Shown: positions 1 through 64,000 of the stretch, piece by piece | How the letters are laid out: every line of letters starts with the position of its first letter | Position numbering within the stretch: position 1 is the stretch's first letter | Assembly (NCBI RefSeq): GCF_000718325.1 | Contig: NZ_JOFV01000005.1 | Span: 62,001-126,000, forward strand | DNA: 64,000 nucleotides | Source: Oerskovia turbata | GTDB taxonomy: Bacteria; Actinomycetota; Actinomycetes; Actinomycetales; Cellulomonadaceae | Direction: 5' to 3' | Notes under the pieces: generated by a model | What the model was told of the DNA's origin: nothing | The model's input: only the letters and a program-made list of their open reading frames with translations | Database searches by the model: none | Program-made: the position numbers and the translations under genes

Positions 1-549
1 TCCAAGGAGGAATACGCGAAGAAGATCGACTCGGCCGTGTTCCCGGGTCAGCAGGGCGGACCGCTCATGCACGTCGTGGCCGCGAAGGCCGTGTCGTTCA
101 AGATCGCCGCCTCGGACGACTTCAAGGACCGTCAGGAGCGCACGCTGCGCGGCGCGAGCATCATCGCGGACCGCCTGGCCCAGCCCGACGTCGCCGAGAA
201 GGGCGTCTCGGTCCTCACGGGTGGCACCGACGTGCACCTGGTCCTCGTGGACCTGCGTCACTCCGAGCTCGACGGCCAGCAGGCCGAGGACCTCCTGCAC
301 GCAGTGGGCATCACGGTGAACCGCAACGCTGTGCCGTTCGACCCGCGCCCCCCGCGCGTCACGTCGGGCCTGCGCATCGGTACGCCCGCGCTCGCGACCC
401 GTGGCTTCGGGGACGCCGAGTTCGCGGAGGTCGCCGAGATCATCGCGGCTGCCCTCAAGGCCGGTGCCGGCGCGGACGTCGAGGGCCTGAGCGCTCGCGT
501 GCGCAAGCTGACGTCCGACTTCCCGCTGTACCCGGGACTGTCGCAGTAA
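1..549 (+). CDS. glyA: Serine hydroxymethyltransferase, C-terminal part (5' end outside window)
   Basis: This is the last 182 codons of a PLP-dependent serine hydroxymethyltransferase, which converts serine and tetrahydrofolate to glycine and 5,10-methylene-THF in the cytoplasm. The frame is open from the first base. It carries the family stretch around [12 protein letters not shown] near residue 11, just after the usual PLP-lysine region, and the C-terminal segment with [12 protein letters not shown] and [15 protein letters not shown]. folD follows on the same strand, so two consecutive steps of folate one-carbon metabolism are adjacent. A long hairpin separates them, so they need not be one transcript. 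The active-site lysine lies before the window. Confidence 0.95.
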
Positions 550-558
550 ACCCGTGAC

Positions 559-623
559 CCGCTGAGTGCGGAGTAGTTGTCGCGGATCCGGCCGATCCAC
601 GACAACTACTCCGCACTCAGCGG
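559..623 (+). terminator. 24-bp perfect inverted repeat between glyA and folD
   Basis: Positions 559-582 and 600-623 are exact reverse complements, with a 17-nt loop. The hairpin begins 9 nt after the glyA stop and ends 34 nt before folD. No T-run follows, so it is an unusual factor-independent terminator, a Rho-type stop or an RNA-processing structure. Its left arm starts with CCGCTGAGTGC, the same 11 bases found at the hairpin near 7985. Confidence 0.7.
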
Positions 624-657
624 TCTGTTCAGCCCCGCCAGAACCTGAGGAGCCCCC

Positions 658-1548
658 ATGACCGCGCAGATCCTGGACGGCAAGGCCACCGCCGCCGCCA
701 TCAAGGCCGAGCTCACGACCCGTCTCGCCGTCCTCGCCGAGCACGGCGTCGTGCCGGGACTCGGCACCCTCCTGGTCGGCGACGACCCGGGCTCGCAGTG
801 GTACGTCGCGGGCAAGCACCGCGACTGCGCCGAGATCGGGCTCTCCTCGATCCGCGAGGACCTGCCCGCCGAGGCCACGCAGGAGGAGATCGAGGCCGCG
901 GTCCGCCGCCTCAACGAGGACCCCGCGTGCACCGGGTACATCGTGCAGCTCCCGCTCCCGAAGGGCATCGACACCCACCGCATCCTCGAGCTCATCGATC
1001 CCGACAAGGATGCCGACGGGCTGCACCCGACCAACCTCGGCCGCCTCGTGCTGCGCGTCAACGAGGAGGTCACGTCGCCGCTGCCGTGCACGCCGCGCGG
1101 GATCATCGAGCTCATCGAGCGCCACGGCGTCTCGCTCGCGGGGAAGGAGGTCGTGGTCGTGGGGCGCGGGGTGACCGTGGGCCGCTCGATCGGCCTGCTC
1201 CTCACGCGCCGCGCCGTCAACGCGACGGTCACGCTCACGCACACGGGCACCCAGGACCTGGCCGCACTCGTCCGCCGGGCCGACGTCGTCGTCGCGGCCG
1301 CGGGCGTCAAGGGCATCATCACGCGCGACATGGTCAAGCCGGGCGCGGTCGTGATCGACGTGGGCGTCTCGCGCGAGGTCGACGAGGAGACCGGCAGGAG
1401 CCGTGTCGTGGGCGACGCCGACCCGGCCGTGGCCGAGGTCGCGGGCTGGATCTCGCCTAACCCGGGTGGTGTCGGGCCCATGACGCGCGCGATGCTCCTC
1501 GCGAACGTCGTGGACTCGGCCGAGCGGGCTGCGGGCATCGCTCGCTGA
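658..1548 (+). CDS. folD: Bifunctional methylene-THF dehydrogenase / methenyl-THF cyclohydrolase
   Basis: FolD interconverts 5,10-methylene-THF, methenyl-THF and 10-formyl-THF using NADP, feeding purine and formyl-methionine synthesis. The 296-residue length is normal. Visible motifs are the substrate loop [18 protein letters not shown], the catalytic-domain signature [21 protein letters not shown], the dinucleotide-binding stretch [17 protein letters not shown] and the C-terminal [10 protein letters not shown]. The ATG at 658 is preceded by CTGAGGAGC, a plausible ribosome site. glyA upstream supplies its substrate. Nothing is unusual in the protein. Confidence 0.97.
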
Positions 1549-1566
1549 GCCCTTCGTGCGCCAGCC

Positions 1567-1608
1567 TGTCAGAACGAGCGTGAGGTACAGGCCACGCTCG
1601 TTCTGACA
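1567..1608 (+). terminator. Hairpin after folD
   Basis: Perfect 16-bp arms at 1567-1582 and 1593-1608 enclose a 10-nt loop, 18 nt after the folD stop. There is no T-tract. It probably ends or protects the folD transcript before xth. Confidence 0.65.
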
Positions 1609-1697
1609 ACGTGCGGTGGGCGCGGGCAGCGGGGGCGTGACCAGGCTCTCGTCGCCCGGTTTTCGTCCCTGTGGGTGGCGTGGGGTTTGATGGCCGG

Positions 1698-2501
1698 GTG
1701 CTGACGATCGCTACTGCCAACGTGAATGGGATCCGCGCTGCCTACCGCCGGGGGATGGGCGCCTGGGTCGCGTCGCGCACCCCCGACGTCATGCTCCTGC
1801 AGGAGGTCCGCGCCCCCGACGAGATCCTGAACGAGCTCGTCGGCGACGACTGGCACGTCGCGCACCAGGCGTGCGACATCAAGGGCCGGGCCGGTGTCGC
1901 GGTCGTGTCGCGGCTGCCTGTGACGGCAGTGCGCGTCGGGCTGGGCACGGGCGAGCCGGAGCCCCCGGTCGACACGGGCCGCTGGGTCGAGGCCGACCTC
2001 GAGCTGCCGTCGGGCGAGAGGCTCACGGTCGTCTCGACGTACATCCACTCGGGCACCGCGGGCACGCCCACGATGGACGAGAAGTACGCCTACCTCGAGA
2101 AGGTCACCGAGCGCCTGCGCGAGCTCTCGGCCGCGGGCGGCCTCGCGGTCGTCGCGGGCGACGTGAACATCGCGCACAAGAACGTCGACATCAAGAACTG
2201 GAAGGGCAACCAGAAGTCGGCCGGCTTCCTCCCCGAGGAGCGCGCATACCTGGACACCTGGTTCGACGAGCTCGGCTGGGTCGACCTCGGTCGCAAGCAC
2301 GGCGGCGAGGGCCCCGGACCGTTCACCTGGTGGTCGTGGCGCGGGCAGGCGTTCGTCAACGACGCGGGGTGGCGCATCGACTACCAGCTCGCGACGCCCG
2401 CGCTCGCCGAGCGCGCGGTCAAGGTCGAGGTCGACCGCGCCGACGACTACGAGAGCCGCTGGAGCGACCACGCCGCGCTGGTCGCGACGTACGACCTCTG
2501 A
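1698..2501 (+). CDS. xth: Exodeoxyribonuclease III / AP endonuclease family protein
   Basis: A DNA-repair nuclease of the exonuclease III family that cuts at abasic sites and trims 3' ends. The N-terminus LTIATANVNGIRAA is the canonical start of the fold. LLQEVRAPDE holds the metal-binding glutamate, GDVNIAHKNVDIKNWKGN the catalytic Asp/Asn loop, and the C-terminal SRWSDHAALV the catalytic Asp-His. GTG 1698 is chosen because it gives the normal N-terminus and lies 6 nt after a TTTGAT box, the spacing of leaderless genes in this window. An in-frame GTG at 1671 would add nine residues. The length is 267 residues. Confidence 0.92.
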   Translation: MLTIATANVNGIRAAYRRGMGAWVASRTPDVMLLQEVRAPDEILNELVGDDWHVAHQACDIKGRAGVAVVSRLPVTAVRVGLGTGEPEPPVDTGRWVEADLELPSGERLTVVSTYIHSGTAGTPTMDEKYAYLEKVTERLRELSAAGGLAVVAGDVNIAHKNVDIKNWKGNQKSAGFLPEERAYLDTWFDELGWVDLGRKHGGEGPGPFTWWSWRGQAFVNDAGWRIDYQLATPALAERAVKVEVDRADDYESRWSDHAALVATYDL

Positions 2502-2576
2502 CGGGAAGCACCGGCCCCGGCCGGCGAGTCCGCTGCAGGCCCGGCCGCCGCCCCTCGTGCCCGGCGCCGGGCATCG

Positions 2577-3872
2577 TCAGCCGCGGGCCGGGACGGGCAG
2601 CTCGGTCATGCGGGACAGCGGTGACAGCAGCACGGGCAGCGCCCCGAGCGACATGACGAGCGTCCCGACCCACAGGGCGGGCGCCACGCCCCACACGGTC
2701 CCGATCCACCCGCCGAGCAGCCCGCCGATCGGGATGGGGCCCCACACGAGGAACCGGGCAGAGGCGTTCATGCGGCCCAGCAACGCAGGCGGGCAGAGCC
2801 GCTGGCGGAAGCTCACCTGCGCGACGTTGTAGACGACGACGGCGAGGTTGAAGGCGAAGCCCCCGAAGACGAGCACCGCCGGTACGAGGGCGTCCGCGGC
2901 ACCTGTGGTCGCCACCCAGGCCGCCGCGGGCGTGATCGCGTACGCGATGCCCGAGAAGACGGCCGAGACGGGGATGATCCGCGCCGGTCCGACCCGCCGC
3001 GCCGCGCGGTCGGCCAGGACCGCACCGAGCAGGCCGCCGGCCGCGCTCGCCGAGAGCACGACGCCGTAGGTCGCCGTCCCGACGTCGAGCGTGCGCAGCG
3101 CGTAGATCACCACGACCGCGTTGCCGATCGCACCGCCCAGGTTGCTGAGCGACGTGCACGCGAGGATGCGGCGGAGCAGGGGCTCGCTCGCGACGAAGCG
3201 GAGCCCCTCGGCGATCTCGGTGCGCAGGGGGCGGCGTGCCGCCGGGTCGGGGAGGTCCTCGTGGTGGCGGATCCGCGAGACGGCGAGCGCGCTCGCGAGG
3301 TAGGTGCCGACGGTCGCGACCATGACGAGCGGCGCGGACAGGACGCGCAGCGCGATGCCGCCGATCGCCGGTCCGGCGATCATCGCGACGGACTGGGTCG
3401 CCTGGAGCTTGGAGTTTCCCTCGACGACGTGGTCGAGCCCGACGAGCCCGGGGACGTAGCTCTGGTGCGCGACGTCGAAGAAGAGGCTGAACGTGCTGAT
3501 GACGACGGCCGCGCCGATGAGCAGCCCCATGCTGGCCTGGTCGGTCAGGGCGGCGACGACCACGACCGACAGGATCGCGGCGCGTGCGAGGTCCGCTGCG
3601 ACGAGGACCCGGCGCTTGCGCATCCGGTCGACCCAGGCCCCGGCGGGCAGGCTGAGCAGGAGGAAGGCCGCGGTCTCGGCGGCGTTGAGGGCGCCCATCT
3701 GCCACTCGGTCGCGTGCAGGTGGGACACGGCGAAGATCGGCAGGACGAAGCCCGTGAGCTGCGCGCCGAGCTGGCCCAGCGCGTCACCGCCCCAGAGGTG
3801 CCGGAAGTCGCGGTGGTGGACCAGGCTGCGCGGGGGAGCGACGGTGCTCACCGCGGGCTCGTCGGACGTCAT
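2577..3872 (-). CDS. MFS transporter (drug-efflux type)
   Basis: A 431-residue major facilitator superfamily protein with about 12 hydrophobic helices, probably a proton-driven exporter. After a cytoplasmic start, helix 1 contains GGDALGQLGAQLTGFVLPIFAV. The intracellular loop PAGAWVDRMRKRRVLVAADLAR is the MFS loop 2-3 motif. It resembles the enterobactin-exporter/macrolide-efflux-like branch; the substrate cannot be read. ATG 3872 is preferred over an in-frame TTG at 3908, because those bases form a TTGACA minus-35 box paired with CAGGCT at 3879-3884, six bases before the ATG. It is divergent from an ArsR-like regulator and shares its operator, so substrate-induced derepression is likely. 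Confidence 0.88.
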   Translation of the reverse strand: MTSDEPAVSTVAPPRSLVHHRDFRHLWGGDALGQLGAQLTGFVLPIFAVSHLHATEWQMGALNAAETAAFLLLSLPAGAWVDRMRKRRVLVAADLARAAILSVVVVAALTDQASMGLLIGAAVVISTFSLFFDVAHQSYVPGLVGLDHVVEGNSKLQATQSVAMIAGPAIGGIALRVLSAPLVMVATVGTYLASALAVSRIRHHEDLPDPAARRPLRTEIAEGLRFVASEPLLRRILACTSLSNLGGAIGNAVVVIYALRTLDVGTATYGVVLSASAAGGLLGAVLADRAARRVGPARIIPVSAVFSGIAYAITPAAAWVATTGAADALVPAVLVFGGFAFNLAVVVYNVAQVSFRQRLCPPALLGRMNASARFLVWGPIPIGGLLGGWIGTVWGVAPALWVGTLVMSLGALPVLLSPLSRMTELPVPARG

Positions 3873-3878
3873 GGGGTC

Positions 3879-3919
3879 AGCCTGCTGCAAGTGATTGAGA
3901 AATGTCAATCAGTTAGCCT
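3879..3919. promoter_or_regulatory. Divergent promoters and shared operator of the MFS/ArsR pair
   Basis: A 7-6-7 inverted repeat, TGATTGA-N6-TCAATCA, lies at 3892-3911. On the minus strand, TTGACA (3903-3908) and CAGGCT (3879-3884), 18 nt apart, place transcription at the MFS ATG. On the plus strand, TAGCCT (3914-3919) is 6 nt before the regulator GTG. The repeat overlaps the MFS minus-35 and lies just upstream of the regulator minus-10, so one bound dimer could shut both promoters. Confidence 0.65.
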
Positions 3920-3925
3920 GTGGGG

Positions 3926-4531
3926 GTGACCTCCGATCGTGCGGCTTCGCCCGCGCCGCCCTCGCCCGTGCGGCCCCCCGTCAAGCGCGCCGGTGTCCAC
4001 GCACCGACCGCGGAGCTGCCGACGACCGGTGGCTCGGTCGCCGACCGGGACGCCGACGCGCGCGCCCTCGCGTCGACGCTCCGGGTGCGGATCCTGCGCA
4101 TCTGCCTCGACGAGGCGCGGACCAACAAGGAGATCGCCCAGGCGCTCGGGAAGAACCCGGCGACGACGCTCCATCACGTCAGGACGCTCGTGGCTCGCGG
4201 GTTCCTGGCGGCGCAGCCCGAGCGGGTGGGGGCGAGGGGGGCGCGGGAGGTGCCGTACCTCGCGACGGGCAAGTCCTGGACCGCGGACCTGGGGCCTGGA
4301 GGGCATCGAGTGCTGCTTGACGCGTTCCTGGAGGAGCTGGCCGCGGCTGATCCCGCGACCGTCGACATGGGCAGGCTCGGCCTGCGGCTCGACGCCGCTG
4401 GGCGTGAGGAGCTGTCGCAGCGGCTCAACGAGGTCCTCGAGGACTTCCGGCAGCGCGAGCCTGCGACGGGTGGCGAGCCGTGGTCGGTGTTCGTCGCGAT
4501 CCACCACGACGCGAGCCGCGACCCGCGCTGA
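3926..4531 (+). CDS. ArsR-like winged-helix transcriptional regulator
   Basis: A 201-residue DNA-binding protein, probably the local repressor of the divergent MFS gene. A proline-rich N-terminus of about 45 residues precedes the helix-turn-helix: STLRVRILRICLDEARTNKEIAQAL, then KNPATTLHHVRTLVARGFL as recognition helix and wing. The C-terminal half (DLGPGGHRVLLDAFLEELA onward) looks like a dimerisation or sensing domain. No cysteine-rich metal site is visible, so metals are not the obvious inducer. GTG 3926 follows TAGCCT by 6 nt, implying a leaderless mRNA; GTG 3920 is a less likely alternative. The family is clear, the ligand unknown. Confidence 0.82.
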   Translation: MTSDRAASPAPPSPVRPPVKRAGVHAPTAELPTTGGSVADRDADARALASTLRVRILRICLDEARTNKEIAQALGKNPATTLHHVRTLVARGFLAAQPERVGARGAREVPYLATGKSWTADLGPGGHRVLLDAFLEELAAADPATVDMGRLGLRLDAAGREELSQRLNEVLEDFRQREPATGGEPWSVFVAIHHDASRDPR

Positions 4532-4586
4532 GGTGATCCGCCGATGGCGCGATCCCGGAATCTGTTGACTGACATTCGACTTTTGG

Positions 4587-4615
4587 TTGACAGCAGGCAG
4601 AAGCCTCCTTAGGGT
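4587..4615 (+). promoter_or_regulatory. Sigma-A-like promoter of the large secreted-protein gene
   Basis: TTGACA at 4587-4592, a 17-nt spacer and TAGGGT at 4610-4615 form a near-consensus vegetative promoter. A second GTTGAC lies 22 bp upstream of the first. A small dyad, AGTCA-N4-TGACT (4621-4634), sits around the expected start point and could be an operator. AAGGAGG at 4642-4648 is the ribosome site. Confidence 0.65.
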
Positions 4616-4658
4616 CCGAGAGTCAACGCTGACTCGTCTTCAAGGAGGAAGAACTCCA

Positions 4659-7600
4659 GTGCGAACCCCCTCACGCCATCGAAGAGGCCTCTCAGGCCTG
4701 CTCGGAGCTTCCCTGCTCGTACCCCTCGCCTTCGCCGGAGCACTCCCGTCGGCACAGGCTGCCGACACCGAGATGGAGCCCGGCGTCACGCTGCGCACGT
4801 TCCAGCTCGCCCAGGACCCCGGGTCCGTGTGCACCCTCAAGTCGGGCACCACGCCCAACGTCGACAAGCTCATGCCGACGATCGACTGGAGCACGCCCGA
4901 GCACTTCGGCGCCTCGGACCGCTTCATCACGCACGCGCTCGCGACGCTCACGGTCCCGGCCGAGGGTGAGTACACGTTCCGCGTGACGAACGACGACGGC
5001 GCGCTCGTCTACGTCGACGACCAGCTCCTCCTCGAGAACGACGGCCCGAACGACTCGACCTCGGTCGAGGGGGCGATCACTCTCGCCGAAGGTGCTCACG
5101 ACCTGCGGGTCGAGTACTACGAGGGCACCGACAAGCAGCGCCTGACGCTCGCGTGGAAGACCCCGGGGTCCTCGACGTTCGAGGTCGTCCCGACGTCGGC
5201 CCTGAGCACCGAGGCGAACGTCGTGCGGGTCACCGCGCCCGGCAACAAGTACTGCGAGGGAGCCACGGACACCTCGGGCGACGGTCTGCGCCTGGACACG
5301 GTCAACCCGAACTACGAGCTGATCGACCTGCGCCCCGCGGGCTTCGAGCCCAAGGTCTCGGGCCTCGCGTTCACACCGGACGAGAAGCTGGCCGTCGTGA
5401 CCACGGGCGACGTGAGCTCCGGCGGCTGGCGGCCCGACCCGACGACCGGTGAGGTGTACCTCCTCGACGGCGTGATCGACGCGACCGGACCCGAGGACGT
5501 CACCGTCACGAAGGTCGCGGACAAGCTGCTCAACCCGATGGGCATCGAGGTCATCGAGGACTCGATCTTCGTCTCCGAGCGGTACCAGCTCACGCAGCTC
5601 ACCGACCCGGACGGCGACGGCTTCTACGACACGCACACGAAGATCGCCGGGTGGCCCGACGGCGGCAACTTCCACGAGTTCGCGTTCGGCCTGATCCACG
5701 ACGAGGACTACTTCTACGTCAACCTCTCCGTCGCGATCGACAACGGCGGCGCGACGACCACCCCGCAGCCTGCCGCCAACCGTGGCACGGCGATCAAGAT
5801 CGACCGCGCGACGGGCGAGGTCACCTACGTCGCGGGCGGCCTGCGCACGCCGAACGGCATCGGCTTCGGCCCCGAGGGCGAGATCTTCGGGACGGACAAC
5901 CAGGGCGCGTGGCTGCCCGCGAACAAGCTCGTGCACATCGAGCAGGACAAGTTCTTCAACCACTTCACCACCCCGGCCGGGCCGTTCGACGCGAACCCCG
6001 TGTCCCAGCCCGCGCTGTGGCTCCCGCAGAACGAGATCGCCAACTCCCCGGGCAACCCGATCCTCGTGCAGGACGGCGAGTTCGCCGGCCAGATGCTCCT
6101 CGGCGACGTCACGTACGGCGGCCTCCAGCGCGCGTTCCTCGAGAAGGTCGACGGCGAGTTCCAGGGGGCGGTCTTCCGCCACACCGCGGGCCTCGAGGTC
6201 GGCGCCAACCGCGTCATCACCGGCCCCGACGGCGCGCTGTACGTCGGCGGGACGGGCGAGGGCGGCAACTGGGGCGAGTCCGGCAAGCTGCGGTTCGGCC
6301 TGCAGAAGCTCGCCACGGTGAACGAGGACTCCTTCGACATGAAGGAGATGCGCGTCGTCGAGGGCGGGTTCGAGATCGAGTACACCGACCCGGTGTCCGA
6401 CGCCGTCGTCGCGAAGCTGGCCGACGCCTACCGCCTCACGCAGTGGCGCTACGTGCCGACCCAGCAGTACGGCGGTCCCAAGGTCGACGAGCAGCCGCTG
6501 TTCGTCACGGACGCCACCGTCTCCGAGGACCGCACCACGGTCACGCTCGCGGTCGACGGTCTCAAGCCCGGCCACGTCGTGCACCTGCGCTCCCCGCGCC
6601 CGTTCGCCTCGGACGAGGGCGCCGAGCTCCTGAGCACCGAGGCCTGGTACACCCTCAACTCGCTGCCCGGCTACGTCGCCCCGGCGGACCGCGGCTGGTA
6701 CGAGGCCGAGGAGGCGCAGCCGCTCGGTGGCTCGAGCCTCGGCTCGGACCACAGCAACTACTCCGGCGCGGGCTTCGCCGCCGGGATGCAGAACGTCGGC
6801 TCGGGCCGCACGTTCGCCGTGACGGTCCCCGAGGCGGGCACCTACCCGCTCAACCTGCGCTACGCGAACGGCATCCACCCGTACACCGAGCTGCGCGCCA
6901 AGAACGTCTCGCTCTACGTCAACGGCCAGAAGGTCGGCCCGTGGACGCTGCCCACGACCGGCGACTGGAAGGTGTGGGAGACGATCACGCGTGACGTCGA
7001 CCTCGTGGCCGGGCACAACGCGATCACCCTCAGGTACGACCAGGGTGACCAGGGCAACGTGAACCTGGACGTGCTGTCGATCGGGCAGGACCCCGACATC
7101 TGCTCCCCGGCAGAGGTCGAGGAGGGCTACCGCGGCATCTTCGACGGTACCCTCGCGAGCCTGGCCGACTGGAAGCTCGCGGGCGCCGGGACGTTCGGTC
7201 GTCAGGACGACTGCTCGATCCGCACCAACGGCGGCATGGGACTGCTCTGGTACACGGCCCAGGAGCTCGAGGAGTACTCGCTCAAGCTCGACTGGAAGCT
7301 CGTCAAGGACGACAACGGCGGCGTCTTCGTCGGCTTCCCGAACCCCGGCAACGACCCCTGGGTCGCGGTCAACCAGGGCTACGAGATCCAGATCGACGCG
7401 AGCGACGCGGCCGACCGCACCACGGGCGCGATCTACACGTTCCAGGGTGCTGACGCGGCGGCCGTGACCGCGGCCCTCAAGCCCGTGGGGCAGTGGAACG
7501 CGTACGACATCCGGGTCGAGGGGGACCGCATCCGGATCTACCTCAACGACGTGCTCGTCAACGACTTCACGAGCACCGACCCGGCGCGCGACCTGTCGAG

Positions 7601-7970
7601 CGGGTTCATCGGCATCCAGAACCACGGCAACGGTGAGACGGTCTCCTACCGCAACATCCGCGTCAAGGACCTGGCGGCCGAGCCCGAGCCCGAGCTCGCG
7701 GTGTCGGTGACCGTCCAGCCCAAGTGCGTCGCGGGCAAGGTCATGCTCACCGTGCGTGCCGTCAACGACGACACGGTGCCGGTCGACGTCGTGCTCAGCA
7801 CGCCGTTCGGCAAGAAGACGATGGTCGGCGTGCTGCCGGGCAAGTCGGCTCAGCAGTCGTTCTCGACCCGCTCGACCTCGGTCGAGGCCGGGACGGCGAC
7901 CGTGACGGCGGGCGCCGGGGACAAGGAGGTCGTGGTCGAGACGGCCTACGACGCGTCGAGCTGTGGCTGA
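4659..7970 (+). CDS. Secreted multidomain protein: PA14, beta-propeller, CBM6/35-like, DUF1080
   Basis: A 1103-residue exported protein likely to bind and act on carbohydrate outside the cell. A signal peptide covers residues 1 to about 35, with cleavage probably after SAQA. A PA14-like domain spans about 45-165 (EGEYTFRVTNDDGALVYVDD). A six-bladed NHL/sorbosone-dehydrogenase-like propeller spans about 230-545 (LAFTPDEKLAVVTTGD, RTPNGIGFGPEGEIFGTDN). A CBM6/35-type module spans about 675-808 (WYEAEEAQPLGGSS). A DUF1080/3-keto-disaccharide-hydrolase-like jelly roll spans about 820-1005 (WKLVKDDNGGVFVGF). A small beta domain ends the protein. GTG 4659 is chosen for its AAGGAGG site and signal peptide. 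DUF1080 enzymes act on 3-keto-glycosides; activity here is inferred. Confidence 0.85.
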   Translation: MRTPSRHRRGLSGLLGASLLVPLAFAGALPSAQAADTEMEPGVTLRTFQLAQDPGSVCTLKSGTTPNVDKLMPTIDWSTPEHFGASDRFITHALATLTVPAEGEYTFRVTNDDGALVYVDDQLLLENDGPNDSTSVEGAITLAEGAHDLRVEYYEGTDKQRLTLAWKTPGSSTFEVVPTSALSTEANVVRVTAPGNKYCEGATDTSGDGLRLDTVNPNYELIDLRPAGFEPKVSGLAFTPDEKLAVVTTGDVSSGGWRPDPTTGEVYLLDGVIDATGPEDVTVTKVADKLLNPMGIEVIEDSIFVSERYQLTQLTDPDGDGFYDTHTKIAGWPDGGNFHEFAFGLIHDEDYFYVNLSVAIDNGGATTTPQPAANRGTAIKIDRATGEVTYVAGGLRTPNGIGFGPEGEIFGTDNQGAWLPANKLVHIEQDKFFNHFTTPAGPFDANPVSQPALWLPQNEIANSPGNPILVQDGEFAGQMLLGDVTYGGLQRAFLEKVDGEFQGAVFRHTAGLEVGANRVITGPDGALYVGGTGEGGNWGESGKLRFGLQKLATVNEDSFDMKEMRVVEGGFEIEYTDPVSDAVVAKLADAYRLTQWRYVPTQQYGGPKVDEQPLFVTDATVSEDRTTVTLAVDGLKPGHVVHLRSPRPFASDEGAELLSTEAWYTLNSLPGYVAPADRGWYEAEEAQPLGGSSLGSDHSNYSGAGFAAGMQNVGSGRTFAVTVPEAGTYPLNLRYANGIHPYTELRAKNVSLYVNGQKVGPWTLPTTGDWKVWETITRDVDLVAGHNAITLRYDQGDQGNVNLDVLSIGQDPDICSPAEVEEGYRGIFDGTLASLADWKLAGAGTFGRQDDCSIRTNGGMGLLWYTAQELEEYSLKLDWKLVKDDNGGVFVGFPNPGNDPWVAVNQGYEIQIDASDAADRTTGAIYTFQGADAAAVTAALKPVGQWNAYDIRVEGDRIRIYLNDVLVNDFTSTDPARDLSSGFIGIQNHGNGETVSYRNIRVKDLAAEPEPELAVSVTVQPKCVAGKVMLTVRAVNDDTVPVDVVLSTPFGKKTMVGVLPGKSAQQSFSTRSTSVEAGTATVTAGAGDKEVVVETAYDASSCG

Positions 7971-7989
7971 CGTGACATCCCCCCGCTGA

Positions 7990-8040
7990 GTGCATGATTC
8001 GGCTGCGACACGCCCGGCGTGTCGCAGCCGAATCATGCAC
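7990..8040 (+). terminator. 23-bp perfect inverted repeat after the secreted-protein gene
   Basis: Arms 7990-8012 and 8018-8040 are exact reverse complements around 5 nt; inner CC/GG pairs shrink the loop further. It starts 19 nt after the stop codon and lacks a T-tract. It is preceded by the CCGCTGA that also begins the glyA hairpin. Confidence 0.75.
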
Positions 8041-8129
8041 CCACCACGACAGGCGCCTGCGGCGTCTGTCACCATCTGCTGGGGCGTCGACGACGACGTC
8101 CCACCGTGTCGTGGAGAGGACGTCGACCC

Positions 8130-10319
8130 ATGCTCGCGCTCCTGGGACGGGTCATGGCCCGGCACCGCATCATCGTGCTCGTCGTGTGGGGAGTGGTCGC
8201 GCTGGTCGGCGCGGTGGTCGGTGGCGGGGTCTTCGACCGCACGACCGCGGTCGACAGCCTGGCGCCCGGTGCGCCGTCGGCCCGGGCGCAGGCGCTGCTC
8301 GACGAGCTCGACCCGCAGGGCGAGACCCTCACGGCGTTCGTCGGCGGGGTCGACTTCTTCACGCCCTCGCTCGTCGAGAGCGGGACCCGCGTGATGCACG
8401 AGGTCCGAGAGATCCCGGGCGTGCTGGAGGTCTCGGACGCCTTCACGTCAGGTGGCCTGATCTCGGACGACGGCCTCGGTTCGCTCGTCCTGGTCGAGCT
8501 GGACCACGACCTCACGGACGAGCAGGCGCTCGTCGTCGGTGACCGTGTGGCGGCTGCTCTCCGGACCATCGACGCACCCGAGGTGGTCGTGGGCGGGGAG
8601 CTCATGGCCGAGCGGACGTTCGCCGACATCGCGACGGCCGACGCCGTGGTGGGGGAGTCGGTCGCCCTCGTGGTGCTGTGCGTCGTCCTGGTGCTCGTGC
8701 TGGGCGGCCTGCGGGCCGGTCTGGCGCCGATCGTCGCCGCGCTCGCGTCGATCGCGGCCTCGCTCCTCGGGCTGAGCGCGCTCGCGGGCGCGGTGCCCGT
8801 GAGCGAGTTCGCGGTCAACGTCGTGACGCTCCTGGGCCTCGGCCTGGCCGTCGACTACAGCCTTCTGGTGGTCGTGCGGTTCCGGGAGGAGCGCGAGGCG
8901 GCCCCCGAGGCGACGCTCGAGGAGCTGCTGGCCCGGACCGTGTCGACCGCGGGCCGGGCGGTCCTCGTCTCGGGGCTCGCGGTCGCGTCGGCGCTCGGTG
9001 GGCTGCTCGTCCTGGCGGACCCCCTGCTCGCGAGCATGGCGCTGGGCGGTCTGCTCGTGGTCGCGCTCACGACGCTCGCCGGGCTCACGCTCGTGCCGGC
9101 CCTGGTCGCCGTGCTGCACGCGTCGATCCCTGCCCCACGGACCCGGACCTGGGTCCGCCGCCGCACGGGGCGCGGTCCCGGTCTGCTCGCGCGGTCCGCG
9201 GCGTTCGCCCAGCGGCGCCCCGTGGCCGTCACGCTCGGGTCGACGGCGGTCCTCCTGCTCCTGAGCGCACCGCTGGCCTCGCTCGCGCTGGGGGCCTCGG
9301 ACGCGCGGTCCCTGCCGCCGGGGACGCCCGAGCGGGTCGCGCAGGAGAGGATCGAGCAGGACTTCGAGGTCCTGGGCGTCCAACCGGTCGAGCTCGTGCT
9401 GGGGGCGTCCGTCGAGGACCCCGAGGTCCAGTCGTTCCTCGACGCGGTCTACGCGCTGCCCGGTGTCGAGGACGTCGAGCACCTCACCGGTTTCCCGCCC
9501 GACGTGACGGTCGCCGAGGCCACCCCGGCGGGCACGGCGACGGGTGAGGCGGCGCAGGCCCTGGTCCGGGACGTCCGGGCGATGGATGTCCCGTTCTCGG
9601 TGCAGGTCGCGGGCCCCGCGGCCGAGCTGGTCGACGCGACGCAGCAGTCGCGCGACCGGCTGCCCTGGGCGTTCGCCGTGGTCGTGCTGCCCGCGATGCT
9701 CCTGCTGGGCTGGCTCACCCGGTCGGTCGTGGTGCCGCTCAAGGCGCTGTTCCTGAACCTGCTCGCCCTGACCGCGTCGTTGGGCGTGCTGGTCGCGGTC
9801 TTCCAGTGGGGCTGGGGTGCGCGGCTGCTGGGCTTCGAACCGACGGGCACGATCGACGCCACGAGTCCGGCGCTGCTGTTCGTCTTCCTGTTCGGCCTGT
9901 CGATGGACTACGAGGTGTTCCTCCTCGCGCGCATCGGGGAGGAGTGGCGCCGTCGGACGGCGGACGACCGCGGTGCGAACGACCGGGCGGTCCTCGCGGG
10001 CGTCGTGGCGTCCGGTCCCGTGATCACGGTCGCGGCGGTGTCTATCGGGATCGTGTTCGCGGGCTTCGCGCTGGGCGACCTCGTGGCCATGAAGGAGATC
10101 GGGGTGGGGATGGCGGTCGCGGTCCTGCTCGACGTCACGATCGTCCGTGGCCTGCTGCTGCCTGCCTCGATGTCGCTCCTGGGTCGCTGGAACTGGTGGT
10201 TCCCGGGTGGGCGACCGCGCCCTGGCCCTCGCGTCGGGCCGGGCGGGGTGCGCGGCGAGGAGTCCTCGCCGCGCACCCTCGTGGGCAGCGGGGCGTCAGC
10301 AGGCGCCGGCCGGGGCTGA
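8130..10319 (+). CDS. MMPL-family RND-type transporter
   Basis: A 729-residue transporter of the MMPL family, which in actinobacteria moves lipids or hydrophobic compounds with the proton gradient. Twelve membrane helices are arranged as 1+5, an extracytoplasmic loop, and 1+5. The paired sequences GLGLAVDYSLLVVVRFREE (about residues 240-260) and FGLSMDYEVFLLARIGEEW (about 590-610) are the duplicated Gly-Asp-Tyr helices that carry protons. ATG 8130 is preceded by GAGAGGA at good spacing, which rejects the longer upstream frame running through the hairpin. The gene ends inside the convergent galTK gene, overlapping its last 24 nt. The substrate is unknown. Confidence 0.9.
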   Translation: MLALLGRVMARHRIIVLVVWGVVALVGAVVGGGVFDRTTAVDSLAPGAPSARAQALLDELDPQGETLTAFVGGVDFFTPSLVESGTRVMHEVREIPGVLEVSDAFTSGGLISDDGLGSLVLVELDHDLTDEQALVVGDRVAAALRTIDAPEVVVGGELMAERTFADIATADAVVGESVALVVLCVVLVLVLGGLRAGLAPIVAALASIAASLLGLSALAGAVPVSEFAVNVVTLLGLGLAVDYSLLVVVRFREEREAAPEATLEELLARTVSTAGRAVLVSGLAVASALGGLLVLADPLLASMALGGLLVVALTTLAGLTLVPALVAVLHASIPAPRTRTWVRRRTGRGPGLLARSAAFAQRRPVAVTLGSTAVLLLLSAPLASLALGASDARSLPPGTPERVAQERIEQDFEVLGVQPVELVLGASVEDPEVQSFLDAVYALPGVEDVEHLTGFPPDVTVAEATPAGTATGEAAQALVRDVRAMDVPFSVQVAGPAAELVDATQQSRDRLPWAFAVVVLPAMLLLGWLTRSVVVPLKALFLNLLALTASLGVLVAVFQWGWGARLLGFEPTGTIDATSPALLFVFLFGLSMDYEVFLLARIGEEWRRRTADDRGANDRAVLAGVVASGPVITVAAVSIGIVFAGFALGDLVAMKEIGVGMAVAVLLDVTIVRGLLLPASMSLLGRWNWWFPGGRPRPGPRVGPGGVRGEESSPRTLVGSGASAGAGRG

Positions 10320-12779
10320 CGGCACGGCCAGCAGGAACCCGGGTGCGCCGAGCCCTGCCCGGGCGAAGGCTGCGGTCACGGCGTCCGCGACGGCTTCGGC
10401 GCGGTCGGCCGGGACGAGCGCGATGGCCGACCCGCCGAACCCGCCGCCCGTCATGCGGGCTCCCAGGGCACCGGCGTCGCGCGCGGCCTCGACTGCGACG
10501 TCGAGCTCGGTCGCGGAGACCTCGTAGTCGTCGCGCAGGGACGCGTGGGACGCGTCGAGCAGCGGCCCGACGTCGGAGGCTCGCCCTGCGCGCAGCAGCG
10601 ACACCAGGTCCTGGGTCCGGGCGATCTCGGTCACCACGTGCCGGACGCGGCGGCGCGAGACGTCGTCGGGCAGGCGGTCGAGCGCTGCACCGAGGGCCTC
10701 GGCGAACGCAGCGTCGCCCTCCGCGGCGGCGATGACCGTGTCTGCGAGCTCGCGGAGGTTCGCGAGGCCCAGCGTCGTGGCGGCCGCCTCGCACGTCGCT
10801 CGTCGCTGTGCGTACTGGCCGTCGACCAGCGCGTGCTCGGCACGGGTGTCGATCACGAGCAGCGCGAGCCCCTCGGCCGCGAGGTCGAACGGGATCTGTT
10901 CGACGGCGCGGGCCGGGTCGAGCCCCGGGCGGCAGTCGAGGAGCAGAGCGTGACCCGGTGCGCAGCGCAACGAGGCCGACTGGTCCATGCCGCCCGTCGG
11001 TGCGCCCGCGATCTCGTTCTCGGCGCGGATCGCGGCGGCCGCCAGGGCCGCGCGTCCGGCGTCGGTGGCCGCGAGGCCCAGGCCTGCGACGTCGTCGATA
11101 CCCACCGCGACCGAGCACTCGAGCGCGGCCGACGACGACAGGCCCGCACCGTAGGGCACGCACGAGTCGATCACGGCGTCGAAGCCGCGCACCTGCGCCG
11201 CCGACCCGCCCGTCGCCTGGAGGTGCTGCCCGAGGGCCCACGCGACCCCGGCCACGTACGCGGCCCAGCCGGTCACGGCTCCCGGCGCGACGTCCTCGAG
11301 CCGCCCGGTCCACGCAGCACCGGGCTCCTGGGTCGAGGCGAGGCGCACGACCGAGTCGGTCCGGGGGCGCAGCGCGACGTACGTGCGGTGGGGGAGCGCT
11401 ATGGGCAGGCACAGCCCGGCGTTGTAGTCGGTGTGCTCGCCGATGATGTTGACGCGCCCGGGTGCCGCGTAGACGCGGACGTCCTCTGCGTCGTCGGCCG
11501 AGAAGACCTCCGCGAAGGCCTGTCGGACGCGGTCCGCACCGACGTCGTCGGGCCAGGACTCGACCCACTGCGCGGCCGGGGCCGGGGCGAGGGCCTGCAG
11601 GCGCGCGGCGATCCGCTCGGGCGTGGTGTCGCTGACCCATGCGCCCATGCCGGACTCGGATCCAGCGAGGTACTTGAGCTTGCCCGGCGCGCGCAGGACC
11701 GAGAAGACCTGCAGGTGCAGGCGCGACAGGTCGCGTCCCTCGCGCACCGGGGCCTGGTGCCAGGCCGCGATGTAGGGCAGGGCGACGGGCGCGCCACCCG
11801 GCCCCTCGAAGAACAGGTCGAGGCGACGCAGGAGCTCGAGGTAGGCGACCGCGAGGTCGTCGCGCTCGGCGCCCGAGAGCGCGGGCAGGTCGGGCACGTC
11901 GCGGCGCGGCGCGAGGTGCACCTCGACGGGCCAGCGGGCCGCGAACGGGACGTAGGCGACCCAGTGCTCGGTCTCCAGGACGATGCGGCGGCCGTCGGCG
12001 AGCTCGGCGTCGAGGACGTCGCGCAGCAGGTTGCCGCCCGTGCGTTCGTGGTGCGCGCGGGCCTGGGCGAGCATCGCGCGGGTCGTGGGCGTGAGGTACG
12101 GGTAGCCGTAGATCTGGCCGTGCGGGTGGTGGAGCGTGACCCCGATCTCCTGGCCGCGGTTCTCGAAGCAGAAGACCTGCTCGACGCCCGGCTCACGCCC
12201 GAGCGCCTCGGTGCGGTCGGCCCAGGCGTCGATGACGGTGCGCACGCGCTGCGGGGGCAGCGCGCCGAACGAGGAGGTGTGGTCGCTCGAGAAGACGATG
12301 ACCTCGCAGCGGCCCGACGCCGGCGCGCGGGTCTCGAGCGTGCCCTCGCCACCGAAGAAGCCGTCCGGCGCACCTGTGCCGTCGGAGACGCCTGGCACGA
12401 ACTGCAGCGACGGGAAGCGGTTCTCGAAGACCACGACGTCGTAGTCGGTGTCGGGGATCTCGCCGTCCGAGTAGGCAGCGCCGGGGCGGGCGGGGCACAG
12501 CGGGCACGAGTCCGCCGCGGGCAGGAACGTGCGGTTCATGCGGTGCGCGGCCATCGGGATCCAGTCGCCCGAGAGCGGGTCGAGGCGCATCTCGGGGCCG
12601 GTGTACGGGTGCTCGTGCCCGTCGGGTCCGGTCACGGGGGCGAAACGGTCGCCCAGCGGGCGGGGGTCGTCGAGCCGTCGCGTGAGCTCGCCCGAGACGT
12701 ACGCGGGGGAGTCGTCGAAGTAGACGAGCTCGCGGCCGTCGGCCAGACGGGTCAGGGTGCGGCGCAGGTGCTGGTTCAT
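10296..12779 (-). CDS. galTK: GalT-GalK fusion: galactose-1-phosphate uridylyltransferase / galactokinase
   Basis: One 827-residue frame encodes two Leloir enzymes. Residues 1 to about 395 are GalT: zinc pair CPLC near 88-91 and catalytic HHPHGQIYGYPY near 217-228, which carries the uridylylated histidine. Residues about 405-827 are GalK: PGRVNIIGEHTDYN near 438-452, GAGLSSSAALE near 543, and MTGGGFGGSA near the end. The two steps, galactose to Gal-1-P and Gal-1-P to UDP-Gal, would be made on one chain. No stop and no ATG, GTG or TTG suitable for a separate GalK lies in the junction (about 11,520-11,590), where valines use GTC. The start overlaps the regulator stop as ATGA. GalE is not nearby. 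Confidence 0.93.
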   Translation of the reverse strand: MNQHLRRTLTRLADGRELVYFDDSPAYVSGELTRRLDDPRPLGDRFAPVTGPDGHEHPYTGPEMRLDPLSGDWIPMAAHRMNRTFLPAADSCPLCPARPGAAYSDGEIPDTDYDVVVFENRFPSLQFVPGVSDGTGAPDGFFGGEGTLETRAPASGRCEVIVFSSDHTSSFGALPPQRVRTVIDAWADRTEALGREPGVEQVFCFENRGQEIGVTLHHPHGQIYGYPYLTPTTRAMLAQARAHHERTGGNLLRDVLDAELADGRRIVLETEHWVAYVPFAARWPVEVHLAPRRDVPDLPALSGAERDDLAVAYLELLRRLDLFFEGPGGAPVALPYIAAWHQAPVREGRDLSRLHLQVFSVLRAPGKLKYLAGSESGMGAWVSDTTPERIAARLQALAPAPAAQWVESWPDDVGADRVRQAFAEVFSADDAEDVRVYAAPGRVNIIGEHTDYNAGLCLPIALPHRTYVALRPRTDSVVRLASTQEPGAAWTGRLEDVAPGAVTGWAAYVAGVAWALGQHLQATGGSAAQVRGFDAVIDSCVPYGAGLSSSAALECSVAVGIDDVAGLGLAATDAGRAALAAAAIRAENEIAGAPTGGMDQSASLRCAPGHALLLDCRPGLDPARAVEQIPFDLAAEGLALLVIDTRAEHALVDGQYAQRRATCEAAATTLGLANLRELADTVIAAAEGDAAFAEALGAALDRLPDDVSRRRVRHVVTEIARTQDLVSLLRAGRASDVGPLLDASHASLRDDYEVSATELDVAVEAARDAGALGARMTGGGFGGSAIALVPADRAEAVADAVTAAFARAGLGAPGFLLAVPSAPAGAC

Positions 12780-13630
12780 CGGGAGGTACGACCGTCCTGG
12801 GATGCGGGGGTGGGTGGGGTCTGGGCGGGCCGGGTCGGGCGAGGGGTCTCGTCGTGCGTGGCGACCACGACCTGTCCGACGACGTCGCGCACCGCCTCCT
12901 GGTCGGGCGCCGGGAGGGCGTCGTCGGTCACGAGGACGTCGACCTGGTCGAGCCGGGCGAAGACGCTCAGGCCCGTGGTGCTCCACTTGGAGTGGTCGGC
13001 CAGGACGACCGTCCGGCCGGCGATCGCGACGAGGGCGCGGTTGGTCGCGGCCTCGTCCAGGTTCGGCGTCGTCAGCCCGGCCTCGACGCTCACGCCGTGC
13101 GCGCCCAGGAAGGTCTGGTCGACGCGCAGGCTCGCGAGCGCGGCCTCGGTGAGGGGCCCGACCAGGGCGTCCGACGGCGTCCGGGAGCCTCCGGTGAGGA
13201 CGGTCTCGAGCCGGGGGTCGCCCGTGCGGTGCAGGGCCTCGGCGACCGGGAGCGAGTTCGTCACGACGGTCAGCGGCCGCAGGGCGGCGTCCGCCGCGAT
13301 CTCCACGGCGAGGAGGTGCGTCGTGGTGCCGGCGGACAGGGCGATCGAGGACCCGGGGGAGACGAGGCGCGCGGCGGTACGCGCGATCGCTCGTTTCTCG
13401 TCGAGCGCGAGCGTGCTCTTGGCCTCGAACCCCGGCTCGTGCGACGTGGCCTGCGGCGAGACCGCGCCGCCGTGGACCTTGCGGAGCAGCCCCTGGTCGG
13501 CGAGCTCGAGCAGGTCCCGGCGGACCGTCATGTCGGAGACGCCGAGCTCCTGGGTGAGGTCGGCGATCCGGACGGCGCCGTGGTCGCGGAGGCCCGCGAG
13601 GATGCGTTCGTGGCGCTGGGAGGCGAGCAT
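12776..13630 (-). CDS. DeoR-family repressor of the galTK operon
   Basis: A 284-residue sugar-responsive DeoR/GlpR-type regulator. The N-terminal winged helix reads RHERILAGLRDHGAVRIADLTQELGVSDMTVRRDLLELADQGLLRKVHGGAV, the DeoR signature. The C-terminal sensor resembles a sugar isomerase fold (SIALSAGTTTHLLA, then FLGAHGVSVEAGLTTPNLDEAATNRAL), which in this family binds sugar phosphates. It is the first gene of a two-gene operon; its TGA overlaps the galTK ATG by 4 nt, so translation is coupled. Gal-1-P or Tag-6-P is a reasonable inducer but is inferred. An in-frame ATG at 13648 would add six residues. Confidence 0.88.
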   Translation of the reverse strand: MLASQRHERILAGLRDHGAVRIADLTQELGVSDMTVRRDLLELADQGLLRKVHGGAVSPQATSHEPGFEAKSTLALDEKRAIARTAARLVSPGSSIALSAGTTTHLLAVEIAADAALRPLTVVTNSLPVAEALHRTGDPRLETVLTGGSRTPSDALVGPLTEAALASLRVDQTFLGAHGVSVEAGLTTPNLDEAATNRALVAIAGRTVVLADHSKWSTTGLSVFARLDQVDVLVTDDALPAPDQEAVRDVVGQVVVATHDETPRPTRPAQTPPTPASQDGRTSR

Positions 13631-13643
13631 GCAGCCATGGTGA

Positions 13644-13676
13644 CACATTCAAACAGAAACGAACAACATTGAACAT
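13644..13676 (-). promoter_or_regulatory. AT-rich control region upstream of the DeoR-galTK operon
   Basis: A 33-bp AT-rich patch in otherwise GC-rich DNA holds repeated ACATT(C/G)AA units at 13644 and 13666, separated by A-rich DNA. Such repeats are typical of DeoR-family operators, so autoregulation is likely. The exact promoter boxes are not clear. Confidence 0.45.
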
Positions 13677-13690
13677 GAGGGGTGTGGCGG

Positions 13691-13722
13691 CCCGGATACC
13701 CGGATGCCCGGATGCCCGGGTG
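13691..13722. repeat. Four tandem 8-bp repeats
   Basis: CCCGGATA, CCCGGATG, CCCGGATG and CCCGGGTG are contiguous, lying between the galactose operon and the efflux operon. The function is unknown; it may be a slippage-prone microsatellite. Confidence 0.85.
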
Positions 13723-13726
13723 CTGG

Positions 13727-13749
13727 CGGGCGTGGGCCGCCCACGCCCG
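13727..13749. terminator. Short GC-only hairpin
   Basis: Ten-bp perfect arms (13727-13736 and 13740-13749) with a 3-nt loop. It lies downstream of the stronger 13765-13799 hairpin for minus-strand transcription and may be a second stop. Confidence 0.4.
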
Positions 13750-13764
13750 GCGCCCGCAGCCGAC

Positions 13765-13799
13765 GACGGCCGGTCACCCGCACGGGGTGACCGGCCGTC
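13765..13799 (-). terminator. Terminator of the first efflux operon
   Basis: Fifteen-bp perfect arms, 13765-13779 and 13785-13799, with a 5-nt loop, 18 nt beyond the permease stop on the minus strand. There is no clear T-run. Confidence 0.7.
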
Positions 13800-13817
13800 A
13801 GGTGGCGCTTCGTCAGG

Positions 13818-15107
13818 TCAGATGCCCCCGCGCAGCGCGGCGATCGGCTCGATCGCCGCTGCCTTGAGCGCGGGATAGGTCCCCGCGAGCAGGCCGATCA
13901 CGCCTCCCAGGAAGGCTGAACCGATCGCCATACGGATGTCGAGGATGGGGGTCCACTCCTGGGCGACCGAGACGACCACCACCGTGAACACCCCCAGCGA
14001 CGCACCGACCAGACCCCCGAGCAGCCCGATGACCACGGACTCCACGACGAACTGACCGGCGATGTCCCGCTTGGTCGCGCCGAGGGCACGACGCAGACCG
14101 ATCTCCCCGACCCGTTCCATGACCGACAGCAGCGTGACGTTCGCGATCCCGAGACCGCCCACGAGGAGGGCGATCCCGCCCAGCGCCAGGAAGATCGCGT
14201 TGATGTCCGCCTGGACGTTCTCCTGGAGCGCAGATCCGCTCACCGGCGCCTGGACCTTGAACGAGGTGGGCGCGTTGGGGTCGAGAGTGACGGGGCCCTG
14301 TTCCGCGACCAGGGAACCTGCTCCGGTCTCGATGTGGATCTGCAGCTCCTCGGGCGCGCCGACGGCGAAGTCCTGTCGCGCGGTGCCGACGGGGAGCACC
14401 ACCGCGTCGAGAAGGTCCGTCCGTCGCTTCACGTCGCCGAAGATCCCGATGACGGTGTACGCGTCCTCACCGATGAAGATCGACGGCTGGCTGTCGACGC
14501 GGTTGACACCGAGGCTCTCCGCAGCGCGCTCGCCCAGCACCACGACCCGGTCGCTGCGCGCGTCGTGCCCGCTGTCGAAGAAACGTCCGACCACGATCCG
14601 CCCCCGCACGGCGTCGACGAGACCGCCGGAGCCCGCGACGACCACGGGGCTCGCCTTCTCGGCGACCGAGGGATCGTTGACCGGGACGGCGGTGACCCGT
14701 CGGTCCTCGATGTCGACCTGTGCCACGAGCCCGGCGGCGACGACCCCGTTGACCTGGGCCACACGGTCCGCGCCGTCCCACGGGATGCGCCCCTTGGGGC
14801 GCGCCTCGTCCCCGGTGCCGGCCTTCGCCGGGGTGATGACGACCTGGGTCGCGGCGACGGCGTCGAACTGGCGGCTGATCTGGCCCGCGGCGGTCTGTGC
14901 GAGCCCGACCGTGATCACGACCGACGCGATGCCGAGGACCGTGCCGAGGATCGTCAGGACCAGACGCCCGGGGCGGGCGCCGATCCCGTGCGCGGCCTCG
15001 GCGAAGAGGTCGCGGGCGTTGAACCGGTCACGAGCCCGGCTACGGTGGATCCGCTCCTTCGTCGCCCGCCTCGGTAGACGCGCAGCCAACGCGTCGAACG
15101 CCCTCAT
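13818..15107 (-). CDS. MacB/FtsX-type ABC transporter permease
   Basis: A 429-residue permease of the MacB family: one N-terminal helix (LVLTILGTVLGIASVVITVGL, about 46-66), a large extracytoplasmic domain of about 220 residues, and three C-terminal helices forming the FtsX domain (IFLALGGIALLVGGLGIANV; VVESVVIGLLGGLVGASLG; GGVIGLLAGTYPALKAA). The cytoplasmic loop VMERVGEIGLRRALGATKRDI is the characteristic coupling sequence. It works with the ATPase encoded immediately upstream, whose stop overlaps this ATG as ATGA. Such transporters push substrates such as peptides or antibiotics from the outer face of the membrane instead of pumping through it. It is the last gene of a four-gene operon. 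Confidence 0.9.
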   Translation of the reverse strand: MRAFDALAARLPRRATKERIHRSRARDRFNARDLFAEAAHGIGARPGRLVLTILGTVLGIASVVITVGLAQTAAGQISRQFDAVAATQVVITPAKAGTGDEARPKGRIPWDGADRVAQVNGVVAAGLVAQVDIEDRRVTAVPVNDPSVAEKASPVVVAGSGGLVDAVRGRIVVGRFFDSGHDARSDRVVVLGERAAESLGVNRVDSQPSIFIGEDAYTVIGIFGDVKRRTDLLDAVVLPVGTARQDFAVGAPEELQIHIETGAGSLVAEQGPVTLDPNAPTSFKVQAPVSGSALQENVQADINAIFLALGGIALLVGGLGIANVTLLSVMERVGEIGLRRALGATKRDIAGQFVVESVVIGLLGGLVGASLGVFTVVVVSVAQEWTPILDIRMAIGSAFLGGVIGLLAGTYPALKAAAIEPIAALRGGI

Positions 15108-15919
15108 CGGTCGAGCTCCGTGAGCCGGCCGTCGGCGATACGCACCCGACGCTGCGCCCGGGCGGAGACCGCCGGGTCGTGGGTGATGACGACGAGCGTG
15201 AGCCCGTCGGCGTGCAGCTCGTCGAACAGCTCCATGATCTCGACCGAGTTGGTCGAGTCCAGGTTGCCCGTCGGCTCGTCGGCGAGGAGCAGGTGCGGGC
15301 TCGCGACCACGGCACGGGCGACCGCGACACGCTGGCGCTCGCCGCCCGAGAGCGTGGTCGGCGTGAAGTCGACCCGGTGCGACAGGTGGACCCGGTCCAG
15401 GGCCGCCCGCGCACGCTCCTGCCTCTCCCCCCGTGGCACGCCGCTGTACAGCGTCGCGAGGAGGACGTTGTCGAGCACGGTGCGGTGCGGGAGCAGGTGG
15501 AAGGACTGGAAGACGAAGCCGATCCGGCCGCCCCGCAGGGCCGAGCGCACCGACTCGGACGCGCGCCCGGTCGCCACTCCGTCCAGCAGGTAGTCCCCGG
15601 AGGTCGGGCGGTCCAGGAGCCCCAGGAGGTTCAGGAGCGTCGACTTGCCGGACCCGGACGGTCCGATGATCGACAGGTAGTCGCCCGGGTCGATCCGCAG
15701 GTTCACCGAGGTCAGGGCGTCCACGACGGGCGGACCGGGAAAGCTCCGGGTCACGTCCACGAGCTCGACGACAGCGGGAGGCGTGACTGCCGCGGTGCCT
15801 GGACCCGCGCCTTCCTCCCCGTGGCCGGGTGCCGTGAGCGCGCCCGGGGGCTCGTCGAGGACGGACGAGGGTGGACCGGCCGACCCGTTCAGGCCGAGCC
15901 AGTCGATGTCCCCGGTCAC
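15104..15919 (-). CDS. MacB/LolD-type ABC transporter ATPase
   Basis: A 271-residue ATP-binding subunit. An unconserved N-terminal extension of about 45 residues precedes the nucleotide-binding domain. Walker A is GPSGSGKST (about 85-93), the Q-loop is in FVFQSFHLLPHRTVLDNVLL, the ABC signature is LSGGERQRVAVARA, Walker B is LLLADEPTGNLD, and the H-switch is VVITHDP. These match the MacB/LolD subfamily. GTG 15919 overlaps the adaptor stop and the 3' end overlaps the permease ATG, both by 4 nt, so adaptor, ATPase and permease are translated as a unit. Confidence 0.93.
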   Translation of the reverse strand: MTGDIDWLGLNGSAGPPSSVLDEPPGALTAPGHGEEGAGPGTAAVTPPAVVELVDVTRSFPGPPVVDALTSVNLRIDPGDYLSIIGPSGSGKSTLLNLLGLLDRPTSGDYLLDGVATGRASESVRSALRGGRIGFVFQSFHLLPHRTVLDNVLLATLYSGVPRGERQERARAALDRVHLSHRVDFTPTTLSGGERQRVAVARAVVASPHLLLADEPTGNLDSTNSVEIMELFDELHADGLTLVVITHDPAVSARAQRRVRIADGRLTELDR

Positions 15920-17565
15920 TTGCCGACCACCACCTTGTCACCGGGCTCGAGAGGAACGTCCGACGAGACGATCTCGACGAACCCGCCCGCAGCGAGGCCG
16001 GTCTTCACCGGTACGAGGTCGGTCGCCCGATCCTTCTCCGTGCCGGTGCTCTCCGCACCGGGAGCGCCGCGCAGCACCTCGACCCGTGACTCGCCACCAG
16101 GTCCGGCGGTCAGCGCCGCGACCGGCACGGCGAGCACCTCTCCGGCCGTCGAGCTCACCGGGATCGTGAGGCGGACGTTGCTCCCCTGCAGGAGCGTGAT
16201 CTGCTCCGGTGTCAGTGCGTCCGGTGCGAGCGAGACCGTGAAGCGGGCGCCCTTCTTCGCGTCGGCGTTCGACTCCCCGCCCTCGGTGTCGGCCTTGCGG
16301 GCCTCGACCGAGGTCACGGTCGCCGTCCCCTGCGAGTCGTCCGGCAGCACGAAGGTCGCCGTGGCCCCGGGGGCGAGGAGCTCGGCGTCGGACGAACCGG
16401 CCGACGCCTCGATGACGAGAGTCGCCCCGGAGACCGCCATGACGGGGCCCGAGACGGTCGCGCCACGTTCCACGAGCACCTCGTCGACGCGTCGCGGCAG
16501 GCTGGCGAGGAAGAGGACCTCGCTCGCAGGCAGCGCGGTCAGCGTCTCCGTGCGGGCCTCGCCCAGGGCCCTCTTGGCGTCGTCGAGCTGGCGCTGCGCG
16601 TTCGTGACCGCGGCCGTCTGTGCCGCGACGTCCTTCGGCTTGTCGAGCGCGGCTCGCTCCGCGCGCGCGAGCGCGAGCGCGTCCTGGGCACCCGCGACGT
16701 CCCCGGGCTGGGGCGGGGTCCCGGGGTCTGCGGCGGGGTCCGGCGTGCCGGCCTGCGCCGCGGCCAGGTTCCTCTCGGCCTCGCGCACGGCGTTGTCCGC
16801 CGTCAGCTTCTCGACCTCGGTCGCGCCACCCTTCGAGGCGGAGAGCTCCGCGCGGGCCGACGTGAGCGCCTCCTCGGCGTCCCGGACCCCTCGTGAGGCC
16901 GACTCCACGCCGTCCTTGGCCTCGTCACCGCTCGTCGGCGACGGGTACCCGACGTTGGCGTAGAGCTTGTCGACGGCGGCCGCCGTCGCGGCGTCGTAGA
17001 TGTCGCTGCCGCCGTTGCCCGGGTTGATCCCGACAGCGGTGAGCGCTGCCTTGAGCTGGGCGACGTCAGGCCCGGACACCCCGACCCGCAGGGTCCGGTA
17101 CGCGGGGAGGTCGCCGGGGAGGACGATGACCGGACGTCCCGAGACCTCCAGCGCGATCGAGGCCTGCCCGAGCTCGGCCCCGAGCGCGGGGACCTGCCCG
17201 GTCACGATCGCGGGGCCGCTGAGGTCGGCGGTCTCGACCTTCACCTGGACGGCGTCGTCGTACTTGACGTCTCCGCGCAGCGTCACGTCGTTCGCGATGA
17301 GCTTCTTCTCGACGGGGACGGTGATGAGCCCGGCCGCGGGTGCCTTCGCGTCGGCAGCGGCCTGTGCGGGCGAGACGACCAGGCGGCTCACGATGATGCC
17401 CGCCAGGAGGCTCAGCACGGCGATCCCCGCCACGAGCCAGATGAGGCGGTGGCCCCGCAGCCCGGTCCCGGGTGTCGGTGCGGCCGCCCCGCCCGCCGGT
17501 GGACCCTCACCGTCGGTCGCCGGTGCACCGACGGCGCGGTCCCCGCGGGAGCGAGAGAACTTCAC
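15916..17565 (-). CDS. Membrane-fusion-type efflux adaptor with peptidoglycan-binding domain
   Basis: A 549-residue adaptor of the HlyD/MacA type. One membrane helix (LIWLVAGIAVLSLLAGIIVSRLVV, about 41-64) anchors it. A PG_binding_1-like domain follows at about 156-205 (VGVSGPDVAQLKAALTAVGI), then a long alanine/glutamate-rich coiled-coil hairpin at about 215-330, a lipoyl/barrel region and a beta-domain C-terminus. In a Gram-positive cell it probably reaches through the wall and holds the permease substrate domain. GTG 17565 overlaps the lipoprotein stop as GTGA. The family call is secure, the substrate is not. Confidence 0.85.
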   Translation of the reverse strand: MKFSRSRGDRAVGAPATDGEGPPAGGAAAPTPGTGLRGHRLIWLVAGIAVLSLLAGIIVSRLVVSPAQAAADAKAPAAGLITVPVEKKLIANDVTLRGDVKYDDAVQVKVETADLSGPAIVTGQVPALGAELGQASIALEVSGRPVIVLPGDLPAYRTLRVGVSGPDVAQLKAALTAVGINPGNGGSDIYDAATAAAVDKLYANVGYPSPTSGDEAKDGVESASRGVRDAEEALTSARAELSASKGGATEVEKLTADNAVREAERNLAAAQAGTPDPAADPGTPPQPGDVAGAQDALALARAERAALDKPKDVAAQTAAVTNAQRQLDDAKRALGEARTETLTALPASEVLFLASLPRRVDEVLVERGATVSGPVMAVSGATLVIEASAGSSDAELLAPGATATFVLPDDSQGTATVTSVEARKADTEGGESNADAKKGARFTVSLAPDALTPEQITLLQGSNVRLTIPVSSTAGEVLAVPVAALTAGPGGESRVEVLRGAPGAESTGTEKDRATDLVPVKTGLAAGGFVEIVSSDVPLEPGDKVVVGK

Positions 17566-18539
17566 TTCTCGAGCTCCTTGTAGGCGGCGGCCACGCGGTC
17601 CAGGAGGTCCTTGTTCTCGTCGACGAACGTCTTCTCGAGCTCGAACTGGACCGTGCGGTGGACGTCCTGGTAGTCGACCTCCTCCTGGCAGGCGTAGTCG
17701 GCCACGGCAGTGCTCCTCTCCTCCTCCTGGAGCGCAGTCAGCTCGTCCTCGCTGGGGCCCTCGCCGGTCTCGTTGTCGTACAGGGCGTTGGACGCTTCCA
17801 CGAAGTAGTCGATGGCTGCCTGCGGGGTGGCGTGGTCCAGTCCGGCCTCAGCCATGCAGTCGGACCACTTCGCGGTGACCTCGGTCAGCTTCGGCGACTT
17901 CTCGACGTCCTCGTAGAGCGTGGTGACGGCGTCGTTGAACGCAGTCATCTCCTCGGACTCCCAGAGCGCCTGCTCGCCACCGCTCGCCTCGTCCTGGGCG
18001 ATGCCCTGGCAGCCCATCTCTTCCGGGGTGAACTGCGGCATCTCGCCGTTCTCGTCGGGCTCGACCGAGCTCATCGCACCGTAGAGGGCCTCGTAGTAGG
18101 CGTTCATCTCGGTCTCGGACATCGACTCCAGGTACGCCTGGTTGGGGTCGACGTACGAGTCCATCTCGGCCTGCTCCTCCTCGGTCGGCTCCTGGTAGAT
18201 GGTCATGCCGTAGCCGTACTCGGCGGCGTACTCCTCCGGGTCGCGCTCCTCCTCGTCGAAGGTGACCATGCCGGCACTGTGGTCGACCGGGATGTACTCG
18301 AAGCCCTGCTCGACCATGCAGGCGGCCGTGAGCTCCTCGGTCTTGCGGGTCTGCTCGTCCCACTTCTTCTGCTGCTCCTCCGAGTCGAAGTCGCCGCTGA
18401 TGGACTGGTAGAACGCCGTCAGCGGGCTGTCCTCGTCGGCGGAGGGCGTGTCGGTGCCACCCCCGCAGGCGGTGAGCAGGAGCACCCCGGTGATGCTCAG
18501 TGCCGTGATCCCGGTGTTCCGTGTCGAGGGTCGACGCAT
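17562..18539 (-). CDS. Acidic lipoprotein with four conserved-looking cysteines, first gene of efflux operon
   Basis: A 325-residue lipoprotein of no family I recognise. The signal peptide ends in the lipobox LLTAC, giving lipidated Cys about 25. The mature part is strongly acidic and holds four further cysteines in short contexts (AACMVEQGFEY, MGCQGIAQ, SDCMAEAGL, YACQEEV), spaced as for two disulfides. ATG 18539 is preceded by AAAGGAAAG. Its TGA overlaps the adaptor GTG by 4 nt, so it is co-translated with the ABC transporter. A surface receptor, substrate-capture or immunity role is plausible but unproven. Confidence 0.85.
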   Translation of the reverse strand: MRRPSTRNTGITALSITGVLLLTACGGGTDTPSADEDSPLTAFYQSISGDFDSEEQQKKWDEQTRKTEELTAACMVEQGFEYIPVDHSAGMVTFDEEERDPEEYAAEYGYGMTIYQEPTEEEQAEMDSYVDPNQAYLESMSETEMNAYYEALYGAMSSVEPDENGEMPQFTPEEMGCQGIAQDEASGGEQALWESEEMTAFNDAVTTLYEDVEKSPKLTEVTAKWSDCMAEAGLDHATPQAAIDYFVEASNALYDNETGEGPSEDELTALQEEERSTAVADYACQEEVDYQDVHRTVQFELEKTFVDENKDLLDRVAAAYKELEK

Positions 18540-18619
18540 GGTGCTTTCCTTTGGTGGGTGGGGAGGGGAGGGGTGATGCGAGGGCTGCGGCGAGCCCGGC
18601 GGCGGACCGTCGGACGCGC

Positions 18620-18865
18620 TCACGGTCTGGAGGTCCGTCCCGAGAGGTTCCCGAACGTGGCGACGACCGACCGCGGTTCGTCGTCGGGGCGGGGGAAGCC
18701 GACGGTCCCGGTGACGGACATGCCGTCGGACCGCTGCTCGTGAGCGGTCGCGAGCAGCGGGTCGATCCGGAACTCGATCGGCGCCCCGGAGGTCTGCGGG
18801 GCCCTCGCGGGCGCTCGACGGGTGCACCCGAGCCCGTACGGCCGCGTGGATGACGGCAGGTTCAT
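18620..18865 (-). CDS. Possible 81-residue small protein upstream of the efflux operon
   Basis: I do not recognise this protein. An ATG at 18865 follows AGGGGGG at good spacing, and nearly every codon ends in G or C like neighbouring genes. The peptide is basic at its start and has no signal or membrane segment. It lies on the same strand as the lipoprotein-efflux operon, about 80 nt upstream of that gene. It could be a small regulator, a leader, or a chance open frame. Confidence 0.35.
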   Translation of the reverse strand: MNLPSSTRPYGLGCTRRAPARAPQTSGAPIEFRIDPLLATAHEQRSDGMSVTGTVGFPRPDDEPRSVVATFGNLSGRTSRP

Positions 18866-18930
18866 GCGGTGTCCCCCCTAGGACAGTCGTGTCGACACTG
18901 CGCGCGGTCTCACCCGCGGTGTTTCGTCGG

Positions 18931-18977
18931 GCTCCTGGGTGGGCGTGCGCAGCGTTGCGGCACGCCCACCCAGGAGC
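18931..18977 (-). terminator. Terminator of the second efflux operon
   Basis: Perfect 18-bp arms at 18931-18948 and 18960-18977 with an 11-nt loop, 6 nt after the permease stop on the minus strand. There is no T-tract. Confidence 0.75.
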
Positions 18978-18983
18978 GTCGGG

Positions 18984-20183
18984 TCAGTACCTGATGGCGT
19001 CGATCACCTTGACCCGGACCGCGACGAGCGCGGGGATCAGGCCGGCGAGGGCGCCCACGCTGACCGCCGCGACCATGCCGGTCACGGCCGCGGAGACCGG
19101 GAAGCCCGGCCGGTCCTGGACGGGCGAGCCCATCATGGTGTCGAGCGGGACGTTGTGCAGGATCACGACCGCGAGCGAGACCCCGACGACGCCCGCCACG
19201 ACGGTCGCGACGACGCTCTCCATGAGCACCGAGAAGAAGACGCGACCCGAGGACGCGCCGAAGCTGCGGCGGATGCCGATCTCCCGGATCCGGTAGCGCA
19301 CCGTGACGAGCGCGATGTTGACCAGCCCGAGGCCGCCCAGCAGGAGCGCGACCGCGCTCACGCCCAGGATGACCCACTTGGTGGCCCCGTCGATCATGTT
19401 CATGTCCGGGCTGTCCATGCGGGACACGTCGACCTGCGCTCCGGCGATGGCGCCGGACAGGTCGCGGCGGACCGCGTCGGTGAGCGCGTCGACCGTGTCG
19501 GTCGGGACCCAGAGCTCGAGCGACGGCGGGCCCGTGTTCATGAGCGACTCGGGGGTGCTCCATCGCAGCTTGGACTCGACGAGCATGTACGCGGCCGGCG
19601 GCTCGCCCGGCCAGGTGTTGGCGTAGGAACCGATGATCGTCGCCTCGACCGGGTTCTCTCCGCCGATCGTGATCGTCGGATGGTCCTCGATGCGCTGGCC
19701 GAGCGCGTCGAGGAACGCCTGGTTGACGACGAGCGCGGGGGAGAGGTTGTCGGCGTCGCTCTCGGTGAACCACCGGCCGCCGTCCACCACGAAGCGGTGC
19801 ATGGTGGCCCAGTCGGCGCTGACCGCGTTCGTCTGCGTCGGCATGGCCCCGCCGGGGAAGCGGAAGGTGGTCTCGGACCACATGACCATCGACGAGTACT
19901 CGACCTCGTAGCGGGCCGTGATGTCCTCGTAGGCCGCGACGTACTCCTCGACGCCCGGGATCTCCTGACCCGTCGGGTACGCCGAGACGCTGAGCGTCGC
20001 GGGGCGACCGCTCCACCGCTCGTTGGCCTCGGCAGACACCTGGCGCAGCATGTCGCCCGCCGCCGTGATGGTGGTGATCGCGCAGACCGCCACGGCCACC
20101 CCGACGAGCGCGAGCAGCACCCGGAGCTTGTGGACCCGCAGCTCGTCCCACGCCTCGGCCAGGGCGCCGAAGAAGCCGGTCAC
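18984..20183 (-). CDS. MacB/FtsX-type ABC transporter permease (second operon)
   Basis: A 399-residue permease with the MacB layout: N-terminal helix (LRVLLALVGVAVAVCAITTITAAG, about 20-43), an extracytoplasmic domain, and three C-terminal helices with the coupling loop VRYRIREIGIRRSFGASSGR. It differs clearly from the first operon's permease, so this is a separate system and not a recent duplicate. The GTG at 20183 overlaps the ATPase stop as GTGA. It is the last gene of a three-gene operon with no lipoprotein. Confidence 0.9.
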   Translation of the reverse strand: MTGFFGALAEAWDELRVHKLRVLLALVGVAVAVCAITTITAAGDMLRQVSAEANERWSGRPATLSVSAYPTGQEIPGVEEYVAAYEDITARYEVEYSSMVMWSETTFRFPGGAMPTQTNAVSADWATMHRFVVDGGRWFTESDADNLSPALVVNQAFLDALGQRIEDHPTITIGGENPVEATIIGSYANTWPGEPPAAYMLVESKLRWSTPESLMNTGPPSLELWVPTDTVDALTDAVRRDLSGAIAGAQVDVSRMDSPDMNMIDGATKWVILGVSAVALLLGGLGLVNIALVTVRYRIREIGIRRSFGASSGRVFFSVLMESVVATVVAGVVGVSLAVVILHNVPLDTMMGSPVQDRPGFPVSAAVTGMVAAVSVGALAGLIPALVAVRVKVIDAIRY

Positions 20184-21067
20184 GAGGCCACCACCGAGTC
20201 GTCGAAGAGCCCGTCGACCCCGGTGCCGGGGCGGGGCGCGCCGACCGGCTCGACCGTCGCCGTCGCCGCGGACGCGACCGAGCCCAGCGTGACGGCGACG
20301 TGCTCGGCCTGGTGGTCCTCGCCGTCGGGCACGCGCTCCACGCCGGAGCCCAGGCCGTCGAGCGAGCCCGCGCTGCGGGCGCCGATCGCGATGGGCGTGA
20401 GGACGCCCTCGGCGAGCCGAAAGTGACGCTTGGCGCGCGAGGCGACCGCGAGGTCGTGCGTGATGGCGATCAGGGCGGACCCGTTCTCCTGGGCGATCGT
20501 GTCGAGCAGGTCCATGACCTCGCCACCCGTGTCGACGTCGAGGGCCCCCGTGGGCTCGTCCGCGAGGATGACGCGCGGGCCGCGGACCAGCGCTCGGGCG
20601 ATCGCGACACGCTGCTGCTCGCCGCCCGAGAGCTTCTCCGGCATGGTGTCGAGGCGGTCGCCGAGGCCGACGCGCTCGAGCATCTCGGCCGCGAGGCGCT
20701 TGCGAGCCCAGAACTGCTTGCCCTGCGCGTAGAGGAGGGGAGCGGCGACGTTCTCGAGCGCCGTGCGCGCCTGGAGCAGGTTGAACTGCTGGAACACGAA
20801 GCCGAAGTCCGCGCCGCGCCGACGCGCGCGCACCCGCCCCGAGAGGCGGCCGATCGGCACGCCGTCGAGCAGGAACTCACCCGCCGTGGGGGTGTCGAGC
20901 AGGCCCAGGATGTTGAGCAGCGTGGACTTGCCGGTCCCGGACCGGCCGACGATCGAGACGTGCTCGCCCGCGTCGACCGTGAGGTCGATCCCGCGCAGGA
21001 TCTCCAGGATCCGGTCGTCGGGCAGGCGGACCGACCGGGTCACGCCGTGCAGCTCGAGCAGGCTCAT
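20180..21067 (-). CDS. MacB/LolD-type ABC transporter ATPase (second operon)
   Basis: A 295-residue ATPase. Walker A is GRSGTGKST, the Q-loop is in FVFQQFNLLQARTALENV, the signature is LSGGEQQRVAIARA, Walker B is VILADEPTGALD, and the switch histidine is in AITHDLAVA. After the normal end near residue 225, a low-complexity tail of about 65 residues follows, which is longer than usual and unlike the first operon's ATPase. Its ATG overlaps the adaptor TGA, and its stop overlaps the permease GTG. The energy-coupling role is clear; the cargo is unknown. Confidence 0.93.
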   Translation of the reverse strand: MSLLELHGVTRSVRLPDDRILEILRGIDLTVDAGEHVSIVGRSGTGKSTLLNILGLLDTPTAGEFLLDGVPIGRLSGRVRARRRGADFGFVFQQFNLLQARTALENVAAPLLYAQGKQFWARKRLAAEMLERVGLGDRLDTMPEKLSGGEQQRVAIARALVRGPRVILADEPTGALDVDTGGEVMDLLDTIAQENGSALIAITHDLAVASRAKRHFRLAEGVLTPIAIGARSAGSLDGLGSGVERVPDGEDHQAEHVAVTLGSVASAATATVEPVGAPRPGTGVDGLFDDSVVAS

Positions 21068-22089
21068 CCGACCGAGCCCCCGTACATCATCATGCCCTCG
21101 TCGACCGGGGCGACGTCCTGGCCGGGCACGAACTGGAGCACGAGGTCGCCCTCCGCGAGGCCCTCGACGATCTGCACCTGGGTACCGTCGGTGATGCCGA
21201 GCTTCACGGCCGTCTCGACGGGCTCGCCGCCCTCCTCTCCCGCGAGCCAGACGTTGCCCGTCTCGACCGAGCCCTGGACCGCGGTGATGGGGACGAGCAG
21301 CGCGTCCTCCGCCGAACCCGCGGTGACCTCGAGCTTGGCCGCGAGCCCGGCGAAGACCGTGACGTCCCCGGGGACGGCGCACGTGATCGACGCCGACGGC
21401 GTCGCACCGGGCTCGGCGCCCGTCGGGTCTGCGCCCTCGGCAGGTGCCGCAGCGGCCGTTCCCATGCGCAGGCCGGTGCACGTGAAGGGCGCCGGCCCGC
21501 CGGTGACCGTCACGATCGCCTCGGTGGGGATCGTCAGGAGGCGGAACTGCTGCTCGGGCAGCATCGACGCGGACACCGACAGCGTGCCGGGGGAGACCGT
21601 CGCGAACGTCTCGCCGACCGCGACCTCCTGGTCCTTGATCGCGGTGAACGTCGCGACCGTCCCGGCCGTCGTGGCCTTCATGGTGGTCCTGGTGACCTTG
21701 GGCTTGCGCTCGGTCACCTTCTCCTCGCCCGTCTCCTTGTTCGTGGTGACGAGAGGCTCCTGGGGCGTCTCGAGGGTGACCTCGAGCAGCGGGGCACCGA
21801 CCGCGACGACGTCGCCGACCTTGGCGTGCACCGCGGTGACCTTGCCGAGCTGCGTGACCTTCTCCGCGCTCGCCGGGTCCGCGACGACCTGGCCCGTGAG
21901 GGTCACGGTGTTGGTGATGGGCCCCTTGGCCACGGCCACCTGCGGCAACGTGACCACCGCCGAGGGGGACTCGGTGTCGCCCTCGGCCTGGGGGGCGGAC
22001 TTGAAGGCGATCACGACGAGGGTGACGGCGATCACCGCCCAGATCACGATGCGAAGGGCTGGGAAGATGATCCGGCGGGTGACGCCCAC
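21064..22089 (-). CDS. Membrane-fusion efflux adaptor (second operon)
   Basis: A 341-residue HlyD/MacA-like adaptor. One helix (IVIWAVIAVTLVVIAFKSA) anchors an extracytoplasmic chain with a lipoyl-type half-motif (LGKVTAVHAKVGDVVAVGAPLLEV), a barrel region and the C-terminal GITDGTQVQIVEGLAEGDLVL, a usual ending for these adaptors. It lacks the peptidoglycan-binding insert seen in the first operon. A Met-rich end (MMMYGG) is unusual. GTG 22089 is chosen because GGAG lies just upstream and the helix then starts normally; the frame extends further upstream without an evident start signal. Confidence 0.8.
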   Translation of the reverse strand: MGVTRRIIFPALRIVIWAVIAVTLVVIAFKSAPQAEGDTESPSAVVTLPQVAVAKGPITNTVTLTGQVVADPASAEKVTQLGKVTAVHAKVGDVVAVGAPLLEVTLETPQEPLVTTNKETGEEKVTERKPKVTRTTMKATTAGTVATFTAIKDQEVAVGETFATVSPGTLSVSASMLPEQQFRLLTIPTEAIVTVTGGPAPFTCTGLRMGTAAAAPAEGADPTGAEPGATPSASITCAVPGDVTVFAGLAAKLEVTAGSAEDALLVPITAVQGSVETGNVWLAGEEGGEPVETAVKLGITDGTQVQIVEGLAEGDLVLQFVPGQDVAPVDEGMMMYGGSVG

Positions 22090-22435
22090 GGCAGGTCTCC
22101 AGGTGAATCCGATGAGCACGAGGCTCAAGGTCTTGGCATGCTCCGGGAAGCCTAGGGGGGCCGATTCGGCCCGCGTATCCACCTCAGGTATGAGATGTCT
22201 GCGCAGAAGATCACGATCAGGTGTGGTTCCTGCCGTGATGCGTTGTCGATGCCCCCCTGGGCGACCGGCACTGGTCACGCTTCTGACGAACGATGAGCGC
22301 ACCCTACACCCTGGACGGGTGTGCCAGGTTCACGGTCCTGGGGCCGCGCGCCGGGGACCTGTCGCCGGACACGACGAAGGCCCACCCCTGCGGGAGCGGG
22401 CCCTCGTGGTCGTCCGGGCGGCGAGACGGTCCAGG
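22090..22435 (-). other. Intergenic region upstream of the second efflux operon
   Basis: About 346 bp. It carries the mrp terminator hairpin (22374-22407) and a 15-nt dyad GGGCCGA-T-TCGGCCC (22158-22172) about 70 nt upstream of the adaptor start, a possible operator. No convincing promoter boxes or small gene were seen. Confidence 0.5.
22374..22407 (-). terminator. Terminator of mrp
   Basis: Ten-bp outer arms (22374-22383 and 22398-22407) with one position that is A-C on the plus RNA but G-U on the minus RNA, plus an inner C-rich/G-rich pairing. It lies 29 nt downstream of the mrp stop on the minus strand. Confidence 0.65.
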
Positions 22436-23599
22436 TCAGACGGGCGAGAGGCCCAGCCGTCGGCCTGCGAGGCCGCGGCTGCGGGCGGCCAGGCTGCGCG
22501 CGACGCCGCGCAGCGCGACGGCCGCGGGGGAGTCGGGGTCGGAGAGCGTCACGGGGGTGCCCGCGTCCCCGGCCTCGCGCAGCGACATGTCCAGAGGGAC
22601 CTGCCCGAGCAGCTCGACCGGCCCACCCGTCGCGGCCGTGAGGTTCTCCGCGACCTTGGCGCCGCCGCCTGCGCCGAACAGCTCGAGCCGGGACCCGTCG
22701 GGCTGCTCGAGCCACGACATGTTCTCGACGACGCCGACGACGCCCTGCTGGGTCTGCGTCGCGATCGAGCCCGCACGCTCCGCGACCTCGGCGGCCGCGA
22801 CCTGCGGGGTCGTCACGACGAGGATCTCGCTGGTCGGCAGGAGCTGCGCGACCGAGATCGCGATGTCGCCCGTGCCGGGCGGCAGGTCGAGCAGCAGGAC
22901 GTCGAGGTCCCCCCAGTAGACGTCGGCGAGGAACTGCTGGAGCGCGCGGTGCAGCATGGGTCCGCGCCAGATCACGGGCTGGCCCTGCGGCACGAACATG
23001 CCGATCGAGACGACCTTGACCCCGTGGGCGACGGGCGGCAGGAGCATGTTGTCGACGCGCGTGGGCTGGCGGTCCACACCGAGCATGCGGGGGATCGAGA
23101 AGCCGTAGATGTCGGCGTCGACCACACCCACGCTGAGCCCGTCCGCGGCCAGCGCGACCGCGAGGTTCGCGGTGACCGAGGACTTGCCGACGCCGCCCTT
23201 GCCCGACGCGATCGCGTACACCTTGGTCAGGGAGTCGGGCTTCGCGAACGGGATCTCGGGCTCGCCGACGCCGCCGCGCAGCATGGTGCGCAGCGCGGTG
23301 CGCTGCTCGGCGCTCATGACGCCGAGGTCGACGTGCACCTCGCCCACGCCCGGCACGGTCCGCGCCGCGGCCGTGACGTCCTTGACGAGGGTCGACTTCA
23401 TGGGGCAGCCCGCCACGGTCAGGTCGATGCCGACGACGACGCGCGCGCCGCCCCCGTCGTCACCCGTCACCTCGACCGAGCGGACCATCCCGAGCTCGGT
23501 GACGGGGCGCCGGATCTCCGGGTCCATCACCTGGGTCAGGGCCGTCCGGACGAGGTCCTCGAGTACGTCGGTCGTGGGTGTTGCGGAGCCGCCAGCCAT
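22436..23599 (-). CDS. mrp: Mrp/ApbC-type iron-sulfur cluster carrier ATPase
   Basis: A 387-residue cytosolic P-loop ATPase of the Mrp/NBP35 family, which binds and transfers Fe-S clusters. The N-terminal DUF59/MIP18 domain (about 10-100) includes QVMDPEIRRPVTELGMV and the GCPMK cysteine. The deviant Walker A is SGKGGVGKSS (about 130-140), Walker B is DLDVLLLDLPPGTGD, and VENMSWLEQPDG follows. The usual CxxC of Fe-S-binding Mrp proteins after VENMS is not visible (LEQPDG instead), as in some actinobacterial members. ATG 23599 lies 6 nt after TAGGAT, consistent with a leaderless mRNA. It follows the CBS and DUF1003 genes on the same strand. Confidence 0.92.
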   Translation of the reverse strand: MAGGSATPTTDVLEDLVRTALTQVMDPEIRRPVTELGMVRSVEVTGDDGGGARVVVGIDLTVAGCPMKSTLVKDVTAAARTVPGVGEVHVDLGVMSAEQRTALRTMLRGGVGEPEIPFAKPDSLTKVYAIASGKGGVGKSSVTANLAVALAADGLSVGVVDADIYGFSIPRMLGVDRQPTRVDNMLLPPVAHGVKVVSIGMFVPQGQPVIWRGPMLHRALQQFLADVYWGDLDVLLLDLPPGTGDIAISVAQLLPTSEILVVTTPQVAAAEVAERAGSIATQTQQGVVGVVENMSWLEQPDGSRLELFGAGGGAKVAENLTAATGGPVELLGQVPLDMSLREAGDAGTPVTLSDPDSPAAVALRGVARSLAARSRGLAGRRLGLSPV

Positions 23600-23643
23600 G
23601 GGCCCCATCCTAAGCGGCCGGTGAGCGTGCGAGGAGGGGCGCC

Positions 23644-24300
23644 CTACTGCTCGGTCGGTGCGTCCGGCCCGCGGCGCCCCGTGGTGGCGCGGCGCCCGTC
23701 GCGGTTCGTGCCGCGACCGGAGGAACGCGGCAGCGGGGAGTCGAGCCCGCCCCGGCCGGAGGCGGAGCCCGACGAGCCCGCGCCGCCCGCCCGGCCCGCG
23801 TCGGCGGCCTCTGCCGCGCGCTCGGTCTCCTTCTCGTCGAGCTCCTCGAGCAGGTTGCGGATCTCGGAGCGCACGAAGTCGCGCGTCGCGACCTCGTTGA
23901 GCGCGATGCGCAGCGCGGCCATCTCGCGTGCAAGGTACTCGGTGTCGGCGAGGTTGCGCTCGCCGCGCTGGCGGTCCTGCTCGGCGCTCACGCGGTCGCG
24001 GTCGGTCTGGCGGTTCTGCGCGAGCAGGATGAGGGGGGCCGAGTACGACGCCTGGAGCGAGAGCATGAGCGTCAGGGCTGTGAAGCCCAGGGCCGCGGAG
24101 TCGAAGCGCAGCGACTCGGGCCCCCAGGTGTTGAAGCCCAGCCACAGGAGGCAGAACACCGTCATGTAGAGCAGGAACCGCGGGGTGCCCATGAAGCGGG
24201 CGATGCCCTCGGAGATCTTGCCGAACGCGTCCTGCTCGACGCGCACGCGTGGCAGGAGGGTGCGGCGCGCGGCCTTGGGCGTGTCGAGGCGCTCAGCCAC
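23644..24300 (-). CDS. DUF1003 membrane protein
   Basis: A 218-residue protein of the DUF1003 family. Two membrane helices (LLYMTVFCLLWLGFNTWG and AALGFTALTLMLSLQASYSAPLILLA, about 43-93) are followed by the family sequence AQNRQTDRDRVSAEQDRQ, a charged helix and a low-complexity Gly/Ser/Arg tail. The function is unknown; the family often sits beside MgtE-like genes in actinobacteria, as here, hinting at a role in ion homeostasis. The GTG at 24300 overlaps the upstream CBS-gene stop by 8 nt. Confidence 0.88.
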   Translation of the reverse strand: MAERLDTPKAARRTLLPRVRVEQDAFGKISEGIARFMGTPRFLLYMTVFCLLWLGFNTWGPESLRFDSAALGFTALTLMLSLQASYSAPLILLAQNRQTDRDRVSAEQDRQRGERNLADTEYLAREMAALRIALNEVATRDFVRSEIRNLLEELDEKETERAAEAADAGRAGGAGSSGSASGRGGLDSPLPRSSGRGTNRDGRRATTGRRGPDAPTEQ

Positions 24301-25615
24301 GGAGGCCTCCTCGGCGGATCGGGACGGCCGAGGACGCGGGGGTCTGCGTGCCGAGGCTCGACTCGTCGGCGTCGTCGTCGGTCTCGCGCCAGTCGTCGGG
24401 CAGCATGTGGTCGAGCACGTCGTCGACGCTGATGGCGCCGAGCAGGCGCTTCTCGTCGTCGAGCACGGGCAGGGCCAGCAGGTCGTACGCCGCGAGCAGG
24501 CGCGTGACGCGCCCGAGCGGCGCGTCGGGGCGCACCCACTCGATGTCGGAGTCGAGCACCGACCCGACCGACACGTGCGGGGGCTCGCGCAGGAGCTTCT
24601 GGAAGTGCACGACGCCGAGGAAGCGCCCGGTGGGCGTCTCGAGCGGGGGGCGCACGACGAACACGAGCGCGGCGAGCGCGGGCGGCAGGTCCTGCCGGCG
24701 GATCTGCGCGAGAGCGGTGGCGATCGTGGTCTCGGGGCCGAGGACCACGGGCTCGGTCGTCATGAGGCCGCCCGCGGTGTCCTCGTCGTACGCGAGGAGC
24801 CGGCGCACGTCGCGCGCCTCCTCGGGCTCCATGAGCTCGAGGAGCTCGGCCGCCTGCTCCTGGGGGAGCTCGTGGAGGAGGTCGGCGGCGTCGTCGGGCT
24901 GCATGGCCTCCAGGACGTCGGCCGCGCGGTCGGTGTCGAGGCCCGAGAGGATCGCGACCTGGTCGTCCTCGGGGAGCTCCTCGAGGACGTCGGCGAGGCG
25001 CTCGTTGTCGAGTGCCGTGGCGACCTCGAGGCGGCGCGTGTCGCCGAGGTCGTGCAGGACGTCGGCGAGGTCGGCGGGCTTGAGGTCGTCGTACGCCGCG
25101 AGCAGGCGGGCGGCGCCCTGGGTCTCGGGCGTCCCGGCGAGGCCCGTGACCGCGCCGATCTCGACGACGAACGCGTCGCCGCGCCGCCGGATCCCCAGCG
25201 CGCCCGGGGTCGTGTGGCGGCGCACGAAGAGCTGGTTGACGAGCCAGTCGCCCGTGCGCTGCTTCTCGATCGAGAGGTCCTCGACCGTCGCGGACCCGGA
25301 GCCGTCGACGAACTGCACGGTCCGGTCGAGCAGCTCGCTCACCGCGAGGGTCTCCATGGCGCGCTGCTCGAAGCGGCGCATGTTCACCAGGCCGGTGCTG
25401 ATGACCTGTCCCGCGTCGATGCTCGTGACGCGGGTCAGGGGGAGGAAGACGCGCCGTCGCCCGGGCACCTCGACCACGAGGCCGACGGCCCGCGGGGCCC
25501 CCTTGGGGCGGAGGAGGACGACGACGTCACGCACGCGTCCGACCTGGTCACCGAGGGGGTCGAACACCGCCGTGCCAGCCAGGCGCGCGACGAAGACGCG
25601 GGTAGTTGCACTCAC
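24293..25615 (-). CDS. Soluble PRC-barrel / MgtE_N / CBS protein
   Basis: A 440-residue protein built from the cytosolic sensor parts of the MgtE magnesium channel but with no membrane domain. A PRC-barrel-like segment comes first (GTAVFDPLGDQVGRVRDVVVLL, about 14-35). The superhelical MgtE_N repeats follow (LADVLEELPEDDQVAIL, AADLLHELPQEQAAELLELM, about 185-285). A CBS pair closes it (about 290-410, ending SVDDVLDHMLPDDW). It may sense magnesium or nucleotides and act on a partner, possibly the DUF1003 protein. GTG 25615 lies 6 nt after a minus-strand TAGTCT box, indicating a leaderless start. Confidence 0.87.
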   Translation of the reverse strand: MSATTRVFVARLAGTAVFDPLGDQVGRVRDVVVLLRPKGAPRAVGLVVEVPGRRRVFLPLTRVTSIDAGQVISTGLVNMRRFEQRAMETLAVSELLDRTVQFVDGSGSATVEDLSIEKQRTGDWLVNQLFVRRHTTPGALGIRRRGDAFVVEIGAVTGLAGTPETQGAARLLAAYDDLKPADLADVLHDLGDTRRLEVATALDNERLADVLEELPEDDQVAILSGLDTDRAADVLEAMQPDDAADLLHELPQEQAAELLELMEPEEARDVRRLLAYDEDTAGGLMTTEPVVLGPETTIATALAQIRRQDLPPALAALVFVVRPPLETPTGRFLGVVHFQKLLREPPHVSVGSVLDSDIEWVRPDAPLGRVTRLLAAYDLLALPVLDDEKRLLGAISVDDVLDHMLPDDWRETDDDADESSLGTQTPASSAVPIRRGGLRG

Positions 25616-25752
25616 GTCGCAAGACTACGCACCGCTCGGTGCGGTGGCGCTCCGACCGTCCGGGGACCTGGAGGAGAGGAGGTGCCGACCATGTGCTGAC
25701 CGTGTGCCGAGCGGTCGGGTAGTGGCGACGTGCTGGACGCCCGCGATGATCT

Positions 25753-25800
25753 CTGATTGAATCTGACATTAATAGACGCGAATCCGTCAGAATCAATCAG
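25753..25800 (+). promoter_or_regulatory. Operator of the amino-sugar operon
   Basis: Two 15-bp arms (25753-25767 and 25786-25800) form an inverted repeat with a single mismatch, built on CTGATTGA and TCAATCAG, 64 nt upstream of the DeoR start. The region is AT-rich and contains TAATAG between the arms. It is probably the autoregulatory DeoR-family operator. Confidence 0.65.
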
Positions 25801-25863
25801 GCAGGCCCTGAGGTGGTCCGGCTCGCAGCGCAGGCGCTGCGGCCCCGAGGCAGGGAGAGACGC

Positions 25864-26763
25864 ATGGCACGCCACGAGGACCCGGCCGTCGGCGACGCAC
25901 CGGGGGGGCTCAGCAAGTCCGTCCGGTGGGAACGCATGCTCGCGCTGCTCGCCGACCGGCAGCGGCTGTCCGTGACGGAGGTGTCCGAGCAGTTCGGCAT
26001 CTCCGAGTCGACTGTGCGCCGTGACTTCGACCAGATGGCCGACCGGCGCCTCGCGCACCGCACCCACGGCGGCGTCGTCGCAGCGTCCGTCGCCTACGGC
26101 CTGCCCGGTCGGTACGGCCAGCAGGTCGACGACCGCCAGCTCGTGGCCGAGGCCGCCGCGCGGCTGGTCGCGGAGCGTCACACCGGCCAGCCCGTCGTCG
26201 GCTTCAACGGCGGCCGCACCACGACGCTCGTCGCCAAGGCGCTCGGTGAGATCTCCGACCAGGCGTCCGAGCAGGCGGCCCGGCACGGCGAGCACGTCTA
26301 CACCGTCGTCACGAGCGCCCTCAACATCGCGACCGACCTCGTGCTGCGTCCCCAGGTGCGCATGGTGTGCCTGGGGGGCACCGCCCGCGCGCAGTCCTAC
26401 GAGCTCACGGGACCCCTGGCCGTGACGATGGCCCGGAGCCTGTGGCTCGACGTGCTCGTCGTCGGGATGGTCGGCATCGACGTGCACGCCGGGCTCACGT
26501 GCGCCGACCCCGACGAGGCAGGGGTCACGACCGCACTGGTCGAGCACTCGCGTGCCGTGGTCGCCGTCGGGACCTCCGACAAGCTCGGGGTCCGCTCGTT
26601 CGCACAGATCTGCGACCTCTCCGCCGTCACCACGCTCGTCACCGACGCAGGCGCGACCGAGGCGCAGCTCGCCCCCCTGCGGGACGCCGGGATCGAGGTC
26701 GTCGTCGTCCCCACGGCACCTCCCTCACCTCCCACCGTCCCGTCCACGACGTCCGCACCATGA
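25864..26763 (+). CDS. DeoR-family regulator of the amino-sugar operon (AgaR-like)
   Basis: A 299-residue regulator. The N-terminal winged helix (RWERMLALLADRQRLSVTEVSEQFGISESTVRRDFDQMADRRL, then HRTHGGVV) is the DeoR signature. The C-terminal sensor carries FNGGRTTTLVAKAL, MVGIDVHAGLTCADPDEAGVTTALVEHS and GTSDKLGV, as in sugar-phosphate-sensing members. ATG 25864 follows AGGGAGAG. It heads a five-gene operon for sugar-phosphate catabolism and has an inverted repeat upstream, so autorepression with induction by a pathway phosphate is likely. Confidence 0.9.
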   Translation: MARHEDPAVGDAPGGLSKSVRWERMLALLADRQRLSVTEVSEQFGISESTVRRDFDQMADRRLAHRTHGGVVAASVAYGLPGRYGQQVDDRQLVAEAAARLVAERHTGQPVVGFNGGRTTTLVAKALGEISDQASEQAARHGEHVYTVVTSALNIATDLVLRPQVRMVCLGGTARAQSYELTGPLAVTMARSLWLDVLVVGMVGIDVHAGLTCADPDEAGVTTALVEHSRAVVAVGTSDKLGVRSFAQICDLSAVTTLVTDAGATEAQLAPLRDAGIEVVVVPTAPPSPPTVPSTTSAP

Positions 26764-26822
26764 CGGACGCCGGGCGCGCGCGGTCCGCGCACCCGGTGGC
26801 CCCACCAGAAGGGTTCGACACC

Positions 26823-27719
26823 ATGAGCACCTCCCACGTCAGCGCCGAGATCGCGAGCCAGCCCCAGGTCTGGCGCGAGGCCGCGCGCCTCGCGGCCGAG
26901 AGCGCCGCGGTCCTCCCGCAGCCGGGCGAGCGCGTCGCGATCGTCGGCTGCGGCACGTCCTGGTTCATCGCGCAGGCCTACGCGGCCCGCCGTGAGGAGC
27001 TGGGCCAGGGCGTCACCGACGCGTTCGCGGGCAGCGAGTACCCGGTGGACCGTGACTACGACCGGGTCGTGGCGATCACGCGCTCCGGGACCACGACCGA
27101 GATCCTGCACCTCCTCGACGTGCTCGGCGACCGTCAGCGCACCCTGGCGATCGTGGGCGACCCGACGTCGCCGGGCGCGCGCGCCGCGGACGACGTGGTC
27201 GTGATGCCCTTCGCCGACGAGCAGTCCGTGGTCCAGACCCGGTTCGCGACGGCCGCGCTCACGCTCCTGCGCGCCGGTCTCGGCGACGACGTCGAGGCGC
27301 TCTCGGCCGCGGCCGAGGACGTCGTGGGGTGGCAGGTCCCCGAGGAGGTCCTGGCCCGCACCCAGTTCACCTTCCTGGGCCGCGGCATGGCCGTGGGGCT
27401 CGCGAACGAGGCCGGGCTCAAGATGCGCGAGGCCTCGCTCGCCTGGGCCGAGTCGTACCCGGCCATGGACTACCGCCACGGCCCGATCAGCATCTCCGAC
27501 GAGACGAGCGCCGTGTTCCTCCTCGGCCCCGAGGTCCCGGGGCTGGTCGAGGACGTCTCCCGGACCGGCGCCCTGGTGGTCCGCTTCGACGAGGACGCGC
27601 AGATCACGCTCGTGCGCTGCCAGCTCCTCGCGGTCGCGAACGCCGAGCGCAAGGGCCTGGACCCCGACGCCCCGCGCCACCTGACGCGCTCGATCATCCT
27701 GGCGGACGTCGCATCATGA
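26823..27719 (+). CDS. agaS: SIS-domain sugar isomerase/deaminase, AgaS-like
   Basis: A 298-residue protein with two SIS domains like the isomerase half of GlmS. The first carries VAIVGCGTSWFIAQAYAARREE and ITRSGTTTEILHLLD, which bind sugar phosphate; the second starts near FLGRGMAVGLANEAGLKMREAS. In aga operons AgaS converts galactosamine-6-phosphate to tagatose-6-phosphate with loss of ammonia. That fits the downstream PfkB kinase and class II aldolase, but another amino-sugar phosphate is possible. AGAAGGG precedes the ATG. The stop overlaps the next ATG by 4 nt. Confidence 0.82.
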   Translation: MSTSHVSAEIASQPQVWREAARLAAESAAVLPQPGERVAIVGCGTSWFIAQAYAARREELGQGVTDAFAGSEYPVDRDYDRVVAITRSGTTTEILHLLDVLGDRQRTLAIVGDPTSPGARAADDVVVMPFADEQSVVQTRFATAALTLLRAGLGDDVEALSAAAEDVVGWQVPEEVLARTQFTFLGRGMAVGLANEAGLKMREASLAWAESYPAMDYRHGPISISDETSAVFLLGPEVPGLVEDVSRTGALVVRFDEDAQITLVRCQLLAVANAERKGLDPDAPRHLTRSIILADVAS

Positions 27720-28789
27720 GGCCCGGGGAGGAGCAGGTCGCCTTCCCCGTCGCCACGGAGCCCGCGTCGTCGTCCCGGCCGCCGTCCGCGCCGTCGCCCT
27801 CGCCGTCCTCGCGCGGCAGGGCGGCGGGGGCGGGGCTCCGCCCGGCGGTGATCGCGCTCGACGTCGGCGGGACCGACATCAAGTCCGCGCTGGTCGCGCG
27901 CGGCGCCCGCCCGGGTGTGCCCGACGAGATCCTCGTCGAGCGCGTGGTGCCCACGCGCGCCGCGCAGGGACCCGAGGCCTCGGTCGCCGCGGTCCTCGCC
28001 GCGGTCGAGGCGCTGCGGGCCGAGGTCCCGGCGGGCTACCAGGTGCGCGGGGTGGGCCTCGCGGTGCCCGGCACGGTCGACGAGGCCGCCGGCGTCGTGC
28101 TCAACGCGGAGAACCTCGACTGGGTGGACCTGCCGCTGCGGCAGGTCGTCGCGGACGCGACGGGGCTGCCCGTGGGGTTCGGCCACGACGTGCGTGCGGG
28201 CGGCCTCGCGGAGGCCCGGCTCGGCGCGGGCCGCGGCGAGCCCGACCACGCGTACGTGTCGGTCGGGACGGGGATCGCCGCGGCGATCGTGCTGCGCGGC
28301 GAGGTCTACGCCGGGCGCGGGTTCGCGGGCGAGCTGGGTCACGGGGGCGTGCGCGGCGGGACGCCGTGCCCCTGCGGCGGCAGCGGGTGCGCCGAGACCT
28401 ACGCGTCGGCCGCCGGCATGGCGCGCAGCTACCGCGAGCTCACGGGCGCGTCGGCCAGCGAGGTGCCCGGCTCGGCCGAGGTCCTGGCCCGGGCGCAGGC
28501 CGGCGACGACGTGGCGCGCGAGGTGTGGGACCGCGCGGTCGACCGGCTCGGCGAGCTCGTCGCCGCGATGGTCCGCGTCCTTGCCCTCCCTGTCGTCGTG
28601 ATCGGTGGCGGGCTCGTGCGTGCGGGCGACGACCTCATGGTCCCGCTCGACGCCGCGGTGCGGTCCTACCTGACGATCCACCCGGCCCCTCGTCTCGTCC
28701 CGGCCGTGCTCGGCTCGGCCGCCGGCACGTACGGCGCGACCGTCCTCGCGTGGGACGCGGTGGCCGCGAGCGACCTGGAACCGATGTGA
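27716..28789 (+). CDS. ROK-family sugar kinase
   Basis: A 357-residue ROK kinase. A Pro/Ser-rich N-terminal stretch of about 40 residues precedes the phosphate-binding IALDVGGTDIKSALV. The catalytic region is near FGHDVRAGGLAEARLG. The zinc-binding ROK signature GGTPCPCGGSGCAETYAS is complete. Being between AgaS and the tagatose-6-P kinase homologue, it probably phosphorylates the incoming amino sugar (GalNAc, galactosamine or similar) on carbon 6. This implies uptake as free sugar and not by PTS. It starts with an ATGA overlap and ends with a GTGA overlap. Confidence 0.87.
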   Translation: MRPGEEQVAFPVATEPASSSRPPSAPSPSPSSRGRAAGAGLRPAVIALDVGGTDIKSALVARGARPGVPDEILVERVVPTRAAQGPEASVAAVLAAVEALRAEVPAGYQVRGVGLAVPGTVDEAAGVVLNAENLDWVDLPLRQVVADATGLPVGFGHDVRAGGLAEARLGAGRGEPDHAYVSVGTGIAAAIVLRGEVYAGRGFAGELGHGGVRGGTPCPCGGSGCAETYASAAGMARSYRELTGASASEVPGSAEVLARAQAGDDVAREVWDRAVDRLGELVAAMVRVLALPVVVIGGGLVRAGDDLMVPLDAAVRSYLTIHPAPRLVPAVLGSAAGTYGATVLAWDAVAASDLEPM

Positions 28790-29769
28790 GGGGCGCGCAG
28801 CGGTTCGCGGCGCGGGTCCTGTGCCTCACGCCGAACCCGGCCTGGGACGTGACCTACGGCGTCGACCGCCTGGACCCGGGCGAGGCGCTGCGGGTCCGTT
28901 CGGTCGCGGCCCGTGCGGGCGGCAAGGGGGTCAACGTCGCCCGCGTCGTACGGGCGCTGGGCGGCGACTCGGTCGCGGTCGCCCCCGTGGGCGGGCTCCT
29001 CGGGCCCGCGTTCGCGGCGGACCTCGACGCAGCGGGGCAGCCCGCGTCGCTCGTGCCCGTCGCGGGGGCGCTACGGCAGGCGGTCGCGGTGGTCCCGGAG
29101 CACGCGGGGCCCGACGACGGCGGTCACCCCACGGTCCTCAACGAACCCGGGGCGCCGCTCACCGCGCAGGAGTGGGCGCTGTTCGTGCGCACCGCGGTCG
29201 GGCTCGCGGGGGACGGGACGGTCGTGACGATCTCCGGCTCCCTGCCGGTGGGCACGACGCAGGACCGGTTCACCGACCTGGTGCGGGCGCTGCGGGAGAC
29301 CGGCTGCCCGGTCCACGTCGACGCCTCGGGGCCGGGCCTGCTGTGGGCCGCCCGGGCGGGCGCCGACCTCCTCAAGCCCAACCGTGCCGAGCTCGCCGAG
29401 GCGACCGGGGTGCCCGGCCTCACCGAGGGCGTGGCCGCGCTGCAAGCGCTCGGGGCGCGCGCCGTCGTCGTGACCGACGGCGAGAAGGGCCTCGCGGCGT
29501 TCGAGCCCGGGTCCACGACCCCGGCCGCCCGCGCACGGCTCGACGTCCCCGTGCAGGGCAACCCGACGGGCGCGGGCGACGCGGCCATGGCGGCGCTCGC
29601 GGTGAGCGCCGGGAAGCCCTGGGCCGAGCGACTGGCCCTGACCGTCGCCACGTCGGCCGCGGCGGTGCTGCAGCTGGTCGCGGGCGAGGTCGACCCCCAG
29701 GACGTGCGCCGCCTCGGCGCCCGCGTCCTCACCGAGAACCTGACCGACACCAGCACCACGGAGGACTGA
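28786..29769 (+). CDS. PfkB-family hexose-phosphate kinase (1-phosphofructokinase / tagatose-6-P kinase type)
   Basis: A 327-residue PfkB kinase of the FruK/LacC branch. LTPNPAWDVTYGVDRLDPGEALRV opens the domain. ARAGGKGVNVARVVRALGG is the substrate-binding loop. The C-terminal NPTGAGDAAMAALA holds the catalytic Asp and anion hole. In this operon it would turn tagatose-6-phosphate into tagatose-1,6-bisphosphate for the aldolase that follows. Fructose-1-phosphate as substrate cannot be excluded. GTG 28786 overlaps the kinase stop by 4 nt. Confidence 0.85.
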   Translation: MRGAQRFAARVLCLTPNPAWDVTYGVDRLDPGEALRVRSVAARAGGKGVNVARVVRALGGDSVAVAPVGGLLGPAFAADLDAAGQPASLVPVAGALRQAVAVVPEHAGPDDGGHPTVLNEPGAPLTAQEWALFVRTAVGLAGDGTVVTISGSLPVGTTQDRFTDLVRALRETGCPVHVDASGPGLLWAARAGADLLKPNRAELAEATGVPGLTEGVAALQALGARAVVVTDGEKGLAAFEPGSTTPAARARLDVPVQGNPTGAGDAAMAALAVSAGKPWAERLALTVATSAAAVLQLVAGEVDPQDVRRLGARVLTENLTDTSTTED

Positions 29770-30606
29770 ATGCCGCTCGTCACCGCCCACCAGCTCGTCG
29801 ACCGGGCCCGCGCCGAGAGCCGCGGGGTCGGAGCCTTCAACGTGATCCAGGTCGAGCACGCGGAGGCCTTCGTCGCCGCGGCCGCCCGCGCGGGCACGGG
29901 CGTCGTCCTGCAGATCAGCCAGAACGCCGCCCGCTACCACGGCGGCCTGGAGCCGATCGCGCTCGCGACGCTCGCCGTCGCGCGGGCGTCGAGCGCGCCG
30001 GTAGTCGTCCACCTGGACCACGCCGAGGACCGTGCCCTCGTGAGCGAGGCCGTCCGGCTGGGGTTCACCTCGGTCATGTACGACGGGTCCGCGCTCGACT
30101 ACGAGCGCAACGTCGAGGCCACGGCCGACGTCGTGCGCGAGGCGCACGCCCGCGGGGTCTTCGTCGAGGCCGAGCTCGGCAAGGTCGGGGGCAAGGACGG
30201 CGTGCACGCGCCGGGCGTGCGCACCGACCCCGCGGAGGCCGTCGCGTTCGTCGCGGCGACCGGGGTCGACGCGCTCGCGGTCGCGGTCGGATCGTCGCAC
30301 GCCATGACGGACCGGACGGCGTCGCTCGACTTCGAGCGGATCGCCGGGCTGCGCGCCGCCGTGCCCGTCCCGCTGGTGCTGCACGGCTCGTCGGGGGTCG
30401 CCGACCACGACCTGTCGCGCGCGGTCAAGGAGGGCATGACGAAGATCAACATCTCGACGCACCTCAACAACACGCTCACGCAGGCGCTGCGGGCCTACCT
30501 CGACGAGCACCCGACCGTCGTCGACCCCCGCAAGTACCTGGGTGCGGGCAGGGACGCGATGCGCGACGAGGTCGTGCGCCTGCTGGCCGTGCTCGACGCG
30601 GTCTGA
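29770..30606 (+). CDS. Class II ketose-bisphosphate aldolase (GatY/KbaY/Fba type)
   Basis: A 278-residue zinc-dependent aldolase. The motifs are GVGAFNVIQVEHAEAFVAAA, VVVHLDHAED (metal and catalytic His/Asp), GFTSVMYDGSALDYERNV, EAELGKVGGKDG, the metal histidine of VAVGSSHAM, VLHGSSGV, and GMTKINISTHLNN. It splits a ketose-1,6-bisphosphate into dihydroxyacetone phosphate and glyceraldehyde-3-phosphate, the last step of the operon's pathway. Context favours tagatose-bisphosphate; fructose-bisphosphate is the alternative. The ATG directly abuts the kinase stop, with GGAGG upstream. Confidence 0.9.
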   Translation: MPLVTAHQLVDRARAESRGVGAFNVIQVEHAEAFVAAAARAGTGVVLQISQNAARYHGGLEPIALATLAVARASSAPVVVHLDHAEDRALVSEAVRLGFTSVMYDGSALDYERNVEATADVVREAHARGVFVEAELGKVGGKDGVHAPGVRTDPAEAVAFVAATGVDALAVAVGSSHAMTDRTASLDFERIAGLRAAVPVPLVLHGSSGVADHDLSRAVKEGMTKINISTHLNNTLTQALRAYLDEHPTVVDPRKYLGAGRDAMRDEVVRLLAVLDAV

Positions 30607-30680
30607 GCGCGCGGGCCCCCGTCGCTCCCCCCTGAGCGAACTCCCTCGCCTCACACCGACATGTACGGGAGACTGGGCAG

Positions 30681-31553
30681 ATGAGCATGACTCGTCCCAA
30701 TTCCGCGCCCAAGGTCCCGACGCTGCCGAGCGGGGAGCAGGTCGCGTCCTACGCGACCTACCTCGAGGCGCAGAAGGCCGTCGACTACCTCTCCGACAAC
30801 AAGTTCGCCGTCGAGTTCGTGACCATCGTCGGTACCGACCTGCGCATGGTCGAGCGGGTCATGGGCCGCCTCACGTACGGGCGGGTGGCGCTCGCGGGCC
30901 TCGCGTCCGGTGCGTGGTTCGGTCTGTTCGTGGGTCTGCTGCTGTACATGTTCAACAGCGGTGGCGGGCTGATGCTCGCCGCGATCGGCCTGGGTGCCGG
31001 CTTCGGCCTGCTCTTCTCGGTCCTGTCGTACTCGCTCACTGGCGGCAAGCGCGACTTCACGTCGTCGAGCCAGATCGTCGCGTCGTCGTACGCGCTGCTG
31101 TGCCTCGCGGAGCGGGCGGGCGACGCGCGTCGCCTCCTGTCCCAGATGCCCGACGGCGCCGCGGCCGTCGCGCGTCGGGTCCCGCCGGTCGCGGGCCAGC
31201 CCGGGCAGCCGGGGCAGCCGGCCCAGTGGGGTCAGCCGGGCCAGGCGTCCGGACAGCAGCCGGGTCAGCAGGGGCAGCCGTGGGGGGCGCAGCAGCCGCA
31301 GGCGCCCGCTCCGGCCGTGAGCCCGGTCCAGCCGAGCGACGCGCCGGCGCAGCCCGCGCCGCCGGTCCGGACACCCGACCCGCGCTGGACCACGCCGTCG
31401 GGTGCGCCCCGCTACGGTGCGATGCGCAGCGACGTCACGCCGACCGCCCCGGCCGACGGTGCACCGGTCGAGGGGCAGGGCGCCCCGGCGGCCGACGCCC
31501 AGGCCGCCGCCGAAGGCCCGGCCGACGAGACGTCGTCGGGCACGCGCGGCTAG
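30681..31553 (+). CDS. General-stress-type membrane protein with Pro/Gln-rich tail
   Basis: A 290-residue protein. The N-terminus (about 22-65, ASYATYLEAQKAVDYLSDNKF onward) resembles the general stress protein 17M/YflT-like fold. Two membrane helices follow (ALAGLASGAWFGLFVGLLLYMF and LMLAAIGLGAGFGLLFSVLSY, about 71-120). The last 120 residues are a disordered GQPGQP-type Pro/Gln/Gly tract, then an Ala-rich end. The role is unknown; the tail suggests an interaction region. A GGGAG lies before the ATG; ATG 30687 is an alternative start. It is convergent with a TetR gene and the two stops are 1 nt apart. Confidence 0.75.
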   Translation: MSMTRPNSAPKVPTLPSGEQVASYATYLEAQKAVDYLSDNKFAVEFVTIVGTDLRMVERVMGRLTYGRVALAGLASGAWFGLFVGLLLYMFNSGGGLMLAAIGLGAGFGLLFSVLSYSLTGGKRDFTSSSQIVASSYALLCLAERAGDARRLLSQMPDGAAAVARRVPPVAGQPGQPGQPAQWGQPGQASGQQPGQQGQPWGAQQPQAPAPAVSPVQPSDAPAQPAPPVRTPDPRWTTPSGAPRYGAMRSDVTPTAPADGAPVEGQGAPAADAQAAAEGPADETSSGTRG

Positions 31554-31554
31554 G

Positions 31555-32547
31555 TCAGCGCGCCGCCCGCTCGGCGGCGGCCTTCGCCGCGTCGCGCTCG
31601 CGCTTGCGCGCCTCCTTGAGCCGCTTCTCGGCTTCCCGGACCGCCTTCTCCGCCTCGCGGCGCGCCTTGGACGCCTCCTTGACCTGGGGGTCGCGCGCGT
31701 ACTGCTCCGCCGCCGCGCGCTCCTCGGGCGCGGGGAGAGGCGAGTCGGCGCGCTTGGCGGGTGAGCGGTCGATGTAGACCCCGACCCCGTCGAGCACGCG
31801 CTCGAGGCCGAACACGACGTCGTCAGCCCCGTCGTCCTCGCTCAGGTACGCCCCCGACGCCACGACGGGGTGCAGGAACGGGAAGCGCTCGGGCGTCACG
31901 AGCTCGGAGAAGACCTCGGCGTACGCGGCACCGCTCACGTCGCGACCCGTCGGGTCCTGCCGGGCGCCGCGCAGCTCGCGCTGGATCCGGGCCGCGCCCT
32001 GCGCGTAGCTCGTGACGAGCATGATCATCGCCAGCTTGTCCTCGTCCGTGAGGGAAGTGCCGTGCATCGCGCGCAGGCCGAGGTCCACGAAGCGCAGGTT
32101 GTTGGGCGTGAGCGGCACGCCCTGGACCGCGACGTCGAGGAACCACGGGTGGGCCTCGTAGATCGCGAGCGTCGCGAGGGCGAACTCGCGCAGCCCGCGC
32201 CGCCACGTCGGCTCGCCGCCGTCGGGGATCCGCCCCTCCATGACCGCGTCGACGTCGGCCCGTGCACCCGAGGGGAGGTCGACGTCGATCGCCTGCTCCT
32301 GCATGAGGAGCAACAGGTCGTCCTTGCTCGTGACGTAGCGGTACAGCGACATGGTCGTGTACCCCAGGGCCGCGGCGAGCTTGCTCATCGAGAGCGCCGC
32401 GAGCCCCTCGGCGTCGGCGATCTCGATGGCCTGCTCGACGATCCGCTCGATGCTCAGCTCGCGGCGCGGGCCGCGCTGCGGGTTCTCGGCCACGCCCCAC
32501 GCCAGGGCGATGGCGTGGGGCAGGCCGGGATCGGTGGTGTCCGTCAT
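31555..32547 (-). CDS. TetR-family repressor with charged helical tail
   Basis: A 330-residue TetR regulator. The helix-turn-helix is at about 30-76 (RIVEQAIEIADAEGLAALSMSKLAAALGYTTMSLYRYVTSKDDLLLLM), followed by a TetR_C-like ligand domain. Residues from about 285 form a highly charged Lys/Arg/Glu/Ala coiled coil that is not part of the standard fold, making the protein longer than usual. The start is 6 nt after a minus-strand GATGAT box, suggesting a leaderless mRNA. It lies just downstream of the DrrAB-like exporter on the same strand and is its probable repressor. Confidence 0.87.
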   Translation of the reverse strand: MTDTTDPGLPHAIALAWGVAENPQRGPRRELSIERIVEQAIEIADAEGLAALSMSKLAAALGYTTMSLYRYVTSKDDLLLLMQEQAIDVDLPSGARADVDAVMEGRIPDGGEPTWRRGLREFALATLAIYEAHPWFLDVAVQGVPLTPNNLRFVDLGLRAMHGTSLTDEDKLAMIMLVTSYAQGAARIQRELRGARQDPTGRDVSGAAYAEVFSELVTPERFPFLHPVVASGAYLSEDDGADDVVFGLERVLDGVGVYIDRSPAKRADSPLPAPEERAAAEQYARDPQVKEASKARREAEKAVREAEKRLKEARKRERDAAKAAAERAAR

Positions 32548-32628
32548 GGGTACATCATCGCGGGTCCGGTCGGGGACGCGTCGGGACGGGCCGCGGCCAC
32601 GTCGTCACGCACCTGCTCGGGACCGCGC

Positions 32629-33474
32629 TCAGTGCGCCGTCCGACGGCGGTACAGCACCGAGGCCAGGGCGCACGAGACCACGAACATCCCGACGAGCCA
32701 CGCGATCGCGGGCACGAGGCTCCCCGCGGTCGAGGTGCCCGAGAGCAGGGCGCGCAACGTCTCGATGACGGGCGTGAACGGCTGGTGCGCCGCGAAGCCG
32801 TGCAGCCACGTCGGCATGGTCTCGACCTGGACGAACCCGCTCGACAGGTACGGCACGAACAGGAAGAACATGCTGAAGCTCGCGGCGGCGTCCACGCTCA
32901 GGACCAGGCCCGCGAGGCAGCTCAGCCAGGTGAACGTCAGGACCATGAGCGCGAGGTAGCCGGCGACGCCCACCCAGCCGCCCAGGTCCGCGCCGGGGCT
33001 GAAGCCGAGCGCGACCGCGACGAGCAGGACGAGGGTCGCCGAGACGAGGTTGCGGACCGTGCTGGCCAGGACGTGGGCCCACAGGACCGACGGGCCGAAG
33101 ATCGGCAGGGTCTTGAACCGGTTGATCGTGCCGCTCGTCATGTCCTGCGCGACCGAGAGGGCGGCAGTCGCCGAGCCGAAGCCGAGGCACAGCACGAGGA
33201 TGCCCGGCACGACGTAGTCGACGTAGCTGCCGTCGTCCTCGATCGCCCCGCCGAACACGATGACGAACACGAGCATGACGAGGACGGGCAGCATGAGGGC
33301 CGTGACCAGCCCGTCGACGCTGCGCAGCGTGCGCCGCAGCTCACGACCGGTCATGGCCGAGACGTCGCGCAGCGCGGTCGCGGGGGAGTGGCGGGTGCTA
33401 CGGGCTGCGCCGGTCGCGCGCCGGCCGGGGGCGGGGCGCGCGGCCCGGGCGGTCTCTGGCGTGGTGGTGCTCAT
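32629..33474 (-). CDS. ABC-2 type exporter permease (DrrB-like)
   Basis: A 281-residue ABC-2 permease with about six helices after a basic Pro/Ala-rich N-terminus. MTGRELRRTLRSVDGLVTALMLPVLVMLVFVIVFGG opens the domain. The loop AQDMTSGTINRFKTLPI is the ABC-2 coupling sequence. A late segment with HGFAAHQPFTPVIETLRALL is typical of DrrB/NodJ-type subunits. It exports a drug-like or lipid substrate with the ATPase upstream, whose stop overlaps this ATG as ATGA. Confidence 0.9.
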   Translation of the reverse strand: MSTTTPETARAARPAPGRRATGAARSTRHSPATALRDVSAMTGRELRRTLRSVDGLVTALMLPVLVMLVFVIVFGGAIEDDGSYVDYVVPGILVLCLGFGSATAALSVAQDMTSGTINRFKTLPIFGPSVLWAHVLASTVRNLVSATLVLLVAVALGFSPGADLGGWVGVAGYLALMVLTFTWLSCLAGLVLSVDAAASFSMFFLFVPYLSSGFVQVETMPTWLHGFAAHQPFTPVIETLRALLSGTSTAGSLVPAIAWLVGMFVVSCALASVLYRRRTAH

Positions 33475-34478
33475 CGGTGGCCTGCCTCGGTCGTGGCGGG
33501 GACGTGCGGGGCCCGGGGCCCGGGGGTGGTGGACGGGGTCGCGGCCCGGGAGCCTCGTGGTCCCGTGAGAGCGAGGAAGACGTCGTCGAGGGAGGGCTTG
33601 ACCACGCTCACGCCCGTCACGGGGATGCCGCGCTCGTCGGCCAGCGCCAGGACGTCGCGGACCGTGCGGAGGGGGTCGGCCGTGGGGACCATGGCCGCGA
33701 GGTCCTTCTGGTCGATCCCGGAGATCTCGAGCCCGAGGTCCTGGACGGCTGCGAGGGCGCGGTGGTCCTCGACGTCGACCCGCACGTGCTGGCCGGGGAC
33801 CAGGGCCTTGAGCTCGCTCGCGGTGCCGCGGGCCACGATGCGCCCGCCGTCGAGGACCGCGATGGTGTCGGCGAGCCGGTCGGCCTCCTCGAGGTACTGG
33901 GTCGTGAGCAGGACGGTGATGCCGTCGGCCGCGAGCTCGCGGACGACGTCCCACAGCTCGGTGCGCGACTGCGGGTCGAGGCCGGTGGTGGGCTCGTCGA
34001 GGATCAGGACCTGCGGGTCCGCGACGAGGCTGATCGCGAGGTCGAGGCGGCGGCGCATGCCGCCCGAGTAGGTCTCGACGCGGCGCCCGGCGGCGTCGGT
34101 CAGGTCGAAGCGGTCGAGCAGCTCGGCCGTGCGGTCCGCGACGACGGCGCGGGGCAGGTGCGCGAGCGTGGCCATCATGGCGAGGTTCTCCTCGCCCGTC
34201 TGGAACCCGTCGACCGAGGCGTACTGGCCGGTCAGCGCGATGACCTCGCGGACCCTCGCGGCCTGGCGGACGACGTCGTGGCCCGCGATGCTCGCGGTCC
34301 CGGCGTCCGGCCGGACGAGGGTGGTGAGGATGTTGACGGCGGTGGTCTTGCCCGCGCCGTTGGGTCCGAGCAGCGCGTAGATCTCGCCGCGCCGGACGGT
34401 CAGGTCCACGCCCTGAAGGACGGCGTGGGATCCGTAGGCCTTGGTGAGCCCCCGGACGTCGATCATGGGGTCGGGCAT
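33471..34478 (-). CDS. ABC exporter ATPase (DrrA-like)
   Basis: A 335-residue ATPase of the drug-resistance DrrA family. Walker A is GPNGAGKTT, the Q-loop lies in IALTGQYASVDGFQTGEENL, the signature is YSGGMRRRLDLAISL, Walker B is VLILDEPTTGLD, and the switch region is LLTTQYLEEADRL (Gln replaces the usual His, as in DrrA). The C-terminal extension ends with VVKPSLDDVFLALTG, the DrrA-type regulatory tail. GGAGG precedes the ATG. A promoter with an overlapping dyad lies directly upstream. Confidence 0.92.
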   Translation of the reverse strand: MPDPMIDVRGLTKAYGSHAVLQGVDLTVRRGEIYALLGPNGAGKTTAVNILTTLVRPDAGTASIAGHDVVRQAARVREVIALTGQYASVDGFQTGEENLAMMATLAHLPRAVVADRTAELLDRFDLTDAAGRRVETYSGGMRRRLDLAISLVADPQVLILDEPTTGLDPQSRTELWDVVRELAADGITVLLTTQYLEEADRLADTIAVLDGGRIVARGTASELKALVPGQHVRVDVEDHRALAAVQDLGLEISGIDQKDLAAMVPTADPLRTVRDVLALADERGIPVTGVSVVKPSLDDVFLALTGPRGSRAATPSTTPGPRAPHVPATTEAGHR

Positions 34479-34517
34479 CGCTACCTCCGTGTGCGTCGCA
34501 GACTGTTGTGTACTCCC

Positions 34518-34558
34518 TACACTGTGTAGACAATACGCATTGTGTGTGGCGTACACAA
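34518..34558 (-). promoter_or_regulatory. Promoter and operator of the DrrAB-like operon
   Basis: On the minus strand, TTGTGT (34553-34558), a 17-nt spacer and TATTGT (34530-34535) form a promoter. Around the expected start point is the perfect dyad TACAC-T-GTGTA (34518-34528). A longer TTGTGTA/TACACAA pair flanks the region. It is probably the binding site of the TetR encoded at 31555-32547. Confidence 0.6.
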
Positions 34559-34607
34559 GAGGGAATTCTCGTGACCGCCCGCGAGGTGGCCAGCTAGCGT
34601 GACCGGC

Positions 34608-35357
34608 ATGCACACCGCCACGCACCAGGCCGAGTTCCGTGAGGCCCGCCTCGTCGAGGTCTACGACGCCCAGAACACCTGGGGTCCCGACGACGACTAC
34701 TTCCTCGCCCGCGCGACCGAGGGCCCGGGCCCGCGCGTGCTCGACCTCGGGTGCGGGACAGGACGGCTGACCGTGGCCCTGGCGTCCGCGGGGCTCCGCG
34801 TGACGGGTATCGACCCTGCCACCGCGTCGCTCGACGCGGCCCGGCGCCGGCCCGGTGCCGAGGGCGTGACCTGGGTCGTCGGGACGTCGGCGGACGCGCC
34901 CTCCGGTGCGTTCGACGTCGCCCTCATGACGAGCCACGTCGCCCAGTTCTTCGTCGACGACGACGAGTGGGCCGGTGTCCTCGCGGACCTCCGCGCCGCC
35001 CTCGTCCCCGGCGGGGTCCTCGTGTTCGACACCTGCGACCCCCGCGACCGCGCGTGGGAGTCGTGGCACACGCCCGACGAGCGCGACCCGGTCGTCCTGG
35101 GTGACGGTCGAGTGGTGCAGACCTGGTGCGAGATCACGGGCGAGCGCGACGGCGTCGTCGACTTCACGCTCGGCTACGAGATGCCCGAGGGCGACGAGCT
35201 CTTGTCCACCGCGACGCTCCGGTTCCGCCCCGAGGACGAGGTGCGCGCGAGCGTCGAGGCGGCGGGGTTCGTCGTCGAGCAGGTCTTCGGCGGGTGGGCG
35301 TGCGAACCCGTGGGAGAGGGCGCCGGGGAGCTGCTCGTCGTGGCACGCGCCGTCTGA
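34608..35357 (+). CDS. Class I SAM-dependent methyltransferase
   Basis: A 249-residue methyltransferase. Motif I is VLDLGCGTGRLTVALASAG (about 44-62), the acidic end of strand 2 is VTGIDPATASLD, and motif IV/V is in FDVALMTSHVAQFFVDDDEW and GGVLVFDTCDP. The substrate is not evident; the fold suits small-molecule methylation. ATG 34608 follows a TAGCGT box by 7 nt, so the mRNA is probably leaderless; GTG 34599 overlaps the box and is less likely. It is divergent from the DrrAB-like operon. Confidence 0.85.
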   Translation: MHTATHQAEFREARLVEVYDAQNTWGPDDDYFLARATEGPGPRVLDLGCGTGRLTVALASAGLRVTGIDPATASLDAARRRPGAEGVTWVVGTSADAPSGAFDVALMTSHVAQFFVDDDEWAGVLADLRAALVPGGVLVFDTCDPRDRAWESWHTPDERDPVVLGDGRVVQTWCEITGERDGVVDFTLGYEMPEGDELLSTATLRFRPEDEVRASVEAAGFVVEQVFGGWACEPVGEGAGELLVVARAV

Positions 35358-35364
35358 CCCCCGG

Positions 35365-35419
35365 GCACGACGAAGGCGGCGGTCCCGAGAAGTCCCCGGG
35401 GCCGCCGCCTTCGTCGTGC
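35365..35419. terminator. Bidirectional terminator between methyltransferase and pepP
   Basis: An 18-bp perfect stem (35365-35382 and 35402-35419) between two converging genes; additional pairing shortens the 19-nt loop. It can serve both strands. Confidence 0.75.
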
Positions 35420-35431
35420 TGAAGGGCTCGG

Positions 35432-36973
35432 TCAGTCGCGCAGCGACGCCATCCACGCCTCGACGTCCTCGGGGCGGCGAGGGAGAGCCGCCGAGAGGTT
35501 CTCGTTCCCGTCCTGGGTGATCAGGACGTCGTCCTCGATGCGGACGCCGATCCCGCGGTACTCCTCGGGAACCGTGAGGTCGTCGCTCTTGAAGTACAGG
35601 CCGGGCTCGATCGTGAAGACCATGCCGGGCTCCAGGACGCCGTCGACGTACAGGTCGCGCCGTGCCTGCGCGCAGTCGTGCACGTCAAGGCCGAGGTGGT
35701 GGCTCGTGCCGTGCACCATCCAGCGGCGGTGGAACTGGCCCTCGGGCGCGAGGGACTCCTCGGCGGTCGCGGGCAGCAGGCCCCACTCGGCGAGGCGCTC
35801 GGCGATGACCTCCATCGCGGCGGCGTGGATGTCGCGGAAGCGGGCGCCCGGGACGGCGACCGCGAAGGCCGCGTCGGCGGCGTCGAGCACCGCGGTGTAG
35901 ATGCGGCGCTGGACGTCGGTGTACGTGCCGTCGACGGGCAGGGTGCGCGTGACGTCGGCCGTGTAGAGCGAGTCGACCTCGACGCCCGCGTCGAGCAGCA
36001 CGAGCTCGCCCGCGCGGACCTGGCCGTCGTTGCGGATCCAGTGCAGCGTCGTGGCGTGCTCGCCCGCGGCCGCGATGGTCTCGTAGCCGACCGTGTTGCC
36101 CTCCAGGCGGGCGTGCGCGTCGAACGTCGTCTCGATGACGCGCTCGCCGCGACGGTGCTCGGTCGCACGGGGAAGGTTGCGCACGACCTCGGCGAAGCCC
36201 TCGATCGTCGCGTCGACGGCCTCGCGCATGTGCTCGATCTCGAGCGCGTCCTTGACGAGGCGCAGCTCCGAGGCGGCCTCGACGAGCGTGGCGTCCGCCG
36301 CGGCGTCGTCGGTCTGGCCGTTCTCGAGGCGGATGGCCTCGACCAGGGCCTCGATGTTCTCGTCGGCCCCTGTGACGACCAGCAGGACGACGTGCTCGCC
36401 GACGTCCTTGGCGAGCGCGTCGCGCAGCTCGTCGATGTGCGCGGCCTCGATGCCCGTCACGGTGGTGACGTCGTCGAGGCTCGGGCGGGCGCCGACCCAG
36501 AACTCGCCGTAGCGCGAGTCGGCGTAGAACTCCTGGGTGTCGCGCGCCGCGAGGGGGCGCACGTACAGGACGGCGTGGTGGTTCGAGCCGTCGTCGCCCG
36601 TGCCGGGCTCGACGGGGTGCAGGACCAGGACGGCGTCGGGCTCCTGGTCCGTGCCGAAGCCCGTGAGGTGCGCGAACGCCGAGTGCGGGCGGAACCGGTA
36701 GTCGGTGTCGTTCGAGCGGACCTTGAGCGGCCCCGCGGGGATCACGAGGCGTGCGCCGGGGAAGCCTGCGGAGAGCTCGGCGCGGCGGGCCGCGGTGTAC
36801 GGCGCGGCGACGCCGGGCGCGACGTCGCCGTTCGCGCGCGGCGCCCAGCCGCTCGTGATGAACGCCTTGAAGGCCTCGGAGTCGGGCCGGTGCGACCGGT
36901 TGTCGTTCCGGGCGGCGATCTCCTGCTCGGACTCCGCGTCCGACGCGCTGACAGGGGTGGTGTCGTTGCTCAT
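35432..36973 (-). CDS. pepP: Xaa-Pro aminopeptidase (M24B)
   Basis: A 513-residue metallopeptidase that removes N-terminal residues before proline. A non-catalytic N-domain (about 60-270) precedes the pita-bread catalytic domain. Metal ligands are seen in ELVLLDAGVEVDSLYTADVTRTLPV (two Asp), HGTSHHLGLDVHD (His), GMVFTIEPGLYF (Glu) and IRIEDDVL-like GVRIEDDVLITQDG (Glu). Size and motifs match bacterial aminopeptidase P. ATG 36973 follows GGGAG. It is intracellular, as no signal peptide is present. Confidence 0.95.
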   Translation of the reverse strand: MSNDTTPVSASDAESEQEIAARNDNRSHRPDSEAFKAFITSGWAPRANGDVAPGVAAPYTAARRAELSAGFPGARLVIPAGPLKVRSNDTDYRFRPHSAFAHLTGFGTDQEPDAVLVLHPVEPGTGDDGSNHHAVLYVRPLAARDTQEFYADSRYGEFWVGARPSLDDVTTVTGIEAAHIDELRDALAKDVGEHVVLLVVTGADENIEALVEAIRLENGQTDDAAADATLVEAASELRLVKDALEIEHMREAVDATIEGFAEVVRNLPRATEHRRGERVIETTFDAHARLEGNTVGYETIAAAGEHATTLHWIRNDGQVRAGELVLLDAGVEVDSLYTADVTRTLPVDGTYTDVQRRIYTAVLDAADAAFAVAVPGARFRDIHAAAMEVIAERLAEWGLLPATAEESLAPEGQFHRRWMVHGTSHHLGLDVHDCAQARRDLYVDGVLEPGMVFTIEPGLYFKSDDLTVPEEYRGIGVRIEDDVLITQDGNENLSAALPRRPEDVEAWMASLRD

Positions 36974-37070
36974 GGGTATCAGTCTCCCATCGGTGCCGGG
37001 GAAGGGGCGTGCGGCCCGACGGCGCCGCTCACCCTCTGGCCTCGGCTGCGGCGGGCGGGTGGTCGCCGGG

Positions 37071-38033
37071 TCAGGCGGCCGCGCCGACGAGCGTCTGCTC
37101 GCGCGCGGGGAACCAGCGGCTCGTGAGGTCGCCGAGGGCCCGGGTCAGCGCGGCGTTGAAGGCGTCGGGGGCGTCCAGGTTCACGTCGTGGCCGGCGCCC
37201 GGCACGACCACGAGCGCGGTGCCCGGCACCGAGTCGAGGTAGCGCTTCTCGTCGAGGCGCAGGTGGTCGCGCTGCCCGTTGATGAGCCACACCGGCACCT
37301 TCGCGGAGCGCAGGTCCGCGCGCGACGACCGGCCCGCGAGCTCGTGCAGCATGTCGGTCACGACCTGCCACGCGGGCCTGCCGGGGAGCTGCGGGTCCGC
37401 GAACGACCCGGCGCCCGTGAGCTGTGCCGAGGCCCGAGCGCCGCCGGGCAGCGAGCGCCCGGCGCGCAGCACGTCCTGCACGCGCCCCAGGGCGCGGCGG
37501 CCCGCGGCGCCCGCGGCGTCCACGAGGGCGGCGGCCTCGCGGAACAGCGCGACGGGCTTCCCGCGCGGGTCGGCGCTGCACGCGCACGCGACGACTCCTG
37601 CCAGGCGCTGGGGGTGGCTCGCCGCGTACGCGAGCGACGTGTACCCGCCGAGCGACATGCCCACCACGACGACCGGGACCTCGTCGGGGAAGGACGCGAC
37701 GGCGTCGTCCAGGATCTCGAAGGCACGTGCGAGGGTGAATCGCTCACCGCTGCGCTCGCCGTGCCCCGGCAGGTCGACCGCGACCGCGAGGTGCCCCGCG
37801 TCGCGCACGTGGGCGAGCTGACGACCCCAGATCGCGTTCGACGTGCGCACCCCGTGCACGAACACGACGGCGACGGGCGACCCCGCCGCGGACGCCTGCG
37901 CGAGGCTCGGGAGGAGGTCGATCGACGGGGCGGACAGGGCGGTGGTGGCCCGGAGGGCGGGCTGGCTCTTACGCATCTCCTCGGATGCTGCCAGCGCCAC
38001 CTGGGAGCGCTGCGAAAGCCCGGCGCTGCTCAC
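37071..38033 (-). CDS. Alpha/beta hydrolase
   Basis: A 320-residue alpha/beta-hydrolase. VVFVHGVRTSNAIWGRQLAH carries the oxyanion-hole region, VVVGMSLGGYTSLAYA the nucleophile elbow with Ser in GMSLG, LINGQRDHLR the acid region, and VPGAGHDVNLD the catalytic His. The substrate is not predictable; carboxylesters are the usual guess. The start is uncertain: GTG 38033 has a weak ribosome site, while ATG 37976 has GAGGAG directly against it and would remove 19 residues. It lies 97 nt upstream of pepP on the same strand. Confidence 0.82.
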   Translation of the reverse strand: MSSAGLSQRSQVALAASEEMRKSQPALRATTALSAPSIDLLPSLAQASAAGSPVAVVFVHGVRTSNAIWGRQLAHVRDAGHLAVAVDLPGHGERSGERFTLARAFEILDDAVASFPDEVPVVVVGMSLGGYTSLAYAASHPQRLAGVVACACSADPRGKPVALFREAAALVDAAGAAGRRALGRVQDVLRAGRSLPGGARASAQLTGAGSFADPQLPGRPAWQVVTDMLHELAGRSSRADLRSAKVPVWLINGQRDHLRLDEKRYLDSVPGTALVVVPGAGHDVNLDAPDAFNAALTRALGDLTSRWFPAREQTLVGAAA

Positions 38034-38184
38034 GTGAACGTCCTGTGCGGGCCTTGGGGACGGTCTGCTGCGAGCGGCACGTCCGAGTGGGCGCCCCCGT
38101 GTGCGAGCTGGAGCAGGCCGACGAGCGGCGCTGTCGGGCCCGCCGCCGTCGGGCCAAGACGTGCGCCGTCACTATCCTGAGACG

Positions 38185-39024
38185 GTGCGCATCGACCTCC
38201 ACACCCACTCCACGGCGTCCGACGGGACCGACGCCCCGGCGCGGGTCGTGGCGGACGCGGCCGCCGCAGGGCTCGACGTCGTCGCCCTGACCGACCACGA
38301 CACGACCGCCGGCTGGGCCGACGCCGCCGAGTCCGCCCGACGCCACGGCGTCGCCCTGGTGCGCGGTGCCGAGATCTCGGCCCGCTCCGGGCACGTCTCG
38401 GTGCACCTCCTGAGCTACCTGCACGACCCCACGCACCCCGACCTCCTGGCCGAGACCGAGCGCACGCGCGAGGACCGCGTCTCACGCGCCCGGCGCATGG
38501 TCGAGCGGATCGGCGAGGACTACCCGCTCACGTGGGAAGATGTCCTGTCGCAGACGGAGGAGGGGACCACGATCGGGCGACCGCACATCGCGGACGCCCT
38601 CGTGGCCACCGGCCACGTCAGCGACCGCTCGGCGGCATTCGCCACGATCCTGCACCCCGGCACCGGTTACTACGTGCCGCACTACGCACCCGACGTCCTG
38701 GACGCCGTGCGCGCCGTGCGCGCCGCCGGAGGGGTGCCCGTCTTCGCCCACCCGGGCGCCGACGGACGAGGACGCGTGGTGCCGGACGAGGTCATCGAGC
38801 AGATGACCGACGCAGGACTGCTGGGGCTCGAGGTGCACCACCGCGACCACAGCGCACGGCAGGTTGCCCGCCTCGAGGACGTCGCCCACACCCTGGGCCT
38901 CCTCGTGACGGGTTCGAGCGACTACCACGGGGCCGGCAAACCGAACCGGCTCGGCGAGAACACGACAGCACCACGAGTGCTGGAGACGATCGAGGAGCTA
39001 GGCACGTTGGACGTGATCCGATGA
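38185..39024 (+). CDS. PHP-domain phosphoesterase
   Basis: A 279-residue PHP protein. IDLHTHSTASDGTD starts the fold with metal-binding HxH, followed by ALTDHDTTAGW, GAEIS, the helical insert (GRPHIADALVATGHV), FAHPGA, and SDYHG near the end. It resembles the family that hydrolyses 3',5'-nucleoside bisphosphates or oligoribonucleotides (RNase AM/YciV type), though the exact substrate is inferred. GTG 38185 lies 6 nt after TATCCT, so a leaderless mRNA is likely. marC follows 19 nt later on the same strand. Confidence 0.88.
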   Translation: MRIDLHTHSTASDGTDAPARVVADAAAAGLDVVALTDHDTTAGWADAAESARRHGVALVRGAEISARSGHVSVHLLSYLHDPTHPDLLAETERTREDRVSRARRMVERIGEDYPLTWEDVLSQTEEGTTIGRPHIADALVATGHVSDRSAAFATILHPGTGYYVPHYAPDVLDAVRAVRAAGGVPVFAHPGADGRGRVVPDEVIEQMTDAGLLGLEVHHRDHSARQVARLEDVAHTLGLLVTGSSDYHGAGKPNRLGENTTAPRVLETIEELGTLDVIR

Positions 39025-39043
39025 CGGCGCGGGCGGTGGTGTC

Positions 39044-39670
39044 GTGAACGACATCATGGACCTGCGCCTCTTCACCGAGGTGTTCATCACGCTGTTCGTG
39101 ATCATGGACCCTCCCGGGACGGTCCCCATCTTCCTGGGACTGACCAGCGCCATGGGCGCCAAGCAACGCAACCAGGCAGCGCGGACGGCGATCCTCGTCG
39201 CGTTCGGCGTGATCGTGTCGTTCGCGGTCTTCGGCCAGCAGATCCTCAACTACATGGGCATCTCGCTCCCGGCGCTCAAGGCGTCCGGCGGCCTCCTGCT
39301 CCTGCTGGTCGCGATGGAGCTGCTGACGGGAAAGATGGAGGAGCCGACGCCGTCGGGCAACAAGGGCGTCAACGTCGCCCTCGTCCCGCTCGGCACGCCG
39401 CTCCTTGCCGGGCCGGGTGCGATCGTCGCGACGATGGTCTTCGTCCAGCGCGCCGACGGGTCCGCGGCGGACTGGGTCGCGATCGCGGCCGGCGTCGTCG
39501 CCGTGCACCTCACGCTGTTCCTGGCGATGCGCTTCGCGAACGTCATCCACCGCGTCCTGGGGGACTCGGGCACGATCCTCGTGACCCGTATCGCGGGCCT
39601 GCTGCTCGCGGCCATCGCGGTGCAGCTCGTCGCGGACGCCGTCACGGCGTTCGTGCAGATGGCGGGTTGA
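39044..39670 (+). CDS. MarC-family integral membrane protein
   Basis: A 208-residue MarC/UPF0056 protein with six membrane helices. The family stretches FVIMDPPGTVPIFLGLT and GTPLLAGPGAIVATMVFVQ are clear. The function of the family is unknown; the old link to multiple antibiotic resistance was not upheld. GTG 39044 is used; ATG 39056 is a possible shorter start. It probably shares a transcript with the PHP gene. Confidence 0.88.
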   Translation: MNDIMDLRLFTEVFITLFVIMDPPGTVPIFLGLTSAMGAKQRNQAARTAILVAFGVIVSFAVFGQQILNYMGISLPALKASGGLLLLLVAMELLTGKMEEPTPSGNKGVNVALVPLGTPLLAGPGAIVATMVFVQRADGSAADWVAIAAGVVAVHLTLFLAMRFANVIHRVLGDSGTILVTRIAGLLLAAIAVQLVADAVTAFVQMAG

Positions 39671-39694
39671 GGCCCTTCCTCCGAGCGGTGCCGG

Positions 39695-39724
39695 CGCCCG
39701 CGAGACCACCGGGTCTCGCGGGCG
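39695..39724 (+). terminator. Terminator after marC
   Basis: Perfect 13-bp arms (39695-39707 and 39712-39724) around ACCG, 24 nt after the marC stop. The 186 bp from here to the next start hold AAGGAG (39900-39904) for GH20 and no clear gene. Confidence 0.75.
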
Positions 39725-39910
39725 TCGTGCTGTCGGGCCGCGGGGCGCTCCGGGAGCGGTACGGCCTGCCGGACATCAGGGGAGCGGTCCCACCGGATTC
39801 GTTACCTCATCGAGATGGCTGACCCGCGGCCTCGCGCCCCCGGACGCCCCTAGGGTGGAGCCGCGGGGAAGGCGCGGCCTTCTCCGGTCATGAGTTACGA
39901 AGGAGTGCTG

Positions 39911-41695
39911 ATGAACTCACCTGGTCGCCGCCGACCCGCCGCCCTCACCACCGGGGCTGTCGCCACCGTCCTTGCGGCCACGCTGCTCACCGGCTGCACG
40001 GCCGAGGAGGAGAGCGCCGTCCCGTCGACCGGCCTCGGGCTCGTCCCGGTGCCCACGGACGTGAGCGTCGACGAGGGCAAGGGCTTCGCCCTCACGGCGG
40101 ACTCGACCATCGCACTGGTCACCCCGGAGGAGATGGCCCCCGAGGTGTACCGGGTCGGAGAGGAGCTCGCGGAGTACCTCGGCACGGCGACGGGCTTCGA
40201 GCTACCCCTCGGCCCTGCCGTCGAGGGCGCGGCGGGCGAGATCCGACTTGAGCTCGCCCCCGACCCCGAGGTGACCTGGGACCCGAACGGCCTGCTCGAC
40301 GACCTGGCGGTCGACGCGTACGAGCTCACGGTCGACGACGACCAGGTCGTCCTGACGGCGGCCGCGCCCCCCGGCCTGTTCCGCGGCGTCCAGACGCTGC
40401 GCCAGCTCTTCCCGTCGGAGATCGAGTCGGCGACGGTCCAGGACGCACCCGCGAGCGGCTGGACCGCCCCGGCCGTCACGATCACCGACGAGCCCCGGTT
40501 CGCCTACCGCGGCGCGATGCTCGACGTGGCCCGCCGCTTCTACCCGGTCGAGTCCGTCAAGCGCTTCATCGACCACGCGTCGACGTACAAGCTCAACGCG
40601 CTGCACCTGCACCTGACGGACGACCAGGGCTGGCGCATCGCCGTCGACGCCCTGCCCGAGCTCACCGAGATCGGCTCCACGACGCAGGAGTGGTGGGAGC
40701 CGGCCAGCGGCGAGGGCGAACGCTGGTACTACACCGCCGAGGAGTACGCGGAGATCGTCGCGTACGCAGGCGAGAAGTTCATGACGGTCGTCCCCGAGAT
40801 CGACGGTCCTGGCCACACGCTCGCGGCGCAGGCGTCGCTCGGGTCGCTGACCTGCGACGGTGTCCCCACGGCGCAGTACTGGGGCCCCGAGGTCAACAAC
40901 CCCGTGGTCTGCTCGAGCGACGAGAACATGGGCAACGTCCGAGCGTTCCTCCAGGCCGTCCTCGCGTCGGTCGTGGGGCAGAACCCCGGACCGTACCTGC
41001 ACCTGGGCGGCGACGAGGCCCCCAGCCCGCCCGGCTGGTACGAGAACTACGCCGAGGCCGCGAACGAGATCGCGACCGGCCACGGCAAGACCGTGATCGG
41101 CTGGCACCAGTGGGGTGCGGCCGAGGCGCTGCCGCCGGGTGCCCTCATCCAGTACTGGGGGGTCGGGGAGCGGCTGCGCCCCGTCATCGGCGGAGAAGCG
41201 AGGAACGCCGACCTGGTCGACGTGCAGGACGCCCTCGACCTGGGCGCGCGGCTCATCATGTCCCCGGCCGACCGCACCTACCTCGACATGAAGTACGACG
41301 ACGACACCCCGTACGGCCTGGAGTGGGCCACGCAGATCACGCTCGAGGAGGCCTACGACTGGGACCCGGCGACCGAGCTCACCACCCTGGACGGCACGAG
41401 CGCCCTGGCCGACGAGTCCGACATGGCCGGCGTCGAGGTGCTGCTGTGGTCCGACCGCACCTACCCCGACAGCCTCGCGAAGACTCCCGAGAGCCTCGAC
41501 GAGTTCGTGCCCGTCGACCAGTACACCGACTTCATGCTCTTCCCGCGCCTGCCCGCGACCGCCGAGGTCGCGTGGTCCGACCAGGACGACCGCAGCTACG
41601 CGGACTTCCGCAACCGGCTCGTCCAGGTGTCCCCGCGATGGACGGCCGCCGGCATCGGGTGGAACGAGGTCTCGGACGTGGACTGGACCCCGTGA
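39911..41695 (+). CDS. GH20 beta-N-acetylhexosaminidase lipoprotein
   Basis: A 594-residue exported enzyme that removes terminal N-acetylhexosamine residues. A lipoprotein signal ends in LLTGC (Cys about 32). A GH20b-type N-domain (about 45-190) precedes the catalytic barrel: RGAMLDVARRFYP, LHLHLTDDQGWRI, VPEIDGPGHT, and the catalytic pair in LHLGGDEA near residue 365. A late LLWSDRTYPDS and FPRLPATAEVAWS close the site. ATG 39911 is preceded by AAGGAG. The released amino sugar could feed the operon at 25.9-30.6 kb, but that link is inference. Confidence 0.92.
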   Translation: MNSPGRRRPAALTTGAVATVLAATLLTGCTAEEESAVPSTGLGLVPVPTDVSVDEGKGFALTADSTIALVTPEEMAPEVYRVGEELAEYLGTATGFELPLGPAVEGAAGEIRLELAPDPEVTWDPNGLLDDLAVDAYELTVDDDQVVLTAAAPPGLFRGVQTLRQLFPSEIESATVQDAPASGWTAPAVTITDEPRFAYRGAMLDVARRFYPVESVKRFIDHASTYKLNALHLHLTDDQGWRIAVDALPELTEIGSTTQEWWEPASGEGERWYYTAEEYAEIVAYAGEKFMTVVPEIDGPGHTLAAQASLGSLTCDGVPTAQYWGPEVNNPVVCSSDENMGNVRAFLQAVLASVVGQNPGPYLHLGGDEAPSPPGWYENYAEAANEIATGHGKTVIGWHQWGAAEALPPGALIQYWGVGERLRPVIGGEARNADLVDVQDALDLGARLIMSPADRTYLDMKYDDDTPYGLEWATQITLEEAYDWDPATELTTLDGTSALADESDMAGVEVLLWSDRTYPDSLAKTPESLDEFVPVDQYTDFMLFPRLPATAEVAWSDQDDRSYADFRNRLVQVSPRWTAAGIGWNEVSDVDWTP

Positions 41696-41700
41696 CGAGA

Positions 41701-41733
41701 CCGACCCCGGGCCCTACCAGGCCCCGGGGTCGG
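41701..41733 (+). terminator. Hairpin after the GH20 gene
   Basis: A 13-bp stem with one bulged C (41701-41713 and 41720-41733), 5 nt after the GH20 stop. It overlaps the 3' end of the convergent VOC gene. Confidence 0.55.
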
Positions 41734-42196
41734 GTTCCGGTGCGACGAAGGTGACCTGTCCGTCGTCGGACACCACGAGGCCCGGGTTGTGCGCGACCTC
41801 CCAGCGGAACCCGTCCGGGTCCGCGAAGTACCCCGAGTAGCCGCCCCACACGCGCACCTGCGCGTGCACGACGACGGAGCCTCCCGCGGCGAGCGCGCTC
41901 GCCAGGACGTCGTCCACCTCGGCGGGCGAACCGACGGTGTGCGCGAGCGTGACGGGAACCATGCGTCGCGGCAGGGGCTCAGGGGAGTGGTGGGCCTCGT
42001 GGATGCCGGGACCGGCCTCCTCGAGGAGGTCGGCACGGCGCCACAGCGAGAGCAGCAGGCCGTGACCGACCTGGAGGAAGACGACCTCGCCCGGGACCTC
42101 GTTGACCGGCTCCCACCCGAGGCCGTCGACGTAGAAGGTGCGCGCCCGGGCGACGTCGCGCACCCCCAGGGTGATCAGACTGACGCGAGGGTCCAT
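41714..42196 (-). CDS. VOC-superfamily (glyoxalase-like) protein
   Basis: A 160-residue vicinal-oxygen-chelate protein with two beta-alpha-beta-beta-beta halves. The first half is SLITLGVRDVARARTFYVDGLGWEPVNEVPG; the second contains VWGGYSGYFADPDGFRWEVAHNPG. It is of the glyoxalase/dioxygenase type with no assignable substrate. ATG 42196 lies 6 nt after a minus-strand TAGCGT, a leaderless arrangement. Confidence 0.85.
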   Translation of the reverse strand: MDPRVSLITLGVRDVARARTFYVDGLGWEPVNEVPGEVVFLQVGHGLLLSLWRRADLLEEAGPGIHEAHHSPEPLPRRMVPVTLAHTVGSPAEVDDVLASALAAGGSVVVHAQVRVWGGYSGYFADPDGFRWEVAHNPGLVVSDDGQVTFVAPEPDPGAW

Positions 42197-42250
42197 GGAC
42201 CCACGCTAGACCCGACCTGTGGAACGCGTCCCGACGAGGTCCCCGGACAC

Positions 42251-42290
42251 GACGGCGGGCCGCCGCTCCGTGGAGCGACGGCCCGCCGTC
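42251..42290 (-). terminator. Terminator of the DEAD-box helicase gene
   Basis: A 19-bp stem (42251-42269 and 42272-42290) with one position that mispairs on the plus RNA but forms G-U on the minus RNA. It lies 23 nt beyond the helicase stop on the minus strand. Confidence 0.72.
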
Positions 42291-42313
42291 AGGTCAGGCC
42301 GAGCGGTCGAGGA

Positions 42314-44044
42314 TCACTCGGCCGGAGCCGGCGTCCCTGCCGTCCCGGCACCCGACGCGCCGCCGTGCGTGCGGCGGCGGTTGCGCTGGCGACGCGGACG
42401 CGAGGGAGCTCCCTCGGTCGAGGCGCCGGCGGCCGGAGCCTCGGTGCGCGGAGCCTGAGCAGCGTCGGTGGAACCCGTGGACGAGGAGCGCTGTGCGCCC
42501 TCGCCGCTGCGGCCGCCCTCGCGGCCGCCGGACCGCGAGCCGCCGCGACCGCTGTCGCGGCCACCGGAACGGCCGGCGTCGCGCGAGCCCGAGCGGCCCG
42601 CGTCACGCCCCGCGTCTCGGCCGGTGCGCGACGGCGAACCACCACGCTTGCCGGTCTCGCCCAGGTCCTCGAGCTTCTCGGCGTCCAGGCCCGCGCGGGT
42701 CTGCGCCGACTTGGGCAGGCGGCCCTTGGTGCCCTCGGGGATGGTGAGGTCCGTGTACAGGTGCGGGGACGTCGAGTAGGTCTCGACGGGCTCCGGGATG
42801 TTCAGGTCCAGGGCCTTGTTGATGAGCGACCAGCGGGGCACGTCGTCCCAGTCGACGAACGTGACGGCCGTGCCCTTGTTGCCCGCGCGGCCGGTACGGC
42901 CCGTGCGGTGCAGGTACGTCTTCTCGTCCTCGGGGCACTGGTAGTTCACGACGTGCGTGACGTCGTCGACGTCGATGCCTCGCGCTGCGACGTCGGTCGC
43001 GACGAGCACGTCGATCTTGCCCGAGCGGAACGCGCGCAGCGCCTGCTCGCGGGCGCCCTGGCCCAGGTCGCCGTGGATCGCGCCCGACGCGAAGCCACGG
43101 TCCGCGAGCTCGTCGGCGACCTTGGCGGCCGTGCGCTTGGTGCGCGCGAACACGATCGTCAGGCCGCGGCCCTCGGACTGGAGGATGCGCGCGAGGACCT
43201 CGACCTTGTCGAGCGCGTGCGCCCGGTAGACGACCTGCTTGATGTTCTTGACGGTCTGGCCGCCGTCGTCCGGGTCGTTGGCCCGGATGTGCGTCGGCTG
43301 CGTCATGTAGCGGCGCGCCATCGAGACGACCGCGCCCGGCATGGTCGCCGAGAACAGCATCGTGTGGCGGGCGGCGGGCGTGCGCGAGAGGAGCTTCTCG
43401 ACGTCGGGCAGGAAGCCCAGGTCGAGCATCTCGTCGGCCTCGTCGAGCACGACGCAGCGGGCGCGCGTGAGGTTGAGGTGCCCCTGGTTCATGAGGTCGA
43501 TCATGCGCCCCGGGGTACCGACGACGACCTCGACACCCGCGTTGAGCGTCGCGATCTGCGGCTCGTACGCACGGCCGCCGTAGAGCTGGATGATGCGGAC
43601 GCTGCGCTTGGCCGACGCGGCCTCGAGGTCACCGGCGACCTGGACGGCGAGCTCACGGGTCGGGACGATGACGAGCGCCTGCGGCTTGCCCGGGGCGGGA
43701 AGCTGGTCGAAGCCCTCTTCGCCCGGAGCGACGACGCGGTGCAGCAGCGGAACGCCGAAGCCGAGCGTCTTGCCGGTACCGGTCTTGGCCTGGCCGATGA
43801 TGTCGTGGCCCGACATCGCGACGGGCAGCGTCATCGCCTGGATGGGGAACGGGTGGGTGATGCCGGCGTCGGCGAGCGCCTCGACGATCTCCGGGCGGAC
43901 GCCGAAGTCCGCGAAGGAGACGTCCTTGGCCTGGACGCTCGACGACAGCGTGCCCTGGACGTCGTCGGCAGGGCTCGCGGCAGGGGTCTCGGACGTGGGG
44001 AGGTCGAGCGCGGTGGGCTCGACGGGAGTTTCGGTGGTGGTCAC
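42314..44044 (-). CDS. DEAD-box RNA helicase with RGG-like tail
   Basis: A 576-residue ATP-dependent RNA helicase. The Q motif is FADFGVRPEIVEALADAGITHPFPIQ, motif I GQAKTGTGKT, Ia PTRELAVQV, II VVLDEADEMLDLGF, III FSATMP, then IVFARTKR, VATDVAARGIDV and VI YLHRTGRTGRAG. After about residue 450 comes a disordered Arg/Gly/Ser/Asp tail of SRDAGRSGGRD-type repeats, typical of RNA-binding RhlE/CsdA-like proteins in ribosome assembly and cold growth. GTG 44044 follows GAGG. A leader of up to about 320 nt may precede it. Confidence 0.92.
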   Translation of the reverse strand: MTTTETPVEPTALDLPTSETPAASPADDVQGTLSSSVQAKDVSFADFGVRPEIVEALADAGITHPFPIQAMTLPVAMSGHDIIGQAKTGTGKTLGFGVPLLHRVVAPGEEGFDQLPAPGKPQALVIVPTRELAVQVAGDLEAASAKRSVRIIQLYGGRAYEPQIATLNAGVEVVVGTPGRMIDLMNQGHLNLTRARCVVLDEADEMLDLGFLPDVEKLLSRTPAARHTMLFSATMPGAVVSMARRYMTQPTHIRANDPDDGGQTVKNIKQVVYRAHALDKVEVLARILQSEGRGLTIVFARTKRTAAKVADELADRGFASGAIHGDLGQGAREQALRAFRSGKIDVLVATDVAARGIDVDDVTHVVNYQCPEDEKTYLHRTGRTGRAGNKGTAVTFVDWDDVPRWSLINKALDLNIPEPVETYSTSPHLYTDLTIPEGTKGRLPKSAQTRAGLDAEKLEDLGETGKRGGSPSRTGRDAGRDAGRSGSRDAGRSGGRDSGRGGSRSGGREGGRSGEGAQRSSSTGSTDAAQAPRTEAPAAGASTEGAPSRPRRQRNRRRTHGGASGAGTAGTPAPAE

Positions 44045-44464
44045 TGGTGCCTCGTGGTTCTGATGTCTGGCGCGAGGCGCCGCACGTGCGTGATCGACCC
44101 GACGGTTCGGCGGGTCCACGATGCTCCGGGAAGTCCCAGGCAGGTACGGTCTCTCGCGCCTAGTGGCCGGCAGCCGATCGTGGGTATTCGCCGCGAAGAC
44201 GTCGTCGGGGGTCGTCGGCCCTGAGGCGCGAACCCCGGTTCCGCCCGCGCGCACCGACCGAGGTCGGCGTCGTGCAGTGTCGTTCGCAAGTCTTTCGGCA
44301 CGGGGTGGGGCTCAGGAGCGCCCACCGGGGGCCGGGGGATTCGGACGACCGGGCAACCGATGTACCCACCCATAGTATCCGACTGCTCCTGCTGGACCCG
44401 TCATCACCCGGGTTGTCACGTTTCATGTCGCAGCCCGCGGAGGGCGCTCGACTATCCTGGCCGG
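44045..44464. other. Divergent intergenic region, DEAD-box helicase / ferritin-like gene
   Basis: About 420 bp with no gene seen. A minus-strand TACTAT (44372-44377) could be the helicase minus-10, leaving a roughly 320-nt leader as in cold-shock helicase genes. On the plus strand, TATCCT (44453-44458) is 6 nt before the ferritin-like start. Confidence 0.45.
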
Positions 44465-45202
44465 ATGAGCGAGCCCCTGCACCACGACCTGTCCGCCGGT
44501 ACGGAGAGGCTCGCGACCGACCGCGACGTGATCGGTCTCCTGGGCCTCATCGCGTACACCGAGCTCGCGACGTTCGGGCGCCTGGCCACCGACGCGGCGA
44601 ACGCCCCGACCCTCGCGCAGCGCCACCAGCTCTCGCGGCACGCGGGCAGGATGCTCGCGCGGCACGAGCTCGTCCTGGAGCGCATCGCGGACCTGGGCGG
44701 CGACCCGGAGGCGGAGATGGGCGCCTTCGACGGCATCTTCGACGACTTCGAGAGCCGCACCCCGTCGAGCACCTGGTGGGAGGGCGTCCTCAAGGGATAC
44801 GTCGGGCACGGCGTGGCCGACGACTTCTGCCGCCTCGCCGCGGACGGGCTCGACGACCGCTCCCGCGACCTGGTCCTGGCGATCCTCTCGGACGGCGTCG
44901 ACTCCGAGCGGTCCGCGACCGTCATCGCCGACGCCGCCGCGGCGGACCCCGTGCTCGCGTCGCGCCTCGCGCTGTGGGGTCGACGCCTCGTGGGCGAGGC
45001 CCTCGGGCTCGTGCAGTCGCTGCTCGCCGAGCGCGAGGGGCTGAGCCGACTCCTGGCGGACGGCGCGGGCCACCGCACCGAGGCCGGCACGCCCGGGTCG
45101 GCCGACGTGACGGGCACGGCCGCCGACCGCCAGGCCTGGGTGTTCTCCCAGCTCACGGCCGAGCACACGCGCCGCATGGGGCGGTTGGGCCTCGCGGCCT
45201 GA
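44465..45202 (+). CDS. Ferritin-like fold protein
   Basis: A 245-residue all-helical protein of the ferritin-like superfamily found across actinobacteria near DEAD-box and DUF3107 genes. Helices carry GLIAYTELATFGRLATDAANAP and GRMLARHELVLERIADLGGD, with Glu/His positions that could bind iron; another helix has RRLVGEALGLVQSLL. It resembles the tRNA-hydroxylase (MiaE)-related group, but I cannot confirm that activity. ATG 44465 is 6 nt after TATCCT, giving a leaderless start. Its final codons, GLAA plus stop, are repeated twice more downstream. Confidence 0.8.
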   Translation: MSEPLHHDLSAGTERLATDRDVIGLLGLIAYTELATFGRLATDAANAPTLAQRHQLSRHAGRMLARHELVLERIADLGGDPEAEMGAFDGIFDDFESRTPSSTWWEGVLKGYVGHGVADDFCRLAADGLDDRSRDLVLAILSDGVDSERSATVIADAAAADPVLASRLALWGRRLVGEALGLVQSLLAEREGLSRLLADGAGHRTEAGTPGSADVTGTAADRQAWVFSQLTAEHTRRMGRLGLAA

Positions 45203-45256
45203 GCGGTGGGGTACGGCCTCGCGGCCTGAGCGGTTCGACACGGCCTCGCGGCCTGA
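45188..45256 (+). repeat. 27-bp tandem repeat covering a stop codon
   Basis: Units start at 45188, 45215 and 45242 (the last partial). Each begins GGCCTCGCGGCCTGA. The first encodes the last four residues and TGA of the ferritin-like gene. The period is 27 bp. Confidence 0.9.
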
Positions 45257-45270
45257 GGTCCCCGAGGCGA

Positions 45271-45311
45271 CGAGAGCGGGGCCCCGGCTGACAGCCGGGG
45301 CCCCGCTCTCG
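45271..45311. terminator. Bidirectional terminator
   Basis: Perfect 19-bp arms (45271-45289 and 45293-45311) around a 3-nt loop, between the ferritin-like gene and the convergent DUF3107 gene. Confidence 0.8.
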
Positions 45312-45346
45312 TGCGCTGTGCGCTCCGGGTGCACGCCGGACGCGAG

Positions 45347-45571
45347 TCAGAGCGAGCCGAAGCCCACCCGACGCTGCTCCTCGGTGCCGATCTCGACGTA
45401 GCCGATCGACGCCGTCGGGACGATGACGCGGCGTCCGCGCGAGTCGAGCAGCTCGAGGGCCGGACCGCCGGCCAGCGCAGCGGAGACGGCGGCGGCCACG
45501 GCCTCGGTGGTCTCCTCCGTCTCGATCACGAGCTCGCGGGCCAGGTTCTGCACACCGATGGTGACTTCCAC
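45347..45571 (-). CDS. DUF3107 small protein
   Basis: A 74-residue protein matching the actinobacterial DUF3107 family (start EVTIGVQNLARELVIETEET, end IGYVEIGTEEQRRVGFGSL). The function is unknown. GTG 45571 is chosen because AAGGAG lies just upstream and the family begins there. A longer frame from 45628 has no support. Confidence 0.85.
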   Translation of the reverse strand: MEVTIGVQNLARELVIETEETTEAVAAAVSAALAGGPALELLDSRGRRVIVPTASIGYVEIGTEEQRRVGFGSL

Positions 45572-45707
45572 GTGATTCTCCTTCGCGAGCGTCGCCCGCG
45601 GGTGATCCCGCCGGCCACTTGTCGACAACTCCTCCGATACTAACGAGATTCCCGGGCGTCTCGGACGTTCCCGCGCTGGTGGCGGCGGGTGAGGGGGCGG
45701 GCGGGGC

Positions 45708-46391
45708 TCAGCGGTCGCGGCGGAGCATCCCGTGGACCCCGCGCCACGCGAGCGCGGGCACGAGGCGTGTGAGCTCCTCGTCCGTCACGTCGGTGCCGAC
45801 GCGAGCGGCCTCGCCCGCGGCGTTGCGCGCGATCGCGGTGCAGGTGCGGGCGACGACGAGCGCCTCGTGCGCGGTGAGGGTCGTCAGCCGGCCGAGGACG
45901 ACGGCGAACTCGCGGGCGTTCACCTCGTCCGGCTCGAGGACGCGGGCCCGGACGTCCGGGTCGCGCATGACGTCGGACTCGAACAGGAGGCCCGCGGACG
46001 GGCCGGCGCTCCGCGCGTAGTCGACGTAGGCGCGCACGATGGCTTCGATCACGGCGAGCCCGTCGACCGCGAGGGCGTCGACGTCGGCGGGGGACGTGCC
46101 GGGCGGCGGGGACCGGAACGGCGTGAGGACGGTGCGGACCGAGTCCACGAGGGCCGCGCCCTGCTGGTCGACGAGCGCGAGGTACAGGTCGAGCTTGGAC
46201 GGGAAGTGCCGGTAGAGGACGGGCTTGCTGACCCCGGCTCCGTCGGCGATGTCGTCCATCGTGATGTGGTGGTAGCCGTGGTCGGAGAACAGGCGTTCGG
46301 CGACGGTGAGCAACTGCGCCCGCCGTTCGCCCCGGGGCATGCGTGCGCGCACGGTACCGGGCATTCTCTGCTTCTCTGCGACCCCCGACAT
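45708..46391 (-). CDS. TetR-family transcriptional regulator
   Basis: A 227-residue TetR protein. The helix-turn-helix is RRAQLLTVAERLFSDHGYHHITMDDIADGAGVSKPVLYRHFPSKLDLYLALV (about 21-72), a standard sequence; the C-terminal ligand domain is TetR_C-like. ATG 46391 follows a minus-strand TACTAT by 6 nt, so it is leaderless. It is divergent from the DUF3152 gene across only 57 bp, which makes that gene or its own gene the likely target. The effector is unknown. Confidence 0.9.
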   Translation of the reverse strand: MSGVAEKQRMPGTVRARMPRGERRAQLLTVAERLFSDHGYHHITMDDIADGAGVSKPVLYRHFPSKLDLYLALVDQQGAALVDSVRTVLTPFRSPPPGTSPADVDALAVDGLAVIEAIVRAYVDYARSAGPSAGLLFESDVMRDPDVRARVLEPDEVNAREFAVVLGRLTTLTAHEALVVARTCTAIARNAAGEAARVGTDVTDEELTRLVPALAWRGVHGMLRRDR

Positions 46392-46448
46392 GCGGCGATA
46401 GTACGGGCAGCGCCGCAGTGGTGCGGCGGGCGGTGCGATCATGGACAC

Positions 46449-47489
46449 GTGAATGCACCAGGAGCGCCCGTCGATGGTTGGAGGGGACCCCTGGGGGATC
46501 GTCCGGTGGAGGGTGAACACCCAGGTCAGGCCCTTTTCCCGGGCCCGACGGCGTCGCGCACGCCGCGTGGGGGGCGCAACCGGGCACGGGTCGGGGGCGC
46601 GCGTCGGCGCGGGATGCGCGGCGGTCCGGCGGCGGCGTTCGTCGTGGCCGGTGTCCTGGGCGGGATCGGGGCCGGTGTCCTCGGCATGGGGGCGCTGCTC
46701 CCCGGTGCGCCCACGGATCCCGTGGCCTCCGGTGCGACGGACGGCCCGGGGGGTGACGGCGTCGGGCAGGAGGTGGCCGCGCCCGAGGCGACCGCCGGTG
46801 CCGCGGCGGACGGGACCGCCGGCACGGAGGGCGCGACGGACGTGCGCTCGGAGGGCACCGCGAGCCGCTCGGTCCGTGACCCGCAGCTCGGTCTCGACGG
46901 CCCGGGGGCGCTGCCGCTGCCCCTCGAGAGGGTCGTCGAGGAGGGGTCGGGACTGGTCGGCCGGGAGGTCGTGCCGGACCTCGGCGGGGCGCTGGTGATC
47001 GTGCCGGCCGAGGTGCCCGCCCCCGGAGCGGGGACGGTCAAGCGCGTGCGCGTCGAGGTCGAGCAGGGGCTGCCCGTGGACGGCGAGACGTTCGCGGCCG
47101 CCGTGCTCGCGACGCTCAACGACCCGCGGGGCTGGAGCGCGGTGGACGGCGTGACGTTCGCCCGGACCGGCGGTGACGCGGACATCCGCGTGGTCCTTGC
47201 GAGCCCGGCCACGACCGACCGGCTGTGCGCCCCGCTCAAGACGATCGGCGAGTACTCGTGCGGGACGACGGGCGCAGCGATCCTCAACTTCTCGCGCTGG
47301 GTGAACGGTGCCACGGACTTCGGGCAGGACCTGCCGCTGTACCGGCAGTACCTGGTGAACCACGAGGTCGGGCACGTGCTGGGGCACCGGCACGTGAGCT
47401 GCCCGGCGCCCGGTGCGCTCGCCCCCGTCATGGTCCAGCAGTCCATGTCGACCGAGGGCTGCCTGCCGAACGGGTGGCCGACGCTCTAA
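46449..47489 (+). CDS. DUF3152 exported zincin-like protein
   Basis: A 346-residue protein with a basic N-terminus of about 55 residues, one membrane or signal helix (AAAFVVAGVLGGIGAGVLGMGALL, about 60-83), an Ala/Gly/Thr-rich linker, and a C-terminal domain of about 200 residues. The domain holds NHEVGHVLGHRHVSCP, an HExxHxxGxxH zinc site of metzincin type, plus four cysteines likely to form disulfides. The family is DUF3152, whose activity is not known to me; peptidase function is inferred. GTG 46449 is 6 nt after GATCAT. Confidence 0.85.
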   Translation: MNAPGAPVDGWRGPLGDRPVEGEHPGQALFPGPTASRTPRGGRNRARVGGARRRGMRGGPAAAFVVAGVLGGIGAGVLGMGALLPGAPTDPVASGATDGPGGDGVGQEVAAPEATAGAAADGTAGTEGATDVRSEGTASRSVRDPQLGLDGPGALPLPLERVVEEGSGLVGREVVPDLGGALVIVPAEVPAPGAGTVKRVRVEVEQGLPVDGETFAAAVLATLNDPRGWSAVDGVTFARTGGDADIRVVLASPATTDRLCAPLKTIGEYSCGTTGAAILNFSRWVNGATDFGQDLPLYRQYLVNHEVGHVLGHRHVSCPAPGALAPVMVQQSMSTEGCLPNGWPTL

Positions 47490-47550
47490 CCGTCCCCGTG
47501 CAGGGCCTTGGCTGCCTGACGATGTGGGTGCCTCGTGATCAGATCTTCGG

Positions 47551-50500
47551 GTGCTGCACCTTCCCGACCTCCGCCTCGTCCTGCCGGACACCGCCTCCGC
47601 GGCGCCCGTCCGGCTCGACGAGACCCAGCGGGCCGCGCTCGACGCGGCGCGCACGGAGCCTGCGACGCTCGTCGTCGGGGCGCCCGGGACGGGCAAGACG
47701 ACCGTCGCCATCGAGGTGGCCGCACAGGCGCTGAGCGAGGGCGTGGACCCGGCCCGGATCCTGGTGGTCGCGGCGTCGCGACGGTCCGCGGCGGAGGTAC
47801 GCGACCGGTTGTCGGCGCGCGCGGACCGCACGGTGAGCGCCCCCATGGTCCGCACGGCGGCCGCCGCCGCGTTCGCGGTCCTGCGGGCACGGGCCGCGGC
47901 GACCGGTGAGCCGCCGCCCACCCTCATCTCCGGCCCCGAGCAGGACCTCCTCCTCGCCGAGCTGCTCGCGGGTCACCTCGACGGCGAGGGTGTGCCGCTG
48001 CGCCTGCCGGACGGGCTGCCGGAGGAGGTGCTGGCCCTGCGGGGCCTGCGCCAGGAGCTGCGCGACCTCCTGATGCGCGCGGCCGAGCGCGGCCTGACCC
48101 CCGCGGACCTCGACGACCTGGGCGCGCAGCACGACCGCCCCGAGTGGCGGACCGCCGCGCAGGTGTACCAGGAGTACCTCGACGTGACGGCGCTGCGGGT
48201 CGGGACCCCGGACCTGGGCTCGCGCTACGACCCGGCGGTCGTGGTCGACGAGGCGGCCGAGGCCCTGCTCGCCTGGGAGGACGAGGTCACGGGCGCTCCT
48301 CGGCCCGGGTGGGACCTGGTCGTCGTCGACGACTACCAGGAGGCCACGATCGCGACGGCGCGCTTCCTGCGCGTGGTGCACGACGACGGCGCGCGCCTCG
48401 TCCTGCTCGCGGACCCGGACACGGCCGTCCAGACCTTCCGCGGCGCGAGCCCTGCCCTGGTCGGGCGGGCGGCGGCGCCCGTGCGACGGCGCGCCGCGAC
48501 GGGCGAGTTCGACGCGCGGGTCGAGGTCCTCGGCACCGCCTGGCGGCAGGAGGGCGACCTCCGCGAGGTCACGCGGACCGTGACGACCCAGATCGGCACG
48601 GTCGCGGGCGCGGTCCACCGCGGGGCGGCGGCGTCGCCCGTCCCCGGCCCGGAGGACGGACCGCCGCGCGGCGCCTCGGTCGCGCTGCTCGGCAGCGGCG
48701 CGGAGGAGGCCGCGTACGTGGCCCGCGAGCTGCGCGCCGAGCACCTGCTGCACGGCACCCCCTGGGGGCGCATGGCCGTGGTCTGCCGCGCCGGGGCCCA
48801 GCTCGCGACGCTGCGCCGCGCGCTCATCGCGGCCTCGGTGCCCGTCGGCATCCTCGGCTCGGACGTGCCGCTGCGTGAGGAGCCCGCGGTCACGCCGCTG
48901 CTCGCGATCATGCGCGTCGCGGTCGGCCTGCCCCCGGCCGGGTACTCGCGGGGACTCGACGGCGTGCGCGGCGCAGCCGGGATCGACGACGCCCTGACCC
49001 GCGACGTGGGCGATCCCGCCGAGACGCTGATCGAGCGCGATCCCGCCGCGTCGGACGACCCGTCGGGCTTCGACGAGCTGGACCCCGTGACGGCGGCCGC
49101 GCTCGTGACCTCCCCCGTGGGAGGCCTCGACGTGGTCGCGTTGCGGCGTCTTCGCAGGGCGCTGCGCGCCGAGGAGCTCGGCTCGGGCGGCGGCCGCACC
49201 TCGGACGCGCTCCTGGTCGAGGTCCTGCTCGACGAGTCGCGCGCCGCGACGCTGCCCACGAGCGTGCGGCGCGGCGCCGTGTCCGTGGCCCGGGTGATCG
49301 CCGCCGGACGGGAGTCCACCCGAGCCCCCGACGCGACCGCGCAGACCGTGCTCTGGGCGATCTGGAGCGCGACCGGCCTGTCGGACCGGTGGCGCGACGC
49401 AGCGCTCGGCGGGGGGGCCGTCGGCGCCCGCGCCGACCGCGACCTCGACGCGGTCCTCGCTCTCTTCCGCGCCGCCGAGACCTTCGTCGACCGCATGCCG
49501 GGGGCTCCGCCGTCGGCGTTCGTGGAGTACCTCGAGTCCCAGGACCTGCCCGCCGACTCGCTCGCGGCCCGCGCCGCCGGCACGGACTCGGTCGCCGCCC
49601 TCACGCCCGCCGGCGCGGCAGGACGCGAGTGGGACGTCGTGGTCGTGGCCGGGGTCCAGGACGGCGTGTGGCCGGACCTGCGGCTGCGCGACTCGCTGCT
49701 CGGGTCGGAGGCGCTCGTCGAGCTCCTCGCGGGGCGCTCGCAGGACGCGCACGGCCTGGGGCCGGACGCCCGGAGGGCCGTCCTCACCGACGAGCTGCGG
49801 TCCTTCGCGGTCGCGACCTCGCGCGCGACGCGTCGCCTGCTCGTGACGGCCGTGAGCGACGTCGACGAGGTCCCCTCGCCGTTCGTGGATCTCGTGTGCC
49901 CGCCCGCAGGGCCCGACGACGACACGCCCACCGCGAGCGGCACGCCGGACGACGGCGACGGACCGGCGGCACCCGACGAGGAGCGCGACCCGCGCCGCGT
50001 CGAGGTGGGGCAGCCGCTCGACCTGCGTGGGCTCGTCGCCTCGGCGCGCAGCCTGCTCGTCGAGCAGGTCGTGCGGGAGGTGCCCGTGACGTCGTCCGCC
50101 GCCGCGCGCCCAGGCATGCGTGGGGGGCGACCGGACCGGACGGACGCCCCCGACCCCGAGCGCGCCGACGCCCTCGCCGAGCTGTTGGCGGACCTGGCGC
50201 TCGCGGGTGTCGGTGAGGCCCGCCCCGAGTCGTGGTACGGCGTCAACCCGGTCTCGAGCACAGAGCCCCTGTGGGGGCCGGAGGACACGGTCATGATCTC
50301 GCCGTCCAAGGTCGAGTCGGTGAGCCGGTGCGCGCTGCGCTGGGCCGTGGAGAGTGCGGGCGGCACGGCTCCCGACGCGACCGCGCAGTCGCTGGGCAAC
50401 CTCGTCCACTCGATCGCGCAGGAAGCGCCGCGCGGGACGCACTCCGAGCTCGCCGCGGAGCTGGACCGGCGCTGGCCCGAGCTCGCGCTCACGCCCGGGT

Positions 50501-51033
50501 GGCCCGCGACCCAGACGCGCCACAAGGCAGAGGACATGGTGGGCCGCCTCGCGGGATACCTGCAGTCCTCGGGTAAGCCGCTGCTCGTCGAGGCGCCGTT
50601 CGAGCTCGAGATCGGCCGGGCCGTGCTGCGCGGCGTCATCGACCGGGTCGAGGACGCCGGGGACGGCGCGGTGCGCGTCGCGGACCTCAAGACGGGCAAG
50701 ACCAAGCCGTCGGTCGCGGAGGCCGTGACCAACCCCCAGCTCGGTACCTACCAGCTCGCCGTCGAGGGCGGGGTGCTCGACCTGCCCGACGGCACCCGCA
50801 GCGCGGGCGCACAGCTCGTGTTCGTGGGCGACGGCAAGGACGCGGGCCTGCGGACGCAGCCCGCGCTCGAACCTGAGCCCGACGGGTCGAGCTGGGCGCG
50901 CGAGCTCGTCGAGGACGTCGCGGACACCATGGCGGACTCGGTGTTCACGGCCCGCGAGAACAAGCTGTGCTCGGTGTGCCCCGTGCGCCGCTCCTGCCCC
51001 CTCATGACGGAAGGCCGCCAGGTGATCGCATGA
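47551..51033 (+). CDS. adnA: AdnA: helicase-nuclease subunit with Fe-S cluster
   Basis: A 1160-residue subunit of the AdnAB end-resection machine used in actinobacteria in place of RecBCD or AddAB. Walker A is VVGAPGTGKTT (about 41-51). The Walker B position reads VVVDDYQEA (about 255), less canonical than in AdnB, as expected for the weaker motor. The nuclease near 1025-1055 has GVIDRVED, VADLKTGK and a later Gln-Tyr (QLGTYQ). Four cysteines, one in SRCALRW (about 925) and three in LCSVCPVRRSC (about 1139-1149), match the AddB-type 4Fe-4S staple. Its TGA overlaps the adnB ATG. Confidence 0.93.
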   Translation: MLHLPDLRLVLPDTASAAPVRLDETQRAALDAARTEPATLVVGAPGTGKTTVAIEVAAQALSEGVDPARILVVAASRRSAAEVRDRLSARADRTVSAPMVRTAAAAAFAVLRARAAATGEPPPTLISGPEQDLLLAELLAGHLDGEGVPLRLPDGLPEEVLALRGLRQELRDLLMRAAERGLTPADLDDLGAQHDRPEWRTAAQVYQEYLDVTALRVGTPDLGSRYDPAVVVDEAAEALLAWEDEVTGAPRPGWDLVVVDDYQEATIATARFLRVVHDDGARLVLLADPDTAVQTFRGASPALVGRAAAPVRRRAATGEFDARVEVLGTAWRQEGDLREVTRTVTTQIGTVAGAVHRGAAASPVPGPEDGPPRGASVALLGSGAEEAAYVARELRAEHLLHGTPWGRMAVVCRAGAQLATLRRALIAASVPVGILGSDVPLREEPAVTPLLAIMRVAVGLPPAGYSRGLDGVRGAAGIDDALTRDVGDPAETLIERDPAASDDPSGFDELDPVTAAALVTSPVGGLDVVALRRLRRALRAEELGSGGGRTSDALLVEVLLDESRAATLPTSVRRGAVSVARVIAAGRESTRAPDATAQTVLWAIWSATGLSDRWRDAALGGGAVGARADRDLDAVLALFRAAETFVDRMPGAPPSAFVEYLESQDLPADSLAARAAGTDSVAALTPAGAAGREWDVVVVAGVQDGVWPDLRLRDSLLGSEALVELLAGRSQDAHGLGPDARRAVLTDELRSFAVATSRATRRLLVTAVSDVDEVPSPFVDLVCPPAGPDDDTPTASGTPDDGDGPAAPDEERDPRRVEVGQPLDLRGLVASARSLLVEQVVREVPVTSSAAARPGMRGGRPDRTDAPDPERADALAELLADLALAGVGEARPESWYGVNPVSSTEPLWGPEDTVMISPSKVESVSRCALRWAVESAGGTAPDATAQSLGNLVHSIAQEAPRGTHSELAAELDRRWPELALTPGWPATQTRHKAEDMVGRLAGYLQSSGKPLLVEAPFELEIGRAVLRGVIDRVEDAGDGAVRVADLKTGKTKPSVAEAVTNPQLGTYQLAVEGGVLDLPDGTRSAGAQLVFVGDGKDAGLRTQPALEPEPDGSSWARELVEDVADTMADSVFTARENKLCSVCPVRRSCPLMTEGRQVIA

Positions 51034-54000
51034 GCGCCGAGTCGCTGTTCGACGACGTCGACCTCGGGGCGGTCGGTCTCCCGGCCGGGGCTGCCGGGGC
51101 CGGTGGCGCGACGGCCGGGACGCGGGAGCTGCCCGAGCCGCAGTTCTCGGCCGTGCGCATCGCGGAGATGCTGGGGCGTCCGCGACCCACCGACGAGCAG
51201 GTCGCCGTGATCGAGGCGCCCCTCGCGCCGCTGCTCGTGGTGGCCGGGGCCGGGTCGGGCAAGACCGAGACCATGGCGGCGCGCGTCGTGTGGCTCATCG
51301 CGAACGAGTGGGTCGCCAAGGAGGCCGTGCTCGGCCTGACGTTCACGCGCAAGGCGGCGGGCGAGCTCGCGGAGCGGGTGCAGTCGCGCCTCGTGCAGCT
51401 CGACCGGGCGCTGGGCAGGGACGGCGCGGCGCTGTCGATGCTGGACCGGCCCGCGATCTCGACGTACAACTCGTACGCGGCCTCGCTCGTGGGGGACCAC
51501 GCGCTGCGCATCGGCATCGAGCCGGGCGCCCGGCTGCTCTCGGAGGCCAGCCAGTGGCAGCTCGCGGCGGAGGTCGTCGAGAGCTGGGCCGGCGACCTCC
51601 AGACCGACGCCGCGTTCTCGACGGTCGTCGGCGCTGTCCTGTCGCTGTCCGGGGCGCTGAGCGAGCACCTGCTGAGCCCTGACGAGGCCCGCGCGGGCAT
51701 CACGGGCATCGTCGACACGATCCTGGCGACGCCGCTCGGTGGGAAGCGCACCGAGCACTACGCCGAGGTCAAGAGGCTCCTCGCCTCGCTCGGGGAGCGT
51801 CACCGGCTGCTCGACGTCGTCGAGACCTACCAGGAGCGCAAGCGGACGTCGGACTCGCTCGACTTCGGGGACCAGGTCGCGATCGCGGCCCGGCTCGCCC
51901 GCACCGTGCCCGCGGTGGGTGCGGGGGAGCGGGCCCGGTACGGGGTCGTGCTGCTCGACGAGTACCAGGACACGTCCTACGCGCAGGTCGAGCTCCTGTG
52001 CGCGCTGTTCGGCGGGCACCCGGTCACGGCGGTCGGCGACCCGAACCAGTCGATCTACGGCTGGCGCGGCGCGAGCGCGTCGGGCCTCGCACGGTTCCCC
52101 GAGCGGTTCCGCGCGACGGGCCCGGGCAGCACGGGTGCGCCCGCCGACGTGCAGTACCTCAGCACGTCGTGGCGCAACGACCGGGCAGTCCTGGCCGCGG
52201 CCAACGTCACGGCCGCGCCGCTGCGCGAGGGCGCCACGCGCGTGCCCGTTCCCCAGCTCGACGAGCGGCCCGGCGCGGGGCGCGGCGTCGTGACCGGCGT
52301 GTACGCGGCGACTCTCGAGGAGGAGGCCGCGGCGGTCGCGGACTTCGTCGCCGAGCGCTGGCGTCCGCGCACGCGCCGCCAGGAACGCGTGACCGCGGCC
52401 GTGCTGTGCCGCGCGCGCTCGCAGTTCCTCGCGATGGAGGTCGCGCTGCGTGCCAAGGGGCTGCCGGTCGAGGTCGTGGGCCTGGGCGGCCTGCTCTCGA
52501 CCCCGGAGGTCGTGGACCTCGTCGCGCTCCTCGAGGTCGCGCACGACCCGTCGCGCGGGGACTCGCTCATGCGCGTCCTCACGGGTCCGCGCCTCAACCT
52601 GGGCGCGGCGGACCTGCACGCGCTGAGCAGCTGGGCGGCGGACCTGGCGCGCCGGGACGCGGCGCGCCGCCCGTCTGCCGACTCCTCTCCGATGGGCCCG
52701 CCCGACGGCGGAGCGTCCGCCGGTCCGTCTGGTGCAGGCACACCGGGCGAGGCAGAGCTGCCCGGCGTCGCCGCGGACGGGACGCTCACGGTGGTCGAGG
52801 GCGACGTCGTCGACCACCGGTCGATCGTCGACGCGCTCGACGACCTGCCCGCCCCGGGGCACCCCGCGCGGGACGGCCGCGTGCTCACCGAGGCCGGGCA
52901 TGCGCGGCTCGTCGCGCTGGCGAAGGTGCTGCGCGACCTGCGCGGCCAGACGTACCTGTCGCTCCCCGAGCTCGTGACCCAGGCCGAGCGGGCCCTGGGG
53001 CTCGACATCGAGGTGACCACCGCGGCGACGCTCGCGGCGGGCGGCTACGGCGAGGAGGTCGGCGACCGGGGCCGCGCGCACCTCGACGCGTTCCGTGACG
53101 TCGCGGCGACGTTCTCGCAGTCCGCGGACCTGCCGACGCTCGGCGCGTTCCTCGCGTGGCTCGGCACGGCCGGGTCGCAGGAGCGGGGCCTCGACCTGCC
53201 GGTGCGCGAGCCCGACCCCGACGCGGTGCAGATCATCACGGTGCACGCCTCGAAGGGGCTGGAGTGGGACGTCGTCGCCGTGCCGGGCATGGTCGACGGG
53301 ATCTTCCCCAACACGGCCGTGGGCGACAAGGGGCCGACCGACAGCGGCTGGTTCACGGGCCTGGGCAACCTGCCGTACCCGTTGCGCGGCGACGCCGAGG
53401 ACCTGCCCGTCTTCCGCTACGAGATCGCCGAGGACGCCAAGGACCTCGACGGCCGTCGCAAGGAGTTCCTCGCGGCGAGCGGCGAGCACCAGGTCGACGA
53501 GGAGCGCCGCCTCGCCTACGTCGCGTTCACGCGCGCACGCGCCGAGCTGCTGCTCGCCGGGTCCTGGTGGCGGGACGCGACCAAGCCGCGCACACCCTCG
53601 CCGTTCCTCGTCGAGCTCGCCGGGGCCGGCATCATCAGCGACGCCGACTGGGCCGGCATGCCCGGGAAGGACGAGACCAACCCGCGCGACGAGCTGGTCC
53701 ACGAGGCCGAGTGGCCGCGCGAAGAGCCGGGGGTCGACCGCACCGGGGCGGACGTCGCGGTGGCCGACGGCGCGCCCATACCGGTGCCGCGTGTGCCGAC
53801 CGCCGAGCCGCGTGCTCGTGCGGTCGTGCGCGCCGCCGCGGACTGGGTCCGCGAACGGATCGACACCCGCGCGTCGCTCTCGGCGGCTGCCGGTCGCGGG
53901 GCGGACGCCGGTTCGGGTGCGATCTCGCAGGGGCAGGTTCCGCTGCTCGACGCGTCGGGCACGGACCTGCGCGAGCTCGCTCGCATCCTGCTCGAGGAGC

Positions 54001-54647
54001 GCGACCGCCGTGACGCCCGGAGCAGCGAGATCTCGTTCCCTGCGCACATCTCGGCGTCGGGACTCGTGCGTCTTGCTGCGGACCGGGGCGAGTACGCGCT
54101 GCACCTGCGGCGCCCGGTGCCTGCGCAGCCCACGGTGCACGCGCGCCGCGGCACGCAGTTCCACCTGTGGGCCGAGCAGTACTTCACGTCGTCGTCGTTG
54201 CTCGACGTCGACGACCTGCCCGGTGCCGACGACGAGGACATCTCGCCGGACCTGGACCTCGACGCGCTCCAGCAGACGTTCCTCGCCTCGGAGTGGGCGG
54301 GGCGCACGCCGATCGCCGTGGAGGTCGACGTCGAGACCCCCGTGGGGGGCATCATGTTCCGTTCGCGCATCGACGCGGTCTTCCCCGAGAGGCCCGAGCA
54401 CGCGGACGGCGCGCAGGACGCCGTCGTGGTCGTGGACTGGAAGACGGGCAAGGCACCGCGCGACGCCGAGGCCCGGCGCACGCGCGAGGTCCAGCTCGCG
54501 GTCTACCGGCTCGCGTGGTCGCGCTGGTCCGGGCTGCCGGTCGAGAAGGTCAACGCGGCGTTCTACTACCTGGGTTCGGACGAGACCGTGCGCCCCGAGC
54601 GCCTGCTCGACGCAGCCGAGCTGGAGGCGCTGGTGGTGGGCAGCTGA
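51030..54647 (+). CDS. adnB: AdnB: UvrD-type helicase-nuclease subunit
   Basis: A 1205-residue partner of AdnA and the main translocating motor. Walker A is VVAGAGSGKTE (about 70-81), motif Ia LTFTRKAAGELAERV, Walker B LLDEYQDTSY (about 306-315), then GDPNQSIYGWRGA, LSTSWRND, and VHASKGLEWDVV with YVAFTRARAELLL. The PD-(D/E)XK nuclease is at about 1100-1165: SRIDAVFPE, VVVDWKTGKAPRD, and VQLAVYRLAW. No Fe-S cysteines are needed here. ATG 51030 is translationally coupled to adnA. The complex processes double-strand breaks for repair. Confidence 0.94.
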   Translation: MSAESLFDDVDLGAVGLPAGAAGAGGATAGTRELPEPQFSAVRIAEMLGRPRPTDEQVAVIEAPLAPLLVVAGAGSGKTETMAARVVWLIANEWVAKEAVLGLTFTRKAAGELAERVQSRLVQLDRALGRDGAALSMLDRPAISTYNSYAASLVGDHALRIGIEPGARLLSEASQWQLAAEVVESWAGDLQTDAAFSTVVGAVLSLSGALSEHLLSPDEARAGITGIVDTILATPLGGKRTEHYAEVKRLLASLGERHRLLDVVETYQERKRTSDSLDFGDQVAIAARLARTVPAVGAGERARYGVVLLDEYQDTSYAQVELLCALFGGHPVTAVGDPNQSIYGWRGASASGLARFPERFRATGPGSTGAPADVQYLSTSWRNDRAVLAAANVTAAPLREGATRVPVPQLDERPGAGRGVVTGVYAATLEEEAAAVADFVAERWRPRTRRQERVTAAVLCRARSQFLAMEVALRAKGLPVEVVGLGGLLSTPEVVDLVALLEVAHDPSRGDSLMRVLTGPRLNLGAADLHALSSWAADLARRDAARRPSADSSPMGPPDGGASAGPSGAGTPGEAELPGVAADGTLTVVEGDVVDHRSIVDALDDLPAPGHPARDGRVLTEAGHARLVALAKVLRDLRGQTYLSLPELVTQAERALGLDIEVTTAATLAAGGYGEEVGDRGRAHLDAFRDVAATFSQSADLPTLGAFLAWLGTAGSQERGLDLPVREPDPDAVQIITVHASKGLEWDVVAVPGMVDGIFPNTAVGDKGPTDSGWFTGLGNLPYPLRGDAEDLPVFRYEIAEDAKDLDGRRKEFLAASGEHQVDEERRLAYVAFTRARAELLLAGSWWRDATKPRTPSPFLVELAGAGIISDADWAGMPGKDETNPRDELVHEAEWPREEPGVDRTGADVAVADGAPIPVPRVPTAEPRARAVVRAAADWVRERIDTRASLSAAAGRGADAGSGAISQGQVPLLDASGTDLRELARILLEERDRRDARSSEISFPAHISASGLVRLAADRGEYALHLRRPVPAQPTVHARRGTQFHLWAEQYFTSSSLLDVDDLPGADDEDISPDLDLDALQQTFLASEWAGRTPIAVEVDVETPVGGIMFRSRIDAVFPERPEHADGAQDAVVVVDWKTGKAPRDAEARRTREVQLAVYRLAWSRWSGLPVEKVNAAFYYLGSDETVRPERLLDAAELEALVVGS

Positions 54648-54671
54648 CGACGGCTGGCCGGAGACTGCCTG

Positions 54672-55595
54672 CTACCCCTCGTTCTCCCCGCTCGTCGCCT
54701 CGTCGAGGTCGATCAGCATGTCGACCGCGTCGTCGATCACGTCCTGGAGCCCGTGCCGCACGCCGTGCAGCAGCCAGCGGGCCAGCGCGAGCTCGCCCGC
54801 GAGCAGCGCCCGGTCGGTCAGGTGGGGGTCGGTGAGCTCGGTGCGGCGGAGCTGGTAGGCCTCCATGATCGAGTCGATCGCCTCGGGCGGGGCCGCGACG
54901 AGCAGCCAGGCGAGGTCGTCGGCCGGGTCGGCGACGCGCGCCTCGGCCCAGTCGGTGATGGCGACGACGCGTCCGCGCGCGACGAGCACCTGCTCGGTGC
55001 CGAGGTCGCCGTGCACGACGACGGGCTGGTACTTCCACAGCGACACGTCCTCGAGCGCGGCCTCCCAGCGGCGCAGGAGCCGGGCGGGCACCCGGCCGGT
55101 CTTGGCGGCCTCGTCGACCTCGGCGAGGCGCCGGTCGCGGTACTCGGCGGCCGTGTAGACGGGCAGGCCCGCGTTCTCGACGACCGAGTGCGGGAGCTCG
55201 TGCACCGCGGCGAGGACGCGCCCCAGGTCCGCGGCGAGCCCGGGGCCGGGGCGCAGCGTGTCGAGGTCGAGGGGCACCCCGCCGTACCGGTGGTGCACGA
55301 CGGCGCGCCCGCCCTCGGGGAGCAGCGCGTAGCCCAGGACGTCGGGCACGGTGAAGGACAGGACGCCCGTCGTCACGTAGTGGCGCAGCGAGTCCAGGAG
55401 CGCGGTCTCGGCCTCGAGGGCAGCGCCGGCCGCGAGGGTGCGGGGCGCGCGGACGACCCATTCCTGTCCGCCGCTGTCGGTGACGATCGCGACGTCGTCG
55501 TCGCCCGTCGCTTCGGACGGCCGCACGGACCGGACGTCGAGGCCGGGGACGGCCGCGGTCGCGAGCGCGGCGAGGTTGAGCGGTGAGCGTGGCAC
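54672..55595 (-). CDS. APH-family phosphotransferase resembling macrolide 2'-phosphotransferases
   Basis: A 307-residue kinase-fold protein. The catalytic loop is VVVHGDLGTEQVLV, where the usual Asn four residues after Asp is Gln; the metal loop is ITDWAEARVADPADDLAWLLV. The DWxEARV-DPA-D combination resembles Mph macrolide phosphotransferases more than aminoglycoside enzymes. Substrate and resistance activity are inferred. The gene is convergent with adnB. GTG 55595 lies 6 nt after a minus-strand TACCGT, and nudC starts in the opposite direction from an equivalent box. Its place in a whiB7 neighbourhood fits an intrinsic-resistance role. Confidence 0.78.
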   Translation of the reverse strand: MPRSPLNLAALATAAVPGLDVRSVRPSEATGDDDVAIVTDSGGQEWVVRAPRTLAAGAALEAETALLDSLRHYVTTGVLSFTVPDVLGYALLPEGGRAVVHHRYGGVPLDLDTLRPGPGLAADLGRVLAAVHELPHSVVENAGLPVYTAAEYRDRRLAEVDEAAKTGRVPARLLRRWEAALEDVSLWKYQPVVVHGDLGTEQVLVARGRVVAITDWAEARVADPADDLAWLLVAAPPEAIDSIMEAYQLRRTELTDPHLTDRALLAGELALARWLLHGVRHGLQDVIDDAVDMLIDLDEATSGENEG

Positions 55596-55704
55596 GCGAC
55601 CACGGTAGTCGGTGCGGGGCGGGCGCCGTCACCGGGGCGGTGGCGTGTCCGCGTGCTGGACGTGCCGCGTGCCGCGCACGGCTCGCGTGACCTACGGTCG
55701 ACGG

Positions 55705-56814
55705 GTGACCGACCACACCTCGCCTGCCGTACCGCACCCCGCCGATCCCGCCCCCGATCCAGCCCCCGCCGCGACGCCCGCAACGGGCCCCGCCGTCTCG
55801 AGCGCTTCTCCCGATGCGTTCGCCGCGCACCTCCCGCTCGCGCACTCGATGCTCGACCGGGCGGCGCACCGCCGCACCGAGGAGGGCCTGTTCGCGAGGC
55901 TCCGTGCCGACCCGTCGACGCGCGTGGTGCTGCTGCACCGCGGTCGTCTCGCGACCGGCCCGGACGGGCTCGCGCTCGCGACGCCGCAGGAGGTCGCGGC
56001 CGTCCCCGAGCCGCACGTGGCCTCGGGTGATCACAGCAACACGCCGCGCTGGGTCTTCCTGGGCGAGGATGCGCCGTCGGGCACGTCCTTCCTGGCTCTC
56101 CTCCTGCCCGACGACGCGGACGACCTCGACCTCGACATCGAGGGCGTGGACCCCAAGGGGCCGCTGTCGGTCCTGGTGCGCGCGCACGAGTGGGCGGGGC
56201 TGCGCGAGCTCGCCGCGCGCCTCGGTCCCCGTGACACGGGCCTGGCGACCGAGGCCGTCGCGCTCGCCGCCTGGCACGCGGCCAACGAGCGCTGCCCGCG
56301 CTGCGGCGAGCCGACCGTGCCGGTCGCGGCGGGCTGGGTGCGGCGCTGCGTCGCGCAGGACGTCGAGCACTACCCGCGCACGGACCCGGCGGTCATCATG
56401 GCGGTCGTCGACCCGGGGACGGGCCCGGGCGAGGACCGGCTCCTGCTGGGCCACGCGGCCCACTGGCCCGAGGGGCGCTTCTCGACGCTCGCGGGCTACG
56501 TCGAGCCGGGCGAGGGGCTCGAGCAGGCCGTGCGGCGCGAGGTCGCGGAGGAGGTCGGCGTCACGGTCGGGGAGGTCGTCTACCGGGCGAGCCAGCCGTG
56601 GCCGTTCCCGGCCTCGCTCATGCTGGGCTTCACGGCCACGGCGCTCACGACGGACATCCGGCCCGACGGCGAGGAGGTCACCGACGCGCGCTGGTTCACC
56701 CGCGCAGAGCTCGCCCAGGCCACGGAGAGCGGGGACGTGAGGCTGCCGAGCCGTTCGTCGATCGCGCGGGCGCTCGTCGAGGAGTGGTTCGGGGGCCCGC
56801 TCACGGGGGAGTGA
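55705..56814 (+). CDS. nudC: NAD(+) / NADH diphosphatase, NudC-type Nudix hydrolase
   Basis: A 369-residue Nudix enzyme that cleaves NADH, NAD or NAD-capped RNA. A Pro/Ala-rich start leads into the N-domain. The zinc-ribbon area ERCPRCGEP and WVRRCVAQD shows three cysteines; a fourth is not evident. The Nudix box is GYVEPGEGLEQAVRREVAEEVGV in full, followed by the NudC hallmark SQPWPFPASLMLGF. GTG 55705 is 6 nt after TACGGT, so leaderless. It shares a 110-bp divergent promoter region with the kinase gene. Confidence 0.92.
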   Translation: MTDHTSPAVPHPADPAPDPAPAATPATGPAVSSASPDAFAAHLPLAHSMLDRAAHRRTEEGLFARLRADPSTRVVLLHRGRLATGPDGLALATPQEVAAVPEPHVASGDHSNTPRWVFLGEDAPSGTSFLALLLPDDADDLDLDIEGVDPKGPLSVLVRAHEWAGLRELAARLGPRDTGLATEAVALAAWHAANERCPRCGEPTVPVAAGWVRRCVAQDVEHYPRTDPAVIMAVVDPGTGPGEDRLLLGHAAHWPEGRFSTLAGYVEPGEGLEQAVRREVAEEVGVTVGEVVYRASQPWPFPASLMLGFTATALTTDIRPDGEEVTDARWFTRAELAQATESGDVRLPSRSSIARALVEEWFGGPLTGE

Positions 56815-56832
56815 GGTACGCCGGTCGCCCAC

Positions 56833-56898
56833 GAGGTAGAGGGCTACCGCCGAGATAGAGGGCCGGGACCCTCTACCTCGACGGCAGCCCTCTACCTC
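56833..56898 (-). terminator. 30-bp stem terminator of mrx1, built of repeated units
   Basis: Arms 56833-56862 and 56869-56898 differ at three positions; all three are G-U pairs on the minus RNA and mispairs on the plus RNA. Each arm holds two copies of a GAG(G/A)TAGAGGG unit. It lies between nudC and mrx1, 37 nt beyond the mrx1 stop. Confidence 0.75.
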
Positions 56899-56922
56899 GG
56901 CGGACCGGCGGACCGGCGGACC
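56899..56922. repeat. Three tandem copies of GGCGGACC
   Basis: Three exact 8-bp units adjoin the mrx1 terminator. The function is unknown. Confidence 0.85.
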
Positions 56923-56934
56923 GGCTCACCGCCG

Positions 56935-57201
56935 TCAGGCCGCGAGGCGCTCCTTGACCTGGGCGAGCGACGGGTTGGTCGCCGCGGTGCCGTCCGGGAA
57001 GACCACGGTCGGGACCGTCTGGTTGCCGCCGTTGACCTGCTCGACGTACGCGGCGCTCGCGGGGTGCTCCTCGATGTTGACCTCGGTGTACCCGATGCCC
57101 GCCGAGTCGAGCTGGGTCTTCAGGCGACGGCAGTAGCCGCACCAGGTCGTCGAGTACATGACGATCGATCCGGCGTCGGGGGTGGTCGGGGCCGTGGCCA
57201 T
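56935..57201 (-). CDS. mrx1: Mycoredoxin (glutaredoxin-like)
   Basis: An 88-residue thioredoxin-fold reductase. The active site is STTWCGYCRRLK, CGYC as in mycoredoxin-1, and QTVPTVVFPDG contains the cis-proline loop. Mycoredoxins reduce mycothiol mixed disulfides in actinobacteria. GAAGGAG precedes the ATG. Its position between nudC and uvrD2 matches the order in mycobacteria. Confidence 0.9.
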   Translation of the reverse strand: MATAPTTPDAGSIVMYSTTWCGYCRRLKTQLDSAGIGYTEVNIEEHPASAAYVEQVNGGNQTVPTVVFPDGTAATNPSLAQVKERLAA

Positions 57202-57397
57202 CGGTGCTCCTTCGTTCGCGGGGCCCGGCCGTGCGCACGGGCCGGCAGGCCGGGGTGCGAGACCTGGGCGCTGCCGTCGTGGCCAACGCCCGTGCGCGGC
57301 GGGTTGTTCCCGGGGTCACGTGCGGTGCGACGCACGGAACGTCCGGTCCTGTGGAGGGTGGCGGCCGGTGTGGGCGGGGGCTGAGAGAATCGACGTG

Positions 57398-59419
57398 ATG
57401 CCGAACGAGTCAGCGGACCAGATCCTCGAAGCCCTCGACCCCGACCAGCGCGACGTCGCCCTCGCGCTGCACGGGCCTGTCTGCGTGCTCGCCGGCGCGG
57501 GGACCGGGAAGACGCGAGCCATCACGCACCGCATCGCGTACGGCGTGCGCACGGGCGTGTACACGCCCACGAGCGTCCTGGCCGTGACGTTCACGGCGCG
57601 CGCCGCGGGCGAGATGCGCACGCGGCTGCGCGAGCTGGGGGCCACGGGCGTGCAGGCCCGGACGTTCCACGCCGCGGCCCTGCGTCAGCTCAGCTATTTC
57701 TGGCCCAAGGTCGTGGGTGGCGCGCCACCGCGCATCCTCGAGTACAAGGCTCCCGTCGTCGGTGAGGCAGCGCGCCGGCTGGGGCTCGGCGTGGACCGGA
57801 TCGCGGTCCGCGACCTGTCGTCCGAGGTCGAGTGGTCCAAGGTCTCGCTCGTCACGGCGGACGACTACGTGAAGGCGTGCGCAGCGATCGACCGCCCGGC
57901 GCCCGCGGGCTACGACCACCAGACCGTCGCGCGTCTCATCGCGTCGTACGAGGAGGTCAAGACCGAGCGTTCGGTCATCGACTTCGAGGACGTCCTGCTC
58001 ATGCTCGGCGACATGCTCTCGTCGCAGGGGGCCATGGCCGACGAGGTGCGCCGCCAGTACCGCCACTTCGTGGTCGACGAGTACCAGGACGTGTCACCGC
58101 TCCAGCAGTTCGTGCTCGACCAGTGGCTGGGCGGGCGCAAGGAGCTGTGCGTGGTCGGCGACCCGTCGCAGACCATCTACTCGTTCACGGGCGCCACGCC
58201 TCACCACCTGCTCACGTTCCCGAAGAAGTACCCGGGGGCCCAGGTCGTGAAACTCGTGCGGGACTACCGGTCCACGCCCCAGGTCGTGACGCTCGCGAAC
58301 CAGCTCCTGGCACGCGCGGGGCGCCGCGGGGGAGCGCACCAGGCGCTCGAGCTGGTCGCCCAGCGGCCGTCCGGTCCGCCTGTCGCGTACGTCGCGTACG
58401 ACGACGACGAGGCCGAGGCCAAGGGCATCGCCGCGCAGATCGGCAGACTCCTGGCCGCGGGGACGCGTGCGAGCGAGATCGCGATCCTCTACCGCACCAA
58501 CGCCCAGTCGGAGGGGTTCGAGCAGGCGCTCGCGGACGCCGGCATCGCCTACCTCGTGCGGGGTGGCGAGCGCTTCTTCCAGCGCAAGGAGGTCCGGGAC
58601 GCGATCGTGCTGCTGCGCGGCGCGGCCCGGTCCGCGGACCCGCAGGTCCCCATGCCGGAGACGGTCCGGGACGTCCTGATCACGGCGGGCTGGGCGAACG
58701 AGCCGCCGTCGGCGCGTGGTGCGGCGCGCGAGCGGTGGGAGTCCATGCAGGCACTGGTCGCCCTGGCCGACGACGTCGCGCGCGTCGCGCCGCAGGACGC
58801 GCCTCCCACGGTGGTCTCGTTCGTCGCGGAGCTCGACGAGCGTGCCTCGGCCCAGCACGCCCCCACGGTCGAGGGCGTCACGCTCGCGTCGCTGCACGCC
58901 GCTAAGGGGCTCGAGTGGGACGCGGTCTTCCTCGCGGGGATGAGCGAGGGCCTCATGCCCATCTCGCTCGCGGAGACGGACGAGGCGGTGGCCGAGGAGC
59001 GTCGCCTGCTGTACGTGGGCATCACGCGTGCGCGCGAGCACCTGCAGGTGTCGTTCGGGCGCTCGCGCAACCCCGGCGGGCGTGCGTCGCGTCGTCGCAC
59101 GCGATTCCTCGACGGCCTGTGGCCCGACGACGAGCAGACGCGCGCCCCGCGTCGTAGCCGCGCGAACCAGAACAAGGTCCAGCTCACGGGCGAGTACGAC
59201 CAGGCGCTGTTCGAGCAGCTGCGCGAGTGGCGGCTGTCGGTCGCGCAGGAGACGGACAAGCCGGCGTTCACGATCCTGGTCGACGGCACGCTCGCGGCCA
59301 TCGCCGAGACCCGGCCGGCCTCGGTGCCCGACCTGGCGAGGATCAACGGGATCGGTCCGGCCAAGATCGAGAGGTACGGCGCGACGCTGCTGGACATCGT
59401 GGCCCGTTCTGCAGGCTGA
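57398..59419 (+). CDS. uvrD2: UvrD2-like helicase with C-terminal HRDC domain
   Basis: A 673-residue SF1 helicase. Motif I is LAGAGTGKTRAI (about 29-40), Ia FTARAAGEMRTRL, II VVDEYQDVSPLQ, III GDPSQTIYSFTGA, IV LVRDYRSTPQVV, V LHAAKGLEWDAV and VI VGITRAREHLQV. A basic linker of about 45 residues leads to an HRDC domain (about 600-670, with ARINGIGPAKIERYG). Mycobacterial UvrD2 carries a tetracysteine element between motor and HRDC; here that linker has no cysteine. ATG 57398 lies 7 nt after GAGAAT. The gene is next to whiB7, as in mycobacteria. Confidence 0.92.
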   Translation: MPNESADQILEALDPDQRDVALALHGPVCVLAGAGTGKTRAITHRIAYGVRTGVYTPTSVLAVTFTARAAGEMRTRLRELGATGVQARTFHAAALRQLSYFWPKVVGGAPPRILEYKAPVVGEAARRLGLGVDRIAVRDLSSEVEWSKVSLVTADDYVKACAAIDRPAPAGYDHQTVARLIASYEEVKTERSVIDFEDVLLMLGDMLSSQGAMADEVRRQYRHFVVDEYQDVSPLQQFVLDQWLGGRKELCVVGDPSQTIYSFTGATPHHLLTFPKKYPGAQVVKLVRDYRSTPQVVTLANQLLARAGRRGGAHQALELVAQRPSGPPVAYVAYDDDEAEAKGIAAQIGRLLAAGTRASEIAILYRTNAQSEGFEQALADAGIAYLVRGGERFFQRKEVRDAIVLLRGAARSADPQVPMPETVRDVLITAGWANEPPSARGAARERWESMQALVALADDVARVAPQDAPPTVVSFVAELDERASAQHAPTVEGVTLASLHAAKGLEWDAVFLAGMSEGLMPISLAETDEAVAEERRLLYVGITRAREHLQVSFGRSRNPGGRASRRRTRFLDGLWPDDEQTRAPRRSRANQNKVQLTGEYDQALFEQLREWRLSVAQETDKPAFTILVDGTLAAIAETRPASVPDLARINGIGPAKIERYGATLLDIVARSAG

Positions 59420-59437
59420 TTCCGGTGTGATCCCGGG

Positions 59438-59472
59438 CTTCTTCGGGGCACGAGGAAACTCGTCGGAAGAAG
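59438..59472 (+). terminator. Hairpin after uvrD2
   Basis: CTTCTTC (59438-59444) pairs with GAAGAAG (59466-59472), and ACGAG-GAAA-CTCGT pairs inside, with an internal loop. It lies 18 nt after the uvrD2 stop and just ahead of the whiB7 promoter. Confidence 0.55.
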
Positions 59473-59476
59473 TCCG

Positions 59477-59515
59477 TTAAATAAGTTGTGCGTCCTTCCG
59501 GGGGCGGCATATGGT
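59477..59515 (+). promoter_or_regulatory. whiB7 promoter with AT-rich WhiB7-type box
   Basis: TTGTGC (59486-59491) and TATGGT (59510-59515) are separated by 18 nt. Directly upstream, TTAAATAA (59477-59484) is an AT-rich block in a very GC-rich setting, one base from the minus-35. WhiB7 uses its AT-hook to bind such a block beside the minus-35 of its own and target promoters, so positive autoregulation is likely. Confidence 0.7.
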
Positions 59516-59583
59516 TCAGGAGTCCTTGTAGGAGAGACGCGCGCCGAGAGGCGGGCGTTCGACGGAGATGGGAGGTGGGCTTG

Positions 59584-59709
59584 GTGAAGCAGATCCTGAC
59601 GGCGAGCCCGACACATGTGTCGGCCGATCCGATCAACCGCGCACGGCGCGGCGGATCCCTCGTCATCCGCCCCGTTCCCGACTCCGCACTGAGGACGTCG
59701 CCGGTCTAG
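59584..59709 (+). CDS. Candidate leader peptide (uORF) of whiB7, 41 residues
   Basis: GTG 59584 follows a strong GGGAGGTGGG site and opens a frame of 41 codons ending TAG at 59709, 20 nt before an intrinsic terminator. The peptide starts MKQILTASPTHVSADPINRA and has no domain. whiB7 leaders in mycobacteria and Streptomyces carry short upstream frames whose slowed translation by ribosome-targeting drugs lets transcription continue; this frame is placed for that job. It could also be a real small protein. Confidence 0.6.
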   Translation: MKQILTASPTHVSADPINRARRGGSLVIRPVPDSALRTSPV

Positions 59710-59729
59710 TCACCGGCACACCCATTCTC

Positions 59730-59760
59730 AGGCCGCGGAGTCCACCTGGACCCGCGGCCT
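59730..59760 (+). terminator. Intrinsic terminator in the whiB7 leader
   Basis: AGGCCGCGG (59730-59738) pairs with CCGCGGCCT (59752-59760), with GTCC/GGAC inside and one unpaired A. TCGTGTTTCT follows, one of the few T-rich tails in this window. It lies before and not after whiB7, so it should cause early stopping unless antiterminated. Confidence 0.75.
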
Positions 59761-59884
59761 TCGTGTTTCTCCGAATGCGATCGTCTTCCCGGTCGGCCGT
59801 CCACCATCCCTGGACGCCACGGCCACCTGCGGGTCCTGTGACAAAGAAGTTCACACGCAGATCAGGACATCACTGGAGGACATC

Positions 59885-60319
59885 GTGCGGCTCACCGCGC
59901 TGCTCGACAACATCACTGCCCAGGGCGGATCCGGCCCCTGGACTCCCCACCAACCCCTCACCACCCCCCTCGGTTCCTCGGACGCGGCCGAGTTCGACCG
60001 GCTCCTCGCCGGGCTGCTGCCCTGCCGCACGAACGACCCCGAGCTCTGGTTCGCCGAGCAGTCGACGCAGGTCGAGCAGGCCAAGGCCCTGTGCCAGGCC
60101 TGCCCGCTCGTCGCCGGTTGCCTGGCCGGCGCGATCGAGCGTCAGGAGCCCTGGGGCGTCTGGGGCGGCGAGGTCTTCGTCGACGGAGCCGTCGTCGCCC
60201 GCAAGCGAGGGCGTGGTCGGCCGAGCAAGGCCGAGGTCCTCGCCCGTCAGGCGGAGGAGGCGGCTCGCGCCGCCGCCCGTGAGGCGGAGGGCTCCGTCTC
60301 CGCGTCATCGGCGGCCTGA
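59885..60319 (+). CDS. whiB7: WhiB7 redox-sensitive transcription factor
   Basis: A 144-residue WhiB protein. The four Fe-S cysteines are Cys47, Cys70, Cys73 and Cys79 (C-x22-C-x2-C-x5-C), followed by the turn EPWGVWGGE (about 88-96) that contacts sigma factor A. The C-terminal RKRGRGRPSK (about 106-115) is the AT-hook that distinguishes WhiB7. WhiB7 activates intrinsic antibiotic-resistance genes on ribosome stress. GTG 59885 follows GGAGGA. The 3' end overlaps the convergent ThiF-like gene by 15 nt. Expression is probably controlled by autoactivation and by the leader terminator. Confidence 0.95.
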   Translation: MRLTALLDNITAQGGSGPWTPHQPLTTPLGSSDAAEFDRLLAGLLPCRTNDPELWFAEQSTQVEQAKALCQACPLVAGCLAGAIERQEPWGVWGGEVFVDGAVVARKRGRGRPSKAEVLARQAEEAARAAAREAEGSVSASSAA

Positions 60320-61399
60320 CGTGGCTGCCGCGACCGTCAGGTCCGAGCACCCGCACCGCGGGTGGCTCACCACCTCGCGCAGCCTCGGCACGGCATCGGG
60401 AACAGCGATCTCGATGCAGGCCGTGGCTGCGCGGGGTGTCAGCCCGTCGAGGTGCGCGAGCACCTGGCTCGCGGCGATCGCCGCGCCGACGGCTGCCAGC
60501 GTGGTCTCCTCGACGTCGAGGACCTCCCGCTGAGGATCTCGTAGCTGGTCCGCGAGCTGCGGCCACTGCGGGTCGAGGTCGGCGCGATGCCCCTCGACGC
60601 ACCGGACGCACGGCGTCCTTCCCGGTCGGACGAACGGTCCGACCACCACGTCCGCCTCCCGCACCACGACCGGTAGGTGCGAGGTCCCGTCGCCCGTGAG
60701 CCGCCCGTAGCGCTCGGGGCGCAGCACGCGGTGCTCGACCACGACCGCGACGTCGGGTCGCGTCTCGGACGGTGACACCCACCGCGACGCGGCGACCTGG
60801 CGGCTGCGTACCTCGGGTGCGAGGTCGGTCAGCACGCGCCCGGCCGCGTCTCCTCGGTGTCGACCGACGTCTCGTGGCCGGTACCCGCCGAGCCCGACGT
60901 CGGTCGCCTGGACCGGCGCGGCGTCGTCGAGCAGGAGCGTGCCCACGCCCGCCGTGGCGAGCACGACCGCGATCCCGAGCCCCAACCTGCCCAGCCCTCC
61001 GACACCGACGGTCGCCTGCGCGCGGTGGGCCATGGTCGCCCGGCCGCTCCCGTCGGGGCGCAGCAGCGCGAGGGTCGGGGTGTCGGCGCGGCCGTGCGCG
61101 GGCGCGACGACCCCGTGGAGGTTCTCGTCGGGTGGCCCGACGACGAGGAGCGCCTCGTGCAGGTGACGCACGATCGCCCGTTGGCGCTCGGGCGTGACCG
61201 TGTACCGGGCGCCTGGTGCGTGCAGGAGGGGGCGTCCCGACCGGTGGTGGTCGAGGAGCCAGGCGGTCTCGTGGTCGTCGAGACCGCTGAGGAGCACGCT
61301 CCACCGCTCGTCGGTGCCGTACTGGAGCACTCCGTGGTCCCGGCGAAGCACGACGGTCCCGGGTCGGAGGCGGACAGGGAAGAGGGGGGCGTCGTCCAT
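60305..61399 (-). CDS. ThiF/E1-like protein, degenerate
   Basis: A 364-residue protein whose C-terminal two thirds resemble the E1-like ThiF/MoeB fold. The nucleotide loop reads VGVGGLGRLGLGIAVVLATAGVGTLLLDD, recognisable, but the usual Asp-rich motif with SNL and Arg-Gln after it is absent. Zinc-type pairs CVRC (about 263-266) and CGC (about 350) remain. The N-terminal 130 residues resemble a leader-binding or recognition domain of cyclodehydratase-type proteins. It is unlikely to be a normal adenylyltransferase. GAGGAGAAG precedes ATG 61399. A relative lies near whiB7 in mycobacteria (from memory). Confidence 0.75.
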   Translation of the reverse strand: MDDAPLFPVRLRPGTVVLRRDHGVLQYGTDERWSVLLSGLDDHETAWLLDHHRSGRPLLHAPGARYTVTPERQRAIVRHLHEALLVVGPPDENLHGVVAPAHGRADTPTLALLRPDGSGRATMAHRAQATVGVGGLGRLGLGIAVVLATAGVGTLLLDDAAPVQATDVGLGGYRPRDVGRHRGDAAGRVLTDLAPEVRSRQVAASRWVSPSETRPDVAVVVEHRVLRPERYGRLTGDGTSHLPVVVREADVVVGPFVRPGRTPCVRCVEGHRADLDPQWPQLADQLRDPQREVLDVEETTLAAVGAAIAASQVLAHLDGLTPRAATACIEIAVPDAVPRLREVVSHPRCGCSDLTVAAATSGRR

Positions 61400-61589
61400 G
61401 GCTTCTCCTCGGCTGGTGCAGGGACCTGCCGGTCCAGTCTGACGTCGGGAGAGCGGCAGCCGGGGTTCTCCACAAGCCGGGTCTCCTCGCCAAGCCTTGA
61501 CCAGTTCTCGACGATTCCACGCACGCCAGCGGGCCGAGCGTCGGCGTGGTCTATGGCATATGTCACGCGGACCCACTACGGTCTGTGCC

Positions 61590-62318
61590 GTGGCCTACGA
61601 AGCCGAGCCGGGCGCCGCGAAGAGCGCCGAGACGTACGTCGAGGTACGCCGGAGCCGTCGACGCAAGAGCACGGTCAGCGCCTATCGCGACGGGAACCGC
61701 ACAATCGTGTCCATCCCCGCGCGGTTCACGCGCGCCCAGGAACGCGAGTGGGTGCAGCGCATGCTGGACCGGCTCGCCGACAAGGAACGGCGCCGCAGGC
61801 CCTCCGACGACGAGCTGGTCGCCCGTGCGGCCGAGCTGTCCACCAAGTACCTCGACGGCAGGGCGCACCCCACGAGCGTGCGCTGGTCGAGCAACCAGGG
61901 ACGCCGCTGGGGGTCGTGCACCCTGATCGACGGCAGCATCCGCATCTCGACGCGGGTCCAGGGCATGCCCGAGTGGGTGCTCGACTACGTGCTGCTCCAC
62001 GAGCTCGCCCACCTGCTGCACGCCGGGCACGGGCCGGGCTTCTGGGCGCTGCTCGAGGCGTACCCGCGGACGGAACGGGCCAAGGGGTTCCTCGAGGGGG
62101 TCTCGTTCAGCCGCGACGGCGGGCCCGCCGAGGGGCCCGAGGCCCCCGACGACGTCGAGGACGCCCCGCCCCACGTCGAGATCGAGGCCCACCCCACGAT
62201 GCCGACGGGGGGCCCGGCGGGCCCGCCCGAGGATCCCCCGACGAACCCGACGCCCGACCGGCACGCCGTGCCGGCCAGGCGGGTCGTGCCGGGCCCCGAG
62301 CGAGAGCCCGCACGCTAG
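61590..62318 (+). CDS. YgjP/SprT-like metallopeptidase (DUF45)
   Basis: A 242-residue protein of the YgjP-like M48-related group. RRWGSCTLIDGSIRIS is the WGSC family sequence, and LLHELAHLLHAGHGPGFWALLE contains HELAH plus the third zinc histidine. The N-terminal domain (about 15-60) is the beta-rich lead-in; the last 70 residues are Pro-rich and disordered. The substrate is unknown. GTG 61590 is 7 nt after TACGGT, so leaderless. It is divergent from the ThiF-like gene. Confidence 0.87.
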   Translation: MAYEAEPGAAKSAETYVEVRRSRRRKSTVSAYRDGNRTIVSIPARFTRAQEREWVQRMLDRLADKERRRRPSDDELVARAAELSTKYLDGRAHPTSVRWSSNQGRRWGSCTLIDGSIRISTRVQGMPEWVLDYVLLHELAHLLHAGHGPGFWALLEAYPRTERAKGFLEGVSFSRDGGPAEGPEAPDDVEDAPPHVEIEAHPTMPTGGPAGPPEDPPTNPTPDRHAVPARRVVPGPEREPAR

Positions 62319-62349
62319 TCGCGGGGGGACCGTCAGTCGTCGGGCACGG

Positions 62350-63876
62350 TCAGTCGCGCGGCGAGCCGTCCGGCTCGTTCTCCGTGTCGTCGGTCGGACC
62401 CGCCGAGTCGGCAGGCCCTGTCGACCCGGCGGGCCCCGGGCTGCCCGTCGAGTCCTCGGCCTCGCTGAAGATGTCGGCGAGCGCCTTGTCGAGCTCGCTC
62501 TGCTCCTCGGCGACCTCGGTGCGCCGCGCCTGGTAGCCGGCCGGGTCGTCGAGGTCGAGCGGGCTGGGCAGCAGGTCCGGGTGGTCCCACACCTCGTCCC
62601 GGGCGCCGGGGCCGCCCTGTGCCGCGATGAGCGCCCACAGCGTCGCGGCGTCGCGCGAGCGGCGCGGCCGCAGCTCCAGTCCCACGAGCGTCGAGAAGAT
62701 CTGCTCGGCGGGGCCGCCGGCCGCGCGCCGACGCCGGAGCATCTCCCGCAACGGGACGGCGTGCGGGAGGTGGGGGAGGGCCGCCTGCGCGCTGACCTCG
62801 TCGACCCAGCCCTCGACCAGGGCGAGGGCGGTCTCCAGGCGCAGCAGGGTGGCCTTCTGCTCGTCGGTGTTCTGCAGGCCGAACACGCCGCCGGACAGCG
62901 CACGCTGGAGCGCGCCGGTGTCCGTGACGTCGATGTCCGAGAGCTGGGACTCGAGCGCGTCCAGGTCGATCGTGATGCCGCGGGCGTACGCCTCGACGAG
63001 CCCGAGCAGGTGTGCCCGGAGCCAGCTCACGTGCGTGAAGAGGCGGGCGTGCGCCGCCTCGCGCAGGGCCAGGAAGAGGCGGACCTCCTCGACGGGGGCG
63101 TCGAGGCCGTCGGCGAACGCGGCGACGTTGGTGGGCAGGAGCGCCGTCGCGGGCTCCTCGAGCAGCGGGAGCCCGATGTCCGTGACCCCGAAGACCTCGC
63201 GGGACATGGTCCCTGTGGCCTGGCCGATCTGCATGCCGAACACGGCGGAGCCGAGGCGGCGCATCATCTGCGCGGGGTCGACGTCCATCCCGAGCGCCCC
63301 CGCAGGGAGCCCGGGGATGCCGAACCCGGCGTCGGGCCCCTCGCCCCCACCAGGGAGCTGGTCGCGCAGCACGGTCGAGAGTGCGTCGGCGACCGAGGAG
63401 GCGACGGGCGCTGCGAGAGCGTTCCAGGCGGGCAGGGTCTTCTCGACCCACTCGGACCGGCTCCAGGCGTAGCGCTTGCCGCCGGCGGGCGGCAGGTCCG
63501 TGACGGCGTCGAGCCACAGCTCGGCCACCGACAGGGCCTCGGTCGCCGAGCGGACCTGCGCGGGCGTCAGCGACGGGTCGCCCTCGGCGACCGCGACCTG
63601 GCGGGCGACGTCGTGCGCGACGTCCGTGTTGACCGGTCCGTCGCCCGAGGTCGCGAGGAGCCGCTGCACCTGGGCGAGGACGTGCTTCATGGTGGCAGGG
63701 TCGCTGCTGAGGCCGCTGCCCGCGGCGAGGGCGGCCGGGTCGAGGCCGCGGGCGCGCAGCTCGCGCAGGGCCTCGTCGGCGTCCGCGCCGAACATGGAGC
63801 GCAGGAGCTCTTCCCACTGCGCGTCGGGCTGGTCGCCCGCACCGGAGGCGAACTCGTCGGGCGGTTGGCTGCTCAT
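62350..63876 (-). CDS. DUF2342 / zinc-dependent metalloprotease-like protein
   Basis: A 508-residue protein of the actinobacterial DUF2342 family (Rv3195-like), annotated elsewhere as zinc-dependent metalloprotease. FALREAAHARLF-type sequence (LFLALREAAHARLFTHVSWL, about 265-285) holds the zincin-like helix, with Glu-x-x-His. The N-terminus starts PDAQWEELLRSMFGADADEAL; the C-terminus is an acidic Gly/Pro/Ser tail. Activity is not established. GAGGAG precedes ATG 63876. It is divergent from the partial gene at the window end. Confidence 0.87.
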   Translation of the reverse strand: MSSQPPDEFASGAGDQPDAQWEELLRSMFGADADEALRELRARGLDPAALAAGSGLSSDPATMKHVLAQVQRLLATSGDGPVNTDVAHDVARQVAVAEGDPSLTPAQVRSATEALSVAELWLDAVTDLPPAGGKRYAWSRSEWVEKTLPAWNALAAPVASSVADALSTVLRDQLPGGGEGPDAGFGIPGLPAGALGMDVDPAQMMRRLGSAVFGMQIGQATGTMSREVFGVTDIGLPLLEEPATALLPTNVAAFADGLDAPVEEVRLFLALREAAHARLFTHVSWLRAHLLGLVEAYARGITIDLDALESQLSDIDVTDTGALQRALSGGVFGLQNTDEQKATLLRLETALALVEGWVDEVSAQAALPHLPHAVPLREMLRRRRAAGGPAEQIFSTLVGLELRPRRSRDAATLWALIAAQGGPGARDEVWDHPDLLPSPLDLDDPAGYQARRTEVAEEQSELDKALADIFSEAEDSTGSPGPAGSTGPADSAGPTDDTENEPDGSPRD

Positions 63877-63946
63877 CGGGGTCTCCTCGGGATAGCGTCA
63901 GGAATCACCGTAACCACATTCGAGGACGGACGAGGGGGGTCGAGGC

Positions 63947-64000
63947 ATGTCGGAGGGCACGGTTCGCTCACGGCGCAGCGCCGCCGACGCTCGGGTCGTG
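63947..64000 (+). CDS. 5' end of a gene running out of the window
   Basis: Eighteen codons (MSEGTVRSRRSAADARVV) from ATG 63947, preceded by GAGGGGGG. In mycobacteria the gene divergent from the DUF2342 gene (Rv3194c) encodes a PDZ-domain Lon-like protein, and order and strand fit here. The visible residues cannot confirm it. Confidence 0.5.
   Translation, partial: MSEGTVRSRRSAADARVV

Follow-up and report, generated by a model that had tools for sequence, protein, structure and literature searches.

The window, i.e. the whole stretch of 64,000 nucleotides from Oerskovia turbata that was analysed, contains a gene, galTK, in which a complete GalT is followed by a complete GalK (Table 1). A single stop-free frame of 827 codons runs on the minus strand from the ATG at 12779 to the TGA at 10298-10296. 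Third-position G+C stays between 0.87 and 0.98 throughout this frame, and the coding frame does not switch where the two halves meet. The gene is the sole match to GalT or GalK in the genome (E ≤ 0.001; 4.03 Mb, 74 contigs), and at the same threshold no second galT or galK that would make the fusion dispensable was found elsewhere in it. A galE gene scores above its cut-off on another contig of the same genome, and its product is predicted to complete the pathway step alongside galTK.

Table 1. Position of galTK, its parts and the adjoining genes in the window
Feature	Position	Strand	Remarks
galT-galK fusion gene	10296..12779	minus	827 aa + stop; ORF, Pfam, TIGRFAM models
GalT half	11586..12779	minus	residues 1-398; PF01087 + PF02744; TIGR00209; solved GalT relatives
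CPLC (residue 92)	12495-12506	minus	motif in GalT half
HHPHGQ (residue 217)	12114-12131	minus	motif in GalT half
Last in-frame ATG before the junction	11646..11648	minus	codon 378, within GalT core; next start is GTG, codon 478
Extra linker PAPAAQ	11568..11585	minus	residues 399-404; site of the galT stop/galK start overlap in separate relatives
Junction-spanning stretch of the fusion protein			around LQALAPAPAAQWVESWPDDVGADR
GalK half	10299..11567	minus	residues 405-827; PF10509 + PF00288 + PF08544; TIGR00131; 6tep
PGRVN motif	11421-11462	minus	GalK half
ATGA overlap	12776..12779	minus	DeoR stop codon/galTK start codon
DeoR/GlpR-type regulator	12776..13648	minus	upstream of galTK; PF08220 + PF00455; synteny
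MMPL-family transporter gene	8019-10319	plus	Pfam

The regulator encoded upstream of galTK is 91% identical to one of Oerskovia paurometabola. The initial annotation had described the two genes as coupled by ATGA, and this overlap is indeed present, in the window as in the other congeneric loci (7/7 altogether) and in L008. In the Cellulosimicrobium-type loci L009, L010 and L115-L117 the deoR gene lies 48-63 nt upstream without an overlap, and many family members with separate genes also have a DeoR regulator in an ATGA/GTGA arrangement. A scan of 10200-13900 revealed no sigma-70-like promoter and one weak terminator-like site. The 3' end of galTK overlaps the end of the MMPL-family transporter gene tail to tail by 24 nt (10296-10319). 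Positions 4587-7970 encode a large protein of secreted type, in which Pfam identifies PA14, CBM_35/CBM_6, DUF7133 and 3-keto-disaccharide hydrolase domains.

Domains and active sites of the two halves

The coordinates given for the gene are exact, and all motifs that had been quoted for the single frame were found. In the GalT half, PF01087 covers residues 62-229 (101.1 against a cut-off of 22.1) and PF02744 residues 244-398 (61.4 against 29.2). The class I GalT model TIGR00209 passed its cut-off (132.6 against 102.1 bits) and NF008724 stayed under its cut-off of 448 with 184.7. The nearest solved GalT structure, 6k5z, aligns over residues 63-397. In the alignment with E. coli GalT (1hxq), the HPHxQ motif, whose nucleophilic histidine we take to be H166 of the E. 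coli enzyme, is present as H218-P-H220-G-Q222, and H218, H220 and Q222 are invariant in all 62 aligned fusions. The zinc site of GalT, which presumably consists of CxxC and two histidines as in E. coli, is complete in the window protein (C92, C95, H167 and H218), but these residues are not universal among the aligned fusions, where C92 and H167 were each found in 44/62 and C95 in 40/62. The iron site of the E. coli enzyme, which we assume to be formed by Glu182, His281, His296 and His298, is altered at two of the four positions, with Met236 in place of Glu182 and Gln357 in place of His298 in the same alignment. This iron site is not known to be essential for GalT activity.

The GalK half carries the motifs PGRVNIIGEHTDYN (residue 440), GLSSSAAL (546) and MTGGGFGGSA (776) and is matched by PF10509 at residues 420-472, PF00288 at 508-604 and PF08544 at 726-806. 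The galactokinase model TIGR00131 passed its cut-off (248.4 against 226.65 bits), and four further galactokinase models matched this half, all under their cut-offs. The nearest solved galactokinase, 6tep, aligns over residues 402-824. Besides the three motifs (among them GLSSSAA and GGGFGG), R442, E448, H449, D451 and D599 are all present, including the catalytic arginine and aspartate, which we equate with Arg37 and Asp186 of the human enzyme. R442, H449, D451 and D599 are invariant in 62/62 aligned fusions and E448 is replaced by Asp in one.

Both halves are under purifying selection. In 21 pairs from the seven congeneric genomes, the median dN/dS is 0.117 for GalT and 0.147 for GalK, against 0.324 for residues 396-436 at the junction.

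Distribution and origin of the fused genes

The uninterrupted fusion is present in all seven Oerskovia genomes examined, two of which are single-contig assemblies, with 93-100% identity. In a second genus (g8), which we infer to be Cellulosimicrobium, 15 of the 17 genomes possess it as one full-length piece. In one of the exceptions (G518, 75% complete; C482/C405) a contig end cuts the gene after residue 746, and in the other (G517, 83% complete; C24:36434-38945) the gene is split into three abutting pieces, the frame shifting close to residues 325 and 655. Since these breaks lie away from the junction, the junction itself is uninterrupted in 17/17 genomes. One of the four genomes of a further genus (g24) is fused as well. 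Within the family sample, 116 of 121 genomes gave some match and 19 a single stop-free full-length match (seven g1 Oerskovia, ten g8, one g12 and one g24). A match was obtained for 300 of the 394 genomes of the class sample and, among the matches listed, only the window's own genome had a stop-free one over both halves. The initial annotation was thus right that GalT and GalK normally come from separate genes, as they do in most of the relatives seen. Judged by a frame that stays uninterrupted between species, the GalT-GalK observation at 10296-12779 is confirmed as a natural gene fusion.

In the protein database, 265 sequences matched the window protein and 4748 a distant fusion (120 listed each). 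Named full-length fusions among the matches listed come from Cellulosimicrobium sp. 4261, Corynebacterium xerosis, a Micrococcaceae MAG and Anaeromyxobacteraceae MAGs. In four proteins from other lineages (P0148, P0152, P0157 and P0163) the order is reversed, with GalK preceding GalT. Three of the database rows listed are annotated with both activities, as galactokinase/galactose-1-phosphate uridylyltransferase (family 1). A plasmid search matched 142 records, every one with less than 60% identity. The 12 plasmid matches listed consist of two to three separate pieces, ten with separately named galT/galK, one with a single galactokinase and one unannotated.

Other arrangements were seen in these searches. 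In five genomes of 1.3-1.5 Mb from one family (L091-L095), galT and galK lie in frame with each other and are separated by one stop, which in L093 and L094 stands directly ahead of the galK start (L091, L092 and L095 are on the other strand); read-through of this stop would yield a GalT-GalK fusion. GalT fused to a GH35 beta-galactosidase domain, another fusion of GalT with a pathway neighbour, accounts for 25 of the 120 matches listed (P0057, P0060 and others), the named rows being from Actinoplanes, Paractinoplanes and Micromonospora. In P0072 (656 aa), a DeoR-type regulator is joined to GalT; this is a single metagenome sequence and possibly an error.

Distances between conserved anchors were used to compare the junctions, from SDTxPExIA in GalT to PGRVN in galactokinase and, as a second anchor, to a tryptophan near the galactokinase N-terminus. 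There were 28 separate loci, six without an anchor and with at least one pair of rows (L017, L130) apparently from the same genome. In all 22 with both anchors, the genes overlap by 4 nt in the ATGA/GTGA manner and the distance equals 2 mod 3, whereas it is 0 mod 3 in all 18 fused rows (14 distinct loci). The second anchor gave the same picture, with 2 mod 3 in 21/21 separate loci (7/28 unscored) and 0 mod 3 in 14/14 fused ones. Compared with the 35 nt of four separate relatives, this second distance is longer by 4 nt in the seven Oerskovia loci (39 nt) and by 7 nt in six loci of the sister group (42 nt), as measured in extant loci. Since galT and galK overlap in different frames in the relatives, the fusion required the length at this place to change by a net +1 (mod 3), and the simplest reading is that such a change at the old overlap would have deleted stop and start together.

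A quick tree was calculated under plain LG+G4, rather than a mixture model, from 70 concatenated GalT+GalK rows, 20 of them fused against 50 others, and the fused/separate label needs three changes on it. A single clade of all 20 actinomycete fused rows was rejected (p-AU 0.0004). A clade of Oerskovia/Cellulosimicrobium with the Corynebacterium-type group, a name borne by two rows only, was weakly rejected (p-AU 0.036), and one with the sole fused member of g24 (Sediminihabitans) was not rejected (p-AU 0.098). Since the single clade is rejected by the AU test, at least some of the tested actinomycete fusions are independent, and by these trees the GalT-GalK fusion has evolved repeatedly. On a wider tree, Fitch parsimony counts 16 changes, which is not taken as the number of origins, since single metagenome proteins with possible read errors are included.

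Proposed function and alternative readings

In the Leloir pathway, GalK makes galactose-1-phosphate (Gal-1-P) and GalT swaps Gal-1-P onto UDP. We consider it very probable that galTK, in a deoR-galTK operon, encodes a bifunctional Leloir enzyme whose single chain has a class I GalT at its N-terminus and a galactokinase at its C-terminus, and that this enzyme arose when an ancestral overlap was joined and needs no channelling. In the ancestor, an ATGA/GTGA overlap would have coupled the translation of galT and galK. When the length at the overlap changed by a net +1 (mod 3), the galT stop and the galK start would have been lost and the two frames united. The galactokinase half would then form Gal-1-P and the GalT half UDP-galactose, with both active sites behaving as they do in the unfused enzymes, and no channelling step would be required. 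In two published studies, ATGA overlaps are reported to couple translation and to be overrepresented among genes encoding complex subunits (PMC6728339, PMC10666635). Since they couple translation, the overlapping ancestors probably already co-produced both enzymes in balance, and the fusion may contribute little more than a constant ratio: it would fix at 1:1 what, going by the published overlaps, coupling had roughly held before.

Two other explanations would deny that one long protein acts in the cell. Since the genes of relatives overlap out of frame, one indel error in sequencing or assembly could mimic a fusion of two separate genes, and a read frameshift close to the junction had been named beforehand as something that would refute the fusion. 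With the same frame in 7/7 congeneric genomes, including the two single-contig ones, and a whole junction in 17/17 genomes of the second genus, such an error is out of consideration, and its probability is negligible. The long frame might also be made and then cleaved, or GalK might additionally be started internally, so that separate GalT and GalK would exist in the cell. Proteolysis is conceivable in the stretch ahead of the PGRVN motif, which is variable and rich in Ala, Pro and Asp in the alignment, but the residues LAPAPAAQWVESW next to the junction are nearly identical in all seven genomes. As originally noticed, the junction also lacks a start codon: there is no in-frame ATG, GTG or TTG from codon 379 to 477, and codon 478 is already past the PGRVN motif. 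A complete GalK therefore cannot begin independently from these codons, and an internal start is rejected on this ground. Taken together, cleavage or internal initiation is very unlikely.

The initial annotation had further suggested that fusion could channel Gal-1-P. Gal-1-P, the intermediate between GalK and GalT, is toxic in other organisms. The fusion could therefore be an adaptation for channelling or holding it, with the two sites placed for direct transfer from GalK to GalT. The two enzymes catalyze consecutive steps and such fusions arose more than once; moreover, an association of gene fusions with unstable or toxic intermediates is described in published surveys (PMC4921024). However, the same source notes that the channelling idea has been challenged, since fusion by itself failed to promote channelling. 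The anchor-to-anchor stretch across the junction measures 144-171 nt within the genus and 138-183 nt between genera, the junction is under the weakest constraint in the gene, and both domain orders exist. The channelling proposal is thus unsupported by our data and we regard it as improbable. Another possibility, somewhat less remote but still unlikely, is that GalT and GalK of Cellulomonadaceae form a physical complex, set at 1:1 by the stop/start overlap, as a metabolon that would limit free Gal-1-P, the fusions being fossils of it. A physical link would be favoured because the overlap is conserved and fusion is repeated.

If the two halves act as one bifunctional Leloir enzyme, galTK is a clean natural case in which an overlapping out-of-frame gene pair became one enzyme, and close relatives with separate genes can serve as controls. 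It is therefore a good system to ask whether fusing consecutive enzymes alters toxic intermediate levels or merely replaces translational coupling. A fused galactokinase/uridylyltransferase would also be a ready single-gene tool for UDP-galactose production. GalT-GalK fusions are already known as entries in public databases. However, since most of the named ones carry the name of one half, the other activity can escape pathway annotation. No paper on a natural GalT-GalK fusion was found among titles and beginnings of abstracts, in a coverage outside which most subscription literature lies. The words galT, galK and galactokinase are absent from the available part of PMC3711429, and galact, galT and Leloir from that of the main text of PMC4921024, whose online fusion database or supplements may hold such a fusion. 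The accessible part of PMC3898844 has the words galactokinase-uridylyltransferase.

Comparison with known systems

The closest counterparts of galTK are the separate galT-galK pairs of Cellulomonadaceae and other actinomycetes, which share its domains, their order and, in many cases, the DeoR neighbour. Separate members of the family are 65-76% identical to the window protein in GalT and about 55-67% in GalK. They differ in producing two proteins from different frames with an ATGA/GTGA stop/start overlap (22/22 with anchors). The database fusions from Cellulosimicrobium, Corynebacterium xerosis, Micrococcaceae and Anaeromyxobacteraceae MAGs resemble galTK in possessing both complete enzymes with GalT first. 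However, at least some of them are of independent origin by the AU test, in which the actinomycete fusions were compared, and they are named by one or both halves.

There are also analogous enzymes of other sugar pathways, which are compared here as far as the available parts of the publications describe them. FKP, the L-fucokinase/GDP-fucose pyrophosphorylase of Bacteroides fragilis, likewise combines an N-terminal nucleotidyl-transferring enzyme with a C-terminal GHMP sugar-1-kinase for consecutive steps of a salvage pathway, but its pyrophosphorylase has another fold and uses GTP, its linker is a large structured three-helix element and it is a tetramer (PMC11982464). In contrast, the transferase of the window fusion is GalT and the added linker has about six residues; a Pfam search (E ≤ 0.001) found no pyrophosphorylase domain of the FKP type in the window protein but the GalT domains instead. 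The glucuronokinase/UDP-glucuronic acid pyrophosphorylase of zebrafish is similar in having a C-terminal GHMP sugar-1-kinase and an N-terminal nucleotidyltransferase, and differs in its sugar, its transferase family and its eukaryotic origin (PMC3938481). According to its authors, the separated domains of the zebrafish enzyme retain their properties (PMC3938481).
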